From the NCBI RefSeq assembly GCF_011038975.1, contig NZ_JAAKEC010000009.1, positions 62,001-126,000 on the forward strand: 64,000 nt of DNA. The letters run 5' to 3'. The stretch comes from Adlercreutzia sp. ZJ176. GTDB taxonomy: Bacteria > Actinomycetota > Coriobacteriia > Coriobacteriales > Eggerthellaceae. Shown here piece after piece: positions 1 through 64,000 of this stretch (positions are counted from its first letter, which is position 1; each line of letters opens with the position of its first letter). The notes below the pieces were generated by a model that did no database searches, was not told the DNA's origin, and was given only the letters and a program-made list of their open reading frames with translations. The translations under genes were made by a program, and so were the position numbers.

Positions 1-102
1 ATCCAGACCGTTTGGGAAGAACAGCCCGGGTTCCAATTGCGTGATGACATCGTGAAGCGTCTGTCCGCGAAAGTCGATCAGGTTCTTTACTATTCTCCGT
101 GA
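1..102 (+). CDS. 3' end of an unidentified gene (partial)
   Basis: The window opens inside a reading frame: from base 1 it reads 33 codons without a stop (IQTVWEEQPGFQL near the start, VDQVLYYSP at the end) and terminates at TGA 100-102. The composition is ordinary coding, with charged residues mixed with hydrophobics, and no other frame looks better. It converges on the AAA ATPase gene, with about 65 bases between the two stops. The fragment is too short to assign to a family. Confidence 0.55.
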   Translation: MQTVWEEQPGFQLRDDIVKRLSAKVDQVLYYSP

Positions 103-167
103 TTGGAGCAGTTAATGGGTGGGCTAGCCGAAACGAGGTTTCAGGTACCTCGCGAGCGGCTTGCGCT

Positions 168-1292
168 TTACTCGATGACTTCCTTGAGGTACTCCCTGAA
201 GCCGGGAAGGCTGAAGCGCAGCTTGCCCCTGAGGCCCTTTTCTATGATGCCGTCCTCCAAGAGGCGCTTCTTGTACGTCGAGACGTGCCCGCTCGACTTG
301 CCGAGGCGGTCGACTAGAGCCGACGAGTCGGTCTCCCCCTCGTCGGCGAGCATGGCACGCAGGAAGTCCACGTCGCCGTCGGACAGCTCGTTGAACGTCG
401 CGTCGAAAACCTGCCGCCGCAGCTCGCCCTGGGCGAGCCTCACGCCAGCTTCGACGCTCTTCTCGGTGATGACGTCCTCGCCGCGCGACGCGCTCCACAT
501 GCGATACCCCACCAGCTGGTACATGAATGGGAACCCGCCCGTCGCCTCGACGGCCCGGGAAAGGGCCGCCTGCCCGATGGCCTTCCCCGCGCCCTCGATC
601 GTCACCACAAACGCTTCCTCAATGTCATGGGCGGGAATGGACCCGAGGTCATGCCGGAACGCACGCCTGAGGAACGAGGTGGACTCGCCCGAGAGGAGCA
701 CCGACACGTTGTAGGGCAGTCCGGCCATGAGAAGCGCCACCTTCCTGCCTTCGCGGACGAAGTGCTGGTACGTGGTCGCAAGCTGGACCATATCGTCAAG
801 ATGGGGGTTGACCTCATCGACGGTTATCAGAAGTCCCGTATCCGTCTGAGCGAGCTGATCGAGCAGCAGGTTCATCTTCGATCGCCAATTCAGCGACGGA
901 TCGGCAACGTTCTCCCAGCTGATGCTCACGAGCCCGCCCACGCCGATGCCGGTAGCCTTCCTCTTCGGAGCCGCCTCGAGCAAGTGGGCAGCTTGCTCGG
1001 TCGCACGCTGCACGATGTCATCGAGCATTCCCGGAACAGCCGTCACGCTCACCGCCACCCAGCCCCTTGACGAAGCCTCGGTGGCGAGGCGGGAAAGCAG
1101 CGCAGTCTTCCCCGTTCCACGCGCTCCAACGAAGATCGATGAGAGGTTCGGATCGCCTTCGCCCACCTCAAAGGCGCAGACCATGTCGCTGATGATGAGC
1201 TCGCGCCCCGCCAGATAGGAGGGGACCTTGCCGAAGACGGGCGTGAAGGGATTGGCAGGCTGGTTGGGGTTCTCCCTTTGAGCTTGAGGCAT
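168..1292 (-). CDS. AAA-type ATPase with C-terminal winged helix
   Basis: This encodes a 374-residue P-loop ATPase. The Walker A motif is GARGTGKTA (about residues 55-63) and the Walker B is LLITVDEV (about 145-152). The middle part resembles the ORC/Cdc6-like AAA_16 group of stand-alone ATP-binding proteins. The last 70 residues look like a winged helix (SSGHVSTYKKRLLEDGIIEKG), so the protein probably binds DNA. Three candidate starts lie close together, GTG 1301, ATG 1298 and ATG 1292; the last sits best behind the GAGGAAGG ribosome site. No partner gene follows, and the role is unknown. The T-rich periodic array at 1337-1435 lies directly in its promoter region and is a plausible binding site for the protein or for its regulator. 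Confidence 0.8.
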   Translation of the reverse strand: MPQAQRENPNQPANPFTPVFGKVPSYLAGRELIISDMVCAFEVGEGDPNLSSIFVGARGTGKTALLSRLATEASSRGWVAVSVTAVPGMLDDIVQRATEQAAHLLEAAPKRKATGIGVGGLVSISWENVADPSLNWRSKMNLLLDQLAQTDTGLLITVDEVNPHLDDMVQLATTYQHFVREGRKVALLMAGLPYNVSVLLSGESTSFLRRAFRHDLGSIPAHDIEEAFVVTIEGAGKAIGQAALSRAVEATGGFPFMYQLVGYRMWSASRGEDVITEKSVEAGVRLAQGELRRQVFDATFNELSDGDVDFLRAMLADEGETDSSALVDRLGKSSGHVSTYKKRLLEDGIIEKGLRGKLRFSLPGFREYLKEVIE

Positions 1293-1336
1293 TGCCATCA
1301 CCTTCCTCGTGCGCTTTTCGCAACTGCTCCGTGCCC

Positions 1337-1435
1337 TTTACGCGCTTTAGCCATTTTTACAGCTTTTAGCGGGTTTTACAAGTTTTAGCGTCCTTTAGAA
1401 CTTTTAGCTTCCTTTAGTTTCTTTAGCATCCTTTG
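1337..1435 (-). repeat. Phased TTTA (TAAA) iteron-like array
   Basis: On the + strand TTTA begins at 1337, 1346, 1356, 1365, 1375, 1384, 1394, 1403, 1413 and 1422, and TTTG at 1432. The intervals alternate strictly 9, 10, 9, 10, giving a 19-bp period with an exact half-period. The bases between are only partly conserved (often GCnnCC after every second unit). The array lies 45-145 bases upstream of the AAA ATPase start. The spacing close to one helical turn puts every unit on nearly the same face of the DNA, as in regulator or initiator iterons. Confidence 0.8.
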
Positions 1436-1468
1436 GCGCTTTGGGCGGAAGAGTCGAGGTGTTTAGCC

Positions 1469-1500
1469 GTGTCAAAAATACTCGGGTTCATTTTTGACAC
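1469..1500. promoter_or_regulatory. Palindrome GTGTCAAAAAT / ATTTTTGACAC
   Basis: Two perfect 11-bp arms (1469-1479 and 1490-1500) are separated by 10 bases. The site is AT-rich, lies just beyond the TTTA array and has no flanking T-run, so it reads more like an operator than a terminator. What binds it is unknown. Confidence 0.5.
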
Positions 1501-1548
1501 AGCCACCACCAGCGTTTTGGTCAGCGTTCATGCAAGATACAAGCGAAA

Positions 1549-1585
1549 GGCGGGGCCGCAGCTTGTATTAAGCTGCGGCCCCGCC
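1549..1585 (-). terminator. Terminator of ettA
   Basis: A perfect 16-bp GC-rich stem (1549-1564 with 1570-1585) has a 5-base loop. On the minus strand it is followed by a TTTCGCTT stretch. It lies about 100 bases past the ettA stop codon. Confidence 0.8.
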
Positions 1586-1686
1586 TCTTTCGACTCTTCT
1601 TCGGCTTTTCCCGGGCGCCCCGCGCCTCCGCGGGCGCCCCCGCGCTTCCCCAGACGCCCCGCGCCTCCGCACGCCCTGTGCTTCGG

Positions 1687-3366
<1,680 letters not shown>

Positions 3367-3488
3367 GCCGAAACTCCTTTGCGATAAGAGACGATTTCTG
3401 AAATTATAATTTGCCTCAACGCACATTCCAATCACGATGCGGCGTTTGCCGCTTCGTTTGCGGAAAGAGCACGTCCGGAAGGGGGCCC

Positions 3489-4349
3489 ATGCGAAGCGGG
3501 AGCGACAACGGCGGGGGCGTCGGCTGCGGGGGCGTCAGCCGCGGGGGCGTCGAGCGCGGGAACGACAGCTGCGAGGGCGTCGGCCGCGAGAGTGCAGGCC
3601 GCGTGCGCGCAGGACGCGAGGGCGCCAGCTGCGGGGGCGTCAGCTGCGGGAACGTCGAGGCGGCCAAGCGCGCGTTGCGCGCGCGGCTCAAGAACGCGCG
3701 GGCGGCCCTGTCGCCCGATGAGCGCGCGGCGGCCGACGCGCGCATCGCCGCGCAGCTGTTCGAGCTGGACGCATGGCGGCGCGCAGACGTGGTGCTTTCG
3801 TACCTGTCGTTCGGATCCGAGGTTGACACGCGCGCGATCATCGAGCGCGCATGGGCGGAGGGCAAGGCGGTGGCGCTGCCGCGCTGCGTGTCGGGCACGC
3901 GCCTCATGCGCTGGCATCGCGTGACCAGCCTCGGCGCACTTGAGCGCAGCGCGTTCGGCGTGGAGGAGCCGCCCGACGACCCCGCCACGCTCGTCGACCC
4001 CGGCACGCTGGCGCCCACGGACACGCCCGCGACCGACGATGCCGGTGTCGCCGGAACTGGTGCCGCCGCAGGTGCCGCCGACGCCGCCAGCACCACCGCG
4101 CCTGCACCCGCAAGCACTCGCAGCCCGCGTGCCCTCGCGCTCGTGCCCGGGCTCGCCTTCGACGCGCAGGGCTTCCGCATCGGCTACGGCGGCGGCTTCT
4201 ACGACGCCTTCCTCGCCGCCTTCCCCGGCACGTCGGTCGGGCTGTGCCGCGAGGCGTCCCTGCTTTCCAGCCTGCGCGCGCAAGACGCGCTCGACGCCCA
4301 CGACAGGCCCGTCGACATCGTGCTCACAGAAGAAGGCGAAACCGCCTGA
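3489..4349 (+). CDS. 5-formyltetrahydrofolate cyclo-ligase
   Basis: The enzyme performs the ATP-dependent conversion of 5-formyl-THF to 5,10-methenyl-THF in folate one-carbon metabolism. Family marks are AKRALRARLKNAR near the start, VVLSYLSFGSEVDT, ALVPGLAFDAQGFRIGYGGG (nucleotide and substrate loop) and the final RPVDIVL. At 286 residues it is longer than the usual 180-200. About 55 N-terminal residues are Gly/Ser/Arg repeats encoded by a degenerate 15-bp GC-rich repeat (3500-3660), and about 45 Ala/Thr/Pro residues interrupt the core between the LGALER segment and ALVPGL. The ATG at 3489 follows GGAAGGGGG. A start inside the repeat cannot be excluded. The gene shares a bidirectional terminator with the formate dehydrogenase gene. 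Confidence 0.88.
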   Translation: MRSGSDNGGGVGCGGVSRGGVERGNDSCEGVGRESAGRVRAGREGASCGGVSCGNVEAAKRALRARLKNARAALSPDERAAADARIAAQLFELDAWRRADVVLSYLSFGSEVDTRAIIERAWAEGKAVALPRCVSGTRLMRWHRVTSLGALERSAFGVEEPPDDPATLVDPGTLAPTDTPATDDAGVAGTGAAAGAADAASTTAPAPASTRSPRALALVPGLAFDAQGFRIGYGGGFYDAFLAAFPGTSVGLCREASLLSSLRAQDALDAHDRPVDIVLTEEGETA

Positions 4350-4360
4350 CCTGCCCTTGC

Positions 4361-4400
4361 GCGAAAAGGCCCCGCACGACGTCGCGCGGGGCCTTTTCGC
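4361..4400. terminator. Bidirectional terminator
   Basis: A 15-bp perfect stem (4361-4375 with 4386-4400) has AAAA on one side and TTTT on the other. It lies between two convergent genes, 12 bases after one stop and 5 bases after the other, and serves both. Confidence 0.88.
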
Positions 4401-4404
4401 TTCC

Positions 4405-7134
4405 CTACTCCTTCGAGAGCCGCACGGCGCACACCTTGTACTCGGGGCACGCGCAGATGGTGTCGAGGCTGTCGATGGTGAGCCAGTTGGCGTTGCCGTC
4501 CTGGAAGTGGAAGGGCATCCACACCTCGCCCGGGTTCGTCTTGTCCGACACGCGGGCCGTGGTCATAATAGACCCGCGGCGGCTCTCCAGGCGCACGCGG
4601 CCGCCGTCATCGACGCCCAAGGAGGCGGCGTCGGCAGCGTTCACCTCGACGAACGACGAGCTGACGATCTCGTTGAGCCCGTCGGTGCGGCCCGTCATGG
4701 CGCAGGCGTTGTAGTGGTACAAGATGCGCCCGGTGGTGAGCATGAGCGGGTACTCCGCGTCCGGCAGCTCGGCTGCGGGCTTGTAGGCCGCCGTGGAGAA
4801 CGCCCCCAGCCCGCGCGTGAACCTCCCCACGTGCATGATGGGCGTGCCGGGATGGTCGGGCCCGGTGCAGGGCCACTGCAGGCCGCGCCCCGCCACCTCG
4901 GGGCCGTCGAGGCGCGCGTGGCTGATGCCGGCGAAGCTCGGGGTGAGCGAGGCGATCTCGTCCATGATCTCGGCCGGCGTGAGGTCGGGCTGCGCGTAGC
5001 CCATGCGCCGCATGATCTCCGAGAAGATCCACGTGTCGGGCCGCGCATCCCCCGACGAGGCCACGGCGCGGCGCACGCGCTGCACACGCCGCTCGGTGTT
5101 GGTGAACGTGCCCTCCTTCTCCGCGTAGCTGATGCCCGGCAGCACCACGTCGGCGTAGGCGGCCGTCTCGGTGAGGAACAGGTCGTCCACCACCAGGAAG
5201 TCGAGCGCCTCGATGCCGCGGATGACGTGGCTGATGTCGGGATCGGTGCGCACCTGGTCCTCGCCGAAGATGAACAGCCCGCGCACCGTGCCCTCGACGG
5301 CCGCGTGGAACACCTGCGTGGCGAACAGGCCCGGCTCGGGCTTGATCTCAACGCCCCAGGCCGCCTCGAACTTCGCGCGCACCTCGGGGTTGGCCACCTT
5401 CTGGTAGCCCGGGAGGTCAGCTGGCGTGGCGCCCATGTCGCACGCGCCCTGCACGTTGTTCTGGCCGCGCAACGGGTTGACGCCGCAGCCGGGTCGGCCC
5501 AGCTTCCCGCAGGTCATGGCCATGTTGCTCATGGACATGACGCCCTCGGTGCCGGTGGAGTGCTCGGTCACGCCCAGGCAGTAGATGATGGGCGCCTGGC
5601 GCGCGGTGGCGTAGAGGCGCGCGGCGGCGCGCAGGTCGTCGGCGCTGATGCGGCAGATCTCGGCCACGCGCTCGGGCGTGCAGTCGGCCACCATGGCCGC
5701 GAACTCCTCGAAGCCCTCGGTGCGGCTCTCGATGAACTCCCGGTCGACGAGGCCCTCCTCGATCATCACGTGGCACATGCCGTTCGCGAACGCCACGTTG
5801 GTGCCGGGGCGCAGCTTCAAGTGCAGGTCAGCCTGCGCCGCCAGCCCGATGTCGCGCGGGTCCACCACGATGAGCTTGGCGCCGCGCTCCACGGCGGCGC
5901 GGATCTGCATGCCCGCCACGGGGTGCGCTTCCTCGGGGTTCGACCCCACCAGCATGATGACCTCCACGTCAGGCGAGGTGATATCGGCGATGGGGTTGGT
6001 CATCGCGCCCGACCCGAGCGTGGTGGCCAGGCCCGCCACGGAAGGCCCGTGGCACACGCGGGCGCAGTTGTCCACGTTGTTCGTGCCGAAGGCGCAGCGC
6101 GCCATCTTCTGGAGCATGTAGACGTCCTCGTTGGTGGAGCGGCTGCAGGCGAAGGCCGCCAGGGCGTCCGGGCCGAAGTCGCGCTTGATCTCGCTGAAGC
6201 GGCGCGCCACCAGGTCAAGCGCCTCGTCCCACGCAGCGGGCTCGAGCTGGCCGGTCGCGCTGTTCCTGACGAGCGGCGTGGTCAGGCGCTCAGGCGACTG
6301 CACGAAGTCGAAGCTGCCCGAGCGGCCCTTCACGCACAAACGGCCGCGGTTGGCGGGGCCGAAGGCAGGCTCGGTGTCGACGATGCGCCCGTCGCGCACG
6401 ACCAGGTTGAACTGGCAGCCCACCGCACAGTGCGGGCAGGTGGTGAGCGTCTTGCTCACCTCCCAGCTGCGGTACTCCCGGCGGCGTTTCAACGTGAGCG
6501 CGCCGGTGGGGCACGCCGCCGCGCAGCACCCGCAGCTCTCGCAGCTCGTCGTCTTCCAGTCGGGGCCGAACGGCGCCTCGATGGTGGTGCGCGGCCCCCG
6601 CTTCGCCGCCTTGAGCGTGTGGTTGCGCGCGAAGCTGTTGCACGCGCCCACGCAGCGCTGGCAGAGGATGCAGAGGTTCGGGTCGTAGGCGAGGAAGGGG
6701 TTGCTGTCGAGCACGGGCTTGCGACGCGGCTCGGCAGGGAACAGAGGCTCGGTGACGCCCACCTCGCGGCACACGTCCTGCAGCTCGCACGAGCCGTTGC
6801 GCGCGCACGAGAAGCAGAAGTTCGTGGAGTTCAGGCCGTGGGCGGACAAGGTGAGCCCGAGCGCGGCCTTGCGCGCGTCGATGACGCGCTGCGTGCCGGT
6901 CTCAACCTGCATGCCCTGCTCGACGGGCGTGTTGCAAGCCGTGACGAGCCCGGGGCGGCCCGCCACCTCGACCGAGCACACGCGGCACGAGCCGATGTCG
7001 TTCACGCCCTTCAGGAAGCACAGCGTGGGAATGCGCACGCCCGCCTTGCGCGCGGCGGCCAGGATGGTGGTGCCTGCCGGCACGCTGACAGGCGAGCCGT
7101 CTACGGTGAGCGTGATCATGGCGACCTCAGACAT
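4405..7134 (-). CDS. Formate dehydrogenase, molybdenum/tungsten catalytic subunit
   Basis: This subunit should oxidise formate (or reduce CO2) at a molybdopterin centre and pass electrons along built-in Fe-S clusters. Domains in order are a 2Fe-2S ferredoxin fold (residues 1-80, GSCRVCSVEVAG), a NuoG-like His-Cys cluster (FCFSCARNGSCELQDVC), two 4Fe-4S motifs (CILCQRCVGAC, CESCGCCAAACP), the 4Fe-4S domain CPHCAVGCQFNLV, and the pterin-binding body to residue 909. The Mo ligand is cysteine in ARVCHGPSV, where the E. coli FdhF enzyme has selenocysteine. The start at 7134 follows AGGGGAGGA and overlaps the upstream gene by 8 bases, so the two are translationally coupled. The architecture matches soluble NAD(P)-dependent formate dehydrogenases. 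Confidence 0.93.
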   Translation of the reverse strand: MSEVAMITLTVDGSPVSVPAGTTILAAARKAGVRIPTLCFLKGVNDIGSCRVCSVEVAGRPGLVTACNTPVEQGMQVETGTQRVIDARKAALGLTLSAHGLNSTNFCFSCARNGSCELQDVCREVGVTEPLFPAEPRRKPVLDSNPFLAYDPNLCILCQRCVGACNSFARNHTLKAAKRGPRTTIEAPFGPDWKTTSCESCGCCAAACPTGALTLKRRREYRSWEVSKTLTTCPHCAVGCQFNLVVRDGRIVDTEPAFGPANRGRLCVKGRSGSFDFVQSPERLTTPLVRNSATGQLEPAAWDEALDLVARRFSEIKRDFGPDALAAFACSRSTNEDVYMLQKMARCAFGTNNVDNCARVCHGPSVAGLATTLGSGAMTNPIADITSPDVEVIMLVGSNPEEAHPVAGMQIRAAVERGAKLIVVDPRDIGLAAQADLHLKLRPGTNVAFANGMCHVMIEEGLVDREFIESRTEGFEEFAAMVADCTPERVAEICRISADDLRAAARLYATARQAPIIYCLGVTEHSTGTEGVMSMSNMAMTCGKLGRPGCGVNPLRGQNNVQGACDMGATPADLPGYQKVANPEVRAKFEAAWGVEIKPEPGLFATQVFHAAVEGTVRGLFIFGEDQVRTDPDISHVIRGIEALDFLVVDDLFLTETAAYADVVLPGISYAEKEGTFTNTERRVQRVRRAVASSGDARPDTWIFSEIMRRMGYAQPDLTPAEIMDEIASLTPSFAGISHARLDGPEVAGRGLQWPCTGPDHPGTPIMHVGRFTRGLGAFSTAAYKPAAELPDAEYPLMLTTGRILYHYNACAMTGRTDGLNEIVSSSFVEVNAADAASLGVDDGGRVRLESRRGSIMTTARVSDKTNPGEVWMPFHFQDGNANWLTIDSLDTICACPEYKVCAVRLSKE

Positions 7135-8965
7135 ACTGGATCCTCCCCTCATCCATCGAGCCGCAGCCGAAGTGGTCGCAGCGCAGGCAGCGCGCGCATT
7201 CCTGCTGGGCTTCCTCAAGCGTCATCTCGACCTCGACGGCCTCGAAGTCGCCCCTCCGCTCGCGCGCGGGGCGCTCGGCGACGTTGACGCGGCCGGTGGG
7301 CGTGCGGTCGTTCGCGCGCGCCGCAGGAGCGCTCACGCCGCAGTCGAGCGTGTGGTGGTACCCCAAATGCTCGTCGATGTTGCGCGCAGCCACCTTGCCG
7401 GCGGCGATGGCGCGGATGACGGTGGCGGGGCCGCTCTGGCAGTCACCGCCGACGAACACGTTGTCGAAGCCGGGCGCCGCCAGCGCGGCGTCGGCGACGA
7501 GGCGGCCGCGGTCAGCCCGCATGCCCGCCTCCTCGAAGGGCGCGCTCACGACGTCCTGCCCCACGGCGAGCAGGATGACGTCGGCCTCGATGCGCCGTTC
7601 GGGCTTGCAAGCGTCGAGCGGCGCCGGCCGGCCGCCGCGCACGGGCCCGATCATCTGCGGCTGCGTGACAAGCGCGCTCACGCGGCCCCGCTCGTCCACC
7701 TCGACGCGCACGGGCGACTCGAGCGTGATCATCTCCACGCCCTCGGCGACGGCGCTCTCGACCTCAGCGCGCAGGGCGGTCATGTCCTCCAGCCTCCGGC
7801 GGTACGCGATCGACACCTCCTCGGCGCCGGCGCGCACGACGGTGCGGGCGCAGTCCATGGCCACGTTCCCGCCGCCGATGACGACCACCTTCTTGCCCGA
7901 GAGGTCGGGGCATTCGCCGTCTCCGATGGCGCCAAGCAGCTCGACGGCCGACATGACGCCCTCGGCCTCGACGTTCTCCAGGCGCAGCGGCTTGGCCGCG
8001 TGCGCCCCGATCGACACGTACACCGCGTCGTACTCGTCAGACAGGCGCCGCAGCTCGCGGGCGTCGACGCAGGCGCCCGTGTGCACGGTTATGTCCCCCG
8101 CGCCCAAGATGGCGCGGACGTCCTCGTCGAGGCGCTCGCGCGGAAAGCGGTAGGCGGGGATGCCGTAGCGCATCATGCCGCCGAGCTGGGCGTGCATCTC
8201 GAACACGTCGACCGCGTGCCCCATGAGCGCCGCGTAGTACGCGCACGTGAGCCCGGAGGGGCCGCCGCCCACCACCGCGATGCGCCGCCCCGTCGGCGGC
8301 AGCGCCGGCGGCGTGGCGCAGCGGTCAGCGGGCGCCTGGTCGCAGGCGAACTTCTTGATGCCGCGGATGTTGAGCGGCGCGTCGATGAGCGCGCGGCGGC
8401 AGCGGGCCTCGCAGGGGTGCTCGCACACGAACGCGCAGGCTGTCGGGAACGGGTTGTCCTTGCGCACCATGTTCACGGCGCCCTCGTAGTCCCCCTCGCC
8501 CACCAGAGCGATGTAGGCGGGGATGTTCACGTGCGCCGGGCAGTCGGTCTCGCAGGGAAGCGTCTGGCCCACGCCGGCTTGGCAGCGACCCTGGCCCACG
8601 TGGCTGGCATACTCGTCCGCGAAGGCGTCGAGCCCGTCGAGCACCGCCTGCCCCGCCTCGTAGCCGATGGCGCAGTCGGACGCGTCGCGCGCGAGCGCCG
8701 CCAGGACGCGCACCTGGTCGAGGTCGGCGGGGCCGGCCTCGCCGTCGCGCACGCGGCGCAGAAGGTCGGCGAGCTGCGGCAGGCCGTCGCGGCAGGGAAC
8801 GCACTTGCCGCAGGTCTGGGCGGCGGCAGCCTCGAGCAGCGACACCTGCATCGCCACGGGGCAGGTGCCGGGAGGCGTTGACGCGATGCGCCGCGCGAAT
8901 CGGTCGAGCTGCGCGACGACGCGGGCGTCGTCAGCCGCACGCGGTTCAATGGAAAGGACGCTCAT
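7127..8965 (-). CDS. NuoF-tail / GltD-like flavoprotein, electron partner of formate dehydrogenase
   Basis: The protein is a 612-residue fusion. The first 110 residues match the C-terminal 4Fe-4S domain of NuoF/HoxF (CGKCVPCRDG and a following Cys). Next comes the Fe-S segment of glutamate synthase small subunits (CETDCPAHVNIP, CEHPCEARCRR), then two dinucleotide folds (VVGGGPSGLTCAYY for FAD, VIGGGNVAMDCAR for NAD(P)H). A C-terminal cysteine group (CARCLRCDHFGC) may hold one more cluster. It probably moves electrons between NAD(P)H and the catalytic subunit. There is no FMN/NADH-binding NuoF core, so the GltD-like part must bind the nucleotide. The start at 8965 follows GGAGGA; an in-frame ATG at 8983 is possible. 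Confidence 0.85.
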   Translation of the reverse strand: MSVLSIEPRAADDARVVAQLDRFARRIASTPPGTCPVAMQVSLLEAAAAQTCGKCVPCRDGLPQLADLLRRVRDGEAGPADLDQVRVLAALARDASDCAIGYEAGQAVLDGLDAFADEYASHVGQGRCQAGVGQTLPCETDCPAHVNIPAYIALVGEGDYEGAVNMVRKDNPFPTACAFVCEHPCEARCRRALIDAPLNIRGIKKFACDQAPADRCATPPALPPTGRRIAVVGGGPSGLTCAYYAALMGHAVDVFEMHAQLGGMMRYGIPAYRFPRERLDEDVRAILGAGDITVHTGACVDARELRRLSDEYDAVYVSIGAHAAKPLRLENVEAEGVMSAVELLGAIGDGECPDLSGKKVVVIGGGNVAMDCARTVVRAGAEEVSIAYRRRLEDMTALRAEVESAVAEGVEMITLESPVRVEVDERGRVSALVTQPQMIGPVRGGRPAPLDACKPERRIEADVILLAVGQDVVSAPFEEAGMRADRGRLVADAALAAPGFDNVFVGGDCQSGPATVIRAIAAGKVAARNIDEHLGYHHTLDCGVSAPAARANDRTPTGRVNVAERPARERRGDFEAVEVEMTLEEAQQECARCLRCDHFGCGSMDEGRIQYV

Positions 8966-9208
8966 GGGATCCTCCGATCTCATCTCGCTTCCTGCACGGT
9001 GAAGTACGTGAACTGCTTGAAATGCGTGTAACTCTAGCCGCTCGCCCGCCTCATCCGCGCGGCGCTTGGGGAGTTCGGTCGACTTCGGCCCGCGAACGAG
9101 CACACGGCGCCCGCGAGCGCTACCGCGCGCAGCGCCGACGAGAGTCCCCGCATCCCAAGTGCTCCCCCAAATGCGCAGCGCCGCCGCTTTCCCAGGCGCC
9201 CGCGAACG

Positions 9209-10492
9209 CTACCGCGCGTCGCTGAGCGCCACGTCGATCAGGTACCCGCCGCCCTCTTCGCACTCGTACACGAACGAGCACGTCATCACGCGCAGGGGCT
9301 CGCCGTCCGTGCGCACGGCACCCGCGAGCACGCCCGCGAAGCGCGGCGGGAACGCGAGCGAGCACTCCTCGGCGTCCTCCATGAAGTCGCGACAACCCGC
9401 GTCCTCGAGCAGGCGGCGCGCCACGTCCACATCGGGCCCGAACACCTTCGCCGTCTTCAGGAAGAAGTCGCCCTCGTCGAACTCGACGCAGGGGTGAACG
9501 TGCGCGGCGCGCTCGTTCTTCTGGCGCATCTCGCTGCGGTGCTTGTTGTCGAGCGAGCAGTAGTGCAGGCCGAGGCCGAGCCCCTCGTCAAGCGCCCAAA
9601 CCATGAGCTCCAAGATCAGCTCCTCGGAGCCTGCCACGGCGAGCCCGCCCGAGTAGCCGTAGTCGTACATCACGTCGAACGGCGGGTTCTTCAGCGTGAG
9701 CCCGCGGCGCGCGAACTCGTCCCAGTTGGCAAACGGGAAGCAGAACTCGAGCAGGTTGATGCCGTCGATGCCCACCTCCTCGAAGCGGCGCAGCAGGTCC
9801 TGCATGTGGGCCTTCGCGCCGGGGATCACGGGCATCTCCACCATGACCGAGGGGATGTGGCGCTTGGCGAGCGCCATGGCGGCCAGCACGCGCTCCTGCT
9901 GCTCGGGCGCGTCGTCGTCCTTCACGCTGAAGCGGATCTCGTCGAGCCCTGCGTCGCGCAAAAGCGCCGCGCTCTTTTCGGTCAGCAGGTCGCCCGAGGT
10001 GTACATGCGCTTGTGCGCGCCGGGCCACAGCTCGCCGGCGCGGCGCAGGAGCGCCAGCGCGTTGTCCAGGTCGAGCAGGGGCTCACCGCCCGTGAGGCCC
10101 ACGCAGGCGAGCGCGTCGTTCTCGGCGGCCGATCGGCTCAATCCCTCCTCCCACGGGCAGCCCTCGTGGAAGAACTTCTCGTAGTCGGGCTGGTTGCGGT
10201 TGAAGCAGAAGTAGCAGTCGCGATGGCACCGGAACGTGGTGGAAAACGTCTCCGACCCGCGGTTGCCCGTGCACTCCACGCACGCGGGCGACAGGTGCCC
10301 CACCGACAGCGAGGCGCCGGCGTTGCGCGCCTTCACGCCGCGCGCGGCCAGCTCGGCGCGCAGCTCGGCGCAGCGCGCCTGGCCCGCGCCCGCCTCCGCG
10401 AACACGAGCCCCTTCTCCTCGAGCGCCTTCACGTAGCGTTCGCCCACGGCGGCGTACTCCGCGAGTGCCTTGTCCAAAGCAGCGTTTCCCAT
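9209..10492 (-). CDS. Radical SAM protein
   Basis: This is a 427-residue radical SAM enzyme with the cluster motif CHRDCYFC (CX3CX2C, about residue 90), preceded by SPACVECTGNRGSETFS. GGEPLLD (the GGE SAM-binding motif) follows. Later cysteines (HYCSLDNKH, HPCVEF) could hold extra metal, but no SPASM pattern is clear. The substrate is unknown. It begins 5 bases after the upp stop codon, so the two are probably co-transcribed; a link to uracil salvage is only suggested by position. The family could be a peptide or protein activase, but nothing in the window decides this. Confidence 0.8.
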   Translation of the reverse strand: MGNAALDKALAEYAAVGERYVKALEEKGLVFAEAGAGQARCAELRAELAARGVKARNAGASLSVGHLSPACVECTGNRGSETFSTTFRCHRDCYFCFNRNQPDYEKFFHEGCPWEEGLSRSAAENDALACVGLTGGEPLLDLDNALALLRRAGELWPGAHKRMYTSGDLLTEKSAALLRDAGLDEIRFSVKDDDAPEQQERVLAAMALAKRHIPSVMVEMPVIPGAKAHMQDLLRRFEEVGIDGINLLEFCFPFANWDEFARRGLTLKNPPFDVMYDYGYSGGLAVAGSEELILELMVWALDEGLGLGLHYCSLDNKHRSEMRQKNERAAHVHPCVEFDEGDFFLKTAKVFGPDVDVARRLLEDAGCRDFMEDAEECSLAFPPRFAGVLAGAVRTDGEPLRVMTCSFVYECEEGGGYLIDVALSDAR

Positions 10493-10497
10493 GGCGC

Positions 10498-11127
10498 CTA
10501 CTTCGTGCCGAAGATGCGGTCGCCCGCATCCCCCAGGCCGGGGACGATGTAAGCCTGCTCGTTCAGGCCCTCGTCCACCGCCGCCACGTAGATGTCCACG
10601 TCGGGGTGCGCCTGCTGCACGGCGCGGATGCCCTCGGGCGCCGCCACCAGGTTCATCAGGCGGATGTTGGTGCAGCCGCGGCTCTTCAGGCTGCTGATGG
10701 CGTCATCGGCGCTGCCGCCCGTGGCCAGCATGGGGTCGACCACGATGATGATCGAGTTCTCCACGTTCTCGGGCATCTTGTAGTAGTACTCCACCGGCTG
10801 GTGCGTCTTTTCGTCGCGGTACATGCCGATGTGCCCCACGTGCGCAAACGGCATGAGCTCGAGCAGGCCGTCCACCATGCCGATGCCGGCGCGCAGGATG
10901 GGGGCGATGGTGATGAAGCGGTGCTCGAGCGCGGGGAACGTCCCCTCGCAGACGGGCGTCCTCACCGCAACCTGCTTGGTGGCGAAGTCGCGGGTGACCT
11001 CGTAGCCCATGAGCAGCGAGATCTCCTTGAGAAGCTGGCGGAAGTCCTGCGAGGAGGTGTCCTCGCGGCGCATGCGCGTCAGCTTGTCGGCGATCAGCGG
11101 GTGGGTAAGAACGTGCACTTCACTCAT
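10498..11127 (-). CDS. upp: Uracil phosphoribosyltransferase
   Basis: Upp salvages uracil: uracil plus PRPP gives UMP and pyrophosphate. The 209 residues equal the family length. Visible marks are the N-terminal VLTHPLIADKLTRMR, APILRAGIGMVDGLLELMP, the PRPP loop VVDPMLATGGSA and the uracil-binding tail YIVPGLGDAGDRIFGTK. The ATG at 11127 has AAGGA nine bases before it. It is the first gene of a likely two-gene transcript with the radical SAM gene. Confidence 0.97.
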   Translation of the reverse strand: MSEVHVLTHPLIADKLTRMRREDTSSQDFRQLLKEISLLMGYEVTRDFATKQVAVRTPVCEGTFPALEHRFITIAPILRAGIGMVDGLLELMPFAHVGHIGMYRDEKTHQPVEYYYKMPENVENSIIIVVDPMLATGGSADDAISSLKSRGCTNIRLMNLVAAPEGIRAVQQAHPDVDIYVAAVDEGLNEQAYIVPGLGDAGDRIFGTK

Positions 11128-11438
11128 GTCTCGGCATCCTTCGTAGTCGGCTCAGGCCCGTGCGGGCGCAGCCTCCTATTATAAACGTCGAAGCGAAATT
11201 GGCCACCTGGCGCGGGGGACGGCGCGGCAGCGCGCGGCACAGCGGCGCGCGGCCGGGAGCAGCCCGCCCGAGGCGGCGCACCCCGGGCAGCGCGCGCTGC
11301 TTCGCAACGCGTCGCTTCCCGAAGCACTTTCGAAACAATTCGCCCCTAGAATGAGGCGGAGACATAATCAGGGCGCCTCGCGCCCGAAAGCCCGCCCCCG
11401 CAGCCCTGAAGGCTGCGCCCCACGCGAAAGGAACGCCC

Positions 11439-12662
11439 GTGGCCCACGTCAACGAAAACTACGCCAAGCTTCCCGGAAGCTACCTCTTCTCCGAGATTGC
11501 CCGCCGCACCGCCGCCTACCAAGAGGCGCACCCCGAAGCCGACCTCATCAAGATGGGCATCGGCGACGTCACCCGCCCGCTCGCACCCGCCGTCATCGAG
11601 GCCATGCACGCCGCCGTCGACGACCTGGCCGCGCCCGAGACCTTCCACGGCTACGGCCCCGAGCAGGGCTACGGCTTTCTGCGCGAGGCCATCGCCGAGC
11701 ACGACTTCCGCGCCCGCGGCATCATGATCGACGACGATGAGATCTTCGTGTCCGACGGCGCGAAGAGCGACTGCGGCAACATCGGCGACATCCTGGCGGT
11801 AGGCAACCGCATCGCCGTGTGCGACCCGGTGTACCCCGTCTACGTGGACACCAACGCCATGGCCGGCCGCGCGGGCGACTACGACGAGGAGGCGCAGGGC
11901 TGGACGGACATCGTGTACATGCCCACCACCGCCGAGAACGGCTTCTGCCCCGCCACCCCCGACGAGCCCGTCGACGTCATCTACCTGTGCTCGCCGAACA
12001 ACCCCACGGGCACCGTGCTTGACGCCGGCCAGCTGAAGACCTGGGTCGACTACGCCAACGAGCACGACGCCCTCATCATGTTCGACGCGGCCTACGAGCG
12101 CTTCATCACCGAGGAGGGCGTCCCGCACTCCATCTACGAGGTGGAGGGCTCCCAGACCTGCGCCATCGAGTTCCGCTCGTTCTCGAAGACCGCCGGTTTC
12201 ACGGGCGCGCGCTGCGGCTACACCGTGGTGCCCAAGGCGCTCGTGCGCGACGGGCAGAGCCTCAACGCCCTGTGGAACCGCCGCCAGACCACCAAGTTCA
12301 ACGGCGCGTCGTACGTGATCCAACGCGGCGCGGCCGCCGTGTACACCGAGGCCGGCGCGCGCCAGGTTGAGGAGACGCTCGCGTACTACCGCGAGAACGC
12401 CCGCGTGATAAAAGACGGCCTCTCCGCGGCCGGGCTTGAGGTGTACGGGGCCGTGAACAGCCCGTACGTGTGGTGCCGCACGCCCGAGGACATGGGGTCG
12501 TGGGACTTCTTCAACCTGCTTCTAGAGCAGGCGAACGTGATCACCACCCCCGGCGCCGGGTTCGGCCCCGCCGGCGAGGGGTACGTCCGCCTCACCGCCT
12601 TCGGCGACGCCGAGGCGACGAAGGAGGCCGTCCGGCGCATCAAGGAGCTGCTGAGCGCCTGA
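11439..12662 (+). CDS. dapL: LL-diaminopimelate aminotransferase
   Basis: DapL converts tetrahydrodipicolinate directly to LL-diaminopimelate with glutamate as donor, in the short lysine and cell-wall pathway. This 407-residue PLP fold-type I enzyme shows the family's N-terminus (NENYAKLPGSYLFSEIARR), GIGDVTRPL, GYGPEQGYGFLREAIA, SPNNPTGT and the lysine site FRSFSKTAGFTGARCGY. The start is GTG 11439 behind GAAAGGA. About 300 bases upstream are free of genes, and it is divergent from upp. No other dap gene is nearby. Confidence 0.95.
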   Translation: MAHVNENYAKLPGSYLFSEIARRTAAYQEAHPEADLIKMGIGDVTRPLAPAVIEAMHAAVDDLAAPETFHGYGPEQGYGFLREAIAEHDFRARGIMIDDDEIFVSDGAKSDCGNIGDILAVGNRIAVCDPVYPVYVDTNAMAGRAGDYDEEAQGWTDIVYMPTTAENGFCPATPDEPVDVIYLCSPNNPTGTVLDAGQLKTWVDYANEHDALIMFDAAYERFITEEGVPHSIYEVEGSQTCAIEFRSFSKTAGFTGARCGYTVVPKALVRDGQSLNALWNRRQTTKFNGASYVIQRGAAAVYTEAGARQVEETLAYYRENARVIKDGLSAAGLEVYGAVNSPYVWCRTPEDMGSWDFFNLLLEQANVITTPGAGFGPAGEGYVRLTAFGDAEATKEAVRRIKELLSA

Positions 12663-12693
12663 CGCGCGCCGCAAACGTGCTAGAGTGGGGTCC

Positions 12694-13176
12694 ATGGACC
12701 CCCGAGACGACATACCAAGGGGCGCGGGCGCGGGCGACGCGTCGGCGCCCCTGCGCTTCGACGGCGACAACAGCTACCCCGACTGCGAGCAGTGCGGGCA
12801 CTGCTGCGGCCTCAACGTGATCAGCGCCTCTCCTGACGAGGTGGCGCGCATGCGCGCCTACATGGCCGAGCACGGCATCATGCCGCGCAACTACCGCAAG
12901 GAGCGCTGCTGCTTCTCCGAGGAGGGCGGGATCTGCCGGATATGGGAGGCGCGCCCGCAGATCTGCCGCCTGTACAACTGCCACGTGCCGCGCCTCGAGA
13001 TACTGCGCCGCAACCCCGACATCGTGGTCGACGACGACAAGCCGCTCATCGACCTGCACGACACGTTCATCCTCGGCGACGCGTCCGACCCGCGCTACCG
13101 CCCGCAGCACTCCCTCGAGGAGATCGACCGCGCCGCAGCCATAGCCGCCGCAAGCAAAGTAGCCCGCGCCAGCTAG
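12694..13176 (+). CDS. YkgJ-family cysteine-cluster protein
   Basis: This is a small protein (160 residues) with the zinc/iron-chelating CxxCxxCC pattern of the YkgJ (CxxCxxCC) family: DCEQCGHCCGLN near residue 32, then ERCCFSEEGGICRIW, ARPQICRLYNCH. These Cys groups are thought to bind a metal or an Fe-S cluster; the function is not established. It starts 31 bases after dapL on the same strand, so is probably co-transcribed. An upstream GTG at 12685 would add three residues. The N-terminal 20 residues are Gly/Ala-rich and probably disordered. Confidence 0.8.
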   Translation: MDPRDDIPRGAGAGDASAPLRFDGDNSYPDCEQCGHCCGLNVISASPDEVARMRAYMAEHGIMPRNYRKERCCFSEEGGICRIWEARPQICRLYNCHVPRLEILRRNPDIVVDDDKPLIDLHDTFILGDASDPRYRPQHSLEEIDRAAAIAAASKVARAS

Positions 13177-13179
13177 CAA

Positions 13180-13810
13180 ACTTGGGAAGTGCCCCGCGCT
13201 ACCCGGAGGGCAGCAATCCCCCCTGTCATCCCGGGCAGAGCGCCCGCACCACCCTGGGCGAGCCTCCCTCTCACGTGTCATCCTGAGCGAAGCGCCCGCT
13301 CAAGCAGCCCCCATCCCGGGAGGAGTACCCTGACCACCCAAAGGGCGAAAACCCTTTGTGTCACCCTGAGCGGAGCGCCCGCGCCACCCTGGGCGAGTCT
13401 CCCTCTCACGTGTCATCCTGAGCGGAGCGCCGCAGGCGCGGAGTCGAAGGATCTGGCCGCAGGCGAGTAGAACATGCAGGCGCGCCGCGCTCGGGACCAG
13501 ATCCTTCGACTCGCTTCGCTCGCTCAGGATGACATAGAGGGAGGCTGCTCTCGCTCGGGATGGCATGGTACGAGCCACCGCGCCGTCCCCGCAACGTAGG
13601 TTACCGCCCTTCCGATTCGGCGGAAGCAGAAGGGCGAGATCCCGTAACGATTATCGGTGGCCTAGAGGGGGGCTGCTCTCGCTCGGGATGACATGAAAAG
13701 GGAGGTTCACCTAAGATGACGGAGTCGATCGCCCAGGTGACACGGGAGAGGGAGGCTCGCCCAGGATGGCATGGGCCCCTCCCTTCGCCTCCCCTTCCGC
13801 AGCTCTCCCT
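13180..13810. repeat. Intergenic repeat field
   Basis: No gene is seen here. The stretch is built from variants of a TCATCCTGAGCGnAGCG element, in both orientations and often linked to CACCCTGGGCGAGyCTCCCTC. One complete 125-bp palindromic copy lies at 13409-13533; the rest are fragments. Confidence 0.75.
13409..13533. repeat. 125-bp palindromic repeat, copy 1
   Basis: The left arm begins GTCATCCTGAGCGGAGCGCC and ends GTCGAAGGATCTGG. The right arm begins CCAGATCCTTCGACTC and ends CTCAGGATGACA. The arms can pair over about 40 bp around a loop of roughly 40 variable GC-rich bases. Related copies lie at 20319-20443 (opposite orientation) and 22919-23044. Confidence 0.85.
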
Positions 13811-15184
13811 TTACTTCTGAGCCTTCTCGGGCACGAGGAAGATGAACGCGAGCGAGCTTACCAGCAGCAGGAACGGGTAGAACAGAAACGGGATGATGTC
13901 GAAGGCCGACACGGCGTAGCCCAGCTCGGTGGCGGCCGATATGGCCACGAGCATCTGCGCGCCGTAGGGGATGACGCCCTGCGAGACGCACGAGAACGTG
14001 TCGAGCAGCGACGCCGTCTTGCGCTTGGAGATGCCGTAGCTTTGCGCCATCTCGGCGGCGATGGGGTTCGCCATCACGATGGCCACCGTGTTGTTGGCCG
14101 TGGCCACGTCCATCGCGACCACCAGCAGGCCCATGCCGAGCTGGCCGCCCTTGCGGCTCTTGAACAGGCTGCGGATGCCGTTCAGAAGCGCCACGAAGCC
14201 GCCGTGCTCGCGGATGAGCGCGCAGATGGCGCTCACGAGCACGGCCACCATGGTCGTCTCGAACATGCCCGCGGCGCCCGAGCCCATGTTGGCGAGCAGG
14301 TCGGTGGGAGCCGTGGCGCCCGTGAGCACCATGATGAGCGAGCCCGAGACGATACCCAGAAGCAGCACCACGAACACGTTGACGCCGGCGATGCCTCCCA
14401 CGAGCACGATGAGGTACGGGATGAGCTGGATGAGCTCGTATTCATGGCTCACGCCTCCCGCGAGGTCGGCGTTGAACGACATGGCCAGGATGATCACGAG
14501 CGTGACGAGGGCCGCCGGCAGGGCGATCTTGAAGTTCTCGCGGAACTTGTCCTTCATCTGGCAGCCCTGCCCTTGGCAGGCCGCGATGGTGGTGTCCGAG
14601 ATGAACGACAGGTTGTCGCCGAACATCGCGCCGCCCATCACACTCGCCACGCACAGCGGCAAGCTGAAGCCCGACGCCGCCGACACCGCCACGGCGATGG
14701 GAGTGATCAGCGTGATCGTGCCCACCGACGTGCCCATCGACACGGACACAAAGCAGCTCACCACGAACAGCACCGCCACGGCGAACTGCACGGGGAACAC
14801 CGACAGCATGAGGTACGCCACGCTCTCCGCGGAGTCGCGCCCGACCGTGCCCACGAAGACGCCCGCCGCCATGAAGATGAGGATCATGGTGACGATGGTC
14901 TTGTCACCGATGCCGCGGCCCATGATGACGAGCTTGTCGTCGAAGGGCAGCCTGCGGTTCTGCACGCACGCCACCAGCAGCGCCACCAGGAACACCACCA
15001 CGATGGGGATGTTGTAGAAGCCCATGGGGATGCCGAGCACGTACTCGAACAGAATGCCCAGCCCCAGGTACAGCACGAGGAACACGCCGATGGGCGCGAG
15101 CGCGCCCACGTTGCCCTTCTTCGCGGGCTCATCTTGGCCGCTCGCCGCGGACGCGCCGGCCGTCACGTTCTTCTCTTCCGTCAT
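13811..15184 (-). CDS. NhaC-family Na+/H+ antiporter-like membrane protein
   Basis: The 457-residue integral membrane protein has about eleven hydrophobic segments. The conserved NhaC-type region is MGGAMFGDNLSFISDTTIAA; SMGTSVGTITLITPIA and ANNTVAIVMANPIAAEMA also fit the family (PF03553). Members exchange Na+ for H+, or small organic ions, at the cytoplasmic membrane; the substrate here is not determined. The start at 15184 follows GGGAGGA; upstream in-frame sequence is Ala/Arg-rich and unlike the family. It is monocistronic and divergent from the PAP2 gene. Confidence 0.85.
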   Translation of the reverse strand: MTEEKNVTAGASAASGQDEPAKKGNVGALAPIGVFLVLYLGLGILFEYVLGIPMGFYNIPIVVVFLVALLVACVQNRRLPFDDKLVIMGRGIGDKTIVTMILIFMAAGVFVGTVGRDSAESVAYLMLSVFPVQFAVAVLFVVSCFVSVSMGTSVGTITLITPIAVAVSAASGFSLPLCVASVMGGAMFGDNLSFISDTTIAACQGQGCQMKDKFRENFKIALPAALVTLVIILAMSFNADLAGGVSHEYELIQLIPYLIVLVGGIAGVNVFVVLLLGIVSGSLIMVLTGATAPTDLLANMGSGAAGMFETTMVAVLVSAICALIREHGGFVALLNGIRSLFKSRKGGQLGMGLLVVAMDVATANNTVAIVMANPIAAEMAQSYGISKRKTASLLDTFSCVSQGVIPYGAQMLVAISAATELGYAVSAFDIIPFLFYPFLLLVSSLAFIFLVPEKAQK

Positions 15185-15302
15185 CTCAATCCTCCCACGC
15201 GTTCGAATAGTCCGCACATTGTAGCAATCACTGTGCGCAGCGGGGCGCTCTTCGCTCATAATGTTTGAACAAAAATGAGGGAATGCGGAAGGAGGCGGCA
15301 CG

Positions 15303-15959
15303 TTGATCGAAGAGCAGTACGCGCGGTGGACCGCGCCCCTGCGCGCGAACCCGCGCGCCGCCCGCGCGCTGCTGGCGGCGAACAAGCTACTCACGTGCGT
15401 GGGATACGTGGCCTACCCGCTGCTGCTCGCGCTGCTGGCGGCTTCTGCGCTCGCGGGCGGCGCGAGCGCGGGCGAGCTGGCGGCGGCGGGCGGCGTGGGC
15501 GCGGGCGAGCTGGCGACAGGAGCGGCCGGCGGAGCTGCGAGCGCGGAAGCCGCGGGCGCCAACGGTGACGCGGGCGCCGCGCACACGGGTGCGCTGGCGG
15601 CGTGGTGGCCGCTCGCGTGCTGCGTCGCGGTGCCGTCGGTGCTGTTCGCCGCATGCAGCCTGTTCCGCCGCGTCGTGAACGCGCCGCGCCCCTACGAGGC
15701 GCTTCCCATCGACCCGCTCATCAAGAAGGACACGCGCGGAAAGTCGTTCCCGAGCCGCCACGCGTTCTCGATGTTCACCATCGCCGCCGCGTGGATGACG
15801 TTCCAGCCCGTCGTCGGCGCCGCGCTCATGGCTGCGGGCGCGTTCATGGGCGGCGTGCGCGTGCTCGGCGGCGTGCACTACCCCCGCGACGTGATCGCCG
15901 GCGCCGCAAGCGCCCTCGTCCTGAGCGCCGCGGCCTACGCCCTCTGCGGCCTGCTCTAG
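15303..15959 (+). CDS. PAP2-family membrane phosphatase
   Basis: This is a 218-residue phosphatase of the type-2 phosphatidic acid phosphatase superfamily, probably acting on a lipid or polyprenyl phosphate at the membrane. The three signature parts are seen: RVVNAPRP (KX6RP region), SFPSRHAFS (PSGH equivalent with catalytic His) and GGVRVLGGVHYPRDV (catalytic His plus Asp). Hydrophobic segments flank them. An Ala/Gly-rich loop of about 40 residues sits between helices 1 and 2. The start is TTG 15303 behind GGAAGGAGG. Confidence 0.87.
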   Translation: MIEEQYARWTAPLRANPRAARALLAANKLLTCVGYVAYPLLLALLAASALAGGASAGELAAAGGVGAGELATGAAGGAASAEAAGANGDAGAAHTGALAAWWPLACCVAVPSVLFAACSLFRRVVNAPRPYEALPIDPLIKKDTRGKSFPSRHAFSMFTIAAAWMTFQPVVGAALMAAGAFMGGVRVLGGVHYPRDVIAGAASALVLSAAAYALCGLL

Positions 15960-16063
15960 CAGCCCGCCAGAGCGCTTCGCGCGCAAACGCCCGGGCGGGC
16001 CGCGCGTCACGCGCTTAACCGTTACAATGGGGCGAACACGTTCGACGAAGCGAGGATGCCGCC

Positions 16064-18790
16064 ATGACCCACCCTGAGATAACCGACCCGTTCGCCCCCG
16101 GCTCGCTCAGCGCCCTCGCGCCGAGCTGGTGGCTGCCCGAGGACACCCTCGAAGAGGACGCTGCCACCGACAGCCCCGCAGGCGCTGTCGACGGCCCCGC
16201 AGACGCTAGCGCGCTCGCCGACCCCGGCGCGCCCGCGCCCGCCAGCCCCAGCGGCGCACCCACGCCCACGCCCGCCCCCGACCTCGACGAGACCGACCCG
16301 TGGCTCACGCCCGACGAGGCCCTCGAGCGCTTCCTGGACTGGGTGGACGCCCGCGGCATCGAGCCGTGGCCGCACCAGGAGGACGCGCTCATGAACCTGG
16401 CCGTGGGCGACCACGTGATCCTCGGCACGCCGACCGGGTCGGGCAAGTCGCTCGTGGCGCAGGGCCTCTGCTTCATGGCGATGGCCACCGGGCGGCGCGC
16501 CTACTACACCGCGCCCATCAAGGCGCTCGTGAGCGAGAAGTTCTTCGACATGGTCGACGTGCTCGGCCGCGACAACGTGGGCATGATCACCGGCGACAGC
16601 ACCATCAACACCGAGGCGCCCGTGATCTGCTGCACTGCCGAGATCCTCGCCAACCAGGCGCTGCGCGAGGGCGAGGGCGCCGACGTGGGCTGCGTGGTCA
16701 TGGACGAGTTCCACTACTACGGCGACGTCGATCGTGGCTGGGCGTGGCAGGTGCCGCTGCTCACGCTGCCGCGCGCGCAGTTCCTGCTGATGAGCGCCAC
16801 GCTCGGCGACACCTCCGCCATCGCGGCCGCGCTCGAGGAGCGCACCGGCAAGCCCGTCGACACCGTGGCCGACGCGCCGCGTCCCGTGCCGCTCGCCTTC
16901 GAGTACTCGCTCACGCCGCTCGAGGGCACCGTCGAGCTCGCCCTGCGCAAGGGCGAGGCGCCGCTGTACCTCGTCCACTTCTCGCAAGACGCCGCCATCG
17001 CCACCGCCCAGTCGCTCGCCAGCTACGGCGTGGCCACCAAGGAGCAGCGCGAGGCCGTGAAGGCCGCCGTCAAGGGAACCGCGTTCACCACCGCCTTCGG
17101 TAAGATCCTGAAGCGCCTGCTCGAGTGCGGCGTGGGCGTGCATCACGCCGGCATGCTGCCGCGCTACCGCCTGCTCGTGGAGAAGCTCGCCCAGCAGGGC
17201 CTCCTGCCCGTGATCTGCGGCACCGACACGCTCGGCGTGGGCATCAACGTGCCCATCCACACGGTGGTCCTGACGCAGCTCACCAAGTTCGACGGCCACA
17301 AGATGCGCCGGCTGCGCGCCCGCGAGTTCCACCAGATCGCCGGGCGCGCGGGACGCGCCGGCTTCGACACCGAGGGCATGGTGATCGCCGAGGCGCCCGA
17401 GCATGAGATCGAGAACGCCAAGCTGGTGGCGAAGGCGGGCGACGACCCCAAGAAGCTGCGCAAGATCAAGAAGAAGAAGCCGCCCGAGGGGTTCGTGGCG
17501 TGGAACGAGGCCACCTTCACGCGCCTCATCGACGCTGTGCCCGAGACGCTCACGCCGCGCATGCGCATCACGCACTCCATGGTGCTCGCCGTGATCTCGC
17601 GCGGCGGCGACGCCCGCGCGCGCGTGCGCGAGCTCATCGCCGCGTCGGCCCAGACCGACGAGCAGAAGGCGAAGCTGCACGTGCGCGCCGACGAGATCTT
17701 CGCCACGCTCATCGAGGCGGGCGTGGTAGAGCGCACGGTGGGCGACGACGGCAGCGAGGGCTACGTCACCACGGTGGAGATGCCCGAGGACTTCGCGCTC
17801 GACCAGCCGCTCTCCCCCTTCATGCTCGCGGCGCTCGACCTGTTCGACCCGCAGAGCGACACGTACGCGCTCGACGTGATCTCGCTCGTGGAGGCGACGC
17901 TCGAGGACCCGCGCCAGGTCCTGCGCGCCCAGGAGCGCGTCGAGCGCGACCGCGCGATGGCCGAGATGAAGGCTGACGGCGTGGAGTACGAGGAGCGCCT
18001 CGAGCGCCTGGCCGAGGTCACCTACCCGCGCCCGCTCGAGGACGTGCTGAACGCGGCCTTCGGGCACTACTGCCGCGCCGTGCCGTGGGCGCGCGACTTC
18101 GAGCTGGCGCCGAAGTCGGTGCTGCGCGACATGATCGAGACGGCCTCGGACTTCAAGACCTACGTGAACCGCTACGGCATCGCGCGCTCGGAGGGGACGC
18201 TCCTGCGCTACCTCTCCGACGCCTACCGCGTGCTCGACCGCACGCTGCCCCAGTCCGCGCGCGACGACGTGCTGCGCGACGTCATCTCGTGGCTCGGCCT
18301 CATCGTGCGCTCGACCGACTCGAGCCTGGTGGACGAATGGGAGAACGCCGGCAGCGCCATAGACGTCGCCGCCCCCGCGCCCGCGGACGAGGTGGTGCGC
18401 GACCGGCGCGGCCTTGCCGTGCTCGTGCGCAACGCCCTGTTCGCGCGCGTGCGCCTGGCCGCCGCCGACAAGGCCGCCGAGCTGGGCCGCCTCGACGCGG
18501 AGTGGGGGTTCGGCGAGCGCCGCTGGTCAGACGCGCTCGACGCCTACTACGAGGCGCATGACGAGGTGCTCACCGACGCCGACGCGCGCTCGGCGGCGTT
18601 CCTCGTCATCGACGAGGCCGACGAGAAGGCCGCGCACGTGTGGCACGTGCACCAGACGTTCAGCGACGAGGCGGGCGACCGCGACTTCGGCATCATGGCC
18701 GACGTCGACCTCGACGCCACGCAGGAGCAGGGCGAGGTGGTGTTCAAGAACTACCGGGCCGGGTTCATCGAGGACCTGCTCGAGCGGTAG
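16064..18790 (+). CDS. DEAD/DEAH-box (Ski2/Mtr4-like) RNA helicase with DUF3516 tail
   Basis: This 908-residue superfamily-2 helicase has Walker A GTPTGSGKS (about residue 125), motif Ia APIKALVSEKFFD, motif II VVMDEFHYY (DEFH, about 211), motif III MSATLGD, motif V TLGVGINVPIH and motif VI HQIAGRAGRAGFDTEG. The C-terminal half (about 500-908) matches the DUF3516 region found on actinobacterial homologues. The likely role is RNA remodelling or decay; the partner is unknown. About 60 N-terminal residues are a Pro/Ala-rich linker. It ends at the convergent hairpin 18809-18862. Confidence 0.9.
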   Translation: MTHPEITDPFAPGSLSALAPSWWLPEDTLEEDAATDSPAGAVDGPADASALADPGAPAPASPSGAPTPTPAPDLDETDPWLTPDEALERFLDWVDARGIEPWPHQEDALMNLAVGDHVILGTPTGSGKSLVAQGLCFMAMATGRRAYYTAPIKALVSEKFFDMVDVLGRDNVGMITGDSTINTEAPVICCTAEILANQALREGEGADVGCVVMDEFHYYGDVDRGWAWQVPLLTLPRAQFLLMSATLGDTSAIAAALEERTGKPVDTVADAPRPVPLAFEYSLTPLEGTVELALRKGEAPLYLVHFSQDAAIATAQSLASYGVATKEQREAVKAAVKGTAFTTAFGKILKRLLECGVGVHHAGMLPRYRLLVEKLAQQGLLPVICGTDTLGVGINVPIHTVVLTQLTKFDGHKMRRLRAREFHQIAGRAGRAGFDTEGMVIAEAPEHEIENAKLVAKAGDDPKKLRKIKKKKPPEGFVAWNEATFTRLIDAVPETLTPRMRITHSMVLAVISRGGDARARVRELIAASAQTDEQKAKLHVRADEIFATLIEAGVVERTVGDDGSEGYVTTVEMPEDFALDQPLSPFMLAALDLFDPQSDTYALDVISLVEATLEDPRQVLRAQERVERDRAMAEMKADGVEYEERLERLAEVTYPRPLEDVLNAAFGHYCRAVPWARDFELAPKSVLRDMIETASDFKTYVNRYGIARSEGTLLRYLSDAYRVLDRTLPQSARDDVLRDVISWLGLIVRSTDSSLVDEWENAGSAIDVAAPAPADEVVRDRRGLAVLVRNALFARVRLAAADKAAELGRLDAEWGFGERRWSDALDAYYEAHDEVLTDADARSAAFLVIDEADEKAAHVWHVHQTFSDEAGDRDFGIMADVDLDATQEQGEVVFKNYRAGFIEDLLER

Positions 18791-18808
18791 AGAGCAGCGA
18801 AAGAGGGC

Positions 18809-18862
18809 GGAGGCGGCGAGGGGGGCGATGCGGCGCGGCGCGCCACCTCCCTCGCCGCCTCC
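18809..18862. terminator. Convergent hairpin after helicase gene
   Basis: A 13-bp perfect stem (18809-18821 with 18850-18862) has a 28-base GC-rich loop. It lies between two convergent genes; T-runs are weak. Confidence 0.5.
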
Positions 18863-18877
18863 GCGCCTTGGGCCCTT

Positions 18878-19297
18878 TTAGATCAGCTTGCCCTTGCAGT
18901 GGTCGATCAGATGCTGGATGACCTGCGCCGTCCAGCCCTCGAACTTCCTCTTGCGCTCCACGAGCTCGCCGTCGACCAGCTCGAGGTAGGCCACCTGGAT
19001 GCGCGCGAAGCGCGTCACCTTCTTCTCCTCCTCGCGCGACAGGCACGCCTCGATGGCCTTGAACGGCGCCAGCCCCTGCTTGAGGACGGGGTTGTACATC
19101 ACGTGCGGGTTGTCATCGTCGTCCAGGTACGCGACGATGGCCTTCGTCTCGCCGATCTGGTTGGCGGCCAGACCCGCCGCGTCCTCGAGCGAGACGAGCG
19201 TCTCCACCAGGTCCTGGGCTACGGACGCGTCATCCGCCGTCGCCTTCTCACACGCCTGCGACAGAATCGCCTCGTCCTTCACGATCTCCTTGATCAC
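18878..19297 (-). CDS. Peptide-deformylase-like protein, catalytic Glu absent
   Basis: The 139 residues follow the peptide deformylase fold: motif 1 GLAANQIG (canonical GxGLAAxQ), motif 2 EACLS (canonical EGCLS, metal-binding Cys present) and motif 3 QHLIDH. In true deformylases motif 3 is HExxH; here both histidines remain but the catalytic Glu is Leu. The fold and metal site may persist while N-formyl hydrolysis is lost or altered. The start GTG 19297 follows AGGAG and gives the usual N-terminus (M)IKEIVKD. It is a single gene. An active def elsewhere in the genome is expected but cannot be seen. Confidence 0.82.
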   Translation of the reverse strand: MIKEIVKDEAILSQACEKATADDASVAQDLVETLVSLEDAAGLAANQIGETKAIVAYLDDDDNPHVMYNPVLKQGLAPFKAIEACLSREEEKKVTRFARIQVAYLELVDGELVERKRKFEGWTAQVIQHLIDHCKGKLI

Positions 19298-19506
19298 CGC
19301 ATTCTCCTTCTGGCCGGAAACGTTACGCGTCCCATGATACCGCATGACGTCGGGAGGGTGGCAAGACGGCAACGGCAGCCCCACCCGCCGCGCAGGCCGC
19401 GCGGGCGCCCCTAAGATGGCAGGTGAGCCTCACGGCGCGCGGACGGCCGGCCTCATCGGCGGCCCGCGGCCGAGCTGCACCCGCACCCAACCGAAGGAGC
19501 CTTGCC

Positions 19507-19977
19507 ATGAAGGGAAACCAGAAGCTCATCGACACCCTGAACAACCTGCTCGCCGACGAGCTCACCGCCATCAACCAGTACATGCTGCACGCCGAGATGT
19601 GCGAGGACTGGGGATACGCCCAGCTCCACGAGGAGTACGAGCGCCGCGCCATCACCGAGATGCGCCACGCCGAGAAGCTCATGGCGCGCATCCTGTTTCT
19701 GGAGGGCACGCCCGTGGTGTCGAAGCTCAACAAGATGACCATCGGCGCCACCGTGCCCGAGCAGGTCGACAACGACCTCGAGCTCGAGCTGGAGACGGTG
19801 CGCCGCTACAACGAGGCCATCGTGCTCGCCGGCGAGGTGCTCGACTACGCCACGCGCGACATGCTCACCGAGATCCTCGCCGACGAGGACCGCCACGTCG
19901 ACGAGATCGAGGAGCTGCAGGACCAGATCGAGCAGATGTCGCTGCAGATCTTCCTCTCCACCAAGACGCAAGCGTAG
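19507..19977 (+). CDS. bfr: Bacterioferritin
   Basis: This is a 156-residue iron-storage protein of the ferritin-like four-helix type, with 24 subunits expected. Family marks are MKGNQKLIDTLNNLLADELTAINQY at the start, the di-iron residues in EMRHAEKLMARILFLEG (which also includes the Met that ligates haem in bacterioferritins) and ADEDRHVDEIEELQ. The length matches the family. The ATG at 19507 follows AAGGAG. It stands alone, with a long intergenic repeat field downstream. Confidence 0.93.
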   Translation: MKGNQKLIDTLNNLLADELTAINQYMLHAEMCEDWGYAQLHEEYERRAITEMRHAEKLMARILFLEGTPVVSKLNKMTIGATVPEQVDNDLELELETVRRYNEAIVLAGEVLDYATRDMLTEILADEDRHVDEIEELQDQIEQMSLQIFLSTKTQA

Positions 19978-20033
19978 CGCTAGGCGACAGCGCCTGCCGC
20001 ACCTGCCAGCCCTGCCCTGCGGCCAAGCTGGCC

Positions 20034-20063
20034 CTCGTCCACCTGTTTTTGCGCTAGGGAGCG
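20034..20063 (+). repeat. 30-bp inverted repeat, left copy
   Basis: This is the exact reverse complement of 22636-22665; identity stops sharply at both ends. It contains CCACCTGTTTTTGCGCTAGG. The pair encloses the methyltransferase and PARG-like genes with their flanking repeats. Confidence 0.9.
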
Positions 20064-20318
20064 TCCGCATCAGGCGCCTGTCATGTCATCCCGAGCGAAC
20101 GTCAGGAGATACCCCGATGTCACCCCGAGCGAGCGGCTCCGCACCCTGGGCGAATCTCCCTCCTCATGTCATCCCGAACGAACGTCAGGAGGTGCCCCGA
20201 TATCATCCTGAACGAACGTCAGGAGGTGCCCCCCTGTCACACTGATCGAGCGGCTCCGCACCTTGGGCGAATCTCCCTCCTCATGCCATCCTGGGCGAAC
20301 GTCAGGAGGTGTCCCCCG

Positions 20319-20443
20319 TGTCATCCTGAGCGAGCGAAGCGAGTCGAAGGATCTGGCCCCGGGTACGGCGCGCCCGCATGCGCCACCTGCTTGCGACCAG
20401 ATCCTTCGACTCCGCGCCTGCGGCGCTCCGCTCAGGATGACAC
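20319..20443. repeat. 125-bp palindromic repeat, copy 2 (inverted relative to copy 1)
   Basis: It runs from GTCATCCTGAGCGAGCG to GCTCAGGATGACAC. Its reverse complement aligns with copy 1 at 13409-13533 along the arms, while the central loop differs. Confidence 0.85.
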
Positions 20444-20450
20444 GGGGGGT

Positions 20451-20590
20451 GTGCCGCGGCATGCTCGAACGCGCAGGTGAGGGCGGATGGCGGCGCTCCG
20501 CTCAGGATGACATGGGGGGGCGTGCCGCGGCATGCTCGAACGCGCAGGTGAGGGCGGGCACGCGACACGGGCGCGCAGGTGAGGGCGGAT
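20451..20590. repeat. 71-bp direct repeat, about two units
   Basis: GTGCCGCGGCATGCTCGAAC begins at 20451 and again at 20522, each followed by GCGCAGGTGAGGGCGG. The first unit also carries a half-arm of the palindromic element. Confidence 0.75.
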
Positions 20591-20626
20591 GCGCGCGTGC
20601 GCGACGCGCTCCCGGACGGGCGGCGC

Positions 20627-21667
20627 CTAGCTCAGCCGCTTCAGCGCTGCTACGAAGAACCCCTCGTAGAGCTCGGTGGGCCTCACGCATGCTGCGCCCT
20701 CGAGCGCGCACGGCAGAAGCGGCACGCCTTCGAGCAGCTCGTCCGGCAGCGGGACCACCTCGGCGTTCACGGGCTTGACGGGACGCGGCCCATCGCCGCC
20801 GCGGCGCTTGCCGCGCCCGCGCCGGCCGCCGCGCCTGCCGTCGCGCGATGCGGCTGCCAGCTCGTCTTTCGAGGGGTTGAGCACGCTCTCGACGAGCAGC
20901 TCGTTCTCCTCGGGCAGTATCGAGCACGTGGCGTACACCACGATGCCGCCGGGGCGCACCGTCTCGAACGCCTTGCGCAGGAGCGCCCGCTGCGTCTTCA
21001 CGCTGCGCTCGAGCAGCTCGTCCGAAAACCCTCCGCGGTAGGCGCCGCCCGCGAGCGACACCGTGCCCGAGCCCGAGCAGGGCGCGTCGAGCAGCACCTT
21101 GTCGAAGGTGAAGAACTCGTCGAGCTTGCGCGCGTCGCACTCCATCACGTTGCAGCGCGCGACGCCCTGCTTCTCGAGGTTGTGGCGCAGCTTCTGGGCG
21201 CGCACGGCGTTCTTCTCGCAGGCGGTGATCAGCGCCTTGCCGCCTGAGAGCGCGGCCATCTGGCAGGTCTTGCCGCCGGGCGCGGCCGCCATGTCGAGGA
21301 TGTTCTCGCCCGGATGCGGGTCGAGCGCGAGCGGCGGCAGCATGGCCGAGAGGCTCTGCAGGTAGACCTTCCCCTGCGCGTAGGCGTCAAGCGCGCGCAG
21401 GGCGGGCTCGCTGCCCGCGTCCGTGACGAAGGCGTCGGCGTAGAAGGCGGGCGTGCGCCAGGCGATGCCCGCCGCGTCAAGCTCCGCGGCCACCTGTGCA
21501 GGCGAGGCCTTCAGCGTGTTGGCACGCAGCGTGCACGCGCGCGGGGCGGCGTACCCGGCGATGACGGCATCCGTGACTTCGGGGGCGTAGTGGCTGGCAA
21601 GACGCGCGAGCAGCTCGGGGGGAAGCCCGCGTGCGGCCGCGCGCTCCTGCGCTTCGGTCGTGCTCAC
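20627..21667 (-). CDS. RsmB/NOP-family SAM-dependent RNA methyltransferase
   Basis: This is a 346-residue RNA cytosine-5 methyltransferase of the NOL1/NOP2/Sun type. SAM-binding DMAAAPGGKTCQMA, DAPCSGSGTVS (motif IV with catalytic Cys) and YATCSILPEENE (motif VI Cys) are clear. N-terminal ARLASHYAPEVTDAVI and CTLRANTLK fit the RNA-binding part. An Arg/Gly/Lys-rich linker (about 265-285) precedes the final PUA-like segment ending GFFVAALKRLS. The target (rRNA or tRNA) is undetermined. The start is GTG 21667, eight bases after the stop of the PARG-like gene; a longer frame continues upstream but is only the antisense-like shadow of that gene. Confidence 0.88.
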   Translation of the reverse strand: MSTTEAQERAAARGLPPELLARLASHYAPEVTDAVIAGYAAPRACTLRANTLKASPAQVAAELDAAGIAWRTPAFYADAFVTDAGSEPALRALDAYAQGKVYLQSLSAMLPPLALDPHPGENILDMAAAPGGKTCQMAALSGGKALITACEKNAVRAQKLRHNLEKQGVARCNVMECDARKLDEFFTFDKVLLDAPCSGSGTVSLAGGAYRGGFSDELLERSVKTQRALLRKAFETVRPGGIVVYATCSILPEENELLVESVLNPSKDELAAASRDGRRGGRRGRGKRRGGDGPRPVKPVNAEVVPLPDELLEGVPLLPCALEGAACVRPTELYEGFFVAALKRLS

Positions 21668-21675
21668 GGCGCGCC

Positions 21676-22554
21676 CTAGCGGATCGTGACGCCTTCGGGG
21701 AGCTCGACGCTGCGCCAGTCGAACTCCTCGCCGTCCTCGTCTTCCGTGCTCGCCTGGGCGGCTGCCGCCGCGGCGGCAGCTTCGGCCTCCTTTTGCGCGG
21801 ACCTCCCGAAGGCCGCGTCGAACGCGTCGAAGGAGGCGCGCGGCACGGCGAACACCACACGCGCGACGGCGCCGGGGTGCGCCTCGATCCATGCGCTGAA
21901 CAGCGACGTCACCTGCTCGGCGGGGTAGCCGAGGCGTCCGCAGCCGAACGCGCCCACGATGAGCGTCTCGCATCCGTTCGCGGCGGCGATGCGCATGATC
22001 GTCTCGACGCGGTCGGCCAGCGCGCGGTCGCACTCGCGCTCGGAGCGGTGGTTCTCGAGGGCGCGGGCGCGCAGCGGCTCGGGGATGACGATCACGTCCG
22101 CCTTGCGGATGCTGCCGTCGCGCGAGAACACCACGTCGGGCAGGTACGCCGCGCGGTCGGTGAACAGCCCGCCGCGGCGGTAGTCGCGGTTCTTGTCGTG
22201 GTAGAGGCCCTTGACCTCGCAGAGCACCTGGTAGAGGTTGCTCGCGGCGCACAGGATCTGCTCGGGGCCGAACGCGCCGTCCTCGTAGGCGCCGCCGGGG
22301 CGCGTGAAGGCCGCCGGGTCGACCACGGCCGTCTTGCCCGCGCCCTGGCGGTAGAGGGCCTCGGGCGCGAACGAGGTGGTGACGCGCGTCTCGGTGGCGG
22401 CGAAGGGGGCCTCGCCCAGCTCGAGCACGCGTCCCGCGCCCTCCTCGTAGATCGTCGCCGCTGCGGCGCACGCCGCCGTCTCGCTCGCGAACGCGCCCTT
22501 CATGAGCGCGTTGTGCTTGGCCGCCTGCTCGCGACGCTCGTCCCTGTCTGCCAT
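21676..22554 (-). CDS. TIGR02452-type microbial PARG-like protein
   Basis: The 292 residues match bacterial poly(ADP-ribose) glycohydrolase-like proteins: an N-terminal half with VTTSFAPEALYRQG and RPGGAYEDGAFGPEQILC, and a C-terminal macrodomain with TLIVGAFGCGRLGYPAEQV. The family removes ADP-ribose chains. In the signature loop the usual QEE reads PEQ, so the second, catalytic Glu appears to be Gln (my alignment by eye). The last 45 residues are Ala/Glu-rich. The ATG at 22554 follows AAGGAGG. It is the first gene of a two-gene operon with the RNA methyltransferase. Confidence 0.82.
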   Translation of the reverse strand: MADRDERREQAAKHNALMKGAFASETAACAAAATIYEEGAGRVLELGEAPFAATETRVTTSFAPEALYRQGAGKTAVVDPAAFTRPGGAYEDGAFGPEQILCAASNLYQVLCEVKGLYHDKNRDYRRGGLFTDRAAYLPDVVFSRDGSIRKADVIVIPEPLRARALENHRSERECDRALADRVETIMRIAAANGCETLIVGAFGCGRLGYPAEQVTSLFSAWIEAHPGAVARVVFAVPRASFDAFDAAFGRSAQKEAEAAAAAAAAQASTEDEDGEEFDWRSVELPEGVTIR

Positions 22555-22635
22555 GATGCCTCCTTGAGAGTGGGCCTCGGATGTGGATGACCCCCATCAT
22601 ATCCCACTTGGGCGCACGTCGCGCCCGAGGAGCGG

Positions 22636-22665
22636 CGCTCCCTAGCGCAAAAACAGGTGGACGAG
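22636..22665 (-). repeat. 30-bp inverted repeat, right copy
   Basis: Perfect reverse complement of 20034-20063. The two copies are 2.6 kb apart. Confidence 0.9.
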
Positions 22666-22785
22666 CGTGTTGTTCACGCGGTGTACCTTATCGGAGAGAC
22701 ACGCGAGCGTCGTCCTGCCCCATGCGCGCCCCTTTCTTGTCATTCCCCCCTGCGTCCTGAGAGAGCGCGAGGCTGTGAAGCCCCA

Positions 22786-23044
22786 TGTCATCCTGAGCGG
22801 AGCGCCGCAGGCGCGGAGTCGAAGGATCTGGTCGCGAGCGAACTGCGCATGCGGGCGCGCCGCGCGCCGCACCCACCCGCCCTCACCTGCGCCCCGGGCG
22901 CGCCGCGGCACGCCCCCCATGTCATCCTGAGCGGAGCGCCGCAGGCGCGGAGTCGAAGGATCTGGTTGCGAGTAGGTTGCGCATGCGGGCGCGCCGCGCC
23001 CGGGGCCAGATCCTTCGACTCGCTTCGCTCGCTCAGGATGACAT
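22786..23044. repeat. Palindromic repeats: half copy (22786-22866) and full copy 3 (22919-23044)
   Basis: The half copy holds the left arm only (TGTCATCCTGAGCGGAGCGC to GGATCTGG). Copy 3 is complete, in the same orientation as copy 1, and its loop resembles the sequence following the half copy, suggesting local duplication. No gene is seen between 22,600 and 23,300. Confidence 0.8.
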
Positions 23045-23306
23045 GAGGGGCGCCTCGCTCGGGATACCATAGTCCGCGCGTGCGCCCCGCCGCCCGCCAC
23101 CCGCTCCCGCGCCGCCTGCGCGAAGCGCCCGCCGCCATCCGCCCTCACCTGCGCGTTCGCGCCGCGCGCCGCTCGCTTCGCCTGCGGCCGGCCAGGGCGG
23201 CGCGCGCTTCGCTACAATAGCGCCAACCCCGTCCGCGGCGCACGCGTCGCCGCGGGCAAGCGAGCACTTGCGCAGGCCCGGCCCGCGCGCAACCCGAAGG
23301 AGCATC

Positions 23307-25259
23307 ATGGACGCAAGCGAAACCCGATACCTGGAACTGCTCTCCCGCCTGTTCCCCTCCGAGGCGAAGGCATCGGCCGAGATCATCAACTTGAGCGCGG
23401 TCTTGAGCCTGCCGAAGGGCACCGAGATCTTCGCCTCCGACATCCATGGCGAGTTCGAGGCGTTCTCGCACCTCCTGAAGAACGGCTCGGGCTCCATCCG
23501 CCTCAAGATCGACGACACCTTCGGCGACGAGCTCTCCCTCGCCGAGAAGCGCTCGCTCGCCACGCTCATCTACTACCCGCGCGAGAAGATGGACCTCGTC
23601 CTGCCGCAGGTGCAGGACGAGCGCGCCTGGTTCTCCACCACCATCCTGCGGCTCGTCGAGGTGTGCAAGCAGGCGTCGGGCAAGTACACGCGCTCGAAGG
23701 TGCGCCGCGCGCTGCCGCCCGAGTTCGCCTACATCATCGAGGAGCTCATGACGGAGAACAACTTCGCCGTGAAGCGCGAGGCGTACTTCGCTGACATCAT
23801 CGACGCGGTGATGCGCACAGGCCGCGCGCGGGCGCTCGTGGAGGCGTTGTGTCTGCTCATCCAGCGGCTGGCCATCGACCATCTGCACATCGTGGGCGAC
23901 ATCTACGACCGCGGGCCCTACCCGCACACCATCCTGGACACGCTGGCCAACTTCCATTCGGTCGACATCCAGTGGGGCAACCACGACATCGTGTGGATGG
24001 GCGCCTCGCTCGGGCAGCGCGGCTGCATCGCGCACGTGGTGCGCAACTGCGCGCGCTACGGCAACCTCTCCATCCTCGAGGACGCCTACGGCATCAACAT
24101 CCTGCCGCTCGCCGGGTTCGCGCAGCGCGCCTACGCCGACGACCCCTGCGTGGCGTTCGGCCTCAAGGGCAACCCGCAGCTCACCGAGCGCGAGCACGTG
24201 GTGAACGTGAAGATCCAGAAGGCCATGGCCGTCATCCAGTTCAAGGTGGAAGGCCAGCTCATCGACGAGAACCCGAGCTTCGGGCTTGAGGACCGCAAGC
24301 TCTTGGACAAGATCGACTACGAGCGCGGCACCGTGCTCCTCGACGGCGTGGAGTACGAGCTCACCGACAAGGTGTTCCCCACCATCGACCCAGCCAACCC
24401 CTACCGCCTCACGCCCGAGGAGGAGAACGTCATGCAGCGCCTCGAGCAGGCGTTCGTCGGCTGCGAGAAGCTGCAGCGCCACATGCGCTTCCTCTTGGAG
24501 GCGGGCAGCCTCTACAAGATCTACAACTCCAACCTGCTGTTCCACGCGAGCGTCCCGCTCAACCCCGACGGCTCGCTCATGGAGGTTGACGTGTTCGGCG
24601 AGAAGCTCGCCGGCCGCGCGCTCTACGACGCGCTCGAGCACTACGTGCGCGAGGCGTTCTTCGGCCCCGACGAGGCGGCGCGCACGCGCGGGCGCGACCT
24701 TCTGTGGTGGATGTGGCTCTCGCCCGGCTCGCCTCTGTTCGCGAAGAGCAAGATGGCCACGTTCGAGCTGTACCTGATCGCCGACAAGGCCGCGCGCAAG
24801 GAGGTGAAGAACCCGTTCTACACGCTGCTCAACGACGAGCGCGTGATCGCGGGCATCTTCGAGGACTTCGGGATGGACCCCGCCACGTCGCGCATCGTGT
24901 GCGGACACGTGCCGGTGAAGGTGAAGGACGGCGAGGACCCGGTGAAATGCGGCGGGCGCGTGCTCACCATCGACGGCGGGTTCTCGAAGGCCTACCAGCC
25001 CACCACCGGCATCGCGGGCTACACGCTGATCTCGAACTCCTACGGCTTCGTGCTCGCCGCGCACGAGCCGCTCGAGTCGACGCGCGCCGCCGTGGAGAAC
25101 GAGCTCGACATCCACTCGTCACGCCACGTGGTCGAGCGCGTGGAGGAGCGCACGCGCGTGGCCGACACCGACACGGGCGCGAAGCTGAAAGCCCAGATCG
25201 CCGACTTGGAGCGCCTGCTCGAGGCGTACCGACGCGGCCTGATCCCCGAGCGGGGCTAG
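23307..25259 (+). CDS. fbp: Class III fructose-1,6-bisphosphatase
   Basis: This 650-residue enzyme dephosphorylates fructose-1,6-bisphosphate in gluconeogenesis; class III members belong to the metallophosphoesterase fold. Seen: SDIHGEFEAF (metal-binding DxH), HIVGDIYDRGP (GDxxDRG), WGNHDIVWMGA (GNHD) and the later ICGHVPVK plus DGGFSKAYQPTTGIAGYTL. The length is as expected for class III. The ATG at 23307 follows AAGGAG. It is followed after two bases by a kinase gene, which then overlaps an ABC exporter gene, forming a compact three-gene unit. Confidence 0.95.
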   Translation: MDASETRYLELLSRLFPSEAKASAEIINLSAVLSLPKGTEIFASDIHGEFEAFSHLLKNGSGSIRLKIDDTFGDELSLAEKRSLATLIYYPREKMDLVLPQVQDERAWFSTTILRLVEVCKQASGKYTRSKVRRALPPEFAYIIEELMTENNFAVKREAYFADIIDAVMRTGRARALVEALCLLIQRLAIDHLHIVGDIYDRGPYPHTILDTLANFHSVDIQWGNHDIVWMGASLGQRGCIAHVVRNCARYGNLSILEDAYGINILPLAGFAQRAYADDPCVAFGLKGNPQLTEREHVVNVKIQKAMAVIQFKVEGQLIDENPSFGLEDRKLLDKIDYERGTVLLDGVEYELTDKVFPTIDPANPYRLTPEEENVMQRLEQAFVGCEKLQRHMRFLLEAGSLYKIYNSNLLFHASVPLNPDGSLMEVDVFGEKLAGRALYDALEHYVREAFFGPDEAARTRGRDLLWWMWLSPGSPLFAKSKMATFELYLIADKAARKEVKNPFYTLLNDERVIAGIFEDFGMDPATSRIVCGHVPVKVKDGEDPVKCGGRVLTIDGGFSKAYQPTTGIAGYTLISNSYGFVLAAHEPLESTRAAVENELDIHSSRHVVERVEERTRVADTDTGAKLKAQIADLERLLEAYRRGLIPERG

Positions 25260-25261
25260 AC

Positions 25262-26263
25262 TTGGGAGCGGCGCGCGACCTCCTGCTGGCCGTTGACGGA
25301 GGCGGCAGCTCGACGGAGCTCCTGCTGGCTGACGCAGAGGGAGCGGAGCTCGCGCGCTTCCAGGTGGGCTCGACGAGCTTCAAGTCGGTGGGGCCGGATG
25401 CCGCGCGGGCTGAGATCGGCGAAGGAGTGAGGCGGCTGCGCCGCGAGCTTGACGAACAGGGTGCGGCGCTGGCGGACGTGCGCGGCGTGTGGGGCCTGTC
25501 AGGGTGCGACTCGGCCGCCGACGCGGCGGCGTACCGAAGCGCGCTGACCGCCTGCGGGCTTGACCTTGAGCGCCACCACGTCTGCAACGACGCGCTGCTC
25601 GCGCTGCGCACGGTCGCGGACGGCGCGGGCGTGGTGGTGGTCGCGGGCACGGGCTCGGTGGCGCTCTGCGTTGACGCAGGCGGCGCGGTGGCGCGCCGCA
25701 TCGGCGGCTGGGGCTACCAGGTGAGCGACCTGGGGTCGGGCTGCTGGGCGGGCGCGGCGCTCCTGCGCGAGGCGCTTCTGCACGAAGACAGCTGCCGCGA
25801 GGACGACCCCGCGTTCGCGCTGGTGAGAGAGGCGCTTGCGCCCGAGGGCGCGTCCTGCTTGGGCGAGGCGGCCGCGCGCCTCACGCGTGCCGACGAGCTC
25901 GCCGCGCTCGCCCGCATCGCGCTCGAGTGCGCCGCGTCGCCCGCCTGCGAGGACATCCGCCGCCAAGCCGCGCGCTACCTCGCCGGCTACGCCGCCTCCC
26001 TCGTGCGCGCCCTCTCCGAGCGCGGCGACGCCGAGGCGGTCGTGGCCCTCGCGGGCGGCCTGTTCCGCAACGAGCGCTTCCGCAACCTGGTCGTCGACGA
26101 GATCCTCGCGCGCACGTCCCTGCCCGCGCGCAGCATCCGCCACGTCAGCACCTCCCCCGCCGAGGGAGGCATCCGCATGGCCCGCGCCTGGGCGCGCGAC
26201 GGCCGGCTGCCCCTCGGCAAACCCTCTATAATCATGCCGAGACACGAAAGGACCTCAGCATGA
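25262..26263 (+). CDS. BadF/BadG/BcrA/BcrD-type ATPase, probable N-acetylglucosamine-kinase-like sugar kinase
   Basis: This 333-residue ASKHA-fold protein has phosphate loop 1 AVDGGGSSTELLLAD at the N-terminus, VVVAGTGSVALCVDA (phosphate 2), GGWGYQVSDLGSGCWAG and the adenosine motif ALAGGLFRNERF. These fit the BadF/BcrAD family, whose members include GlcNAc and glucosamine kinases. The start TTG 25262 lies two bases after the fbp stop codon with a weak GAGCGGGG site, so translation likely depends on coupling. It overlaps the next gene by ATGA. The substrate is inferred from the family only. Confidence 0.8.
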   Translation: MGAARDLLLAVDGGGSSTELLLADAEGAELARFQVGSTSFKSVGPDAARAEIGEGVRRLRRELDEQGAALADVRGVWGLSGCDSAADAAAYRSALTACGLDLERHHVCNDALLALRTVADGAGVVVVAGTGSVALCVDAGGAVARRIGGWGYQVSDLGSGCWAGAALLREALLHEDSCREDDPAFALVREALAPEGASCLGEAAARLTRADELAALARIALECAASPACEDIRRQAARYLAGYAASLVRALSERGDAEAVVALAGGLFRNERFRNLVVDEILARTSLPARSIRHVSTSPAEGGIRMARAWARDGRLPLGKPSIIMPRHERTSA

Positions 26264-28053
26264 GCAAACGCACCCCCGCCGCGCCCTCGACCACGCGGCG
26301 CACGCTGCACTACTTCTGGCAGATCACGCGCTCGCACCTGGGGCTCTTCGTGGCGCTGCAGCTCTCCACGTTCGCCTACGTGGCGCTCCTCTCCTACGGC
26401 AACCCCTACGTCATGAGCCTCGTGGTCGACCGCGTGAGCGCGAGCCCCGTGGCGCCCGACCAGGTCATCAGCGTGTTCGCGCCCTACGTCGCGGCGCTCG
26501 TCGCCATCAACGTGCTCGGCCAGACGGCCAGCAAGCTGCAGGACTACACGCTCTACAAGCTCGAGATCGCCGCGAGCTACGACCTCTCAACGCTCTGCTT
26601 CGACGCGCTGTGCAACCAGTCGATGTCGTTCCACTCCAACCGCTTCGGCGGCACGCTCGTGAGCCAGACCACCAAGTTCCTCGCCGCCTACAACCTGGTG
26701 CTCGAGAACCTGAACTTCCCGTTCATGCCCGTGTTCTGCTCCATCGTGTTCACCTGCGGCATCCTGGCGCCGCGCGTGCCCGCCTACGTAGTCATCCTCA
26801 TGGTGCTGCTCGTGGTGTACGCCGTCGTGTCGTACCGCATGTACAAGCGCATCCTCACGCTGAACGAGAAGGCCGCCAGCGCCCAGAACCAGCTCTCCGG
26901 CGAGCTGTCCGACTCGGTGGCGAACATCCTGGCCGTGAAGACCTACGGGCGCGAGGACTACGAGCGCGGGCTGTTCGACCAGTTCAACCGCGAAGTGGTG
27001 GCGCGCGACTCCAAGCGCATGCGCGCGAGCCTCACGCGCGGCATCATCACGGCCGCCATCACCGTGGTCATCATGAGCGTGGTGGCGGTGTTCATCGCCG
27101 GCGGCAACGCGTGGTTCGGAATCACGCCCGGCACGCTCGTGATGATGTTCACCTACACCTACACCATCACGAACCAGTTCAACTTCATCAACAACGGCCT
27201 GCAGCGCTTCAACCGCGCGTTCGGCGACGCAAGCGGCATGACACTCGTGCTCGACGAGCCGCGCCTGGTGGCCGACGTCCCCGGCGCGCCCGACCTCGAG
27301 GTGCGCGAAGGCGCCATCGACTTCGAGGGCATCGGGTTCCACTACACCGACGGCAACGCGAAGACCACCGTGTTCGACGACTTCAACCTGCACATCCCCG
27401 CCGGCCAGCGCGTGGGGCTCGTGGGCATGTCGGGCGCGGGGAAGACCACGCTCACCAAGCTCCTGCTGCGGCTGGCCGACATCCAGGAGGGCGCCATCCT
27501 CATCGACGGGCAGAACGTCGCCGAGACCACCCAGCAGTCGCTGCGCCGTCAGATCGCCTACGTGCCGCAGGAGGCGCTGCTGTTCCACCGCACCATCGCC
27601 GAGAACATCGCCTACGGGCGGCCTGACGCCACGCGCGAGGAGATCCGCGAGGCGGCGCGGCTCGCCAACGCGCTCGAGTTCATCGAGAAGCTGCCGCAGG
27701 GCTTCGACACCATCACGGGAGAGCGCGGCGTGAAGCTCTCGGGCGGGCAGCGCCAGCGCGTCGCCATCGCCCGCGCGCTTCTGGCCGACTGCCCCGTGCT
27801 CGTGCTCGACGAGGCCACGAGCGCGCTGGACTCCGAGAGCGAGCGGCTCGTGCAGGACGCGCTCGCCACGCTCATGGAGGGGCGCACGTGCATCGTGGTG
27901 GCGCACCGCCTGTCCACGGTAGCGAGCCTTGACCGCATCGTGGTCTTAGCTGACGGGAAGGTGGCCGAGGACGGCCCGCACGAGAGCCTCATCGAGGCCG
28001 GCGGCGCCTACGCGCGCCTCTGGAGCCGTCAAACCGGCGCCTACCTGGAGTAA
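26260..28053 (+). CDS. ABC exporter, fused permease-ATPase
   Basis: A 597-residue half-transporter of the MdlB/MsbA type. Six transmembrane helices (residues 20-330) are followed by an ABC domain with GMSGAGKTTLTKL (Walker A), LSGGQRQRVAIARALL (signature), PVLVLDEATSALD (Walker B) and the H-loop VVAHRLST. It should work as a dimer exporting an unknown substrate. The ATG at 26260 overlaps the kinase stop (ATGA) and has AAAGGA upstream. Coupling to fbp and a sugar kinase is unusual for an exporter and may only reflect shared expression. Confidence 0.93.
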   Translation: MSKRTPAAPSTTRRTLHYFWQITRSHLGLFVALQLSTFAYVALLSYGNPYVMSLVVDRVSASPVAPDQVISVFAPYVAALVAINVLGQTASKLQDYTLYKLEIAASYDLSTLCFDALCNQSMSFHSNRFGGTLVSQTTKFLAAYNLVLENLNFPFMPVFCSIVFTCGILAPRVPAYVVILMVLLVVYAVVSYRMYKRILTLNEKAASAQNQLSGELSDSVANILAVKTYGREDYERGLFDQFNREVVARDSKRMRASLTRGIITAAITVVIMSVVAVFIAGGNAWFGITPGTLVMMFTYTYTITNQFNFINNGLQRFNRAFGDASGMTLVLDEPRLVADVPGAPDLEVREGAIDFEGIGFHYTDGNAKTTVFDDFNLHIPAGQRVGLVGMSGAGKTTLTKLLLRLADIQEGAILIDGQNVAETTQQSLRRQIAYVPQEALLFHRTIAENIAYGRPDATREEIREAARLANALEFIEKLPQGFDTITGERGVKLSGGQRQRVAIARALLADCPVLVLDEATSALDSESERLVQDALATLMEGRTCIVVAHRLSTVASLDRIVVLADGKVAEDGPHESLIEAGGAYARLWSRQTGAYLE

Positions 28054-28144
28054 GCGAGGCGCGCCGATGCGCCGGAGGCGCGCTGGCGTGGCAGAAATCG
28101 CGCTGGCCCGGCAGGGAGGCTGCCTGGCGTGACCAGGAGCTGCC

Positions 28145-28735
28145 TCAGCGCGGCGAGATGAGCTCGCTTGCCGTCACGAGGCGCTGCGCGGGGCAGCTCC
28201 GCCCGTGCGCGATGCTCGCCGTCAGGGCGTCCAGGCTCTCGGGGAAGTGGAAGCGCTCCATGTCAGACTGCTCGACGAAGCCCTGAGCGAGCATGTTCCC
28301 GAGCAGCGCCCGCAGCGGGTCGTAGAAGCCGTCGAGGTTGAGGAAGTAGCACTCGGTCGGCCCGAGCCCCAGCCGGATGCGCGACATGATCTCGGATATC
28401 TCCTCGAGCGTGCCCACGCCGCCGGGAATGGCGACGAACACGTCCCCCAGCTCGATCATCTTCGCCTTGCGCTCGCCCATCGTCTCCACTTCGATGAGCT
28501 CCGTCAGGTCGTGCTGCGCGACGCCCGCCTCGATGAAGAAACGAGGCTCGACCCCATACACCTCGCCGCCGCCGTCGAGCACGGCGCGTGACACGATGCC
28601 CATGAGCCCCACCGAGCTGCCGCCGTACACGAGCGCATGGCCGTGCCGGGCAATCCACGTGCCCAGATCACGCGCACATTCGGCAAAGCGGGCGTTCGCC
28701 CCGCCGTTCGACCCGCAGTATACGACAACGTTCAT
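28145..28735 (-). CDS. LOG-family protein (TIGR00730)
   Basis: The 196-residue Rossmann-type protein carries the Lonely-Guy hallmark PGGVGTLEEISE (PGGxGTxxE), plus VVYCGSN at the start and LVYGGSSVGLMG. Family members release the base from nucleoside 5'-monophosphates (phosphoribohydrolase); the physiological substrate in bacteria is usually unclear. The ATG at 28735 follows AAGGAG. It is convergent with the ABC exporter and has no operon partner. Confidence 0.88.
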   Translation of the reverse strand: MNVVVYCGSNGGANARFAECARDLGTWIARHGHALVYGGSSVGLMGIVSRAVLDGGGEVYGVEPRFFIEAGVAQHDLTELIEVETMGERKAKMIELGDVFVAIPGGVGTLEEISEIMSRIRLGLGPTECYFLNLDGFYDPLRALLGNMLAQGFVEQSDMERFHFPESLDALTASIAHGRSCPAQRLVTASELISPR

Positions 28736-28807
28736 GACAGCTCCTTCGAAACCTCTTCGCGCAGGCGCGCCAGCGTCCCAAGCGCAGCCCCCGCGCCAGC
28801 GCCCCAA

Positions 28808-28890
28808 GCGCAGGCGGCATCGCACGCGCAAGCACGCCGACGCCCCAGGCGCAGGCGGGCATCGCACGCGCAAGCACGCCCGCGTCCCAG
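28808..28890. repeat. 41/42-bp tandem repeat, two units
   Basis: GCGCAGGCGGCATCGCACGC begins at 28808 and recurs with one extra G at 28849. Shorter GCGCAGCCCC pieces flank it. It sits upstream of the LOG gene, and no reading frame there looks real. Confidence 0.7.
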
Positions 28891-29007
28891 GCGCAGCCCC
28901 AGGCGCAGCGTGCGCCCCACGCGCCCCACGCCCCACACCCGCGCTCGCGCACGCCCGCGATTCTCATCCCGAAGCATCCTAGCAGACATCGGCGCGAGCG
29001 TCTGCGC

Positions 29008-31839
29008 CTAATCTTCCCGGCTCTCGCGGCAGATCTCCAAAAGGCCCTCGATCGGGGTGGGCTTGCTGGCGTAGTAGCCCTGGTAGCAGTCGCCTCCCAG
29101 CGAGGCGATCAGCTCGCACTGCTCCTGCGTCTCGATGCCCTCCACACAGGTGCGCAGGCCCGCCTTCCGGGCGCTCTGCACGATGGTCTCCATCAGCGAC
29201 AGGCTCCGCTTGCTCTCGAGGGCGCCCAGGAGGAACACCCGGTCCACCTTCAGCTCGTCAACGGGGAGCTGGAGCAGCAGCGCCAAGGAGGACATGCCCG
29301 TCCCGAAGTCGTCGAGCGCGATGGTGATGCCGCGCGAGCGGAAGAACCTCAGCTCGTCCTCCAGGAAGTCCGGCTCCATGCGGCGACACCGCTCCGTGAG
29401 CTCCAGGCAGAGGTTCTCGGGCGGGCAGCCCTCCTCCGCGAGGATGTTCAGGACGTCCTCGCGGAAGCTGCTGTGCTTCAGCTGCGTGTCCGCGACGTTG
29501 ACGTTCAGGATGAAGCCCGGGTCCGCCTGGCGCAGAGGCGCGGTCTCCCGTATCGCCTGGCGGAGGATCCAATTCCCCACCGGGATGAAGGCGGGGTCGT
29601 TTTCCAGCCAGGGAACGAAGCTGTCCGGGGGGACCACGCCGTAGGGCTCCTGCCTCCAGCGCAGCAGCGCCTCCGCGCCGATCACCTTCCCCGTGGAGAA
29701 GGACACGATGGGCTGGTAGCACAGGAAGAAGTTGCGGCAGCCCTCCATGGCGCTGCGGTGGATCTCCGCGTGCAGCTGGATGTTCTCGACGTTGAGCACC
29801 TGGCGGACGTCCTCGCTGAAGATCAGCTCGTTGCGGTGGTTCTCCAGGGACTGCTCAACGGCGTAGATCAGGCTGCTGCGCACGAGGTGCTCGTTGCGGG
29901 GGTGCCGGGGGTCGATCTGCACCGCGCCGCCGTATATCTGCAAGGGGACCTGCAGGTTGTCGATCTGGATCTCGCTTTCCGCCACGCGGCGGAGCTGCTG
30001 GAAGAACCTCCGCGCCTCGTCTCGGTCGGCGTCGTACAGGTAGAAGGCGAACTTCGCCCCCTCCAGGCGGAACACCCGCCCCTTGCCCGCGACGAGCCCC
30101 TGGAGCTCGATGCCGAAGAGCCGCAGGATCTGGTTCCCGCCCTCCTGGCCGTACATGGCGTTGGCGTGGCGGAAGTTCTCGATCCCCACCTTGACCACGC
30201 AGGCGCTGATCCGCTCCTCGATCAGCCGGTGCAGGCTCTTGGTGAACTCCGCGTTGGTGTGCAGGCCGGTGATGGGGTCCACCTCGTCGACGAGGCCGTG
30301 GTTGATGATCGTGCCTGCGAACAGGTCAGGCTCGGCGCCCTCCCCCTTCAGCACCACGCCCCGGCAGGTGCAGACGACGTACTCGCCCAGGCGGTTCTTC
30401 ACCCGGTACTCCAGGTCGTGGACCTGGCTGTGCCCGCAGAAGACCGACACGATGTCATCGTGGTACATCTGCCGGTCCTGCGGGTGGATGAGGGACTCCC
30501 AGATCTTCCCCGCGTCGAACATGTACTCGCCCGGCAGGTCGAAGTACTGCACTGCGGCCAGAGACCAGCGGGACACCCCCGTGCTCATGTTGCAGAGGTA
30601 GATGTAGCTGCGCTCCGAGGTGCTGGAGAAGGCCGCGAACGTCCGGTTCGCCAACCCGGTGGTGTCAAGCTCCTCCGAAGCCGGCTTCTGCGATTCGGCC
30701 AGCATCTGCGCAGGTGACGGCCGGTACTCCTTGAGCGCAGAGCGCGGGATGGGGCCGTGCTTGATACGGCTCCGCTCCTTGTTGCGGCGCATGGCGGAAG
30801 CCGCCGCCTGCTCGGCGACGCGCACGTCTTTCTGGGAGGGGTCGAAGCAGGCGTACCCCGCGGAGACGCGCGGGAGGCGCGGATCTGCCGCGCGGCCCTC
30901 CTCCATGACGGCGTGGAACTGCTCGTTGAGCGCCTCCATGGCGCCCTCGTCCACGTCCAGGATCACGCAGAACTCGTCGCCCTCTATCCGGCAGCACGCG
31001 CCGTGCCGTCCGTAGGCCTTGCGGATGGCCTTCCCGACCACCCGAAGGCACTCGTCTCCGTAGTCGCGGCCGTACTCGTCGTTGACGGCCCTGAACGAGT
31101 CCACGTCGAGCAGCTGGATGATCGCGGGCTTGCGCAGGCGCTCGAGCAGGTTCTTGCAGCTGGCGCGGTTGAGCAGCATCGTCTTCTCGTCGACGCGCTG
31201 GAGCATGTCGTTGTAGAAGATGTAGAGCAGCGTGACGACGATCGCAACCGTGAGCCAAGCGGACTTGACGTCCTTGTCCACCTGGTTCGCGACCACGCCG
31301 AGCAGCAGGAAGCCCAGCATCAGAAGGAGCATCGCCCTGTTCTTGCCCTGGTACTGGCGGCTGACGCGATACCCGACCTGCAGCGCGTAGACGGCGGCGC
31401 CCAGGTAGGTCACGAGGTAAATCCAGTAGAGCGGGCCGTGGAGGAACACGCCGTCGGCGTCCACGTAGTAGATGAACCCTCCGAAGGCCGACAGGGCCTC
31501 CAGGCTGGTGTGGGCGACCAGGATGCCGAGGAGCAGCCTGCTCCTCGCGGGAGCGATCGCGGTCTGCCGCAAGACCTCCGCGCACGCGAACGGGACGACG
31601 GGCGTCACCGAGAGCTCCACCATCTTCGTCCACACGACGACTTCCCGCAGCTCCCCTCCGGAGAGGGCGGCCACGCTTCCCGACCACTCCGCGACGATGC
31701 CGAGGACGACGCTGGAGAAGAGCAGCAGAAACTGCCCCTTCTTGCTCTTGGAGAACATGTCGTTCGTGTTCGCCATGAACGCGAGAAGCGCCATGAGGAG
31801 CACGACTTCCAGAACGATCACCGTGTAGAAATTCAGCAT
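29008..31839 (-). CDS. Membrane GGDEF-PAS-GGDEF-EAL cyclic-di-GMP protein
   Basis: The 943-residue protein starts with about seven transmembrane helices (1-215). A GGDEF domain follows with the variant RIEGDEF (about 225-365), then a PAS-like domain (RWSLAAVQYFDLPGEY), a second degenerate GGDEF (VDPITGLHTNAEF; the signature reads RLEGAKF) and an EAL domain (about 690-940). The EAL key residues are present: GAEALLRW, NVNVAD, ELTER, LDDFGTG, LKVDR, VEGIET. The phosphodiesterase side therefore looks competent, while cyclase activity rests on the EGDEF variant. The start at 31839 follows GGAGGTGATG. It is a single gene, and its homologue at 45106-47946 has the same layout. Confidence 0.9.
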   Translation of the reverse strand: MLNFYTVIVLEVVLLMALLAFMANTNDMFSKSKKGQFLLLFSSVVLGIVAEWSGSVAALSGGELREVVVWTKMVELSVTPVVPFACAEVLRQTAIAPARSRLLLGILVAHTSLEALSAFGGFIYYVDADGVFLHGPLYWIYLVTYLGAAVYALQVGYRVSRQYQGKNRAMLLLMLGFLLLGVVANQVDKDVKSAWLTVAIVVTLLYIFYNDMLQRVDEKTMLLNRASCKNLLERLRKPAIIQLLDVDSFRAVNDEYGRDYGDECLRVVGKAIRKAYGRHGACCRIEGDEFCVILDVDEGAMEALNEQFHAVMEEGRAADPRLPRVSAGYACFDPSQKDVRVAEQAAASAMRRNKERSRIKHGPIPRSALKEYRPSPAQMLAESQKPASEELDTTGLANRTFAAFSSTSERSYIYLCNMSTGVSRWSLAAVQYFDLPGEYMFDAGKIWESLIHPQDRQMYHDDIVSVFCGHSQVHDLEYRVKNRLGEYVVCTCRGVVLKGEGAEPDLFAGTIINHGLVDEVDPITGLHTNAEFTKSLHRLIEERISACVVKVGIENFRHANAMYGQEGGNQILRLFGIELQGLVAGKGRVFRLEGAKFAFYLYDADRDEARRFFQQLRRVAESEIQIDNLQVPLQIYGGAVQIDPRHPRNEHLVRSSLIYAVEQSLENHRNELIFSEDVRQVLNVENIQLHAEIHRSAMEGCRNFFLCYQPIVSFSTGKVIGAEALLRWRQEPYGVVPPDSFVPWLENDPAFIPVGNWILRQAIRETAPLRQADPGFILNVNVADTQLKHSSFREDVLNILAEEGCPPENLCLELTERCRRMEPDFLEDELRFFRSRGITIALDDFGTGMSSLALLLQLPVDELKVDRVFLLGALESKRSLSLMETIVQSARKAGLRTCVEGIETQEQCELIASLGGDCYQGYYASKPTPIEGLLEICRESRED

Positions 31840-32664
31840 GTCCGCATCACCTCCAGCACCCTTGTGCCCTCGCAACGCGCAGGCGGTGCGACGAGGGAAG
31901 CTCCTCGCCCTCGTTCGGCCTGCTCATTGGGTCGACAGCAGCTCCCAAACCCCTCTTGGGTTGCGCTTTGCAACGTCGCCTTGAGTGAGCAGCATCTATG
32001 TTTTTTCGCAGTAGATTTTCATGCGGAAACCTTTTGCTTTCGTTCTTGTGAAGCGCATCATAAACCAATCGAGGCGCACGAGAGCTTGCAAGCAGCGCGG
32101 AAGGGGCCACGAGCACGCCGACTGGCACGCCCGGCGCGCCGCGTCTCCCCTCCCCCTGCCATTCGCCACCCCTCCGTGCCTTTCACGCTGATGAGGAAGG
32201 CAATCAGCCAGTCTGGGTAGGTCGACCTGGACAGAGCACCCATGCCCGAGGTCCATCAAGTCCACCTGGCGGTGTAAGGCTGCCAGACGTCGAGCATATC
32301 TGGGCGAAGCGAGACAGCAAAGCAGTGAGCCATCATCGATGGTTTTTATAGCAGGGGCTCTTGCGGTTCACCCATCGCGCACCATCGTACAATCAGCTCG
32401 CCGACCCAAGCCCACGGGACCCGAGCCACCGATAACGCCCTCTTTGCATCCATCGTTCGGAAAAGCTGGATGGAAAACGCCCGTTATCGGTGCTCCAAGC
32501 CCCGAAAACCACCGACAACGGGCATTCTCCAGCCACTTTTATCCAAAAACCACCGATAACGGCCCTGTTTCATCCAGAATCGCCTGAGGGGTGGATGGAA
32601 AAGCGCCGTTGTCGGTAACGCTGGAGGCAACCGGCGCGCGGAGCCTCAAGGCCATAACATGCGC
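31840..32664. other. Gene-free stretch
   Basis: No convincing reading frame is seen. The part near 31990-32060 is AT-rich and may hold the promoter of the GGDEF/EAL gene. The right third carries the repeated hairpins at 32426-32617. Confidence 0.6.
32426..32617. repeat. Duplicated hairpin element (CACCGATAACG ... CGTTATCGGTG)
   Basis: Copy 1 pairs CACCGATAACG (32427) and its following GCATCC with GGATGG and CGTTATCGGTG ending 32492. Copy 2 pairs CACCGATAACGGC (32551) and CATCC with GGATGG and GCCGTTGTCGGT ending near 32616. A lone arm (ACCGACAACGGGC, 32511) lies between. Each folds into an imperfect stem of about 26 bp. Confidence 0.7.
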
Positions 32665-32919
32665 CTATTCGTCAAGTGCGGCAAACAGCGCCGCTGCAGA
32701 ATCGTAAGACTCGGCCCGAATCTTGCCGTTCATAATGTCACGCGCTTCGCACATGGCCGCCTCGGTTTCCGCACTGTAGCGAGGCTGACGTACGTCGAAG
32801 GGCAGGCCGCCTTCCATGACCGATTTATGCAGAAACACGTTGATCGCTTCGGTGAGCGTCATGCCCAAGCTCGAGAAGATGCTCTCGGCATCAGCCTTCG
32901 CTTGCGGGTGTGCGCGCAT
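32665..32919 (-). CDS. RelB/DinJ-like antitoxin, possibly 5'-truncated
   Basis: The 84 residues match the RelB/DinJ ribbon-helix-helix antitoxin family from AESIFSSLGMTLTEAINVFLHKSV onward, including GGLPFDV. The family normally opens with a short beta strand ending in VNIRVD or similar; upstream of the ATG the same frame reads FVSIN but offers no start codon, and no ribosome site precedes 32919. So the N-terminus is either lost or only its second half is made. No toxin gene follows (hairpin repeats instead), making it an orphan. Confidence 0.6.
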   Translation of the reverse strand: MRAHPQAKADAESIFSSLGMTLTEAINVFLHKSVMEGGLPFDVRQPRYSAETEAAMCEARDIMNGKIRAESYDSAAALFAALDE

Positions 32920-32951
32920 ATTGATTGAAACGAAGCGTGCGGCGAATCTAC

Positions 32952-33059
32952 CTAAACATGGAAATCCGCCATCAGGTCCTCGACGGAGCTGAAGCTCTCG
33001 CCCTCACCTGAGAACGCCTGCTGCCGAGCCTCCAGATCAAGCAGGACGGCTTGTTCCAT
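32952..33059 (-). pseudogene. Short antitoxin-tail remnant
   Basis: A 35-codon frame reads [16 protein letters not shown] then GESFSSVEDLMADFHV and stops. The end resembles the C-terminal tail of RelB-type antitoxins (SxSVEDLxADL). It overlaps the 3' end of the GNAT gene by 23 bases and lies just upstream of the RelB-like gene. It is probably debris from a second antitoxin copy. Confidence 0.35.
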
Positions 33060-33630
33060 CTGTCTTGCGCGTTTCGCGATCCTGCGTCCGCCGTCCGTCA
33101 ATCCACCGATCCCTGCTCAGATAGGTTATGCGCACGTTGCGGGTTTCGCCCATGGGCTTGCAGAGGACGTTCTGCACGTTGCGGTCGAAGACGAAGCCCA
33201 GCTTCTCCTGCACCCGCTGGGAGTTCGCGTTCCCCTCGTAGTTGCCGCACCAAATGCCGCCAAGCTCCAAGTCCTCGAACGCATGGCGAATGAGCTCCCG
33301 AGACGCCTCGGGGATGAGGCCACGCCCCCAATAGGGCACCCCGATCCAGTAGCCGAGCTCGGCCTCCCCTTCCGGCAGCGGAACGGTCCCGTCCTCCCCG
33401 AACAGCAGGCCTATGCTGCCGACGGGCCTCCCCGTCTTCTTCAACACCACGGCGTAAGTCTCCTCGGCGGAGAGGACGTCGCGGATGATCTCGCGGCTGT
33501 TCTCGACGCTCGTATGCGGCGGCCATCCGGCAATGGGTCCCACCGCCGGATCTTTCGCAAAGCGATAGAGATCCTCGGCGTCGCCTTCCGCCCAAGGGCG
33601 GAGGACCAGGCGCTCCGTCGTCAAAACCAT
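33037..33630 (-). CDS. GNAT acetyltransferase, RimJ/RimL-like
   Basis: A 197-residue N-acetyltransferase. [24 protein letters not shown] opens it, as in RimJ/RimL-type enzymes, and [22 protein letters not shown] holds the acetyl-CoA-binding motif A, followed by [14 protein letters not shown] (motif B). The acceptor is unknown. The ATG at 33630 follows GAGGAGG. Its terminal 25 residues are Arg/Thr-rich and may be a recent extension into old antitoxin debris. Confidence 0.87.
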
Positions 33631-33695
33631 CGCACACCCTCCTCAGGTCCGGGATCAGCGCCAAGGCGGAGCCCAACAGGCCCCTGCCCCGCAGC

Positions 33696-34151
33696 TTACG
33701 CCAGCCGCGTCTTCTTCGTGACGGGGCACATGACGTAGCCGCCGCGCTTCGCGAAGTGGATCATGAACCCGATGCCGGCAAGCGCGAGGGCGATTCCCAC
33801 CCCCGTGTAGAAGAAGGCGACGAACCACGTCGGGACCAGCCCGAAGGCGCGCAGCGAGATCCCGCCGCCCATCATGACGGCCATGATGACGTACCCTTTC
33901 ACGTCGAAGAACCTCAGGACGTGCGTCCTCTCCTCGCCGTAGCCGCGGATGCGGTCGGAGTGCTTGCCGACGAGCTTCGAGAACATCAGGTGAAAGATCA
34001 GGAAGATGAGCGGGATGCCCGCCGCCATGACCCAGATCGGGGTGCTTCCCTCCAGGCAAGCCAAGACCCCCAGGCGAAGGACGTTCAGCCCGGCAAAAAC
34101 CCACACCGCGGAAGCGATGGTCAGCAGATATTTCCCTCGAACCCTGAGCAT
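33696..34151 (-). CDS. Small four-helix membrane protein, unknown function
   Basis: The 151 residues hold four hydrophobic segments: LLTIASAVWVFAGL, IWVMAAGIPLIFLIFHLMF, GYVIMAVMMGGGISL and WFVAFFYTGVGIALALAGIGF. Between helices 2 and 3 is a basic cytoplasmic-type loop with HSDRIRGYGEERTHVLRFF. The C-terminus reads YVMCPVTKKTR. I do not recognise a family with certainty. The ATG at 34151 follows GGGAGG. The gene is separate from the TetR gene by 280 bases that hold coding debris. Confidence 0.75.
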   Translation of the reverse strand: MLRVRGKYLLTIASAVWVFAGLNVLRLGVLACLEGSTPIWVMAAGIPLIFLIFHLMFSKLVGKHSDRIRGYGEERTHVLRFFDVKGYVIMAVMMGGGISLRAFGLVPTWFVAFFYTGVGIALALAGIGFMIHFAKRGGYVMCPVTKKTRLA

Positions 34152-34255
34152 GTCAGCCTCCCAAGAACGTGGGGCGATTATACCCCGACGACGCCAAGCG
34201 CCGACCCGCGTTGGCCAAATCGGAGGACTCTTCCTCAATCTCCCTATTGAGCGTC

Positions 34256-34400
34256 CTAGTCTTCCCCGTAAGGATATACGCCGTAGAAGCGTTTGAGGAA
34301 ATCGCAGCACTGGCCCTCTATGAACAGGGCGCCAGCCGAGAGCTCTCCTCTACTACGTAGTAGATGTCGTAGCAGATGTCGTAGCGCCCCACATAAGAAA
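34256..34400 (-). pseudogene. Decayed coding remnant
   Basis: On the minus strand one frame reads RYDICYDIYYVVEESS and a neighbouring frame continues as GALFIEGQCCDFLKRF then YGVYPYGED and stop (34256-34258). The change of frame coincides with a direct repeat GATGTCGTAGC and the palindrome TACTACGTAGTA. This looks like the tail of a lost protein, family unknown. Confidence 0.35.
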
Positions 34401-34434
34401 CGCGCACCACGGTCAACGCGAAAGACAGCGTCAG

Positions 34435-34980
34435 TCAGGATTCAACACAGCTCATCACCATCTGCTTCACGAGGCGCGACGCGTCGCCTACGGGCAGCGA
34501 CTCGCCTGCCTGGAACCACCGGGAGTAGGCCGCGATCATCCCGCTCAGCGCGAACTCCAGGCGCAGCTGCGCCTCCTGCTCTGGCATCCCCTCGGGAACG
34601 AGACCCGCCATGACCGGCCTCAGAGCCTCCTTCAGGCGCATGACGAAAGACGCGTTGCCGCCAGGACCGAGCAGCAGCCTGAGCTTGTCAGACTGCTCCG
34701 CGTAGATGGCGCCGACGTACTCGACCAGAGCACCCTCGTCAGCTTGGGTAATCCCGCGCGCCTTTTCCCTCATGAAGGCGAGGAGCTCATCCTCCGCAGC
34801 CTCCCTCAGCGTGATCGCGCTGGAGAAGTACTCGTAGAACGTGCTCCGATTGACCCGCGCCTCCTTGACGACCGCACTCACGGAGACGGCCCCCATGGGC
34901 TGCGAGCCCGCCAACAGCCAGAAGGCGTCGATGATCCGCTTCCTCGTCCGCGCCCTTCTCTGGGGATCCTTCTTGGCCAT
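34435..34980 (-). CDS. TetR/AcrR-family regulator
   Basis: The 181-residue repressor has the N-terminal helix-turn-helix (RKRIIDAFWLLA, VSAVVKEARVNRSTFYEYFSS) and a helical ligand domain. The ATG at 34980 follows GGAGGATAGG. It is divergent from the HXXEE gene, and the 27-bp palindrome at 35051-35077 lies between them. Control of the HXXEE gene and of itself is the natural reading. Confidence 0.9.
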   Translation of the reverse strand: MAKKDPQRRARTRKRIIDAFWLLAGSQPMGAVSVSAVVKEARVNRSTFYEYFSSAITLREAAEDELLAFMREKARGITQADEGALVEYVGAIYAEQSDKLRLLLGPGGNASFVMRLKEALRPVMAGLVPEGMPEQEAQLRLEFALSGMIAAYSRWFQAGESLPVGDASRLVKQMVMSCVES

Positions 34981-35050
34981 CGTCCCTATCCTCCAACACT
35001 CTCCGCTGCGTTTGGTGGTTGATGCTCCGTCCCTTCGCCAAGATAATAAC

Positions 35051-35077
35051 ATTTATCCGACATGGTGTCGGATAAAT
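35051..35077. promoter_or_regulatory. Palindromic operator between TetR and HXXEE genes
   Basis: Perfect arms ATTTATCCGAC and GTCGGATAAAT are separated by five bases. The site is 17 bases before the HXXEE ATG and 70 bases before the TetR start, the usual place and size for a TetR operator. Confidence 0.85.
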
Positions 35078-35093
35078 TCAGAGAGGATTCCTG

Positions 35094-35708
35094 ATGAGAT
35101 TCTGGGATACGTACAACCTGCACCTCCTCACGCTCGCATGCCTTTGCGTAGCCGTCTACCTCGGCGTCTGCTGGGAGACGATGCCCCCGCTCAAGCGCGC
35201 CTTGGGCTTCTTCGTAATCGGAATCACCCTGCACGAGTGGGAGGAGACGCGCTTCCCCGGCGGATTCTTCGATCTCATGACGAGGAAGTTCGGCATCAGC
35301 GAGTACACGCCTCAGCAGGTGGGGAGAGCCCACGGCGCCGCAGTCATCGCCATCGTGTTCTTCGCCTTCGTCCCGTTCCTCCTGAGCGACATCCGCTGGC
35401 TCGCGCTGGTGTCGGGCGTGCTCGGCGTCTTCGAAGCCTTCATCCACGTAGCCGGCATCCGCATACATCGGCTGAAGTACCCCTATTCCCCCGGCATGGC
35501 AACTGCCTTGGTCTGCCTGCTTCCCTCATCCGTGCTCATCTTCACGTACGCCGCCCCCGGCGCAGGCTGGGGATGGGCTGCTGCCATTGCCTACTACCTC
35601 GCCGTTTTCGCCGTGATGGAGGTGCTCGTCTGGCGCGCCTTCGGCATCAGCCCCAAGGATCTCCCTCAGAAGATGGCGAAGCTCAGAGGCGGCGATGGGC
35701 GCCGGTGA
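35094..35708 (+). CDS. HXXEE-domain membrane protein
   Basis: A 204-residue integral membrane protein with about six helices and the motif LHEWEETRFPGGF (HxxEE), which defines the PF13787 family. GRAHGAAVIAIVF and a histidine-rich IHVAGIRIHR follow. The histidines and glutamates could bind metal, but function is not established for the family. The ATG at 35094 follows GAGAGGA. It is under the predicted TetR operator. Confidence 0.85.
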   Translation: MRFWDTYNLHLLTLACLCVAVYLGVCWETMPPLKRALGFFVIGITLHEWEETRFPGGFFDLMTRKFGISEYTPQQVGRAHGAAVIAIVFFAFVPFLLSDIRWLALVSGVLGVFEAFIHVAGIRIHRLKYPYSPGMATALVCLLPSSVLIFTYAAPGAGWGWAAAIAYYLAVFAVMEVLVWRAFGISPKDLPQKMAKLRGGDGRR

Positions 35709-35818
35709 CGTATCAGAGCCCTTGTGAAACGGCCGAGCATCCAAGCATCCGGACGCCGCAAAACGCGCGCAAGACGGCGCGCGGCACAGCGTAAAGCTCT
35801 CGACGCGCGGCGTGCCCT

Positions 35819-35847
35819 TGAAAACCTTCGTGAGCTGCCCTAGAATA
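35819..35847 (+). promoter_or_regulatory. Sigma-70-type promoter
   Basis: TTGAAA (35819-35824), 17 bases, TAGAAT (35842-35847). The -10 box lies inside a small palindrome GCCCTAGAATAGGGC. Transcription would start about 165 bases before the methyltransferase ATG. Confidence 0.7.
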
Positions 35848-35852
35848 GGGCC

Positions 35853-36018
35853 GTTGTAAAACCCAAGTCCTTCAAGGGGATGTCTTTTTGGTCATTGTTC
35901 TGTAGAGAACACCCAACCGAATAGCTCTTTCAAAGGGTGGCCGTCAGGCCGCATGGTTGGTGTTCGCCTCATTCGACTTCATCCATTCGAAACCACGGAA
36001 CTACAGAAAGAGACCGTT
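35853..36018 (+). ncRNA. Structured 5' leader, candidate riboregulator
   Basis: The leader holds several stems: CCTT/AAGG near 35875, GTTCT-GTAG-AGAAC, and a long-range stem ACACCCAACC with GGTTGGTGT that encloses GGCC-GTCA-GGCC and a CTCTT/AGGG hairpin, a three-way-junction layout. It lies between a good promoter and a weakly ribosome-bound ATG (AAAGAGA). I could not match it to a known riboswitch class. Confidence 0.4.
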
Positions 36019-36741
36019 ATGAACCACTTCCCCAAATCAGGGACGTTTCCCCTGAACGTCGTCCAATCCAAGATCATGGGCCCCAACCCCCTGAAGCTCT
36101 GCGAGGAGCTCCTTTGCGAGCACGAGGTCCCGCAAGGCGCCGTGGTGCTCGACCTCGGCTCGGGCACGGGCATCACCTCGTGCATGCTGGCCCGCGAGTA
36201 CGGCTTTGCCACCTTCGCCGTCGACCTGTGGAGCGACCCCGGCGAGAACATGCGCTTCTTCGAGGAGATGGGGCTGTCCAACCGGCAGATCTGCCCCGTC
36301 AAGGCCGACGCCTCACAGGGGCTGCCCTTCGCCACGGAGTTCTTCGACGCCGTCGTCAGCATCGACTCCTACAACTACTTCGGCCGCGATTCCGCCTACC
36401 TCGGCGAGAAGCTCCTGCCGCACGTCAAGCACGGCGGGCTTCTGTACTTCGCCATCCCCGGCATGGTGCGGGACTGCCACGACGACCTGCCTTCTGAGCT
36501 GCTGTTGAGCTGGACGCCCGAGCAACTTGAGTACATGCACGACATCGACTGGTGGCGCGCCATGATCGAGCCCACGCACGGCGTGCGCATCGAGCGCATG
36601 ACGCCCTTGAGCTGCCATGACGAGGCGTGGGCGGACTGGCTTGCCTGCGACAACGAGTACGCCGCCGGCGACCGCGCCTCGATGGAGGCCGGCGCAGGCA
36701 AGCTGCTGAACAGCATCGGCATCGTGCTGAGAAAGCTGTAA
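36019..36741 (+). CDS. Class I SAM-dependent methyltransferase
   Basis: This 240-residue Rossmann methyltransferase has VVLDLGSGTGITSCMLA (SAM motif I), FAVDLWS (motif II), KADASQGLPF, FFDAVVSIDSYNYFG (motif IV) and KHGGLLYFAIPGM (motif V). The layout resembles the small-molecule and lipid methyltransferases near cyclopropane synthases. The substrate is unknown. The start at 36019 has only a weak AAAGAGA site behind the structured leader, so translation may be controlled. It ends at the hairpin 36753-36782. Confidence 0.87.
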   Translation: MNHFPKSGTFPLNVVQSKIMGPNPLKLCEELLCEHEVPQGAVVLDLGSGTGITSCMLAREYGFATFAVDLWSDPGENMRFFEEMGLSNRQICPVKADASQGLPFATEFFDAVVSIDSYNYFGRDSAYLGEKLLPHVKHGGLLYFAIPGMVRDCHDDLPSELLLSWTPEQLEYMHDIDWWRAMIEPTHGVRIERMTPLSCHDEAWADWLACDNEYAAGDRASMEAGAGKLLNSIGIVLRKL

Positions 36742-36752
36742 AGGGAAAACGC

Positions 36753-36782
36753 GGTGGCCGGCGCGCCTCGTCGCCGGCCACC
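36753..36782. terminator. Hairpin after methyltransferase gene
   Basis: A perfect 11-bp stem GGTGGCCGGCG / CGCCGGCCACC has an 8-base loop. There is no T-run on the + strand. Confidence 0.55.
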
Positions 36783-36815
36783 CTCCCCGCATGGGGGATA
36801 ATCAAAAAAAGCTCC

Positions 36816-36846
36816 TTGACTCTCCCGCTGCGGGAGGGATGAGACT
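36816..36846 (+). promoter_or_regulatory. MerR-type promoter with 19-bp spacer
   Basis: TTGACT (36816-36821), 19 bases, GAGACT (36841-36846). The spacer holds the dyad CTCCCG-CTG-CGGGAG. A long spacer with a dyad inside it is characteristic of MerR-activated promoters. It lies 27 bases before the MerR/GyrI gene, so autoregulation is expected. Confidence 0.75.
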
Positions 36847-36873
36847 GGTGGCATCGCGAGGGAAAGGTGGGAG

Positions 36874-37695
36874 ATGTTCCGCATCGGCGAGTTCTCGAAG
36901 ATGGCCATGACCACGGTGAAGACGCTGCGCTACTACGACGAGGTGGGGCTTTTGAAGCCGCGCGCGGTAGACCGGTTCACGGGATACCGGCTCTACGATG
37001 CGGCGCAGCTCGTGGACCTGCACCGCATCCAGTCGCTTCGCCAAGCGGGGCTTCCCCTCGGCCAGGTCGCCCGCATCGTATCCGGAGACGATGCGAACGA
37101 GATACTGCGACAGCATTCCATGGAGCTTGAGCAGGAGATCGCCGAGCGGCAGGCCATGCTCTCTCGCGTCCAGTTCATTCTGAAAGAGAACAAGGAGGGC
37201 GCTATGCCATACACGACGACGGTGAAGCACATCCCCGAGCAGATCATCTACTGCAAGGAATACATGATGCGCACGTTTGCGGACTACTTCAGGGAAATGC
37301 CGGCGCTCGGCGAGAAGCTGCGCGCGAAGTACCCCGATCTCAGGTGCGCCACGCCCAAGTACTGCTACACGGTGAACCTCGACCGCGAGTGGCGCGAGAC
37401 GGACAACCACATCCTCTACTGCGAGGCCGTGACCAAGTTGAAGGACGACTTCGACGGGATCCGCTTCATGGTGGCGCCCGCGCTCGACGTGGCGTCGGTG
37501 ATGCACCAGGGTCCCTACGAGGACATGGGGCCCGCGTTCGCCCACGCGCTCGAGTGGGTCGAGCAGAACGGATATGAGGTCGCCGGCGACCCCCGCACGA
37601 GCTACATCGACGGCATCTGGAACAAGGACGATGTGTCCGAATGGTTGACCGAGGTCCAGATCCCCATCCGCAAGGCCGCGGAGCCCCAGGCGTAG
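36874..37695 (+). CDS. MerR-family regulator with GyrI-like effector domain
   Basis: The 273-residue protein has an N-terminal MerR winged helix (MFRIGEFSKMAMTTVKTLRYYDEVGLLKP), a coiled-coil (residues 80-105) and a GyrI-like/BmrR-type ligand domain (about 115-270). Such proteins sense cationic drugs and activate efflux genes. The divergent dyad promoter at 36816-36846 suits it. The convergent FetAB-like transporter downstream is not obviously its target. Confidence 0.9.
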   Translation: MFRIGEFSKMAMTTVKTLRYYDEVGLLKPRAVDRFTGYRLYDAAQLVDLHRIQSLRQAGLPLGQVARIVSGDDANEILRQHSMELEQEIAERQAMLSRVQFILKENKEGAMPYTTTVKHIPEQIIYCKEYMMRTFADYFREMPALGEKLRAKYPDLRCATPKYCYTVNLDREWRETDNHILYCEAVTKLKDDFDGIRFMVAPALDVASVMHQGPYEDMGPAFAHALEWVEQNGYEVAGDPRTSYIDGIWNKDDVSEWLTEVQIPIRKAAEPQA

Positions 37696-37705
37696 CGGCG
37701 GCAAG

Positions 37706-38503
37706 CTACTCGTCGCGCAGCGCAGGCGAGAGAAAGCAGCCGTCTGGCGTGAAGCGCTTGCGATAGGTGGTGAAGCAGATCGCGACGATGGACAAGGTCG
37801 TGGCCGCGGAGATCATGAGCAAGACAACGATCTGGTACTTTGCCGCGATCATGGGGTCGGCGCCGGCGAGCACCTGCCCGGACATCATGCCGGGGATCTG
37901 GACGATGCCCGCCGCCGACATGGTGGCGAGGGCAGGTGTGAGGCCCGACCCTATCGCCGAACGGATCGAGGGGAACGCCGCCTCCCGCGGCGTGGAGCCG
38001 AGCGCCAGATACGCCATGATCTCGTCAGAGCGCGCGTCCATGTCAGAGAAGAGCCGGTCGATCGCCACGGCGGTCGCGCTCAGGGTGCTGCCGAGCACCA
38101 TTCCCGATATCGGCACCAGCACGCGCGCGTCATACCAGGGCGAGGCGTGGACGATGGCCTCGACCACGGTGAACGCCACGATCATCGACGACACGAAGAT
38201 CGAGCCGAACACCTCCGGCCAGATGCGCAGCGCCTTGCCCTTCACGCGCCCCATGGCGATCTGCGTGGCGGCGAGCGACATCCCCACGAGCACAAGGCAG
38301 ACGAGCCACCACGACTGGTATTTGAACAAATAGACGAGGAGCAGCCCCATCGCCAGCAGCTGCAAGAAGCAGCGAACGGTGGCGACCACGATTGCCTTGG
38401 TCTGCCTGAGCCTGAGCGCCCACGCGACGACGGCTGCCACGAGCATGAAGGCCGTAGCGCCGAAGAGCTCCAGATACCCTATGTCGATGACGCCTGCGTC
38501 CAC
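37706..38503 (-). CDS. ABC permease, FetB/YbbM (UPF0014) family
   Basis: This 265-residue membrane protein has about seven helices. Marks of the family include RCFLQLLAMGLLLVYLF, AAKYQIVVLLMISAATTLS and the conserved LVPISGMVLGSTLSATAVA. E. coli FetAB exports iron and protects against peroxide; a metal-export role here is inference. The start is GTG 38503, one base after the stop of the ATPase gene; AGAGGGGG precedes it. Confidence 0.87.
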   Translation of the reverse strand: MDAGVIDIGYLELFGATAFMLVAAVVAWALRLRQTKAIVVATVRCFLQLLAMGLLLVYLFKYQSWWLVCLVLVGMSLAATQIAMGRVKGKALRIWPEVFGSIFVSSMIVAFTVVEAIVHASPWYDARVLVPISGMVLGSTLSATAVAIDRLFSDMDARSDEIMAYLALGSTPREAAFPSIRSAIGSGLTPALATMSAAGIVQIPGMMSGQVLAGADPMIAAKYQIVVLLMISAATTLSIVAICFTTYRKRFTPDGCFLSPALRDE

Positions 38504-38504
38504 C

Positions 38505-39188
38505 TTACGCCCCCTCTTCCGCGTGGTCGAGCTGAGTGATCTTGCCGTGCTCCAGCTTGAGCGTCCTGTCGGCCACGCCATCGGGGGGCCTGTGGCGAAT
38601 GCGCAGGCACGTCGTTCCGTCGCGAACCAGCCTGCGCGTGAGCTGGGAAACCGACCTCGCCGTCGCGTCGTCGAGCGCGGCGTCAACCTCGTCGAGCAGA
38701 AGGACGTCCGGCCTGGTCGCGAAGGCGCGAAGGAGCGCGACCCGGGCGAGCTCGCCGCCTGACAGCTGCGCGGCGTCCCGGTCGAGGCCCACGTCGCCAA
38801 GCGAGGCTTCGTCCATGAGCGAGCAAAGCACCTCGTCACGAGGCGGGTCGTCGCCTCGACGGACCCGGAGGCTCCACGGCAGCAGGAGGTTGTCGCGCAC
38901 GGTGCCGGCGATGACGGTGGGCTTCTGCGGCACGTAGCAGACGCGCCTTCGCCATTCCTCCGGCGAGAACGAGCTCGAGTCAACTCCCTTGAGCGAAAGG
39001 GTGCCGCTCGCCTTGGGATGAAGGCGCGCGCACGCGCAGAGCAGGCTCGACTTGCCCGATCCCGAGGGGCCCACGAGATCCGCGATCTGCCCCTCCGCAA
39101 GCTCGAAGCCGATACCGCTGAAAGGCTCGTACGGCACGCCGTTTCGCCTATAGGATACCGTGAGCTCTCGTGCCTCGAAAAACGTCAT
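38505..39188 (-). CDS. ABC transporter ATPase, FetA/YbbL-like
   Basis: The 227-residue ATPase has LVGPSGSGKSSLL (Walker A), CYVPQKPTVI (Q-loop), QLSGGELARVALLRAF (signature) and DVLLLDEVDAALDD (Walker B). In the switch region the usual His is seen as RIRHRPPDG. It pairs with the FetB-like permease immediately downstream, one base apart. The ATG at 39188 follows GGAGG. Confidence 0.88.
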   Translation of the reverse strand: MTFFEARELTVSYRRNGVPYEPFSGIGFELAEGQIADLVGPSGSGKSSLLCACARLHPKASGTLSLKGVDSSSFSPEEWRRRVCYVPQKPTVIAGTVRDNLLLPWSLRVRRGDDPPRDEVLCSLMDEASLGDVGLDRDAAQLSGGELARVALLRAFATRPDVLLLDEVDAALDDATARSVSQLTRRLVRDGTTCLRIRHRPPDGVADRTLKLEHGKITQLDHAEEGA

Positions 39189-39434
39189 GTAAGCTGACCT
39201 CCACGCGTCCTTTGCGACCAAGATTACGAACAACGCATGTGCCTAAGAGCAAACCGCTGCAAATATTACTATTCATGGAGCAGCAACGGAACCCGACGCG
39301 TGCGACCATCCTGGCGTCGAGGGGCAAAATCAGGTTTTGCCCACAAAGTCGCGCTTGCGAAAACCGCGAAAGGACGCGGCAGCGCCGTTTGCCCGACAAC
39401 CGGCAAGCGAGAATTGGAGATGCCGTCGATTGGC

Positions 39435-39483
39435 GGCCAATTGGCCGTCGATTGGCAGCCGCACGCTCCCGAAGGGTTATAAT
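39435..39483 (+). promoter_or_regulatory. Putative promoter and palindrome before TDT transporter
   Basis: GGCCAATTGGCC (39435-39446) is a perfect 12-bp palindrome within CGATTGGC direct repeats. TATAAT lies at 39478-39483, with TTGGCA 19 bases before it. Confidence 0.45.
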
Positions 39484-39533
39484 GCCGCAGTTCTCAAAGA
39501 GGCAGCGTTTTCTGGCACTGAACGGAGTCCTGG

Positions 39534-40643
39534 ATGAAATCGAGCGCGGAACCAGCCGACGCAGCAGGCGCAACGGGCGCAACAGGCGCAACAAGCGCAA
39601 CGAAAGGCGCGCTGGCGAAAAGAAGGGCGACAAGCCCGAAGAAGGCGCTGGCCAAAGTGCCCGTCCCGACGGCGGGCGTCGCCTTGGGGCTTGCGTCTCT
39701 GGGAAACCTGCTTGCGCCGTGGAGCCCTGCGCTCCACATCGTCTGTGGGAGCCTCTCTCTTGCCATGGTGGCCCTCCTCGTCTTGAAGGTCGTCGTCCAC
39801 CCCAAGCTGATGCGCGATGACCTCGGCAACTCCATAGCCGCAAGCGTATCGGGGACCCTCTTCATGAGCATCATGCTGCTCGCGCGGTACGCGGCGCCCG
39901 TCGCTTTCGAGGCGGCCTTCGCCATCTGGGCCCTTGCCGTTGTCGGCCACTGCGTCCTCATCGTCTGGTTCACGGTCAAGTTCATACGCAAGCTGAAGCT
40001 GCCCGAGGTCTTCCCCACGTACTTCATCTGCTACGTGGGCATCATCGTCGCTTCCGTCACCTCCCCTGCGTTCGGGCAGCAAGAGCTCGGCCGCATCCTC
40101 TTCTGGTTCGGCTTCACCTGCTACATCGCCCTCTTCGTGCTCGTGACGCTTCGCTACGCCAAGCACCCGGCTCCCGAAGCGGCGCGGCCCCTCTTCTGCA
40201 TCTACGCCGCCCCGATGAGCCTGGCCTTGGTGGGCTACCTCTCCGTGTACGACGAGCCGAACGCGACGTTCGTCGCCGTGCTGCTCGCGCTTGCCCAGGC
40301 GCTCTACTTCTTCGTGATCTTCCATCTCCCGAAGTTCCTGAAGCTGAGCTTCTACCCGAGCTTCGCGGCCATGACGTTCCCGTTCGTCATATCGGCCACC
40401 GCGCTCTCGCAGGGAACCGAGTGCCTGGCGGGAGCCGGGATCCTCGCGCTGGAGGGCTCTGCGGCAGGCGCGCTGCTCGGCGCCCTGACCGTCTGCGAGA
40501 CGCTCTTCGCCACCGGCATGGTCGTCTTCGTGCTCGCGCACTACCTGCGCTTCTTCTACCGCGCGTTCACCGAGCCTTGCGCGCCCGACGTCCTCGCCGA
40601 AAGGAGGGCGGACGAGCGCCTCGAGGAGTGCTTCGAGAAGTAG
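39534..40643 (+). CDS. TDT-family (TehA/SLAC1-like) transporter
   Basis: The 369-residue membrane protein has about ten helices in five hairpins, as in TehA/SLAC1 channels of the tellurite-resistance/dicarboxylate transporter family. PVPTAGVALGLASLGNLL and FYPSFAAMTFPFVISATAL fit family signatures. The likely substrates are anions such as dicarboxylates or sulfite. The first 40 residues are an Ala/Gly/Thr repeat (GATGATGAT) and Lys/Arg-rich. The ATG at 39534 follows GGAG. Confidence 0.88.
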   Translation: MKSSAEPADAAGATGATGATSATKGALAKRRATSPKKALAKVPVPTAGVALGLASLGNLLAPWSPALHIVCGSLSLAMVALLVLKVVVHPKLMRDDLGNSIAASVSGTLFMSIMLLARYAAPVAFEAAFAIWALAVVGHCVLIVWFTVKFIRKLKLPEVFPTYFICYVGIIVASVTSPAFGQQELGRILFWFGFTCYIALFVLVTLRYAKHPAPEAARPLFCIYAAPMSLALVGYLSVYDEPNATFVAVLLALAQALYFFVIFHLPKFLKLSFYPSFAAMTFPFVISATALSQGTECLAGAGILALEGSAAGALLGALTVCETLFATGMVVFVLAHYLRFFYRAFTEPCAPDVLAERRADERLEECFEK

Positions 40644-40748
40644 CGACGAACGCGACTGGGCCGACGCGCTGGCAGAGAAGCCCTGGGCGCTGAGAACCAT
40701 CAGCCCTGGACGGGTGAGCGCCATCAACAAGGCTGGGGCGCTGCTCGC

Positions 40749-41075
40749 TTGCCCGCCAATTCCGCCGGCGATGCTTCGCCATTGACCGCAAGCGGCGCGC
40801 AGGAGGAAATCTGGGCCGACATGGACGAGCGCATACACGGATGCGACGCGTGCCAGGCGAAATGCCCGCGTAACCACGACGTGCTCGAGCACGCAGCCGA
40901 GAAGGATCCCTTCCTGGAGCTTCTTGCCGAGGAGTTCGACCTTGAGAAGACCCTCTTGCTCGATGAGGCGTACTACGACGAGGCCGTGCGCCCCATCATG
41001 TACAACTACATCAAGGACCTCGACATCTTCCGCCGTAACGCCGCCGTCGCAGCCGCTGCCCTCAGGGTCGCCCGC
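40749..41075 (+). pseudogene. Remnant of an epoxyqueuosine-reductase-like 4Fe-4S protein
   Basis: The frame begins without a family N-terminus and picks up at EEIWADMDERIHGCDACQAKCPRN, a 4Fe-4S motif as in QueG-like proteins, then LDIFRRNAAVAAAALR, the family's HEAT-like tail. After that the frame runs into unrelated sequence. The catalytic cobalamin domain is missing. It marks the left edge of the accessory island. Confidence 0.6.
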
Positions 41076-41179
41076 TTTCAGGTGCTAGAAGCTGGGCTGC
41101 GACGGACCTTTGCGCGCCCCTGTCGACGGAGGAGGGCTCTGCCAGCGTCATGCCGCGATCAGCAACATGGCTCAAGCAT

Positions 41180-41956
41180 TTACGCAGCGACGTTCTCCTT
41201 GATGATGCTGCAAAGGAACTCGGTAGCGCCTTCGCCGCATGCCCCATCGTAGTAGGCTACGAAGCGCGGATCCAGCAGGTATCCTTCTGCGAGCGATTTA
41301 TGGGCCTCTGGCGTGTAGGCGTCATCACCCCAGTGAAGACGTATCCACCGCGCATGCATCTCCGCCACCGTCCTTGACAGCGACGAGCGGGGGTCGCCCG
41401 TGTCCATGGCCTCCTTCAGGGCGTCCTTGATGCGCTGCTCCAGACCCTCTTTCGCGTCCCACGCCTCCCGCGACATCCCGAGCATACGCTCGTTTGACGC
41501 GTCGATGGCGTCGTCGCCGTAAAGCTCGCGCGCCTCCTCGCCGTACTCTCCTTCGAAGAGGGCGACGGAATCCCGCTTGAGCTGCTCGAATCTTTGCTTG
41601 TCGTCCATGGCCTCGAATGCCTCCAATCCCTCCACCGCGCGTTGCACGATGGAGATAGTCTCGTCCAAATCCGATCTCTGTCGACGTAGATCGCCTAGAT
41701 GGCATGAGAGCATGCGACCGATCTCGAAGTCGGGCTCGTGGAGCGCGCTGGCGATGACGGAAAGGGGTATCCGACACCTTCGCAGCAGAAGGATGTGCTG
41801 GAGCGCATGCGCGTCTTCGGTGTCGTAGATGCGGTAGCCGTTCTCAGCGCGATGCGGCACCAAGAGACCGATCTCATCGTAATAGCGAAGCGTGCGCGCG
41901 CTCACACCCGCCAACTTGGCGAGCTCTTTGATGCCGTACGTGCCTTCGCGTGCCAT
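41180..41956 (-). CDS. MerR-family TipA-like regulator
   Basis: The 258 residues comprise a MerR helix-turn-helix (YGIKELAKLAGVSARTLRYYDEIGLL), a coiled-coil (about 85-125) and a TipAS-like antibiotic-recognition domain. TipA proteins bind thiopeptides and activate their own promoter. The ATG at 41956 follows GAAGAGGG; an alternative ATG at 42004 would make the mRNA nearly leaderless, given the promoter at 42014-42044. The target beyond itself is unknown. Confidence 0.87.
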   Translation of the reverse strand: MAREGTYGIKELAKLAGVSARTLRYYDEIGLLVPHRAENGYRIYDTEDAHALQHILLLRRCRIPLSVIASALHEPDFEIGRMLSCHLGDLRRQRSDLDETISIVQRAVEGLEAFEAMDDKQRFEQLKRDSVALFEGEYGEEARELYGDDAIDASNERMLGMSREAWDAKEGLEQRIKDALKEAMDTGDPRSSLSRTVAEMHARWIRLHWGDDAYTPEAHKSLAEGYLLDPRFVAYYDGACGEGATEFLCSIIKENVAA

Positions 41957-42013
41957 CGCAGCCGCCCTCTTCCCTTCTTCAGTCGTTCCGTTGCTCATTG
42001 CCATCTGCGGACG

Positions 42014-42044
42014 AGCTTAAACCCTGACGCGGCGTCAGGGTCAA
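42014..42044 (-). promoter_or_regulatory. MerR/TipA-type promoter with 19-bp spacer
   Basis: On the minus strand TTGACC (42039-42044), 19 bases, TAAGCT (42014-42019). The spacer contains the dyad ACCCTGACG-CGG-CGTCAGGGT (42021-42041). Autoregulated TipA promoters look like this. Confidence 0.78.
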
Positions 42045-42532
42045 CCATCACGGTCGCCCAGGCAGGCCCAGCGCTCCTTCGAGAGCCGCCACATCCTCAC
42101 GCATCGCACCTTGCGACGGGTCGACTCCATGCGCGAGCGCTCTGCGCGGAACGGGTGAAGCGTGCCGTTCTGTCGCCTCCCGGAAGCTCACAGGGGATGC
42201 CCGGTTCCATATGATCGCACGCAAAGCCGCAGCCCCTCCGCAGAAAGCGGCCAGCTGCCCTTCTTGGCCGCCATGGCCACTCAGTTCGACACGCGAAGCC
42301 ACGCGACCTGCTCAAGCGCGCCAGCCCTGCGAGCAGCTCTCCCCTCCCTGCGTTGCGCTTGCGTGTTGCGCTTGGCGTATGCGCCGCTTCCTTTCGTTTC
42401 GCCTCGGTGCGAGACCGAAGGTGGCGGGCGTTGGCGAGACCGGAAAGAGCCGCGACGTCACGCCGTCGACACGCTTCGTGTCATGCGCCGCCTTCCAGAC
42501 GTTTTGTGCACTGGTATTTCGTCACCTGCATG

Positions 42533-42775
42533 AGCCGCACAGAGGCTCTGAGAAGCCTAGACCGGATCATGGTCATTATGGTGGGAGCATCCCTGGTAGC
42601 CTGCCTGCTTCTGGTGTTGGTCACCTTTCGCTCAGCCAAACAGACCAACGACAAGTTCGGCCACCCGGAGGGAGATATGGCCCTGAGGAGCTTTGCCCGG
42701 CAGCTGGACGAAGCCCTATACGAGGCCAAGCGAAAAGGGAAGGACCGCTTCCTGATTGCCAACAGGGCATCCTGA
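42533..42775 (+). pseudogene. Doubly deleted diguanylate cyclase remnant
   Basis: Readable pieces in one frame are a membrane segment (IMVIMVGASLVACLLLVLV), then NDKFGHPEGDMALRSFA from the middle of a GGDEF domain, then DEALYEAKRKGKDRF from its end. The signature GGDEF loop between the last two is gone, and so is the segment between the membrane helix and the domain. It cannot be catalytic. The codon use is less GC-rich than the host genes, like the GGDEF/EAL gene at 45106. Confidence 0.7.
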
Positions 42776-42982
42776 TGGAAAAGGCTCGGCCAAGTGGTTG
42801 CCAACCTCATGTTCGATCTCTGACCCACCTCACTGACCGCAGTCGTGAACGTATCCTTTTTAACCCGAAAAGCGCTACCACTCCCTTGATTTACTCCTCA
42901 TTTCCCCAGCACCAATGGTCGCAGGGGGTTTGCTTTTGCTCGTCAAGCCTGAGTAGCAGGACGGATTGCAATGTGCTCGTCC

Positions 42983-43801
42983 CTACGCGGCGGCGATGCG
43001 CCGGATGAGATCGTTGGCCCAAGCGACAGCCTCATCTGCACCGGGCAAGACGTCAAGGCCAGCAGCGGCCTCCGAGTAGAGGAGGTCCCACGCATCGCCC
43101 TTCACTATGGTCGGAGGCCACTCCTGCTTTCGCCTGTACGAGAACAAGCGCTCGCACACCTCCCTCACATCATGTAGGTCGACCTCGCCGTTTGTGACGA
43201 TGAGCTGGAGGTCTATCAGGTCGTGGGCACGCTGACTGTTTGGCTCGCTCACTCCATGGAGCTTCTGGGCAATCTGATAGCGAAGACTCATGAGGGACAC
43301 AGGGCTTGGCTCCGGGAAAGCCATCGCCTTGAGCATCCTCGCGGCATCCTTCGGCACGACGAGGTCAGCGTCGTCGGCATCACCGATCTCGTTATGGCCG
43401 AGCTCGAACGTCACGGTGCACCAAGGCTTGCCGAGATAGCTCAGCTTCACCGCATAGGGCTGCATGACATAGGAGTCAGGAACGTCTTCGGGATGCGCTT
43501 TGGGCATCTCTACGAGCCGACCCGTAAAGCCCTCCCAGCCATCCGAAAGGCGCCGGGAGAAGTCGTCGGCGAACTCGTCTTGATCGACTGACCTCGCTGC
43601 ATCGAGGTCAGTCGTGGCTCTCGTCGCCGCATCGCCGAAGCGAATCTTGAGGGACGAGCCACCCTTTATCACGACACCCCTCAGCATCTGTCCCACGATA
43701 GTGTTAGCGATCACGGTGCGATTCCCCAGATAATCCTCTTCGCTCACACCGAAACGGCGGATCGCCATATCCAGATTTCTAACGCTGTTAGGTCTTTTCA
43801 T
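42983..43801 (-). CDS. abiEii: AbiEii-type nucleotidyltransferase toxin, copy 1
   Basis: The 272-residue toxin of a type IV toxin-antitoxin pair. AbiEii/MenT-like enzymes are DNA-polymerase-beta-fold nucleotidyltransferases; related toxins add nucleotides to tRNA acceptor ends. Motif I reads VIKGGSSLKIRFG then TTDLDAARS, giving GS and DxD. SLRYQIAQKLHGV, AHDLIDLQLI and the C-terminal ADEAVAWANDLI are shared with copy 2 (62176-62994), which is exactly as long. The ATG at 43801 overlaps the AbiEi stop (ATGA); an in-frame GTG at 43807 is possible. Confidence 0.9.
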   Translation of the reverse strand: MKRPNSVRNLDMAIRRFGVSEEDYLGNRTVIANTIVGQMLRGVVIKGGSSLKIRFGDAATRATTDLDAARSVDQDEFADDFSRRLSDGWEGFTGRLVEMPKAHPEDVPDSYVMQPYAVKLSYLGKPWCTVTFELGHNEIGDADDADLVVPKDAARMLKAMAFPEPSPVSLMSLRYQIAQKLHGVSEPNSQRAHDLIDLQLIVTNGEVDLHDVREVCERLFSYRRKQEWPPTIVKGDAWDLLYSEAAAGLDVLPGADEAVAWANDLIRRIAAA

Positions 43802-44331
43802 CGCCACCCCATGTCCTTCTCGAGCTCTTCGTATTCCCGCTTGGTGAGATATCCTTGAGCTTGCGCCTCTTTCGTGGCAGTCAGCAGCCTCTCGTCCATC
43901 ATCGTCTGCCTGGCTGCGCGAATGGCCGTGGCCACGTTCTGGGAGGGAATTCCCTCGTAGCGCGTCACGACATCTCCCTTGCCCGGCTTCCTCACGCGGA
44001 CACCAGAAGGAAGCTTCCTTCTGGTCCGCGTAGGCACAGCGACGAAGATGCGATTGGGGTCCGTCGGGGCAAGATCCAGCATGCCGATCACGGATTCGCC
44101 ATATAGGTATGCCTTCCTACCCAAACGCGCGACCGCTATGGCGTAGGGGTCATAGCTGCTCGGAACGTATTTGGTCAGTCGATAGAGCCCGCGGGAGATG
44201 TTCTCCAGCTTCCCACGGTGGGCGAGCTTGGCAAGCTCCACGGGCGGTATCCCCGCCTCGCAGGCGTCCTCAGTAGATATGAGGTAGTAGTTATCTACCG
44301 CGATCTCGTATATGTCATCGTAATAGCTCAT
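43798..44331 (-). CDS. abiEi: AbiEi-type antitoxin, copy 1
   Basis: The 177-residue antitoxin and autorepressor partner of copy 1. The N-terminal winged helix is IYEIAVDNYYLISTEDACEAG and LAKLAHRGKLENISRGLYRL; the C-terminal domain (about 75-177) carries the family's MLDLAPTDPNRIFVAVPTRT and YEGIPSQNVATAI. No ribosome site precedes the ATG at 44331. The promoter's -10 ends six bases before it, within a 34-bp palindrome, so the transcript is probably leaderless and self-repressed. Confidence 0.9.
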   Translation of the reverse strand: MSYYDDIYEIAVDNYYLISTEDACEAGIPPVELAKLAHRGKLENISRGLYRLTKYVPSSYDPYAIAVARLGRKAYLYGESVIGMLDLAPTDPNRIFVAVPTRTRRKLPSGVRVRKPGKGDVVTRYEGIPSQNVATAIRAARQTMMDERLLTATKEAQAQGYLTKREYEELEKDMGWR

Positions 44332-44367
44332 GGCAGAACTATACCATTATCGGTATTGTTCTGCCAA
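44332..44367 (-). promoter_or_regulatory. AbiE copy 1 promoter/operator
   Basis: On the minus strand TTGGCA, 18 bases, TATAGT, six bases, ATG. The whole is covered by a palindrome with 14-base arms (GGCAGAACAATACC and GGTATAGTTCTGCC, one mismatch) around GATAAT. AbiEi proteins are known to repress their own operon through inverted repeats. Confidence 0.8.
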
Positions 44368-44465
44368 CAAAGTACGCAAAACCGCATCGTGCCAATTTAG
44401 ACCCGATCTGGGATGACGTCTCGGCAATGGTCGACTCGCCGCGACCAGTGAGCCGACCGATACCC

Positions 44466-44909
44466 TCAAGCGCCGTGCTTCGCTTCGAGCCTGATGGACG
44501 AACGGTCGGCGAGTTTGCGGTAGCCGGGGCCGAGCCACAGCGGCAATTCCTCCTGACGCACGACGAGCGGCATGCGGTGGTGGATCGGTGCCATGTCGGC
44601 GTTCGCCTCGGTTGTCACCACAGAGAACGTGCCGCCCCTCCAGGTGCAGCCGATGAGGATGACGTCTTGACCGGGAACGCGGAACTCGTACTGGCGCTTG
44701 ACAGACCTGCCGGTTTTCGGCGAGGAGCAGGTCTCCTCGCGGTGCGCCTCGAAGAACGCTCGCACCGGGATGACGCAGCGGCGATGCTCCATCGATTCGC
44801 GCCAGGTGGGCTTTTCCACGCTCTCGATGCGCGTGTTGAACACGACGCCGGATTTCCACGGCTCCTCGAACCCCCACGAGAGCCCGCGAGCGGAAAGCGA
44901 TCCGAAGGC
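44466..44909 (-). pseudogene. SRAP (YedK/HMCES-like) fragment lacking the N-terminus
   Basis: The frame matches SOS-response-associated peptidases: SWGFEEPWKSGVVFNTRIE, RRCVIPVRAFFEAHRE, FSVVTTEANADMAPIHHRMPLVV. The Asn, Glu and His of the active site are present, but the first 60-odd residues, with the catalytic Cys2 that links to abasic DNA, are missing. No proper start precedes it. It ends 135 bases before AbiE copy 1. Confidence 0.72.
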
Positions 44910-45105
44910 GAGGGCGGGAGGCGATGCAAGGGCAAGTATTCAAGCCGATAGTCATAATTGTCAGTTGTTCATTGTAGACTGCAAATTGCGACAAGGAAGC
45001 AGGGGGAAATGCCGTCGTGGAAGAGTTCTTCTTGTGTTTTTGAAACGAATCTGATATAGGAAGAGCGTTTGGGATAAAACTATAAGTACGTCTGGTGGTG
45101 AGCAC

Positions 45106-47946
45106 TTGTATCCGTTGCTGATCGTCCGAGTGGAGATCGTCTGCTTGATACTCCTGATTTTTCTCGGCATCAACGCCCGCTATTACAAAATGGGAAAAGA
45201 CAATGGCAGCTTTAAGAGAATGCTGTTCTTTGCCATTGGCCATGTTGTGTTCGACATAATCACCGTGCTGACGGTGAACAATCTGGACCAGGTCCCCATC
45301 TGGGTCAACTACATAGCCCATGTGGTGTTTTACCTGTTCGCCATTTTGTTTGCCCATGAGTTCTTCTGCTATGTGATTGCTCTGTCCTACAGTGCGAAGC
45401 GGATTCAGAAGGCGGTAAGAATTATTGGCCTTTCCCTGGTGGGGCTCTATCTGCTCCTCCTGCCGGTGATGCCCATTGAGTATCTTCAGGGCAACGGAAC
45501 CAATTACAGCCTAGGGCCGGCAGCCGTTGTAGGCTATGGCCTTGGCATGATATTTCTAGCAGGCAGCGCCGTGATCCTGACCGTGAATTTCAAAAAGCTG
45601 GCGCCCCATGTTCGGATGGCCTTAATTCCCATGCTCACGGTGATGGTGGCGGCGGAGTGCATCCAAATCGCGGTGCCCGAGCTGCTGATTACAGGCGGCG
45701 CGGTAACCGTTGTCACGGTGGCGTTTTTCTTCTCCCTGGAAAACCCGGCGGATGTGTTTAGGCAGAAGCTGCTGATTGACGCCCTCACCGGCGTGAAGAG
45801 CCGCAACAGCTATGAGCTCGAGATCCAGCAGATGGAGGAGAAGTTCGTCCAGAACCGGGATGTTCGCTTCGGGATGGTATTCTGCGACATCAACGACCTG
45901 AAGGAGGTCAACGATGAGTTTGGCCACCTGAAAGGGGATGATTACATCGGTGACATCGCCCAGATCTTGACGCGGGATCTGCAGGGGGCGAAAAGCATCT
46001 ACCGCATGGGCGGCGATGAGTTTCTGGCCATATACCGCAATGCGGACGAAGCGAAAATCCAGCAGGAGATCGATCGGGTCAATGCGGACTGCAAGGCCAT
46101 GTCCGAAAAGGTGCCCTACCAGATGAGCGTTGCCGTCGGCTACGCCGTATCCGGCGAGGAATACGCCTCGTTGCGCAATGTGCTGCAGATGGCCGATTAT
46201 CTCATGTATCAGAACAAGACGGACATGAGGCGGGAAAAAGCCCGCCTGTCACAGGACGGGCAGCAGCTGAATGTCACCGGCTTGACCGACCGCATCTTCG
46301 ATGCCTTTGCCGCAACAGGCGGAAGGAACTACCTTACCATGGGCAATCTGTCCACCAACGTTTCCCGCTGGTCTCAGGCGGCGGTGGACTACTTCGGCCT
46401 GCCCGGCGAGTTCATTTACGACAACGCCACCGTTTGGATGGAGTATATCCACCCGGATGACCGCGCCACCTATTGGGCGGACATCAGCGCGGTTTTCAAC
46501 GGAAAAAAGAAGGAGCACGACATAGAATACCGCGTTCGCAACAAACGGGGAGAATATGTGGTATGCACCTGCCGGGGCAGAATACTGAAAGGCAAAAGCG
46601 GTGAGCCGGATCTGTTTGTCGCCACCCTGATCAATCACGGCATCGGAGAAACCATCGATCCCATTACCGGGCTTCACAACGAGCGCATCCTGGCTCCCTA
46701 CATGGAAAAGCTGCTACGGGAGAAGACCAGGGTATCCTTCCTGACGGTGAAGATCTGCTCCTTCAGCAGGATCAACCTGCTGTATGGCCACTTAACCGGC
46801 AACCAGATCCTGGGGCAGTTTTCCGGTATTCTGAGAAAGATCGTTGGCCAAAAAGGACGGATTTTCCGGATCGGAGACACCAGGTTTACTCTTTGCCTGC
46901 CGGGAATGGATGCGGAGGATGTTTCCAAGCTCTATACAGACCTGACAAGCGCCGCCCGCTTCGAGATCACCATGGACTCCATCACCATTCCCCTGAGGCT
47001 GGCGGGTGGAACCTTTGCCGTGGACGAGAAATATACCGGCAGCGTCGCCACCGTCCGGAACAATCTGACCAGCGTGCTAGAGCGTTCCGAGCAGGAGGGC
47101 CACGGCCGTCTCACATTCTACGGCGATCCGGCTCGAGGCGAGAGCCAGGTAGACTTCAAACTGCTGACCGCCATCTATCAGGACGCGGTGACGGAGCGGA
47201 AGGGCTTTCGCCTGGAGTATCAGCCCATTCACCAAATGGATACCGGAGAGGCCATCGGGGCGGAGGCTCTGCTGCGGTGGCGGGACGAAGAATTCGGCAA
47301 GGTGCACCCGGGACAGTTTGTACCTTGGCTGGAAAACGATCCCTGCTTCTTCCAGGTGGGCTGGTGGATCCTTCGGAAAGCCCTCACAGATGCCCGGGAG
47401 ATGCTGCCGGTGGTGCCTGGTTTCGTGATCAAGGTCAATATCACCGTCCTGCAGTTGGAGGACGAACGGTTCAACGCCATGGTGCTGGATGTGCTGCGGG
47501 AGACCGGCTTCCCGCCCCAGCAGCTTTGCCTGGAGCTGACGGAGCGCTGTCGCGAACTGGACGAGGAATACCTGAAGTCGCAGATCGAGTTCTTTCACAG
47601 GTTTGGCATTCAGATCGCCTTGGACGATGTGGGTACCGGCTTCTCCTCCCTGGGTGTTTTGCTCAATCTCCCGATAGACGAGGTCAAGCTGGACAAGTCC
47701 TTCATCACGGATATACGCAGCCGGGAGGCTAATCAGGCGTATGTGGGCGCAATCGTGGATGCCACACGGAGACTGGGCCTCCATAGCTGCCTGGAGGGGA
47801 TCGAAGACCGGAAGACCTACGAGTACCTCCGCTCTCTCGGCGCAACCTGCTGCCAGGGATACTATTTCTCAAAGTCTCTGCCACCCAGAGACCTAAAGGC
47901 CTACCTGCTGACGGAAAAAGGAAGAAGGGAAGGTACCAGACTATGA
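45106..47946 (+). CDS. Membrane GGDEF-PAS-GGDEF-EAL cyclic-di-GMP protein, second copy
   Basis: The 946 residues have the same layout as 29008-31839: membrane helices (1-215), GGDEF with intact RMGGDEF (about 220-380), a PAS-like domain (RWSQAAVDYFGLPGEF), a degenerate second GGDEF (IDPITGLHNERI; signature FRIGDTRF) and an EAL domain with GAEALLRW, VNITVLQ, ELTER, LDDVGTG, VKLDK and EGIED. No RxxD inhibition site is seen before GGDEF. Both halves look catalytically possible. The start is TTG 45106, which lines up with the sibling's N-terminus. Base composition is visibly poorer in GC than the core genes, suggesting transfer. Confidence 0.9.
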   Translation: MYPLLIVRVEIVCLILLIFLGINARYYKMGKDNGSFKRMLFFAIGHVVFDIITVLTVNNLDQVPIWVNYIAHVVFYLFAILFAHEFFCYVIALSYSAKRIQKAVRIIGLSLVGLYLLLLPVMPIEYLQGNGTNYSLGPAAVVGYGLGMIFLAGSAVILTVNFKKLAPHVRMALIPMLTVMVAAECIQIAVPELLITGGAVTVVTVAFFFSLENPADVFRQKLLIDALTGVKSRNSYELEIQQMEEKFVQNRDVRFGMVFCDINDLKEVNDEFGHLKGDDYIGDIAQILTRDLQGAKSIYRMGGDEFLAIYRNADEAKIQQEIDRVNADCKAMSEKVPYQMSVAVGYAVSGEEYASLRNVLQMADYLMYQNKTDMRREKARLSQDGQQLNVTGLTDRIFDAFAATGGRNYLTMGNLSTNVSRWSQAAVDYFGLPGEFIYDNATVWMEYIHPDDRATYWADISAVFNGKKKEHDIEYRVRNKRGEYVVCTCRGRILKGKSGEPDLFVATLINHGIGETIDPITGLHNERILAPYMEKLLREKTRVSFLTVKICSFSRINLLYGHLTGNQILGQFSGILRKIVGQKGRIFRIGDTRFTLCLPGMDAEDVSKLYTDLTSAARFEITMDSITIPLRLAGGTFAVDEKYTGSVATVRNNLTSVLERSEQEGHGRLTFYGDPARGESQVDFKLLTAIYQDAVTERKGFRLEYQPIHQMDTGEAIGAEALLRWRDEEFGKVHPGQFVPWLENDPCFFQVGWWILRKALTDAREMLPVVPGFVIKVNITVLQLEDERFNAMVLDVLRETGFPPQQLCLELTERCRELDEEYLKSQIEFFHRFGIQIALDDVGTGFSSLGVLLNLPIDEVKLDKSFITDIRSREANQAYVGAIVDATRRLGLHSCLEGIEDRKTYEYLRSLGATCCQGYYFSKSLPPRDLKAYLLTEKGRREGTRL

Positions 47947-48240
47947 GTATTACGCGCCAATCGGTGCATGATTCCGCAGCGCACCAGTGTACCGCTTCGT
48001 GATCCACCGGTGCGCACCGATGCACTGCCCTCAGCCCGACAACGCCGGGCTTTTTCCTTTCCAGAATCGATCAGTGTTGCCATCGGGAAGAGGGCCGCTT
48101 AAGATGCGGCAAAGGCAATCATGCTCTAGATGATGCTCCGCTTTCTCGGTCAGGCCCTACGGTCTGCCCTTCAAAGCGAAATCGCCAAACACCGGCAATG
48201 GGCACACTACCCACAGCCCAGAAGGAGGGCTCCCATTTCC

Positions 48241-48345
48241 CGAAGATTTACTCCCCTGGAACAGCTCAGGAGTAAATATCGCATAGCGGAGTAAATCGCT
48301 GACCTGCGATAACGCGAAATGCTGAGTTAAGATTGAGTTCGCACC
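48241..48345. repeat. AbiE-associated 3' repeat, copy A
   Basis: It contains ATTTACTCCCCTG and CAGGAGTAAAT (a stem of about 11 bp) followed by CGCATAGCGGAGTAAATCGC and TGAGTTAAGATTGAGTTCGC. It aligns over about 100 bases with 61925-62030. Both lie on the 3' side of an AbiE module. Confidence 0.75.
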
Positions 48346-48438
48346 CGTAACTTGAGCGAGAAGCGCTCTTGAATAGCCCAACCACAGTGCTGGTAATTCT
48401 GCGAATTCAAACCGAAGGCACAGCGCGAGACGTTCGCC

Positions 48439-48635
48439 TTAATCCGCCTGTCGGATTTGGTCTATGAGTGAGTTTGTCCAATCTATAGCCTCGCCCACTG
48501 ACGGGGCAACTGGAAGACCTTCGGCTTGCACGGCGTAGAGCTCGGCCCAGCCCGGCTGCTCAAGCACCTTCGGCGGCCACACCTGCGCCTTCCGAAGTCA
48601 TCGACCGCCCTGTAAATGTCATCAATCTTTGCCAT
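48439..48635 (-). pseudogene. Internally deleted AbiEi/AbiEii module
   Basis: MAKIDDIYRAVDDF (from 48635) matches the N-terminus of AbiEi copies 1 and 2 (DDIYEIAVDNY). Directly after it, in another frame, LRKAQVWPPKVLEQPGWAEL then EAIDWTNSLIDQIRQAD and stop match the last 50 residues of AbiEii. Everything between, about 1.2 kb, is deleted. Confidence 0.72.
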
Positions 48636-48673
48636 GCACGCGACCGCAGGTGACAAAACACATTTAAACAGCA

Positions 48674-48694
48674 ACGATGACAAATTGGCATCGT
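48674..48694. promoter_or_regulatory. AbiE-associated palindrome, copy E
   Basis: ACGATGACAA-A-TTGGCATCGT, one mismatch. It lies 39 bases upstream of the AbiEi remnant start. Confidence 0.6.
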
Positions 48695-48726
48695 GAGCCT
48701 GACATGGGACGATGCTTGAGAAGTGG

Positions 48727-48752
48727 TTGGCTCGCCGCGATCGGCGAGCCAA
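48727..48752 (-). terminator. GC-rich hairpin after HTH remnant
   Basis: Perfect 11-bp arms TTGGCTCGCCG / CGGCGAGCCAA with a 4-base loop. The same hairpin recurs at 63653-63674 after the intact HTH gene. Confidence 0.7.
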
Positions 48753-48761
48753 CTGACGCCC

Positions 48762-48809
48762 TCAGATACCGCGCCTTTCGAGCAGGTCCTCGCAGCTTTT
48801 CGGTGCGAT
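48762..48809 (-). pseudogene. 3' remnant of excisionase-like HTH gene
   Basis: Reads IAPKSCEDLLERRGI and stop, matching the end of the intact gene at 63686-63928 (IAPKSYEDLLARRGA). Nothing upstream of these codons is conserved. Confidence 0.65.
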
Positions 48810-48955
48810 GCACACAAAGCGTCAGATTATGTCAATCGACACGCCATGTCATGTTATTGAATTTGGCGTGAATCAAGGAAAAGCGGTCGAACTAGTTTGT
48901 CGTTCTACAGACGAGAATGTTGTAAAGGGCGGGAATGATAGGCACGGAGCGCGTA

Positions 48956-49160
48956 TCACTTCAGCCGGTAGGTGCGATCACTCGTTGAGCCTCGTCCCAC
49001 GATGACTCCCTTGTTCTCCAATCACTGGAGCAGCTTCAGGGTGCCCCGCGGAGTCAAGTTGACGGCCTCCGCTATCTCTGCCGTTCTCGATGCGCCATGC
49101 TCCGCGATGAGCCGACATGCGGTCAACTCGTTCTTGGAACACGATTTCGAGCGCCGTAAC
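48956..49160 (-). pseudogene. Winged-helix tail remnant (AlbA_2/RecG-like ATP-binding family)
   Basis: The minus strand reads NELTACRLIAEHGASRTAEI, then AEAVNLTPRGTLKLLQ, an in-frame TGA, LENKGVIVGRG and DRTYRLK with a stop at 48956. This is the C-terminal winged helix typical of AlbA_2-type putative transcriptional regulators. The internal stop and missing front show it is dead. Confidence 0.5.
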
Positions 49161-49427
49161 ATGACGCCAAATCCGCTATTCGAGAAAAAGCCACTGGCGA
49201 CCGCAGACTTGCAGTCGTTGCGACAGCGACAAGCTCCCAGTTCAGACCACGATAGCCACCAACTCGCATTTCACGCATTAGTAGCACGTGGTTTGCTTGT
49301 GATGCTCTGCTTCAACGCGAAGTCTCATAGCGCTCATTCAGAAAGCGACTGCGGATGCTACTAGCCAATGGCCAAATCAGCCTAATAGGTTCAACCGAAG
49401 GCTGAATTCCAGACGGCTCAATTCGCG

Positions 49428-49478
49428 AATTCAAGAAAGATTCCCCACTGCACAGCAGCGGGGAATCTTTCTTGAATT
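49428..49478. terminator. Bidirectional terminator
   Basis: A perfect 19-bp stem (49428-49446 with 49460-49478) with AATTCAAGAAAGATTCCCC as left arm. T-rich flanks lie on both strands. It ends 21 bases past the membrane-protein stop. Confidence 0.85.
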
Positions 49479-49498
49479 TGAATATCTGGAGTAGATCA

Positions 49499-50191
49499 TC
49501 AGACAAGCTTCAAGGGGTTGATGTCCAGCTGCTTGCATTTGCGCCAAACCAGGACCATGTACCACACATCGCAGATCTCGATTGCAGCGAAGATCAGCCA
49601 CATGACGCCGAACTGATCGAAGGAATGGGCGGGCAGGTAGTTAAACATGACGATGAAGGTGCCGAACCACTTGCAGAAAGCGATCCAGAAGGACTGGCCT
49701 TGCACGTTGTCGCGCTGCCAGATCATCGCGATGAACAGCGCGCTCATGAGGAGATTCTGCGAATAGGCGATGAACTTGGCAGCTTCCCAGGTCGCTCCGC
49801 CGAGATTCGGATCATGGAAGGCGGGGATGGTGGCAAGGAATTCCGTTCCGATGAAGATGAAGATGAAGCAGAAGGCGAGCATGAGGATGAACATGCCGCA
49901 GAAGCTGTACTTCCCAGGCTTGGCCTTGTACGTGTCCGAAAACGCCCTGCCTCCGAACTTGAGCACCGTGAACACGATGACTACGTCGAAGAGAGCCCAA
50001 ACCGTATTGATGACCTGAGGCAACAGCATCATATCCGGCGAGTAGAAGAGCATAGAGAACCTGACCTCCCATGCGATGTTGATTGCCAGAGCCGCGAGCG
50101 GCATGCCATAGGTCTTGTCCGCGAAGTCCCTGCGGATGATGAGGATGTACACGATGGTCCAGAACAGACCGCTAATGCCAACGAATACCAT
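49499..50191 (-). CDS. Seven-helix membrane protein, possibly Pyr4-like terpene-cyclase family
   Basis: The 230 residues form seven hydrophobic segments. AALAINIAWEVRFSMLFYSP in helix 2 has the WE pattern seen in small membrane terpene cyclases of the Pyr4/PaxB group, and DVWYMVLVWRKCKQ ends helix 7. The assignment is tentative and rests on size, topology and this motif. The ATG at 50191 follows GGAGGAACGGG. It is divergent from a TetR gene; matching half-sites lie before both genes. Confidence 0.6.
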   Translation of the reverse strand: MVFVGISGLFWTIVYILIIRRDFADKTYGMPLAALAINIAWEVRFSMLFYSPDMMLLPQVINTVWALFDVVIVFTVLKFGGRAFSDTYKAKPGKYSFCGMFILMLAFCFIFIFIGTEFLATIPAFHDPNLGGATWEAAKFIAYSQNLLMSALFIAMIWQRDNVQGQSFWIAFCKWFGTFIVMFNYLPAHSFDQFGVMWLIFAAIEICDVWYMVLVWRKCKQLDINPLKLV

Positions 50192-50205
50192 CCCGTTCCT
50201 CCTAT

Positions 50206-50299
50206 CTCAAAGTGACAGATGTAACATCGCAATGGTATCGTTGACGGCATGAGACACGCTGACTCGATGGAGCACATCCGCAGGCATTGTCACTTTGAG
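50206..50299. promoter_or_regulatory. Paired operator half-sites CTCAAAGTGACA / TGTCACTTTGAG
   Basis: Perfect inverted 12-bp copies at 50206-50217 and 50288-50299, one beside each divergent start. A TetR dimer or tetramer could bind both. Confidence 0.7.
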
Positions 50300-50308
50300 A
50301 GGAAGCGC

Positions 50309-50863
50309 ATGGGAAGGCTGACGGCGGATTTATCCGATGTGGAGAGCAGGATCCTCGATGCAACCATAGAGTTACAGAGCGAGAAGGCTTACGGAGATAT
50401 CAGTGTCGTGGACATCTGCAAACGCGCAGGCGTGTCCCGTCAGACCTACTACAGGCATTACGAAGGAAAGGAGGATGTCTACCTCCGCTATCTCGACGAC
50501 CTACTCCATCAGGTGTTCGAGAACGAGGAACAGGGGCAGACATTCGATCGACTGTTCGAATCCTTGGGCAAGCTGTTCGCGGGCAATCGGCAGTTTCTCA
50601 GTTGCCTCTTCAAGGCCGGACTGGATTCTAGGATACTCTTCCGCTTCGAGCGGCTTCTCGTGTCGATGGGATCCCTTAGAGGGTTCGGCTCATCGGATCG
50701 GGCTATGCAGGCATTTATCGCGGGAGGCGTGTTCAATGTCATGAAGCGCTTCGTCTTGCAAGAGCCGGCTCCGGATGCGAAGCAACTTGCAAGCGCGCTG
50801 AAAACGCTCGCCCTTCCGGTTGTGGTGAATGCCAAGGAGCGGCAGATCCGAGAAGACAAGTGA
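50309..50863 (+). CDS. TetR-family regulator
   Basis: The 184 residues open with the helix-turn-helix SRILDATIELQSEKAYGDISVVDICKRAGVSRQTYYRHYEGKED, then a helical ligand domain as in the TetR_C_33-like group. The ATG at 50309 follows GAGAGGA; an upstream in-frame ATG at 50249 lies before the operator half-site and is unlikely. Its probable target is the divergent membrane protein. Confidence 0.88.
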   Translation: MGRLTADLSDVESRILDATIELQSEKAYGDISVVDICKRAGVSRQTYYRHYEGKEDVYLRYLDDLLHQVFENEEQGQTFDRLFESLGKLFAGNRQFLSCLFKAGLDSRILFRFERLLVSMGSLRGFGSSDRAMQAFIAGGVFNVMKRFVLQEPAPDAKQLASALKTLALPVVVNAKERQIREDK

Positions 50864-51085
50864 GAACTTGCCAGCGGTTGCCGGAGCGAACTCCCACACC
50901 CCGCGCTGCGTCGTAGGAAGCAGCCACCCCCTTTCGCGTAGCCGGGAGGCGACGACCTTGGCGGGCGTGCGAACGCCCGCCTTCTCGCATATGCCGGCAA
51001 GCTGAGGCATGGTCACGAGCTGCGGGCGCTCGAGCTCGAGCGCCTCAAGCACACCAGAGAGCCCTTTCGGTATCGTACGTGACAT
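50862..51085 (-). pseudogene. Orphan AbiEi N-terminal domain
   Basis: From ATG 51085, behind GGAGG, the frame reads MSRTIPKGLSGVLEALELER, LAGICEKAGVRTPAKVVASR and GWLLPTTQRGVWEFAPA, the winged-helix start of actinobacterial AbiEi antitoxins. Homology ends near 50866; the frame then runs antisense into the TetR gene until 50690. The C-terminal domain and the toxin are gone. A truncated DNA-binding protein could still be made. Confidence 0.65.
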
Positions 51086-51094
51086 ATATCCTCC

Positions 51095-51118
51095 ATCGGA
51101 ACCTATATAGATACCGAT
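51095..51118. promoter_or_regulatory. Palindrome before AbiEi remnant
   Basis: ATCGGA / TACCGAT arms around CCTATATAG, 10 bases upstream of the AbiEi remnant start. A likely old AbiEi operator. Confidence 0.45.
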
Positions 51119-51711
51119 ATAGCAACAGTGGCACGACATCTAGGCAGCTTGCCGAAAGAGTCTGTATCCGCAAGGATGCGCAAGCTCCAGTATGTCCAAT
51201 ACCGCACCTGAAGAAACAGCGCTTTCGCGATTGGCTTGAAGGCGCGATTGACATATCCCGGCACAGCACGAGCATCAACGATCCGTCACAGTACTATACC
51301 CTCCGATAGGTCAGAGTAGGTTAGAGCGGGCAGAGCAGAACGACACTGCAGGCTGCTGCCGCTTTATTTCCGCAGACGGGAAGTCTAACCTGTGGTCAGA
51401 GTAAGTCAGAGTAAGGTCAGACAGTGAGTCAGCAGTGACGTATCCGGTGCGGGAATCTCCGGGCTTAGAGCCGCGGAGATGAAGGTGGTCTGCGCGGACT
51501 AGCGGGCAATCTGCCGTGAGCGTCAAACGAGATCGATGTTTTCGTAGCGTTCAGTGTCGATCGCTGAACCTTGACGCACGCAATAGCGGCAATCACGTTA
51601 TCCACCCATGCCTACTACTGCCATTCGAAGCGGTGAGCGCCTCGCCCCTTGATAGGCCAGTTCCTGGTCGGATTCAGATAGCGAACAGGAGTGAACCAAC
51701 CTTATTACGCT
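51119..51711. other. Gene-free stretch with short repeats
   Basis: No supported gene. GTCAGAGTA and variants recur at 51312, 51398, 51407 and nearby, a short irregular direct repeat. The remainder shows nothing clear. Confidence 0.5.
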
Positions 51712-53184
51712 CTAGAAGCCCCATGCGGTAGCTAAGTCACGATCATAACTGTGCGGCTGCTTGATCGTTGGCATCTTGTCCACTTGGACCTGCGTTGGAT
51801 AAGGGATCGCGGTGCCACTGGCAATGCACGCGCCTTGTGGAAGAACGGGAATCATGCTGCTAGTTGCATGATCGATGAACGACACGGCTTTTCCGACGGC
51901 ACGAAGATCGTCGTCATTTACCAACCGATGAATGAAATAGTTATGCATCTGGGAAATGATTGTCGGCGAGATATCAGAAGGCCTTTGGCTGCTCACCGTT
52001 AGATACATTCCGAACTTCCTACCCTCTTTCACAATCTCCTCGAAGGTCTCCAGTCGGTAATCACGCCAGCTTTCGCTTTCGCGCTGGGAATCGTACGAGA
52101 GGATATTATGAGCCTCGTCAACGATGAGATGAACGCTTGAGTCTTGCTCGCTGCGACCGCGTGAGCGCTGCTCCCGGTACACGTATTTTGCGATGATAAG
52201 CGGGACCAGCTTTTTCTGATCCAGGTTCGCATCTAGCAAGGAAAAAACCTTCACGGGTTCATCAGCGCTGAGCAGCTTACCGCCCGGTGTCGTCTCATAT
52301 AGTTTGCGAGCCTCTTTCATCTGGTTTTCCAGACGCGGAATCAAACTCGATATATGCTCGCGCGCAATGCTGCCGCTGCGCCAACGCTGAAGGAATAAGA
52401 ACCGAGCGCAGAATTCGACTATTGAGGGCAAATCCTCGACTAAGTCACGAAGTTTTTTGGGGAGCGTGTTGAAAGCGCTGAAAACATTGCTTTCGACTTC
52501 AGCAGCGCTATTACCGTACGCATTGCCGATTCTAAGAATGGGAGTTGCGGTACCTGCAAAGATTTCTATATCCTCGACCGTCTCTCGCACTTTGTCTTCC
52601 GAATCACGCAGGTTGTCTTTGTCGACAACGAATGCCATGCACCGGGCAAAATCGTCGCGTTGCTCAGCGAATACGCGTTCGTGACCAAAATAGCCTTCGA
52701 GAAATGACCTCATCATCTTCTCCAAATACGCCACACTGTTGTGAGCATCGACGATTTTACGGGCAGTACGAAGGCAAGCGCGCAAAAAGGGGCGCTGGGT
52801 CTTTTCGGTTGCCTGCGTGAGAATGGCCCAAGTCTCCAAATCGAAGTAGAAGTCATCGGGCACGGGTACCTTCTGCTTGCCTGCCTTGGCAGCGGTATCC
52901 AGCTCATACACCTTCTTTTCCGGACACAAAACGTCAGATGACGTATATTCACCGTTGAAGTCGATGAAGATGAACTGGCCCTTTCCAGAATCCAGAGAGC
53001 CAGCCTCCCTCATCCTGTCAAAGCAATCTGTATAGAACTTGCACAGCGTGTTCGACTTGCCCGAGCCCGTGTTGCCGAATATGCCAATGTGGCTAGCAAA
53101 GAGGCTGCTTGTCGGCGCCACAACCGATACCCCTTCTTGCCCAACAAGGCTTCCCAGCCTGAAGGGCTTTTCCATGGGCTTCAT
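51712..53184 (-). CDS. herA: HerA-type DNA translocase, ATPase core (SIR2-HerA system)
   Basis: The 490-residue frame holds the HerA/FtsK-like ATPase: FRLGSLVGQEGVSV, Walker A GIFGNTGSGKSNTL, IFIDFNGEY, Walker B VHLIVDEAHNILS and SQRPSDISPTIISQMHNYF. It lacks the family's N-terminal HAS barrel, which lies just upstream in another frame (53093-53578). The joint is a run of seven T; six would fuse the frames. No ribosome site precedes the internal ATG 53184. With the adjoining SIR2 gene it forms the known SIR2-HerA antiphage pair, in which HerA hexamers activate NAD+ cleavage. Confidence 0.9.
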   Translation of the reverse strand: MKPMEKPFRLGSLVGQEGVSVVAPTSSLFASHIGIFGNTGSGKSNTLCKFYTDCFDRMREAGSLDSGKGQFIFIDFNGEYTSSDVLCPEKKVYELDTAAKAGKQKVPVPDDFYFDLETWAILTQATEKTQRPFLRACLRTARKIVDAHNSVAYLEKMMRSFLEGYFGHERVFAEQRDDFARCMAFVVDKDNLRDSEDKVRETVEDIEIFAGTATPILRIGNAYGNSAAEVESNVFSAFNTLPKKLRDLVEDLPSIVEFCARFLFLQRWRSGSIAREHISSLIPRLENQMKEARKLYETTPGGKLLSADEPVKVFSLLDANLDQKKLVPLIIAKYVYREQRSRGRSEQDSSVHLIVDEAHNILSYDSQRESESWRDYRLETFEEIVKEGRKFGMYLTVSSQRPSDISPTIISQMHNYFIHRLVNDDDLRAVGKAVSFIDHATSSMIPVLPQGACIASGTAIPYPTQVQVDKMPTIKQPHSYDRDLATAWGF

Positions 53185-53578
53185 GAAAAAAACTTATCAT
53201 GGTGAGTTCTTCGGGAGTCAGAACGTATACATCCGATGAGACGAGTGGGAGAATCGTGATGCCCCTGTCGAACTTGTCGCCCCTCCTAACGCCAAAGACC
53301 GAGATCTCAATCACACGCTCAATTCGTGACCCTCCTGTCGTGCGGGCAGAATAATCGTCTTGGGAGGAGCTAACCTCGTTCTGGATTTCGCCTTCGATGC
53401 GTCCAAATATGTGGTCGAAGCCGCACGGTATCTTGACATAGCCTCCGACGGATACATTGCGGATCAACTGGCCGTTGTGAAACAGGAAAGCCTCATTCCT
53501 ATCCCCATAGACGCGCGCCCTTATCTTGGTCCCACGCACCTCCACAACTCGCGCAACAATAAGGGATGAATCGAGCAT
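53093..53578 (-). CDS. HerA N-terminal HAS-barrel part, out of frame with the ATPase
   Basis: About the first 130 residues (SSLIVARVVEVRGTKIRARV, GGYVKIPCGFDHIFGRIEGEI, YVLTPEELTMISFF) form the beta-barrel start typical of HerA proteins. The following 31 residues are the out-of-frame reading of the ATPase start. ATG 53578 shares one base with the SIR2 stop (TGATG), so its translation is coupled. The gene is either broken, slips at the T7 tract, or makes two polypeptides. Confidence 0.85.
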   Translation of the reverse strand: MLDSSLIVARVVEVRGTKIRARVYGDRNEAFLFHNGQLIRNVSVGGYVKIPCGFDHIFGRIEGEIQNEVSSSQDDYSARTTGGSRIERVIEISVFGVRRGDKFDRGITILPLVSSDVYVLTPEELTMISFFHEAHGKALQAGKPCWARRGIGCGADKQPLC

Positions 53579-54744
53579 CAGCGCACCCCATTCAGTATTT
53601 TGCAGAATCCCTCGAGGGCGAATTCGCCGCCGGATGGAACCACGTACCAGACGTTACTGGCATGCTGGAACTTCTCCTGGTATTTCTCAAGGTCAACTTC
53701 CTTGTGACAGCATACAAGCAATATGAGTTGCGGATTCTCGAGTGCACGTCGTGTTATATCAAGTATGTGCTCGTCTTCGAAAGAAAAGCCGAAGCTGATC
53801 AAGAGCGCGTTGTTGCGATCAAGCTCGTTCGCATAGAGGCGGAGAAGCTCGTAGTACGTTAACCCGAGAACGGTCTCTTCGAACTTTCGCTTTGTTGGAT
53901 TTATCAAGTAGAAGGCGCGATGGTAATCTGCGAGATAATCTACTAGATTTGAGGCGTCTTTCCCAGATAGCCCTTCCACAACCCTGACAAGATTACCTTC
54001 GGCCTCCTTGACCTGCGATTTGACGATCTGCTCAATTTGGGGAAGCTCAGCAAGGGCCATCGTGCCCGATGCTTTGCCCGCAAACGAGTCCAACGCTTCG
54101 ATGTAGTTGTGAAAGCAGATGTTATCGGAAGCATGGCTCTTGCCCCACGTAACCGACCCATGGAGCTTTATGACGTTAAGGGTGGGAACCTGCGCGGAGT
54201 ACTCCATGGAAAGGGATTGCTGATACTGCGTTCGGCTGAATGAACGGATGGCAAAAACAGGATTGACCCTTCCTTCAAACCCGTCGTTGTACGCACATCC
54301 CGACCGTTCCAGAGCAAGTTCGATCATGGGGTCGTAGTTGGTAGTGAACAGACATGCGCGCCTGGGAATCGTTGTCGTACCTCGCGTTTCGATAATTCGC
54401 TTGAGATGATCGCAGAAGTCGAGCATTTCGGTCGTCGGAGCAATATCGCGCATAGGCAGAAGGACGTTTTTGAAGTATTCGAGCTGCAAGAGAGCCTCAG
54501 CGAATTCAGCAAACACAGGGTCTTGCCATTTATGTTTGTGGCACCATTCAAGCCACTGCTCCCTATTACCGAGCGTCGGTAGCAAGCCTGCGCAAAACCC
54601 CGCACCTAGCAGAATGTTGATGTGTGAGTTCGAAAAGGCATTGCGCAGCGTTTCTTTCGAGAGGTCATCTAATTCTAAGCCGACGCCATTATCTGCACAG
54701 GTTATTACCTGCGAAGCGGGAGTAAACGAGAACGATTTACGCAT
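53578..54744 (-). CDS. SIR2-domain NADase of SIR2-HerA defence system
   Basis: The 388-residue SIR2-like protein shows NILLGAGFCAGLLPTLG (NAD-binding GAG), LFTTNYDPMIELAL (catalytic Asn region), NVIKLHGSVTWG (catalytic His) and ALLISFGFSFEDEHILD. In characterised SIR2-HerA systems infection triggers NAD+ depletion and abortive defence. The start at 54744 follows AAAGG; an in-frame ATG at 54810 is possible. Its stop overlaps the HerA start by one base. Confidence 0.9.
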   Translation of the reverse strand: MRKSFSFTPASQVITCADNGVGLELDDLSKETLRNAFSNSHINILLGAGFCAGLLPTLGNREQWLEWCHKHKWQDPVFAEFAEALLQLEYFKNVLLPMRDIAPTTEMLDFCDHLKRIIETRGTTTIPRRACLFTTNYDPMIELALERSGCAYNDGFEGRVNPVFAIRSFSRTQYQQSLSMEYSAQVPTLNVIKLHGSVTWGKSHASDNICFHNYIEALDSFAGKASGTMALAELPQIEQIVKSQVKEAEGNLVRVVEGLSGKDASNLVDYLADYHRAFYLINPTKRKFEETVLGLTYYELLRLYANELDRNNALLISFGFSFEDEHILDITRRALENPQLILLVCCHKEVDLEKYQEKFQHASNVWYVVPSGGEFALEGFCKILNGVR

Positions 54745-54867
54745 CAGGCAGCCTTTCGGGATTTGGTTATTGCCTGATCGTATGATAACCTTGGGGACCA
54801 AGAACCGCATGTTGATCGAACTCGTAGCGCACCAGCACAAAGGCAGGCGGGGTAGTGTTTTCCGCAA

Positions 54868-55354
54868 ATGCGGGCAAACGTGCTCGATTAGGGCTGGGCA
54901 AGGAGCGATCTATTGTGCGCTTCGACACCATTCGAGAATCTTAAACACCTTCAAAAACCAGCAGAAACCCGATTTGTTACAGTTGTCTACCCTACGTTGT
55001 GAAGCCTTGGGTGATGCGGCAGGACGACAGTCGCCACTTCGCCCAGTTTCTTCGAATCCGAAGCTGCGCGTCGGAGCAGGTGCACTCGATGGGCAGTATT
55101 CGGATAGAGGTCGGAATACCAGCTTGGCACACTTGTCACCCGCAATCAACCTCAACCTACCGTTACCACTTTTCACAAACTTCGTAGAAGCTCGCAGTCG
55201 AGGCGCATCGGTGATTACTGGATGATCGGTTACTGTCGGTGACGCAAACCCTAAAACCACAGTGCCAGATTGGCACCGTGTTCCGGCCTGGTGGCTCTTC
55301 ACGAAAACGGGGACCTACGCGCTTTCGCAGATTCCCATCGCACCCTCAGATGCC
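54868..55354. other. Gene-free stretch upstream of SIR2-HerA
   Basis: No supported gene. It should hold the SIR2-HerA promoter. Near 55240-55350 it aligns with 59430-59550 (palindrome, CGCTTTCGCAG hairpin piece, CGCACCCTCAG), another AbiE-module edge without an AbiE pair. Confidence 0.5.
55258..55280. promoter_or_regulatory. AbiE-associated palindrome, copy A
   Basis: CACAGTGCCA-GAT-TGGCACCGTG, one mismatch. It lies 514 bases upstream of the SIR2 start, with no AbiE gene beside it. Confidence 0.55.
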
Positions 55355-55390
55355 TCACCTTGCGAACAGGTCCTCGTAGCTCTCCGCGAA
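55355..55390 (-). pseudogene. 3' remnant of excisionase-like HTH gene
   Basis: Reads AESYEDLFAR then stop, matching KSYEDLLAR of the intact gene at 63686. Only the tail survives. Confidence 0.5.
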
Positions 55391-55412
55391 TTCCGTCGCT
55401 GACGATCTGGGC

Positions 55413-55721
55413 ATGGTGGGCGACGTGGTGATTCCTCCCATTGATCCCAAGCCGGTGGTGCTCTGGCCCCGTGCGCTGGTGCTTGCTGATGACATCCTTG
55501 AGTTCACCCGTCTGCACTCCGAGGGGTCGCCTTCGGGCGGAATCGTCGTTGAGGTCTTCGAAGCGACAGATGGCCATGAGACGCTGTCCAAGGTGCCGCG
55601 GCACAACCGAATGAAAGAGATAGTTTCCGTTGGGTTTGATGAGTCCTTCGCAAATGTATGGACGACGAGCCTTGAGACGGTGTTTGGCATGGGGGTATCT
55701 GAACGGAATCACGCAAGATGA
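55413..55721 (+). CDS. Doubtful hypothetical protein
   Basis: A 102-codon frame of ordinary composition (IPPIDPKPVVLWPRALVLAD, NVWTTSLETVFGMGV). It has no ribosome site and no family that I recognise. Neighbouring frames on the other strand are Ser/Thr- or Arg/His-rich and look like shadows, which slightly favours this one. It may equally be a fragment. Confidence 0.2.
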   Translation: MVGDVVIPPIDPKPVVLWPRALVLADDILEFTRLHSEGSPSGGIVVEVFEATDGHETLSKVPRHNRMKEIVSVGFDESFANVWTTSLETVFGMGVSERNHAR

Positions 55722-56007
55722 ACTATGTACTTGCGCCCTGCACGAAGCTAGAGGCTCTTGACCTTCAAAGTATGGGCTTCGGGGAGTCTCTCAGTGCGAA
55801 GATGGCTTTGGGTCATGTTCCTTGTTGCAGACGATCACGGTCGATGCCTCTTGGCAGACGCCGGCATTCACCAACAAGTATGCGACGTTCTACAACTGCA
55901 CCTCACTGGTCGATGGTAACGGGACCACGTATTCAAGCGGCAGGATCTCCGACGACTACATGAGGATTGATTCCGTGGGCCAAGCGGGGTATTTAAGGGT
56001 AAGCTAG
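55718..56007 (+). pseudogene. 3' end of a BspA-like (DUF285) surface protein, frameshifted
   Basis: One frame reads PCTKLEALDLQSMGF; near 55815 the homology moves to another frame: TITVDASWQTPAF, FYNCTSLVDGNGTTYSSG, YMRIDSVGQAGYLRV and stop. These are the repeat and terminal patterns of BspA-type surface proteins (FYNCTSLxGGNGTxY). The main body is absent. Confidence 0.6.
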
Positions 56008-56046
56008 CATAGAAAAGCCCCCCCCGTTGTGGAGGGGCTGCGACCA

Positions 56047-57069
56047 TTACCAGGTTTTGTCTTCGTAGGGCGTATCTGCGTGGCCTTTTGCTTTGCACCT
56101 GCTGACCAACTTGTCGAGAGGCCCTCTCCACATAGCCTTGAACCAGTTTGTGCCACCAAACCACTTTACGAGGGTGGGGCTAATTGCGTAGTAGATCTTG
56201 ATGAAGGCGCGTCCGGCAGCGGTCTCTGCAAGTTCGTAGTCGCGGAAACGGCGCAAGGTCCAAACCTCGGGGCAATCGTAGGAACCATAGGCTGCGGTAG
56301 CAACGTAGCAGCCTTTCTTTTCCTCTTTCTTTGAGGCCCAATACTCCTCATCGCTCATGTCTGACTCGACGCGGTCCAGCCATGCATAGATTATCGAATC
56401 AAAAAACTTGCCTACTCTTATATCGGTCCAGCGGTAGGACTTAAAATTGCCTGCGATCAGCTTCCCGTTTCTAGAAACAGTCGCTCTGTTCCCCGCATCT
56501 ATTACATCGAGACAGGGCATTTCGAAGTTGGAACTTTCGAGGTTCCACGCAGATACGTCAGGGTGATATATGTCAGGGATTCTGATCTCTGCGTCAGGAT
56601 CGTCAATTTGCCTTCGTTCGTATAAATTGATGCGTTGATTTATGCAAAACCGGAATGTTGATTGATATGAAGATGTCAGCGCTTTGAATACCTCGGGGTT
56701 GCTCTTGCGGGCCGCTCTTGCGGCTTTGGTAGCGCTTTTGAAGCAGTCGTCGATGGCGCTTTTGACTCTTCTCTCGAATTGCGGTTCGAACTTGTCTGGC
56801 GGTCCAGTGTAGCCTGCTTCAAATTTCGCCCAGTCCCAAGCCAGGTCATCTGCTTTCCTGCTATCCAGTCGTGGGTAGCCCTCTTTCTCGAGTGCGTTCT
56901 GCAAGTCATACGCCGAACTGTCAGCATGTTCGCTGATTGCATTAGACCAATATTGAAATGTGCCATAGTACGAAAACGGGTCACCTGTCATCACGGATAT
57001 TCTTTTGAGTTTCAAATGAGTTTCCTCTGTGAGCTTGAATACTTCATCTTCGGCTTTATTCGGTGCCAT
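56047..57069 (-). CDS. CFI-box-CTERM domain protein
   Basis: The 340-residue protein ends with GCYVATAAYGSYDCPEVWTL, RRFRDYELAETAAGRAF and YYAISPTLVKWFG, the CFI-box C-terminal domain, whose function is unknown. The N-terminal 250 residues are soluble and charged, without motifs that I recognise. It is less GC-rich than core genes. It is the only intact gene between the SIR2-HerA operon and AbiE copy 3, on the same strand, with its own long upstream gap. Confidence 0.8.
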   Translation of the reverse strand: MAPNKAEDEVFKLTEETHLKLKRISVMTGDPFSYYGTFQYWSNAISEHADSSAYDLQNALEKEGYPRLDSRKADDLAWDWAKFEAGYTGPPDKFEPQFERRVKSAIDDCFKSATKAARAARKSNPEVFKALTSSYQSTFRFCINQRINLYERRQIDDPDAEIRIPDIYHPDVSAWNLESSNFEMPCLDVIDAGNRATVSRNGKLIAGNFKSYRWTDIRVGKFFDSIIYAWLDRVESDMSDEEYWASKKEEKKGCYVATAAYGSYDCPEVWTLRRFRDYELAETAAGRAFIKIYYAISPTLVKWFGGTNWFKAMWRGPLDKLVSRCKAKGHADTPYEDKTW

Positions 57070-57917
57070 AGTGTTGCCCCCTTCTGTCTTGCGAGAACGG
57101 TGTAGCTTTGTTCAGGCGATACGAATCGCATTTGAGGCTTAAACCCCGCCCTGTCGAAGCTCTTTCATTTTGCCACTCTTTTACGACTTGTGAAGGTGCC
57201 GCGAGCGAACGATGGTTTGGAAATTGGGCGGAGACAAATTGAAGCAGCCCATGACTTTTGTCCTTTGGATGGGACTTTCTGGGCGTTTACCCATGGACAA
57301 ATGAACCCTAGAGAAGCGTTTTCTAGTGCTCCAGAGTGCTCCTTCGGGGTTTATAGAAACTAGCCTATGAACTGCAGAAACGCAATGAATCGTTTCCTAT
57401 TGTTATGAACCGTTATGAGTAAATTTTGTTCCCATTCAATCGTGGTAACTCTTAAATCGCGTCTTATGCGTTCAATAGCGTCCATGTGACCCAAATCCAT
57501 TATAGGGATTCTATCCTGTAGTGTTACCAGACCAGAAGCAATTTGCGTGTTCGACTATTCATTCTATCAAGGGAGTAGATCACCGAAAAACGAAAAGGCT
57601 GCTTACTCTGGGAAAACACGCCCGATTACAGATCACCCGACAACGGCGATCGCTCTATCCCCTGATTTCCACAAAATAATATTCCCCAGGAATATGAAAA
57701 GGAGTAGATCATCGTTTCTATAAACACGCTTTGAACAGGTAATTCGAAGAACGCTGTTAACAAGAAGCCGCCCAAGTGATAACAGGGCGCAGCAAGGAGC
57801 GATATTGCGGGTAAGCCACTTTCGATTTTTCCGATTGTTGAGCACATTAAGAAGGGCCCTTGCAATCTATCGATCCAGACTGAAACGCATCCTCGCATCC
57901 AGTCAATATTATCTTCT
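57070..57917. other. Gene-free AT-rich stretch
   Basis: No supported gene. GGAGTAGATCACCG (57572) and GGAGTAGATCATCG (57701) are near-identical; the second follows ATATTCCCCAGGAATAT, a palindrome resembling the AbiE 3' repeat at 61925. GGAGTAGATCATC also occurs at 49488. Confidence 0.55.
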
Positions 57918-58760
57918 TTAAGGGCTCAAGGCCCCATTGCATAACATACGCACGGCATCGAGCGCATCTTCCCACGAGAGCCCCGCCGCGAAGTCGTTCC
58001 TGTTCTGGTATCTCTTCCAATGCCCAGCCATATCCTCGCTTGCCGCCAAGGCATCGACGACAGATTCGCAATCAGCGAGCATGATGTCATGACCCCTCGC
58101 CTTCGCGGTTGCCGCGACGGCTTCCGCCAAGGTGCCGTAGTCGATGTCGGCTCCCATGTTGGCTAGCGCCCACATGTCGTAGAAGTCCCTCATGCGCGTG
58201 TTGAGCGTGGAGCGAACGAGCATGGTCTCGATCTTCTCGGCGAGCACGGTTTCCATGTTATATGCGAGGATGTCGATGTCGCGATCCTCAAGCATGAGAC
58301 GGTAGGCGTAGTTGATAGCCGAAGGCGTAATCGCATCACCCGTCGAAATATCGAGCTTCATGGGGATCTCCGTCTTGCCGAGGTGCGCACGCATCTCGAT
58401 ACGCACGCCTCCGTACTCCGAGTCCTCCATGATCTCGTATGCATCCTCAACATCGAAGGCCATGCCGTCTGCCAAGGGGATGGCGGCGATCACCCTCGTC
58501 ATCTTCACGGCGCTCTCGACATCCAGCGCCTTGTCCTGCATGGTGACGTCGGTGCCCCTCGTCATACGCTGCCCAATATCGAGCATGGAAGTCACGAGCA
58601 TGCCGCCTTTGAGGACGAGGTTTCCCTTGTATTCTGATTCCGCCACGCGCTCAAGGAAGCGCTCCATGGCATAGCGACGTTGCAAGAGCTGCGCCTTGCC
58701 GCTGTCCCCCTTGGCGAGGTTCTTGATGAGGTCTTTCACCTTCCTCGGATTGTCGATCAT
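57918..58760 (-). CDS. abiEii: AbiEii-like nucleotidyltransferase toxin, copy 3
   Basis: The 280-residue protein is of a different AbiEii subfamily from copies 1 and 2. LVLKGGMLVTSMLDIGQRM then TRGTDVTM marks motif I; where most relatives have DxD this copy reads GTD, lacking the first Asp by my alignment. YRLMLEDRDIDILAYNMETVLAEKIET and RMRDFYDMWAL are typical. ATG 58760 overlaps the antitoxin stop by four bases. If the Asp is truly missing the enzyme may be inactive or use another residue. Confidence 0.87.
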   Translation of the reverse strand: MIDNPRKVKDLIKNLAKGDSGKAQLLQRRYAMERFLERVAESEYKGNLVLKGGMLVTSMLDIGQRMTRGTDVTMQDKALDVESAVKMTRVIAAIPLADGMAFDVEDAYEIMEDSEYGGVRIEMRAHLGKTEIPMKLDISTGDAITPSAINYAYRLMLEDRDIDILAYNMETVLAEKIETMLVRSTLNTRMRDFYDMWALANMGADIDYGTLAEAVAATAKARGHDIMLADCESVVDALAASEDMAGHWKRYQNRNDFAAGLSWEDALDAVRMLCNGALSP

Positions 58761-59359
58761 AGGAGCACCCCCATAACGCCCCAGACACGCGATTCCATGT
58801 TCATCGTTCGTGCGTACTCTGACAAGCGCGCAAGGTTCTTGCCCTTGGAGGACACGTAGGACTTCAGCGCGTAGTTGAATTCGGTAACATCAGTGCTTTT
58901 TCTCTTGCGGATCACATCGCAGATGGTCCGCTCCTTGTCGTAGGCCTTGACCAGGTTGCCGTCCGGCGTCTTGACGTCACAAACTCCCATGCTGTGCCAC
59001 TCGGGCTTCACGTAGTAGATGCGAACGCCCTGGTCCTTGAGAGACGGCGAGTTGTAGCCGGACTCCACGCTGACCGACAGCGGGATGGGCTCGCGCTCGC
59101 TCATGTCGTGCAGGAACAGCGCGGCGTCATGCGAGAAGATGGCTTTCGGAAAGCGTGCCTGCAGCAGCGCAAGCTCGTCCGGAAAGGCGTCTTTGGACAG
59201 GTAGATGCCGCGCCCCTGCTTCTCAAGTTCCTTTTCCTTCACATAACGATAGAAGGAGTCCTTGGGAACCCCCTCCTTCGCAGCTGCTGAAGCTGTGATA
59301 ATGCCGTCGCCCTCTTCGAGGATGCGATCGAGCGTCTGGGTATGCTTTGCGACTTTCAT
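58757..59359 (-). CDS. abiEi: AbiEi-like antitoxin, copy 3
   Basis: The 200 residues have an N-terminal HTH (ILEEGDGIITASAAAKEGVPKDSFYRYVKEKELEKQGRGIYL) and the AbiEi C-terminal domain (FPKAIFSHDAALFLHDMSER, YNSPSLKDQGVRIYYVKPE, YDKERTICDVIRKR). The ATG at 59359 has no ribosome site; TATGAT ends six bases before it within a palindrome, as in copy 1. Confidence 0.9.
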   Translation of the reverse strand: MKVAKHTQTLDRILEEGDGIITASAAAKEGVPKDSFYRYVKEKELEKQGRGIYLSKDAFPDELALLQARFPKAIFSHDAALFLHDMSEREPIPLSVSVESGYNSPSLKDQGVRIYYVKPEWHSMGVCDVKTPDGNLVKAYDKERTICDVIRKRKSTDVTEFNYALKSYVSSKGKNLARLSEYARTMNMESRVWGVMGVLL

Positions 59360-59385
59360 ACTGAAATCATATCAAAGATTCAGTA
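59359..59385 (-). promoter_or_regulatory. AbiE copy 3 promoter/operator
   Basis: TACTGAA / TTCAGTA arms (59359-59365, 59379-59385) frame the -10 box TATGAT (59366-59371 on the minus strand). The -10 to ATG gap is six bases. The -35 is weak. Confidence 0.65.
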
Positions 59386-59463
59386 CAAAAGTAAGGTTTT
59401 GAAGTAAACGAATAAAGACCTTGCAAAAAGAGCGGTTGTTATCGGTGACACGGATCCGAAAAC

Positions 59464-59486
59464 AACGGTGCCAAATTGGCCCCGTT
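59464..59486. promoter_or_regulatory. AbiE-associated palindrome, copy B
   Basis: AACGGTGCCAA-A-TTGGCCCCGTT, one mismatch, 105 bases upstream of AbiEi copy 3. Confidence 0.6.
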
Positions 59487-59515
59487 GATCTGAACTGGTG
59501 ATTCTTCAAGAAAAT

Positions 59516-59541
59516 GGAGCCTGCACGCTTTCGCAGGCTCC
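59516..59541 (-). terminator. Terminator beside HTH remnant
   Basis: Arms GGAGCCTGC / GCAGGCTCC, then TTTTCTT on the minus strand. The last codons of the HTH gene (ARRGA and stop, 59551-59568) lie just before it. Confidence 0.7.
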
Positions 59542-59681
59542 TTCGCACCCTCAGGCGCCGCGCCTTGCGGCGAGCCGACTCCATGCAAGAGTGCTCTGCG
59601 TGGGGGCGGGTGAAGAGAATGGTGATCCGAAGAAGTTGCCCATGACCTGCGCCATCCGCGTCCATCTCTAGCTGTCAAAGC

Positions 59682-61175
59682 TCACCAGTTTTCAACCCGC
59701 AATTCAGTCGCACCCTCATTTTGCTTCGTCTCCCATTCGATCTGCGCCACCGCATTTGACAGCTGCCTGTCATGCGTAACCAACAGAAACGCGCCAGGAA
59801 AGCCGGTCAGCATTTCCTGCAGCGCTTCGATAGAGCCAACGTCAAGATGGTTTGTCGGCTCATCGAGTATGAGGAGGTTGGGATTCGCGACGAGCTGCTC
59901 GGCGAGCATGAGCTTGCGGAGTTCGCCTGGACTCAGATCGTCACCATCGAGCAGCTTGTCGGGGTCGGAATTCAACCGCGCCACAATGGAAAGGATGCGG
60001 CCCTTCATCTCCTGGGTCTGATCTCGAAGCTGCGCCAAGGCCCGCTCGCGCTCACCCGGTCCGACATCCTGGGGGACATACGCCACTTTGACGATGTCAG
60101 GGACCGATTCGACGATGCTCCGCACCACGAGGCTCTTTCCTGTTCCGTTCGCGCCGGTCAGCACCACGTGATCCGTTGGCAGAATCCAAAGCTCCGGTAC
60201 GTCTATCGAAAACTCGCCAGCAGACAGTCGCGCAGCCTCCAGGTGCACCACGGAGATTGAGCGCGCAGCGACGCCGAACTCGCCGATGTGATGATCGTAT
60301 CGCTTTGAGACGGCTCTCTTCGAAAGCTCTGCCTCGGCTTTTGCGAGCCGCGCGCTCATGCTGGACGAGAGCTTTCCCGCCACGCCGTCCTTTCCGGAGA
60401 ATATGGCGAGCCCTATCTTCTCACGTGCATCGCTGTCGTTCTTGGCCAGATTGCGCTTGCTGCGCTTGCCCTTCTGACGCGCCGCCTCCTCGCTCCTGCG
60501 CTGAGCTTCCGCTTTCAAGCGCCTCGCTTCGCGAGCGGCTTTCTCACGGCCCCTGATCGCGGAGGCTCGCTCGCTCGCCGCCTGATCGCTCGCCTTTGAG
60601 TACCCGCCGGGTCGCATGATCCAGCATGCGTCCTCGCACATCAGGCTCTGGCTCGCAAGGCCATCAAGCAGATCCCTGTCGTGCGAGATGAGGATTCCGA
60701 TGCCGTCAAACGAAGCGAGCGCCTTCTTCACGGTGTCGCGTGTGGTAGCGTCGAGATCATTCGTCGGCTCGTCCATGACGAGGACGTCGGGGCGCGCATA
60801 GAGGGCGCATGCGATCTGGAGCCGCTTCTGCTGACCGCCCGAGAGCGTATCGTAGCGCCAGAACCAATCGTCTTCGATGCGAAGCAGCGCTCTTGCCCGC
60901 CGCGCATCCTGACCCCAGTCCGATGCGAGGTCGAAGAGGTTCTTCGGCTCTTGGGTCGAGTCCTGCTGGCAGTATGCCGAGTAGAGCCTCGGGCTCACCG
61001 TCCCCGAGTCGGGCGCAATGATGCGCGCAGCGATACGGGCGAGCGTGCTCTTCCCGCATCCGTTGTCGCCGATGATGCCCGTCCATCCCGATGGGAACGT
61101 TGCGCTGACGTCGCTGATGGCAGGTGATGCCGTACCGGGATAGGCATAGCTGATGTGTGTGAGATTCAGTTGCAT
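59682..61175 (-). CDS. ABC-F family ATPase
   Basis: The 497-residue protein has two ABC domains: GDNGCGKST, LSGGQQKRLQIACALY, VLVMDEPTNDLD; and GANGTGKSL, LSPGELRKLMLAEQL, LLILDEPTNHLD. The linker (about 195-265) is Arg/Lys/Ala-rich and coiled, as in ribosome-protecting ABC-F proteins. It is not close to EttA in this window. Antibiotic resistance by ribosome protection is possible but unproven. The ATG at 61175 follows AAAGGAG. Confidence 0.87.
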   Translation of the reverse strand: MQLNLTHISYAYPGTASPAISDVSATFPSGWTGIIGDNGCGKSTLARIAARIIAPDSGTVSPRLYSAYCQQDSTQEPKNLFDLASDWGQDARRARALLRIEDDWFWRYDTLSGGQQKRLQIACALYARPDVLVMDEPTNDLDATTRDTVKKALASFDGIGILISHDRDLLDGLASQSLMCEDACWIMRPGGYSKASDQAASERASAIRGREKAAREARRLKAEAQRRSEEAARQKGKRSKRNLAKNDSDAREKIGLAIFSGKDGVAGKLSSSMSARLAKAEAELSKRAVSKRYDHHIGEFGVAARSISVVHLEAARLSAGEFSIDVPELWILPTDHVVLTGANGTGKSLVVRSIVESVPDIVKVAYVPQDVGPGERERALAQLRDQTQEMKGRILSIVARLNSDPDKLLDGDDLSPGELRKLMLAEQLVANPNLLILDEPTNHLDVGSIEALQEMLTGFPGAFLLVTHDRQLSNAVAQIEWETKQNEGATELRVENW

Positions 61176-61436
61176 GGCGAGCTCCTTTGAAGGGAGGTCG
61201 CGCAGGGCTCAGGCACGCGAAGCATGGATTCGAAAAGAGGGGAAACTGAAGCGATGCGGCACCCTGAAGCGCGACCGAATGTGTAGATGGTCGTATGGGG
61301 CGCCCAAAACGAGCATCGCTAGTTCTTCATCCAACCTGACCTAACTCGAAGCGTCGCCTGCCAAAGGCTCCGCTGATTAACTGATGCCAAGAATTATAGC
61401 ATGACGCCGGCCACGCAGCTCTCATCTAAAAACCGC

Positions 61437-61695
61437 ATGACAATAGGGTCAGGGCATTTTGCCGCACAAAGCCGCCGAGAAGTCGAGAACAACGATCTGA
61501 TGGAGCAAGCTATTGCTCTTCCCGAAAAGGAAGCCTCCGTCATCTGAAAGAACAATCCGCAGAAGCAAGGAATCACTCTCTTACAACCCTCGCACGTTCG
61601 GTATGTCAGTTCGTCAGGTCGAGCGAATCACAGGTATTGGCAGAGGAGTCATCAGTCGGGCAAAAAGTGACAGAACGCCCTGACCCTATTGTCAT
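61437..61695. mobile_element. RAYT/IS200-like remnant bounded by 19-bp inverted repeats
   Basis: ATGACAATAGGGTCAGGGC (61437-61455) and its exact inverse (61677-61695) bound 259 bases. Inside, the + strand reads FGMSVRQVERITGIGRGVI, like the C-terminal HTH of REP-associated Y1 transposases, with the rest missing. Confidence 0.55.
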
Positions 61696-61924
61696 TCTCT
61701 CAACTCAAAATTATTAGTTTGCACAGCAGTTTTAGTACAAGTATTCGCCTATTTCCACTCAATGATCGACAGACCATTGCTTTGTGTCATGAGAGCGTCT
61801 CCGTCCAAATGGTGTTGGCTAGTCCAAACCATCATTTCTCATATCAGTATCGTTTTGAACTCACCCGGATCGAGCAAGCTTGCGGTCGTTTTGAGTTCGT
61901 TTCGAGCCGCAGCAATCGAAAAGA

Positions 61925-62035
61925 TATTCCCCTGGAATAGCTAAGGAGTAAATTCCGCATAGCGGAGTAAATCGCTGACCAGAGCAAATGAGAAACGCTG
62001 AGTTCAAAGTGAGTTCAGATTGAGTTCACGCCCAA
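61925..62035. repeat. AbiE-associated 3' repeat, copy B
   Basis: ATTCCCCTGGAATAGCTAAG, GGAGTAAATTCCGCATAGCG, GAGTAAATCGCTGACC and TGAGTTCAGATTGAGTTC match 48241-48345 over about 100 bases. It lies 140 bases past AbiEii copy 2. Confidence 0.75.
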
Positions 62036-62097
62036 TGTCATAGCAATCGGATAGCATCAAGTGGTTCGCTCGTGATGACGCCCGCTTGTCCAAAAAG

Positions 62098-62124
62098 GCT
62101 ACGGTACCAAATTGGCACCGTAGC
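62098..62124. promoter_or_regulatory. AbiE-associated palindrome, copy C
   Basis: GCTACGGTACCAA-A-TTGGCACCGTAGC, one mismatch, on the 3' side of AbiEii copy 2. It could act as a terminator here, or mark the edge of a lost neighbouring module. Confidence 0.6.
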
Positions 62125-62175
62125 TCCAAGCAGGGCATATTCCCGTAAACAGTGAACAACAAAAAGCTACGAATG

Positions 62176-62994
62176 CTACTTCGCCGCATCGATGCTCTCA
62201 ATGAGCCTATTCGCCCAGTCTATCGCCTCATCCACGGTCGGAAGCACTTGAAGCCCCAAAGCCGCATCAGCATAGAGGCTCTCCCAATCTTCACCCCTAG
62301 CCACAACGGATGGCCAGCTTTGGAGTTTTCGATAGTTGAAGAGCCTTTCGCAGATCACCCTCGTTTCCGCTAAGTTGACCTCACCCTCGGCGATCTGCAC
62401 CTGGAGGTCGACGAGGTCGTGCGCCCGCGACGAGCCTTCTTCCGTCACCCCGTGAAGCTTCTGCGCGATTTGATAGGGTAGCCTCATGATGGGCACAGGA
62501 TCGAGCGGCGGGAAGCCAAGTCTCTCGAAGATGCCGGAAAGCTCCTTTGGAAATATCATGTCTGGGTCTTCTGCGTCGCCGAGCTCGTTGTGTCCGACTT
62601 CGAGGATGACCGTCATCCATGATTTGCCATTGTAGGACAGATTGACGTCGAAGGGCTGCATGACGTAGGGCTTGGGCACCCCCTTGGGGCTGGCCTGCTT
62701 CTTCTCAACGAGGACTCCCGTGAAGCCGTTCCACCCGACCTCCAGCGAATTCGCCAGCGCCTTCGCGTACTGCTTGATATCCGCCAACCGCGCGGCGTCG
62801 AGGTCTTTCGAGAACCTGGTTGCGGAAGACCCGAACCTGAGCTTGAGCGCGCTTCCGCCCTTGACCGCGCCCTCTGGGAGCATCTGGGCGACTATGGCGT
62901 TTGCCATCGACCGGCGCAGCCGCACGACATCGCCCTCGTCGGCGATGCGCTCGATGGCAATGTCCAGGTTTCTCCGACTGTTTGGCCTGCTCAA
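62176..62994 (-). CDS. abiEii: AbiEii-type nucleotidyltransferase toxin, copy 2
   Basis: The 272 residues are clearly homologous to copy 1 throughout. Motif I is AVKGGSALKLRFG then SKDLDAARL (GS and DxD complete). YQIAQKLHGVTEEGSSRAHD and VDEAIDWANRLIESI are shared. The start is TTG 62994 behind AAGGAG, overlapping the antitoxin stop as TTGA; a longer frame upstream is Arg-rich and is the shadow of AbiEi. Confidence 0.9.
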   Translation of the reverse strand: MSRPNSRRNLDIAIERIADEGDVVRLRRSMANAIVAQMLPEGAVKGGSALKLRFGSSATRFSKDLDAARLADIKQYAKALANSLEVGWNGFTGVLVEKKQASPKGVPKPYVMQPFDVNLSYNGKSWMTVILEVGHNELGDAEDPDMIFPKELSGIFERLGFPPLDPVPIMRLPYQIAQKLHGVTEEGSSRAHDLVDLQVQIAEGEVNLAETRVICERLFNYRKLQSWPSVVARGEDWESLYADAALGLQVLPTVDEAIDWANRLIESIDAAK

Positions 62995-63515
62995 GCTAGC
63001 TCCTTTCTCAACCGTCTGTACTCGTCGTCTCTGACAAGCCCTCGCTCTTTCGCGTTGCGCGCGGCGTCGAGCAGGCGCTCGGGCATCACGCGCCCTTTGC
63101 AAGCCACCAGAGCATCATAAACGCTCTGGCTCGGTATACCCTCGTATATCGTCTGTTCTGCGTCCTTTGCTGGGACGACGCTCACCCATTCGGGCAGGGC
63201 CTTCCTTGTGCGGTTAGGTGTTGCGACCGTGATCTTGGCGGGGTTCACGAGCGCAAGCCCGTGCATCGAGAGCACGGCGTCTCCGACAAGGAAGGCCTCC
63301 TCGCCAACAAGGGCTACCGCCTCGGCGTAGCGGTCGTACTCTGTCGGAACCCATTGCAAGATGCGGTACAGCCCGCGCCCCCGCCGATCGAGCTTCCCGA
63401 GCCTCGCCCAGCGAGAGAGCTCCGACCTCGTGGCTCCGACCTCCTCGGCCTGCGCCGTGGTGACAAGGCCGTAGTTGTCCGCCGCAATCTCGTATATGTC
63501 ATCAAAATGAGTCAT
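62991..63515 (-). CDS. abiEi: AbiEi-type antitoxin, copy 2
   Basis: The 174-residue antitoxin resembles copy 1: DDIYEIAADNYGLVTTAQAEEVG, WARLGKLDRRGRGLYRI, LSMHGLALVNPAKITVATPN, YEGIPSQSVYDALV. The ATG at 63515 lacks a ribosome site and lies six bases after TAACAT. The upstream order is HTH gene, terminator, 16-bp-arm palindrome, promoter. Confidence 0.9.
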   Translation of the reverse strand: MTHFDDIYEIAADNYGLVTTAQAEEVGATRSELSRWARLGKLDRRGRGLYRILQWVPTEYDRYAEAVALVGEEAFLVGDAVLSMHGLALVNPAKITVATPNRTRKALPEWVSVVPAKDAEQTIYEGIPSQSVYDALVACKGRVMPERLLDAARNAKERGLVRDDEYRRLRKELA

Positions 63516-63521
63516 GCCAGA

Positions 63522-63551
63522 ATGTTAGCAAAAATGTATACAAGTTGGCAA
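63522..63551 (-). promoter_or_regulatory. AbiE copy 2 promoter
   Basis: On the minus strand TTGCCA, 18 bases, TAACAT, six bases, ATG. Spacing is identical to copy 1. Confidence 0.7.
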
Positions 63552-63589
63552 TGCTCACGTGATGGCGCCGACAAGTTGGAACTGACTGT

Positions 63590-63626
63590 TCAGACCAACG
63601 GTGCCAATTGGGCACCGTTGGTCTGA
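63590..63626. promoter_or_regulatory. AbiE-associated palindrome, copy D
   Basis: Perfect 16-base arms (63590-63605 and 63611-63626, containing ACGGTGCC / GGCACCGT) with spacer AATTG. The best-preserved copy, 75 bases upstream of AbiEi copy 2. Confidence 0.8.
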
Positions 63627-63652
63627 CCTGGGATGATGCTTGAGAAATGGTC

Positions 63653-63674
63653 GGCTCGCCGTGATCGGCGAGCC
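63653..63674 (-). terminator. Terminator of HTH gene
   Basis: GGCTCGCCG / CGGCGAGCC with a 4-base loop, 12 bases past the HTH stop codon. It is the same hairpin as at 48727. Confidence 0.7.
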
Positions 63675-63685
63675 AGCTGACGCCC

Positions 63686-63928
63686 TCAGGCGCCGCGCCT
63701 TGCGAGCAGGTCCTCGTAGCTCTTCGGCGCGATGCGCACGAGGCGTCCCACATGCACGGCCTCAAGCCTGCCTCCGCGAACGAGCTTGTAGACCATGCTC
63801 TTCGAGACCTGGAGAAGTAACGCGACCTCTTCCGGGCTCAAGAGCTGCACCTGGCCCTTAGACGCGCTCTGTCGCTCCATCCTGCAAAAGTCTACGTGCG
63901 CGTTGCTTGCGATTGTCGAGCTGCTCAT
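63686..63928 (-). CDS. Excisionase-like helix-turn-helix protein
   Basis: An 80-residue DNA-binding protein with the MerR-like excisionase HTH: LLSPEEVALLLQVSKSMVYK, LVRGGRLEAVHVGRLVRI, then APKSYEDLLARRGA. The ATG at 63928 follows AAGGAGG. The family includes phage and ICE excisionases and small regulators. It immediately precedes AbiE copy 2. Tails of the same gene occur at 48762, 55355 and 59551, so it belongs to the repeated cassette. Confidence 0.88.
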   Translation of the reverse strand: MSSSTIASNAHVDFCRMERQSASKGQVQLLSPEEVALLLQVSKSMVYKLVRGGRLEAVHVGRLVRIAPKSYEDLLARRGA

Positions 63929-64000
63929 GGAAGTACCTCCTTCTTCCTGGCGGCATGCCCTTCGCTTCCGCCCCATGGCAGACACGGCGTGGACTCGGCG

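Follow-up and report, generated by a model that had tools for sequence, protein, structure and literature searches.

Direct-repeat arrays next to the gene of their binding protein are a feature of iteron-Rep systems and of TubR/ParR centromere systems, and they are often autoregulated. The former need a Rep domain and the latter a separate filament NTPase. BldC of Streptomyces is a MerR-like winged-helix protein of 68 residues which places one protomer on each 9-bp direct repeat. It forms head-to-tail filaments on variable numbers of repeats; these could block RNA polymerase, and promoter occlusion has been proposed (PMC5859096). For PhoP of M. tuberculosis, one account gives 7-bp direct-repeat motifs with a 4-bp spacer (PMC4832192). 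IniR is an 818-residue ATPase whose sensor domain is MalT-like and whose DNA-binding end is LuxR-like (PMC5760070). The system analysed here pairs an AAA+ ATPase gene with an upstream array of short direct units; it may work like BldC or PhoP/PhoB on tandem repeats, and it belongs to neither family. The first-pass annotation knew of no described element with this spacing. As to spacing this calls for a qualification, since each protomer in a BldC filament takes up 9 bp (PMC5859096); as to the pairing of array and ATPase, no published description was found in the open-access literature.

The locus lies in the window, which is the whole stretch of 64,000 nucleotides that was analysed. It has the following features:

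168..1292, minus strand: orphan ATPase, AAA_16 domain and C-terminal winged helix (open reading frame and Pfam; start codon placed by eye)
171..389, minus strand: winged-helix region, residues ~305-377 (structure prediction, block pLDDT 75-91)
255..293, minus strand: recognition helix, residues 337-349 (structure prediction, and covariation windows over residues 329-352)
789..1214, minus strand: AAA_16 domain (residues 30-171 in the 377-aa reading); its Walker A is GARGTGKT and its Walker B ends in DE
1307..1313, minus strand: probable ribosome-binding site AGGAAGG of the ATPase (by eye)
1337..1435, minus strand: array of 11 direct units, the proposed operator array of the ATPase (sequence, and upstream arrays in homologues)
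1436..1443, minus strand: degenerate outer unit, TTTG at 1440, whose 8-bp step breaks the rhythm (sequence)

ATG 1292 is the preferred start of the ATPase, as AGGAAGG precedes it by about 8 bases; GTG 1301 and ATG 1298 are in-frame alternatives. From ATG 1292 the protein has about 374 residues, and residue numbers follow the 377-aa reading. It passes the gathering threshold of Pfam AAA_16 (PF13191; 34.2 bits against 32.6), and 33 of 34 family members match this model at E <= 0.001. The curated family libraries gave nothing beyond AAA_16: no curated NCBIfam or PADLOC model accepts the window ATPase, and there is no confident PADLOC match to an antiphage defence ATPase (best E 0.013, in the Walker A region only). 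The neighbouring AAA ATPase had been read as carrying a winged helix, and this agrees with both the AAA_16 match and the structure prediction, which places helices at 308-318, 326-333 and 337-349 and wing strands at 353-355 and 361-363. The AAA part of the model is poor (mean pLDDT 58) because the alignment had only three sequences.

If the ATPase binds its array as proposed below, the likeness to BldC would be one protomer per direct repeat of about 9 bp, the spacing here being 9-10 bp. BldC, however, has no ATPase, serves many genes with one protein and has a loosely conserved repeat, whereas the array ATPases have a fused AAA+ domain and seemingly one private array per protein, with an alternating 9/10 or a fixed step. 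The window protein, at 377 residues with AAA_16 and a winged helix, is not a small MerR-like protein free of other domains. OmpR/PhoB-type regulators also place tandem winged helices on direct repeats about one turn apart, but they usually use two sites with an 11-bp step, carry a receiver domain where the array proteins have their ATPase, and control many-gene regulons; no Pfam match to a receiver domain or to Trans_reg_C was found in the window protein or the family members. The order AAA+ then winged helix is that of Orc1/Cdc6, with the AAA part modelled at low confidence, and in the fold comparison Orc1/Cdc6 bound to origin DNA comes out best, although the whole-chain fold scores are low. 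The curated Orc1/Cdc6 cut-off is not reached (12.4 bits for the window protein against 181.3; best weak member match E 9e-5). IniR and STAND-like proteins would share with this family the use of an AAA+ ATPase as a transcription regulator; the array ATPases differ in having about 370 residues and no sensor domain. Neither a Rep domain nor a separate filament NTPase is seen with them, in contrast to iteron-Rep and TubR/ParR systems, and no Rep family is among the Pfam and NCBIfam matches of the window protein and 34 members. By these measures the system is outside Orc1/Cdc6, Rep-iteron and the known defence families.

In the array of the window, TTTA starts at 1337, 1346, 1356, 1365, 1375, 1384, 1394, 1403, 1413 and 1422, and TTTG at 1432, in strict steps of 9, 10, 9, 10 bp and so on. 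On the minus strand, which is that of the gene, the units read (C/G)TAAA, i.e. CTAAA or GTAAA. The array is upstream on the gene's own strand, and about 45 bp separate its end from the likely ATG (1292). The eleven alternating units reported in the first-pass annotation are thus exact. When the 200-bp region was shuffled 5,000 times with dinucleotides preserved, the longest alternating chain had 4 units, against 11 at the array, and the longest in the rest of the window has 2; the strict 9/10 chain of 11 is not a chance product. A general array score ranks this segment first among 751 in the window (48; mean 12.9, sd 3.6), and Tandem Repeats Finder reports the stretch as overlapping arrays with a period of 19. 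The pattern TAAA-N5/6-TAAA-N5/6-TAAA has its sole match in the 2.7-Mb genome at this array; a search of the whole genome with exact TAAA triplets found no regulon of the window protein elsewhere.

The closest sequenced relative of the locus is in Adlercreutzia sp. ZJ473 (L034). Its ATPase is 93% identical and its array is in register with that of the window. Over the ten-unit, 96-bp core there are 10 differences, none of them in the TAAA cores, which take up 40 of the 96 positions (P = 0.003). Conserved motifs among varying intervening bases had been pointed out from the window sequence, and the comparison upholds this. The ZJ473 locus has extra CTAAA units on the outer side of the array (the 1436..1443 side in the window). 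Farther out, window positions 1461-1505 contain an imperfect inverted repeat (GTGTCAAAAAT...ATTTTTGACAC). The matching spacer in ZJ473 holds a divergent hipA-like gene pair (1076-2712) which the window does not have, and the window repeat may for this reason be a left-over operator.

Homologues were gathered by protein sequence, and arrays were thus not selected for. An array was called where a spaced-word array within 200 bp upstream scored above the best of 20 shuffles of that region. Such arrays precede 79 of 91 Eggerthellaceae homologues, probably a lower bound, as some of the failures come from truncated genes, from runs of N or from starts set in the wrong place. The array detector presumes steps of 9 or 10, autocorrelation presumes no spacing, and start codons were set by rule. 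Mean autocorrelation of the homologues' upstream regions peaks at lags 9-10, 19, 28 and 38; in two control stretches, one further upstream and one within the gene, the 3-bp rhythm of codons is the main signal. The period which was to be looked for upstream of orthologues is therefore present. Outside the Eggerthellaceae, arrays are found in further Coriobacteriia and on Arthrobacter, Citricoccus and Cellulosimicrobium plasmids, and in total more than 100 relatives of the window gene carry them, with differing units. The ATPase homologues are found on many plasmids, and in those that are annotated their neighbours vary (integrases, HipA, DUF3800, RES, AbiEii). Chromosomes carry up to nine scattered copies, and many genomes have fragments or interrupted copies, as expected of accessory genes. 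Phages gave one distant unannotated match; IMG/VR gave one locus and three further scans none. Distant relatives, whose proteins mostly start with MDP, have no arrays. In three loci of other Actinomycetota (L205, L210 and L215), short palindromes such as CTTATCC...GGATAAG were seen by eye upstream of the ATPase, which suggests that a palindromic operator may have expanded into, or given way to, a tandem array.

The units are private to lineages. CTAAA is found at the window, L034 and L036; TGCAAAA at L014, L016, L020 and L108; GCGAAA at L022; ATCAA at L006, L043 and L104; TAGGAAAA at L003 and about 20 others; TGATAGA/TGATAAA at L002, L031, L048 and L064; ACAGTAAA at L078 and L085; TTCTAAG at L120; GCTATA at L144; TTGGTATAA at L157; and GACTCACA at L167. 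GGTACAC is a further unit of the family. Four paralogues in the window's own genome (L001-L004) have four different units. Units of same-genome paralogues differ no more than those of different genomes at equal divergence; this comparison leaves cross-talk avoidance, or selection for orthogonality among paralogues, unsupported.

The steps, on the other hand, are shared; nearly all are 9 or 10, and now and then a position is skipped (19). Strict alternation is seen in 36 of 48 mixed 9/10 arrays, against 9 expected on shuffling of the order (maximum 19), and some lineages have a constant step of 10 or of 9. The 19-bp period proposed from the window is thus common without being universal. In the ACAGTAAA arrays (L083, L078, L085 and L164) the rhythm upstream of the ATPase is 10, 19, 10, 19, which looks as if every third slot of a 9.5-bp grid were empty.

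When whole genomes were searched with degenerate three-unit patterns, all matches but one were upstream of ATPase homologues. The array had been open to the objection that it might recur at unrelated loci as a simple satellite; it is unique in its own genome, and in other genomes the single match away from an ATPase is an orphan array of CTAAA units (L227:1443-1495; G059:C5:120261-120293). This lies between a dmsB-like gene and an endonuclease IV-like gene (nfo) with no ATPase nearby. It is followed by a GGTTGCGC...GCGCAACC palindrome, and two more CTAAAA units, 9 bp apart, are found just ahead of nfo. Sister species have neither array nor ATPase at the locus. The orphan array may be left over from an ATPase that was lost, or it may be a target in trans.

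The unit covaries with the recognition helix. An all-pairs scan with 16-residue windows along the protein, which is blind to the position of the helix, has its peak of covariation with the unit at residues 332-347. A second test used 51 nearest-neighbour pairs that do not overlap, so that shared ancestry weighs less; here the top three 16-residue windows are, in this order, those that start at 329, 333 and 337. For the helix (335-348) the partial rho given ATPase identity is 0.46, a value reached by 4 of 10,000 permutations; it is -0.08 for the remainder of the winged helix and -0.26 for the lid. At matched ATPase identity, unit similarity is higher where the N-terminal half of the helix is shared than where it is not (0.60 vs 0.42, 0.72 vs 0.52 in the 50-60% identity bin, and 0.81 vs 0.57). 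Residue by residue, the top position (339) is in the recognition helix, but just 2 of the top 20 are in helix 333-348; because this signal is spread outside the helix, the claim rests on the windows and the independent pairs. Some array/helix pairs in the 51-pair test are off the trend. Residual phylogeny could account for part of the covariation, even though ATPase identity is controlled for in the pair test. It should be noted that the link is correlational and that the measure of motif similarity is crude; it is nevertheless difficult to account for the blind localisation in another way.

We consider it likely that each ATPase uses its winged helix to bind head-to-tail on its own array, and that it represses its own promoter. 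Coevolution of helix and unit supports the binding step, and the array would then be an operator for the ATPase itself. The recognition helix of a single winged-helix domain would read each unit (about 5-7 bp), and protomers would line up head-to-tail, with 9-10 bp, or close to a turn of DNA, for each. The 9/10 alternation seen in many lineages suggests that two protomers on 19 bp form the repeating unit. The AAA+ domains would join the protomers cooperatively into a short nucleoprotein filament which covers the promoter or the 5' leader, thereby lowering transcription of the ATPase gene, and nucleotide state might release or tighten this filament. The code would be a private one: as the recognition helix changes, the whole array changes too. 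In the TAGGAAAA clade, TTGAC, as a -35 element, is found directly before the array, and the -10 would fall inside it, so that a filament would occlude the promoter; this makes negative autoregulation the likeliest sign. Promoter occlusion is thus suggested in clades other than that of the window. At the window's own locus, where no sigma-70 promoter of at least 9/12 was found, we infer it.

The same complex might instead act positively, the ATPase on its array activating its own or a divergent gene as an autoregulator or signal-dependent switch, like MalT or IniR. The IniR model is matched weakly by 2 of 34 members, some arrays are well upstream of the start codon, and a hipA-like gene in ZJ473 diverges from the intergenic region of the array. 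We regard activation as unlikely, since the divergent neighbour is not conserved and is absent from the window locus, and since the TAGGAAAA and ACAGTAAA arrays cover the -10 or run towards the ribosome-binding site, a layout suiting repression.

It is quite improbable that the arrays are centromeres, partition sites or replication-initiation iterons, i.e. nucleation sites for a DNA-replicating or DNA-segregating AAA+ filament, left over from a mobile replicon or an active part of one. The domain order and the best fold match recall Orc1/Cdc6 on origin DNA, TIGR02928 (orc1/cdc6) is matched weakly by 4 of 34 members, many plasmids carry homologues, and copy number and gene fragments suggest turnover. 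These weak matches are, however, below the curated cut-offs and the AAA fold model is of low confidence. Up to nine copies are scattered over one chromosome, a rep, parA or tubZ partner is as a rule absent alongside in annotated cases, and the position of the array follows the promoter and leader of the ATPase. The first-pass annotation had compared the array to iterons on which the ATPase could assemble. Family recurrence and the tracking of the recognition helix lend support to assembly as such rather than to iterons in the replication sense.

Many units have AAA or AAAA near helical phase, and phased A-tracts could give bent or UP-element-like DNA that stimulates a promoter without a dedicated binder. 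Several lineages have units without A-tracts (GACTCACA, GGTACAC, TGATAGA, GCTATA), which rules out pure bending as a general account, and curvature requires neither a lineage-private flank nor covariation with a recognition helix; we judge this reading very improbable. A neutral satellite or polymerase-slippage repeat would explain units in tandem, but it can be dismissed, as the array is unique in its genome and recurs elsewhere with many unrelated units in a common spacing, the spacers vary while the cores are kept, and with one exception the arrays are confined to ATPase genes.

Repression by a filament on the array may not be the whole function. In a broader and rather doubtful reading, the ATP-controlled filaments of a large, undescribed class of AAA+ winged-helix proteins would also sense invading DNA, or serve the replication or maintenance of the carrier element, and the array code would diversify in the manner of incompatibility or phage immunity groups. 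The link to a specific DNA target makes the function of an orphan ATPase family, with up to nine copies per genome in gut Coriobacteriia, testable. The more than 100 natural pairs of recognition helix and target, at nearly equal spacing, make up a data set on the choice of DNA words by winged helices. Should they prove orthogonal, they would also be a natural set of independent repressors.

Two plasmid loci (L172 and L176), one on a plasmid labelled Bacillus subtilis (CP123774.1) and the other on a Brevibacterium spongiae plasmid, share the recognition helix of the ATPase, have TCTATAAAC units in common and are similar in gene order downstream. The host label may be questionable, or there may have been a recent transfer. 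Other tandem repeats are also present in the window. Two nearby ones are found at 20082-20333 (117 bp, two copies, CATCCTGAGCGAACGTCAGGAG...) and 20420-20557 (71 bp, two copies, 95% alike). GC-rich tandem repeats of 15/30/60 bp at 3496-3651 are in the N-terminal part of an open frame (3411-4349, plus strand), where they encode a low-complexity leader.

Follow-up and report, generated by a model that had tools for sequence, protein, structure and literature searches.

Adlercreutzia sp. ZJ176 carries, in the 64,000-nucleotide stretch of contig NZ_JAAKEC010000009.1 analyzed here as a whole (the window), an operon of the SIR2-HerA antiphage type in which the herA coding sequence changes frame at a run of seven T's. 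This raises the question of whether the defense system has been lost, is switched or rescued through the run, is naturally split, or has simply been misread. The elements concerned are the following.

53578 to 54744, minus strand: predicted SIR2-like NADase gene (388 aa when started at the ATG of 54744)
53093 to 53578, minus strand: HerA N-terminal HAS-barrel frame, with matches to PADLOC PDLC04097 and PDB 8wiv
53186 to 53192, minus strand: T7 tract with the one-base frame break, read TTT TTT then C in the barrel frame
51712 to 53184, minus strand: HerA ATPase frame, 490 aa, with matches to DUF87 (Pfam) and PDLC04097

The assignment to SIR2-HerA, which the initial annotation had made from the letters, is borne out by Pfam, the PADLOC profiles, and the chains of solved complexes. 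The SIR2 gene, for which a TTG start at 54867 is open too, matches Pfam SIR2_2 and the PADLOC SIR2 profile PDLC04080 (E 1e-56) and aligns with the SIR2 chains of complexes 8yhx, 8w9l, and 8j4u; its TTNYD and LHGS stretches, aligned to these chains, presumably contain the catalytic Asn and His. The gene lies beside herA, its TGA stop and the next ATG overlapping as TGATG with one base common to both frames, an overlap already described in the initial annotation and confirmed by the minus-strand coordinates. The same layout, in which a SIR2 gene precedes one for a HerA made up of HAS barrel and DUF87 ATPase, is described for the SIR2-HerA system Nezha (V. cholerae classical biotype, PMC11559045; structures 8yhx, 8j4u, and 8wiv/8wld). 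Nezha is characterized by a 12:6 SIR2-HerA complex, NADase activity, and phage defense. Unlike Nezha, the window copy has its herA interrupted between barrel and ATPase, with no single HerA chain encoded by the sequence as it stands. A literature search on the HAS barrel of SIR2-HerA returned no report, although this does not prove that none has been published.

The barrel and the ATPase do lie in different frames, as originally proposed, and the ORF coordinates and profile matches agree on this. The HAS frame covers positions 4 to 143 of the 618-position PADLOC HerA profile PDLC04097 (E 1.6e-19) and residues 17 to 488 of the ATPase ORF, with a Walker A motif (GNTGSGKSNT), cover positions 147 to 611 (E 1.6e-132); because the two frames hit consecutive parts of one profile, they represent adjacent pieces of a single gene rather than chance ORFs. 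Structural matches agree, with the HAS frame matching residues 8 to 129 of the 8wiv HerA and the ATPase frame matching HerA chains, among them those of SIR2-HerA complexes. The barrel frame runs for ~131 native residues to the T7 tract and then for ~30 out-of-frame residues to the stop at 53093. The placement of the break at the tract also held: blastn against the herA of the closest copy, that of the family relative G117, gave a single +1 indel, at nucleotide 392 of the G117 gene. Barrel and ATPase are therefore not on one polypeptide in the window, and since herA is broken at T7, we classed the operon as a broken SIR2-HerA copy and not as an active member. The tract is the longest homopolymer of the operon. 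Runs of this kind are unremarkable in the window (2 observed versus 1.32 expected), and a survey of 228 long ORFs of the source genome (374 kb; the longest ones starting with ATG and reaching 300 aa or more, some of which may be antisense) found no T run of 7 on their coding strand.

To place the split in its phylogenetic context, 29 related loci were compared: 26 from a genome scan, G117, and two class-level genomes. Three are duplicates or near-duplicates (L092 = L003, L028 about L027, L024 about L022), leaving ~26, and the weak class-level matches L093 to L095 (37 to 51% identical over part of the ATPase) are outside this set. Barrel and ATPase share one open frame in 29/29 loci (~26 without duplicates), a HAS match (E < 1e-3) lying upstream of the ATPase in all of them and a SIR2 match upstream of herA in 28. 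The junction codons are AGC TCT TTC ATG in G117, with neither a T run nor an extra base, and AGT TCG CAT ATG in the outgroup G138; the Collinsella junction is likewise without a T run, and the locus of G314, a genome of the window's order, Coriobacteriales, is identical to the Collinsella locus L003. A T7 does occur near the junction in one locus from an unrelated AT-rich genome (L010), but there the frame is open. With all relatives in one frame and the nearest copy lacking the extra base, the sequences indicate that the lesion is derived, and is neither a conserved recoding site nor a naturally split HerA. Outside these loci, no relative was found in the viral contigs searched, the phages searched gave just 4 weak partial matches, and the plasmid matches listed were all <40% identical; in the congeners G028 and G029 (one genome per species), nothing matched the ATPase at the cutoff used. 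As a separate observation, the HerA frame of L027 and L028, 99.8% identical and from low-coverage MAG contigs, stops early, inside the ATPase.

The initial annotation would have been refuted by an ATPase frame that starts alone in all homologues, which the 29/29 one-frame loci contradict. The ATG that opens the ATPase frame right at the break would suit a HerA made as two chains, barrel and ATPase, that reassemble. Such a natural split is hardly credible given the single chain across the junction in every relative. Moreover, a Shine-Dalgarno-like 4-mer is absent from the 40 nucleotides before the first ATPase ATG, and the barrel frame stops ~90 nucleotides beyond that ATG, which makes stop-start coupling unlikely. 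An ATPase gene with its own start was rejected on these grounds, there being neither a ribosome-site-like 4-mer nor a split relative.

Recoding, by +1 ribosomal slippage at UUU-C or by transcript slippage, might instead supply a useful minority of full-length HerA. UUU-C is shift-prone in E. coli, a +1 shift is what the junction requires, its codons read TTT TTT C, tRNA-Phe would be expected to pair with UUC after the shift, and TTT and AGT are uncommon in the source genome (4.4 and 1.6 per thousand, respectively). However, the T7 site is not conserved, TTT followed by C is not avoided (159 of the 547 TTT codons of long ORFs), and the downstream RNA fold is no better than that of shuffled sequences (z -0.55). 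The runs that a review cites for bacterial slippage comprise 9 A or T (PMC5009743), and T7 falls short of these. We found no conserved slippery site with stimulators and consider a productive slippage of this kind very improbable, conserved recoding being rejected by the absence of the tract in near relatives.

The lineage is one in which a homopolymer may be expected to be unstable. Profile searches of the source genome for MutS_I, MutL_C, and NucS_C gave no match, where the same profiles matched in 11, 11, and 7, respectively, of 14 named genomes used as positive controls. MutS_I was found in none of 138/138 family genomes, and NucS_C matched in 24/138, each time over no more than a short stretch of about 35 to 50 positions, the source genome not among them. 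This lack of known mismatch repair in the Coriobacteriia is already known, NucS and MutS-MutL being reported as absent from all class members analyzed in PMC5290159. With no MutS, MutL, or NucS, the T run is a plausible place both for an indel and for its reversion, and T-run indels would be expected to escape repair in such a lineage.

The same absence of repair fits a reversible switch, the phase-variable control that the initial annotation had raised as an option, in which tract lengths that turn the gene on or off would alternate within the population and so ration a costly NAD+-depleting defense; that T7 is the longest run of the operon and that both coding halves are conserved would also fit. 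Phase-variable defense genes such as mod of restriction systems and pglX of BREX are likewise turned off by a homopolymer indel. Unlike theirs, the window tract is neither conserved (it is absent in G117, G138, and Collinsella) nor long, and no second length was seen; with 21 A/T runs of at least 7 in 604 kb of the source genome, nothing marks it as kept for switching. Literature searches for defense genes made phase variable by homopolymers returned one paper containing all the terms and otherwise general papers or nothing, which does not prove that no such report exists. We regard such control as improbable.

How long herA has been broken can be gauged against G117, whose SIR2, HAS, and covered ATPase sequences (L002/L031) are 72%, 91%, and 84% identical, respectively, to the window. 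Gene order and the TGATG overlap are the same, but in G117 the herA frame crosses the junction, which has no T run, and stays open as far as the contig edge, and it is the SIR2 gene that carries a lesion, one in-frame TGA where Trp is expected (L031, about 5560 to 6728). The NG86 dN/dS values between the two copies are 0.178/1.409 (SIR2), 0.051/1.621 (HAS), and 0.081/0.937 (ATPase); the last value is for the initial 156 codons, which is as far as G117 covers the ATPase before the contig edge. The window's ATPase stretch is 66.0% identical to that of the outgroup G138, compared to 60.3% for the unbroken G117 stretch. Ratios well below 1 in all three parts and an ATPase no more diverged than its unbroken counterpart argue against long decay, and as judged from these sequences, the break is either recent or an artifact.

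An artifact would mean that the true genome is one T shorter and encodes an intact herA within an ordinary working SIR2-HerA operon. The break falls in a homopolymer of a draft genome of 49 contigs, both herA halves bear the mark of purifying selection in their dN/dS, and the junction is intact in all relatives, as an error would predict. Against this, a comparison of 604 kb of the source genome with 1.0 Mb of the congener G028 revealed no frame change in the 80 G028 ORFs (86 kb) that carried a coding signature, and in the reverse direction 1/86 ORFs changed, over only ~64 nucleotides near the 5' end; the third-position mismatch filter was passed by 80/326 and 86/336 aligned ORFs, respectively. 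The method flags the herA break itself as a positive control. The assembly thus looks sound, with little sign of being frameshift rich, and we hold an error at this one site to be an unlikely but serious alternative. A first frame test by tblastn had flagged split frames in 5 and 1 cases. For five of the six, the mismatches showed no concentration at codon position 3, suggesting noncoding or antisense frames, and in the sixth (L059/L075) the shift precedes the start of a gene beginning MKGFLNEF, which resembles MscL; this pair is not among the listed filtered rows and probably missed the third-position filter by a narrow margin.

The explanation we favor, and consider rather probable, is that of a Nezha-type SIR2-HerA operon whose herA was put out of action not long ago by the insertion of one base into a T run; of the options set out initially, loss of function is the one preferred, while phase variation and productive slippage are unsupported. 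In the window's lineage, a C-to-T change probably first created a run of six T's, to which replication slippage would then have added one, uncorrected because known mismatch repair is missing. The insertion would sit in the linker between HAS barrel and ATPase, and ribosomes on the barrel frame should reach a stop ~30 codons after T7. The cell would then make SIR2 and a truncated barrel, with the ATPase scarce or missing and no working SIR2-HerA complex, full-length HerA being present at most in traces from rare recoding or rare revertant cells. In Nezha, deletion of herA raised the plaquing efficiency of several phages and abolished immunity, as reported for V. cholerae (PMC11559045), and for the related system HerA-DUF4297, contact with the partner is attributed to the HAS domain (PMC11291478, PMC12198126) and the ATPase is described as required (PMC11291478). 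A truncated barrel with SIR2 should not defend, and the system is most likely off in the source genome, with a predicted loss of defense. Three points weigh against loss of function: the ATPase-frame ATG right at the break makes a separate ATPase possible, recoding at UUU-C of a few percent might yield enough HerA, and one wrong base is possible in the assembly.

The surroundings of the operon set it within variable DNA, in a stretch missing at the corresponding site of G028, whose matching DNA ends at window position 47933. The neighboring features are as follows.

42983 to 44331, minus strand: AbiEi/AbiEii pair
49499 to 50191, minus strand: membrane protein of the Pyr4-like transmembrane terpene cyclase family (PF25129)
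50249 to 50863: TetR regulator, adjoining the Pyr4-like gene
56047 to 57069, minus strand: ORF of 340 residues next to the operon, unmatched in Pfam and PADLOC at the thresholds used
57918 to 59359, minus strand: AbiEi/AbiEii toxin-antitoxin-type pair, neighbor of the operon
62176 to 63515, minus strand: AbiEi/AbiEii pair

The three separate AbiE pairs within ~20 kb around the operon mark a defense-rich variable region. A C8 run lies ~20 nucleotides beyond the stop of the 340-residue ORF.

Across the 138 family genomes searched, two copies of the system were found, both with a lesion and in different genes, a pattern consistent with a cost of the system; the second lesion, that in the G117 SIR2, is just suggestive because the G117 assembly is fragmented and 8% contaminated. 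As it stands, a defense operon most likely silenced by a single recent indel calls for caution against counting all SIR2-HerA hits as active. A more speculative reading, which we think has a slim chance of being correct, is that ordinary short T runs serve by accident as contingency loci in a class that lacks all known mismatch repair, with herA toggling at the level of the population by one-base slippage. Were that so, an NAD+-depleting defense would be mostly silent yet quickly recoverable, the SIR2-broken G117 copy would point to the same silencing pressure, and the missing mismatch repair of the Coriobacteriia would be linked to reversible defense.
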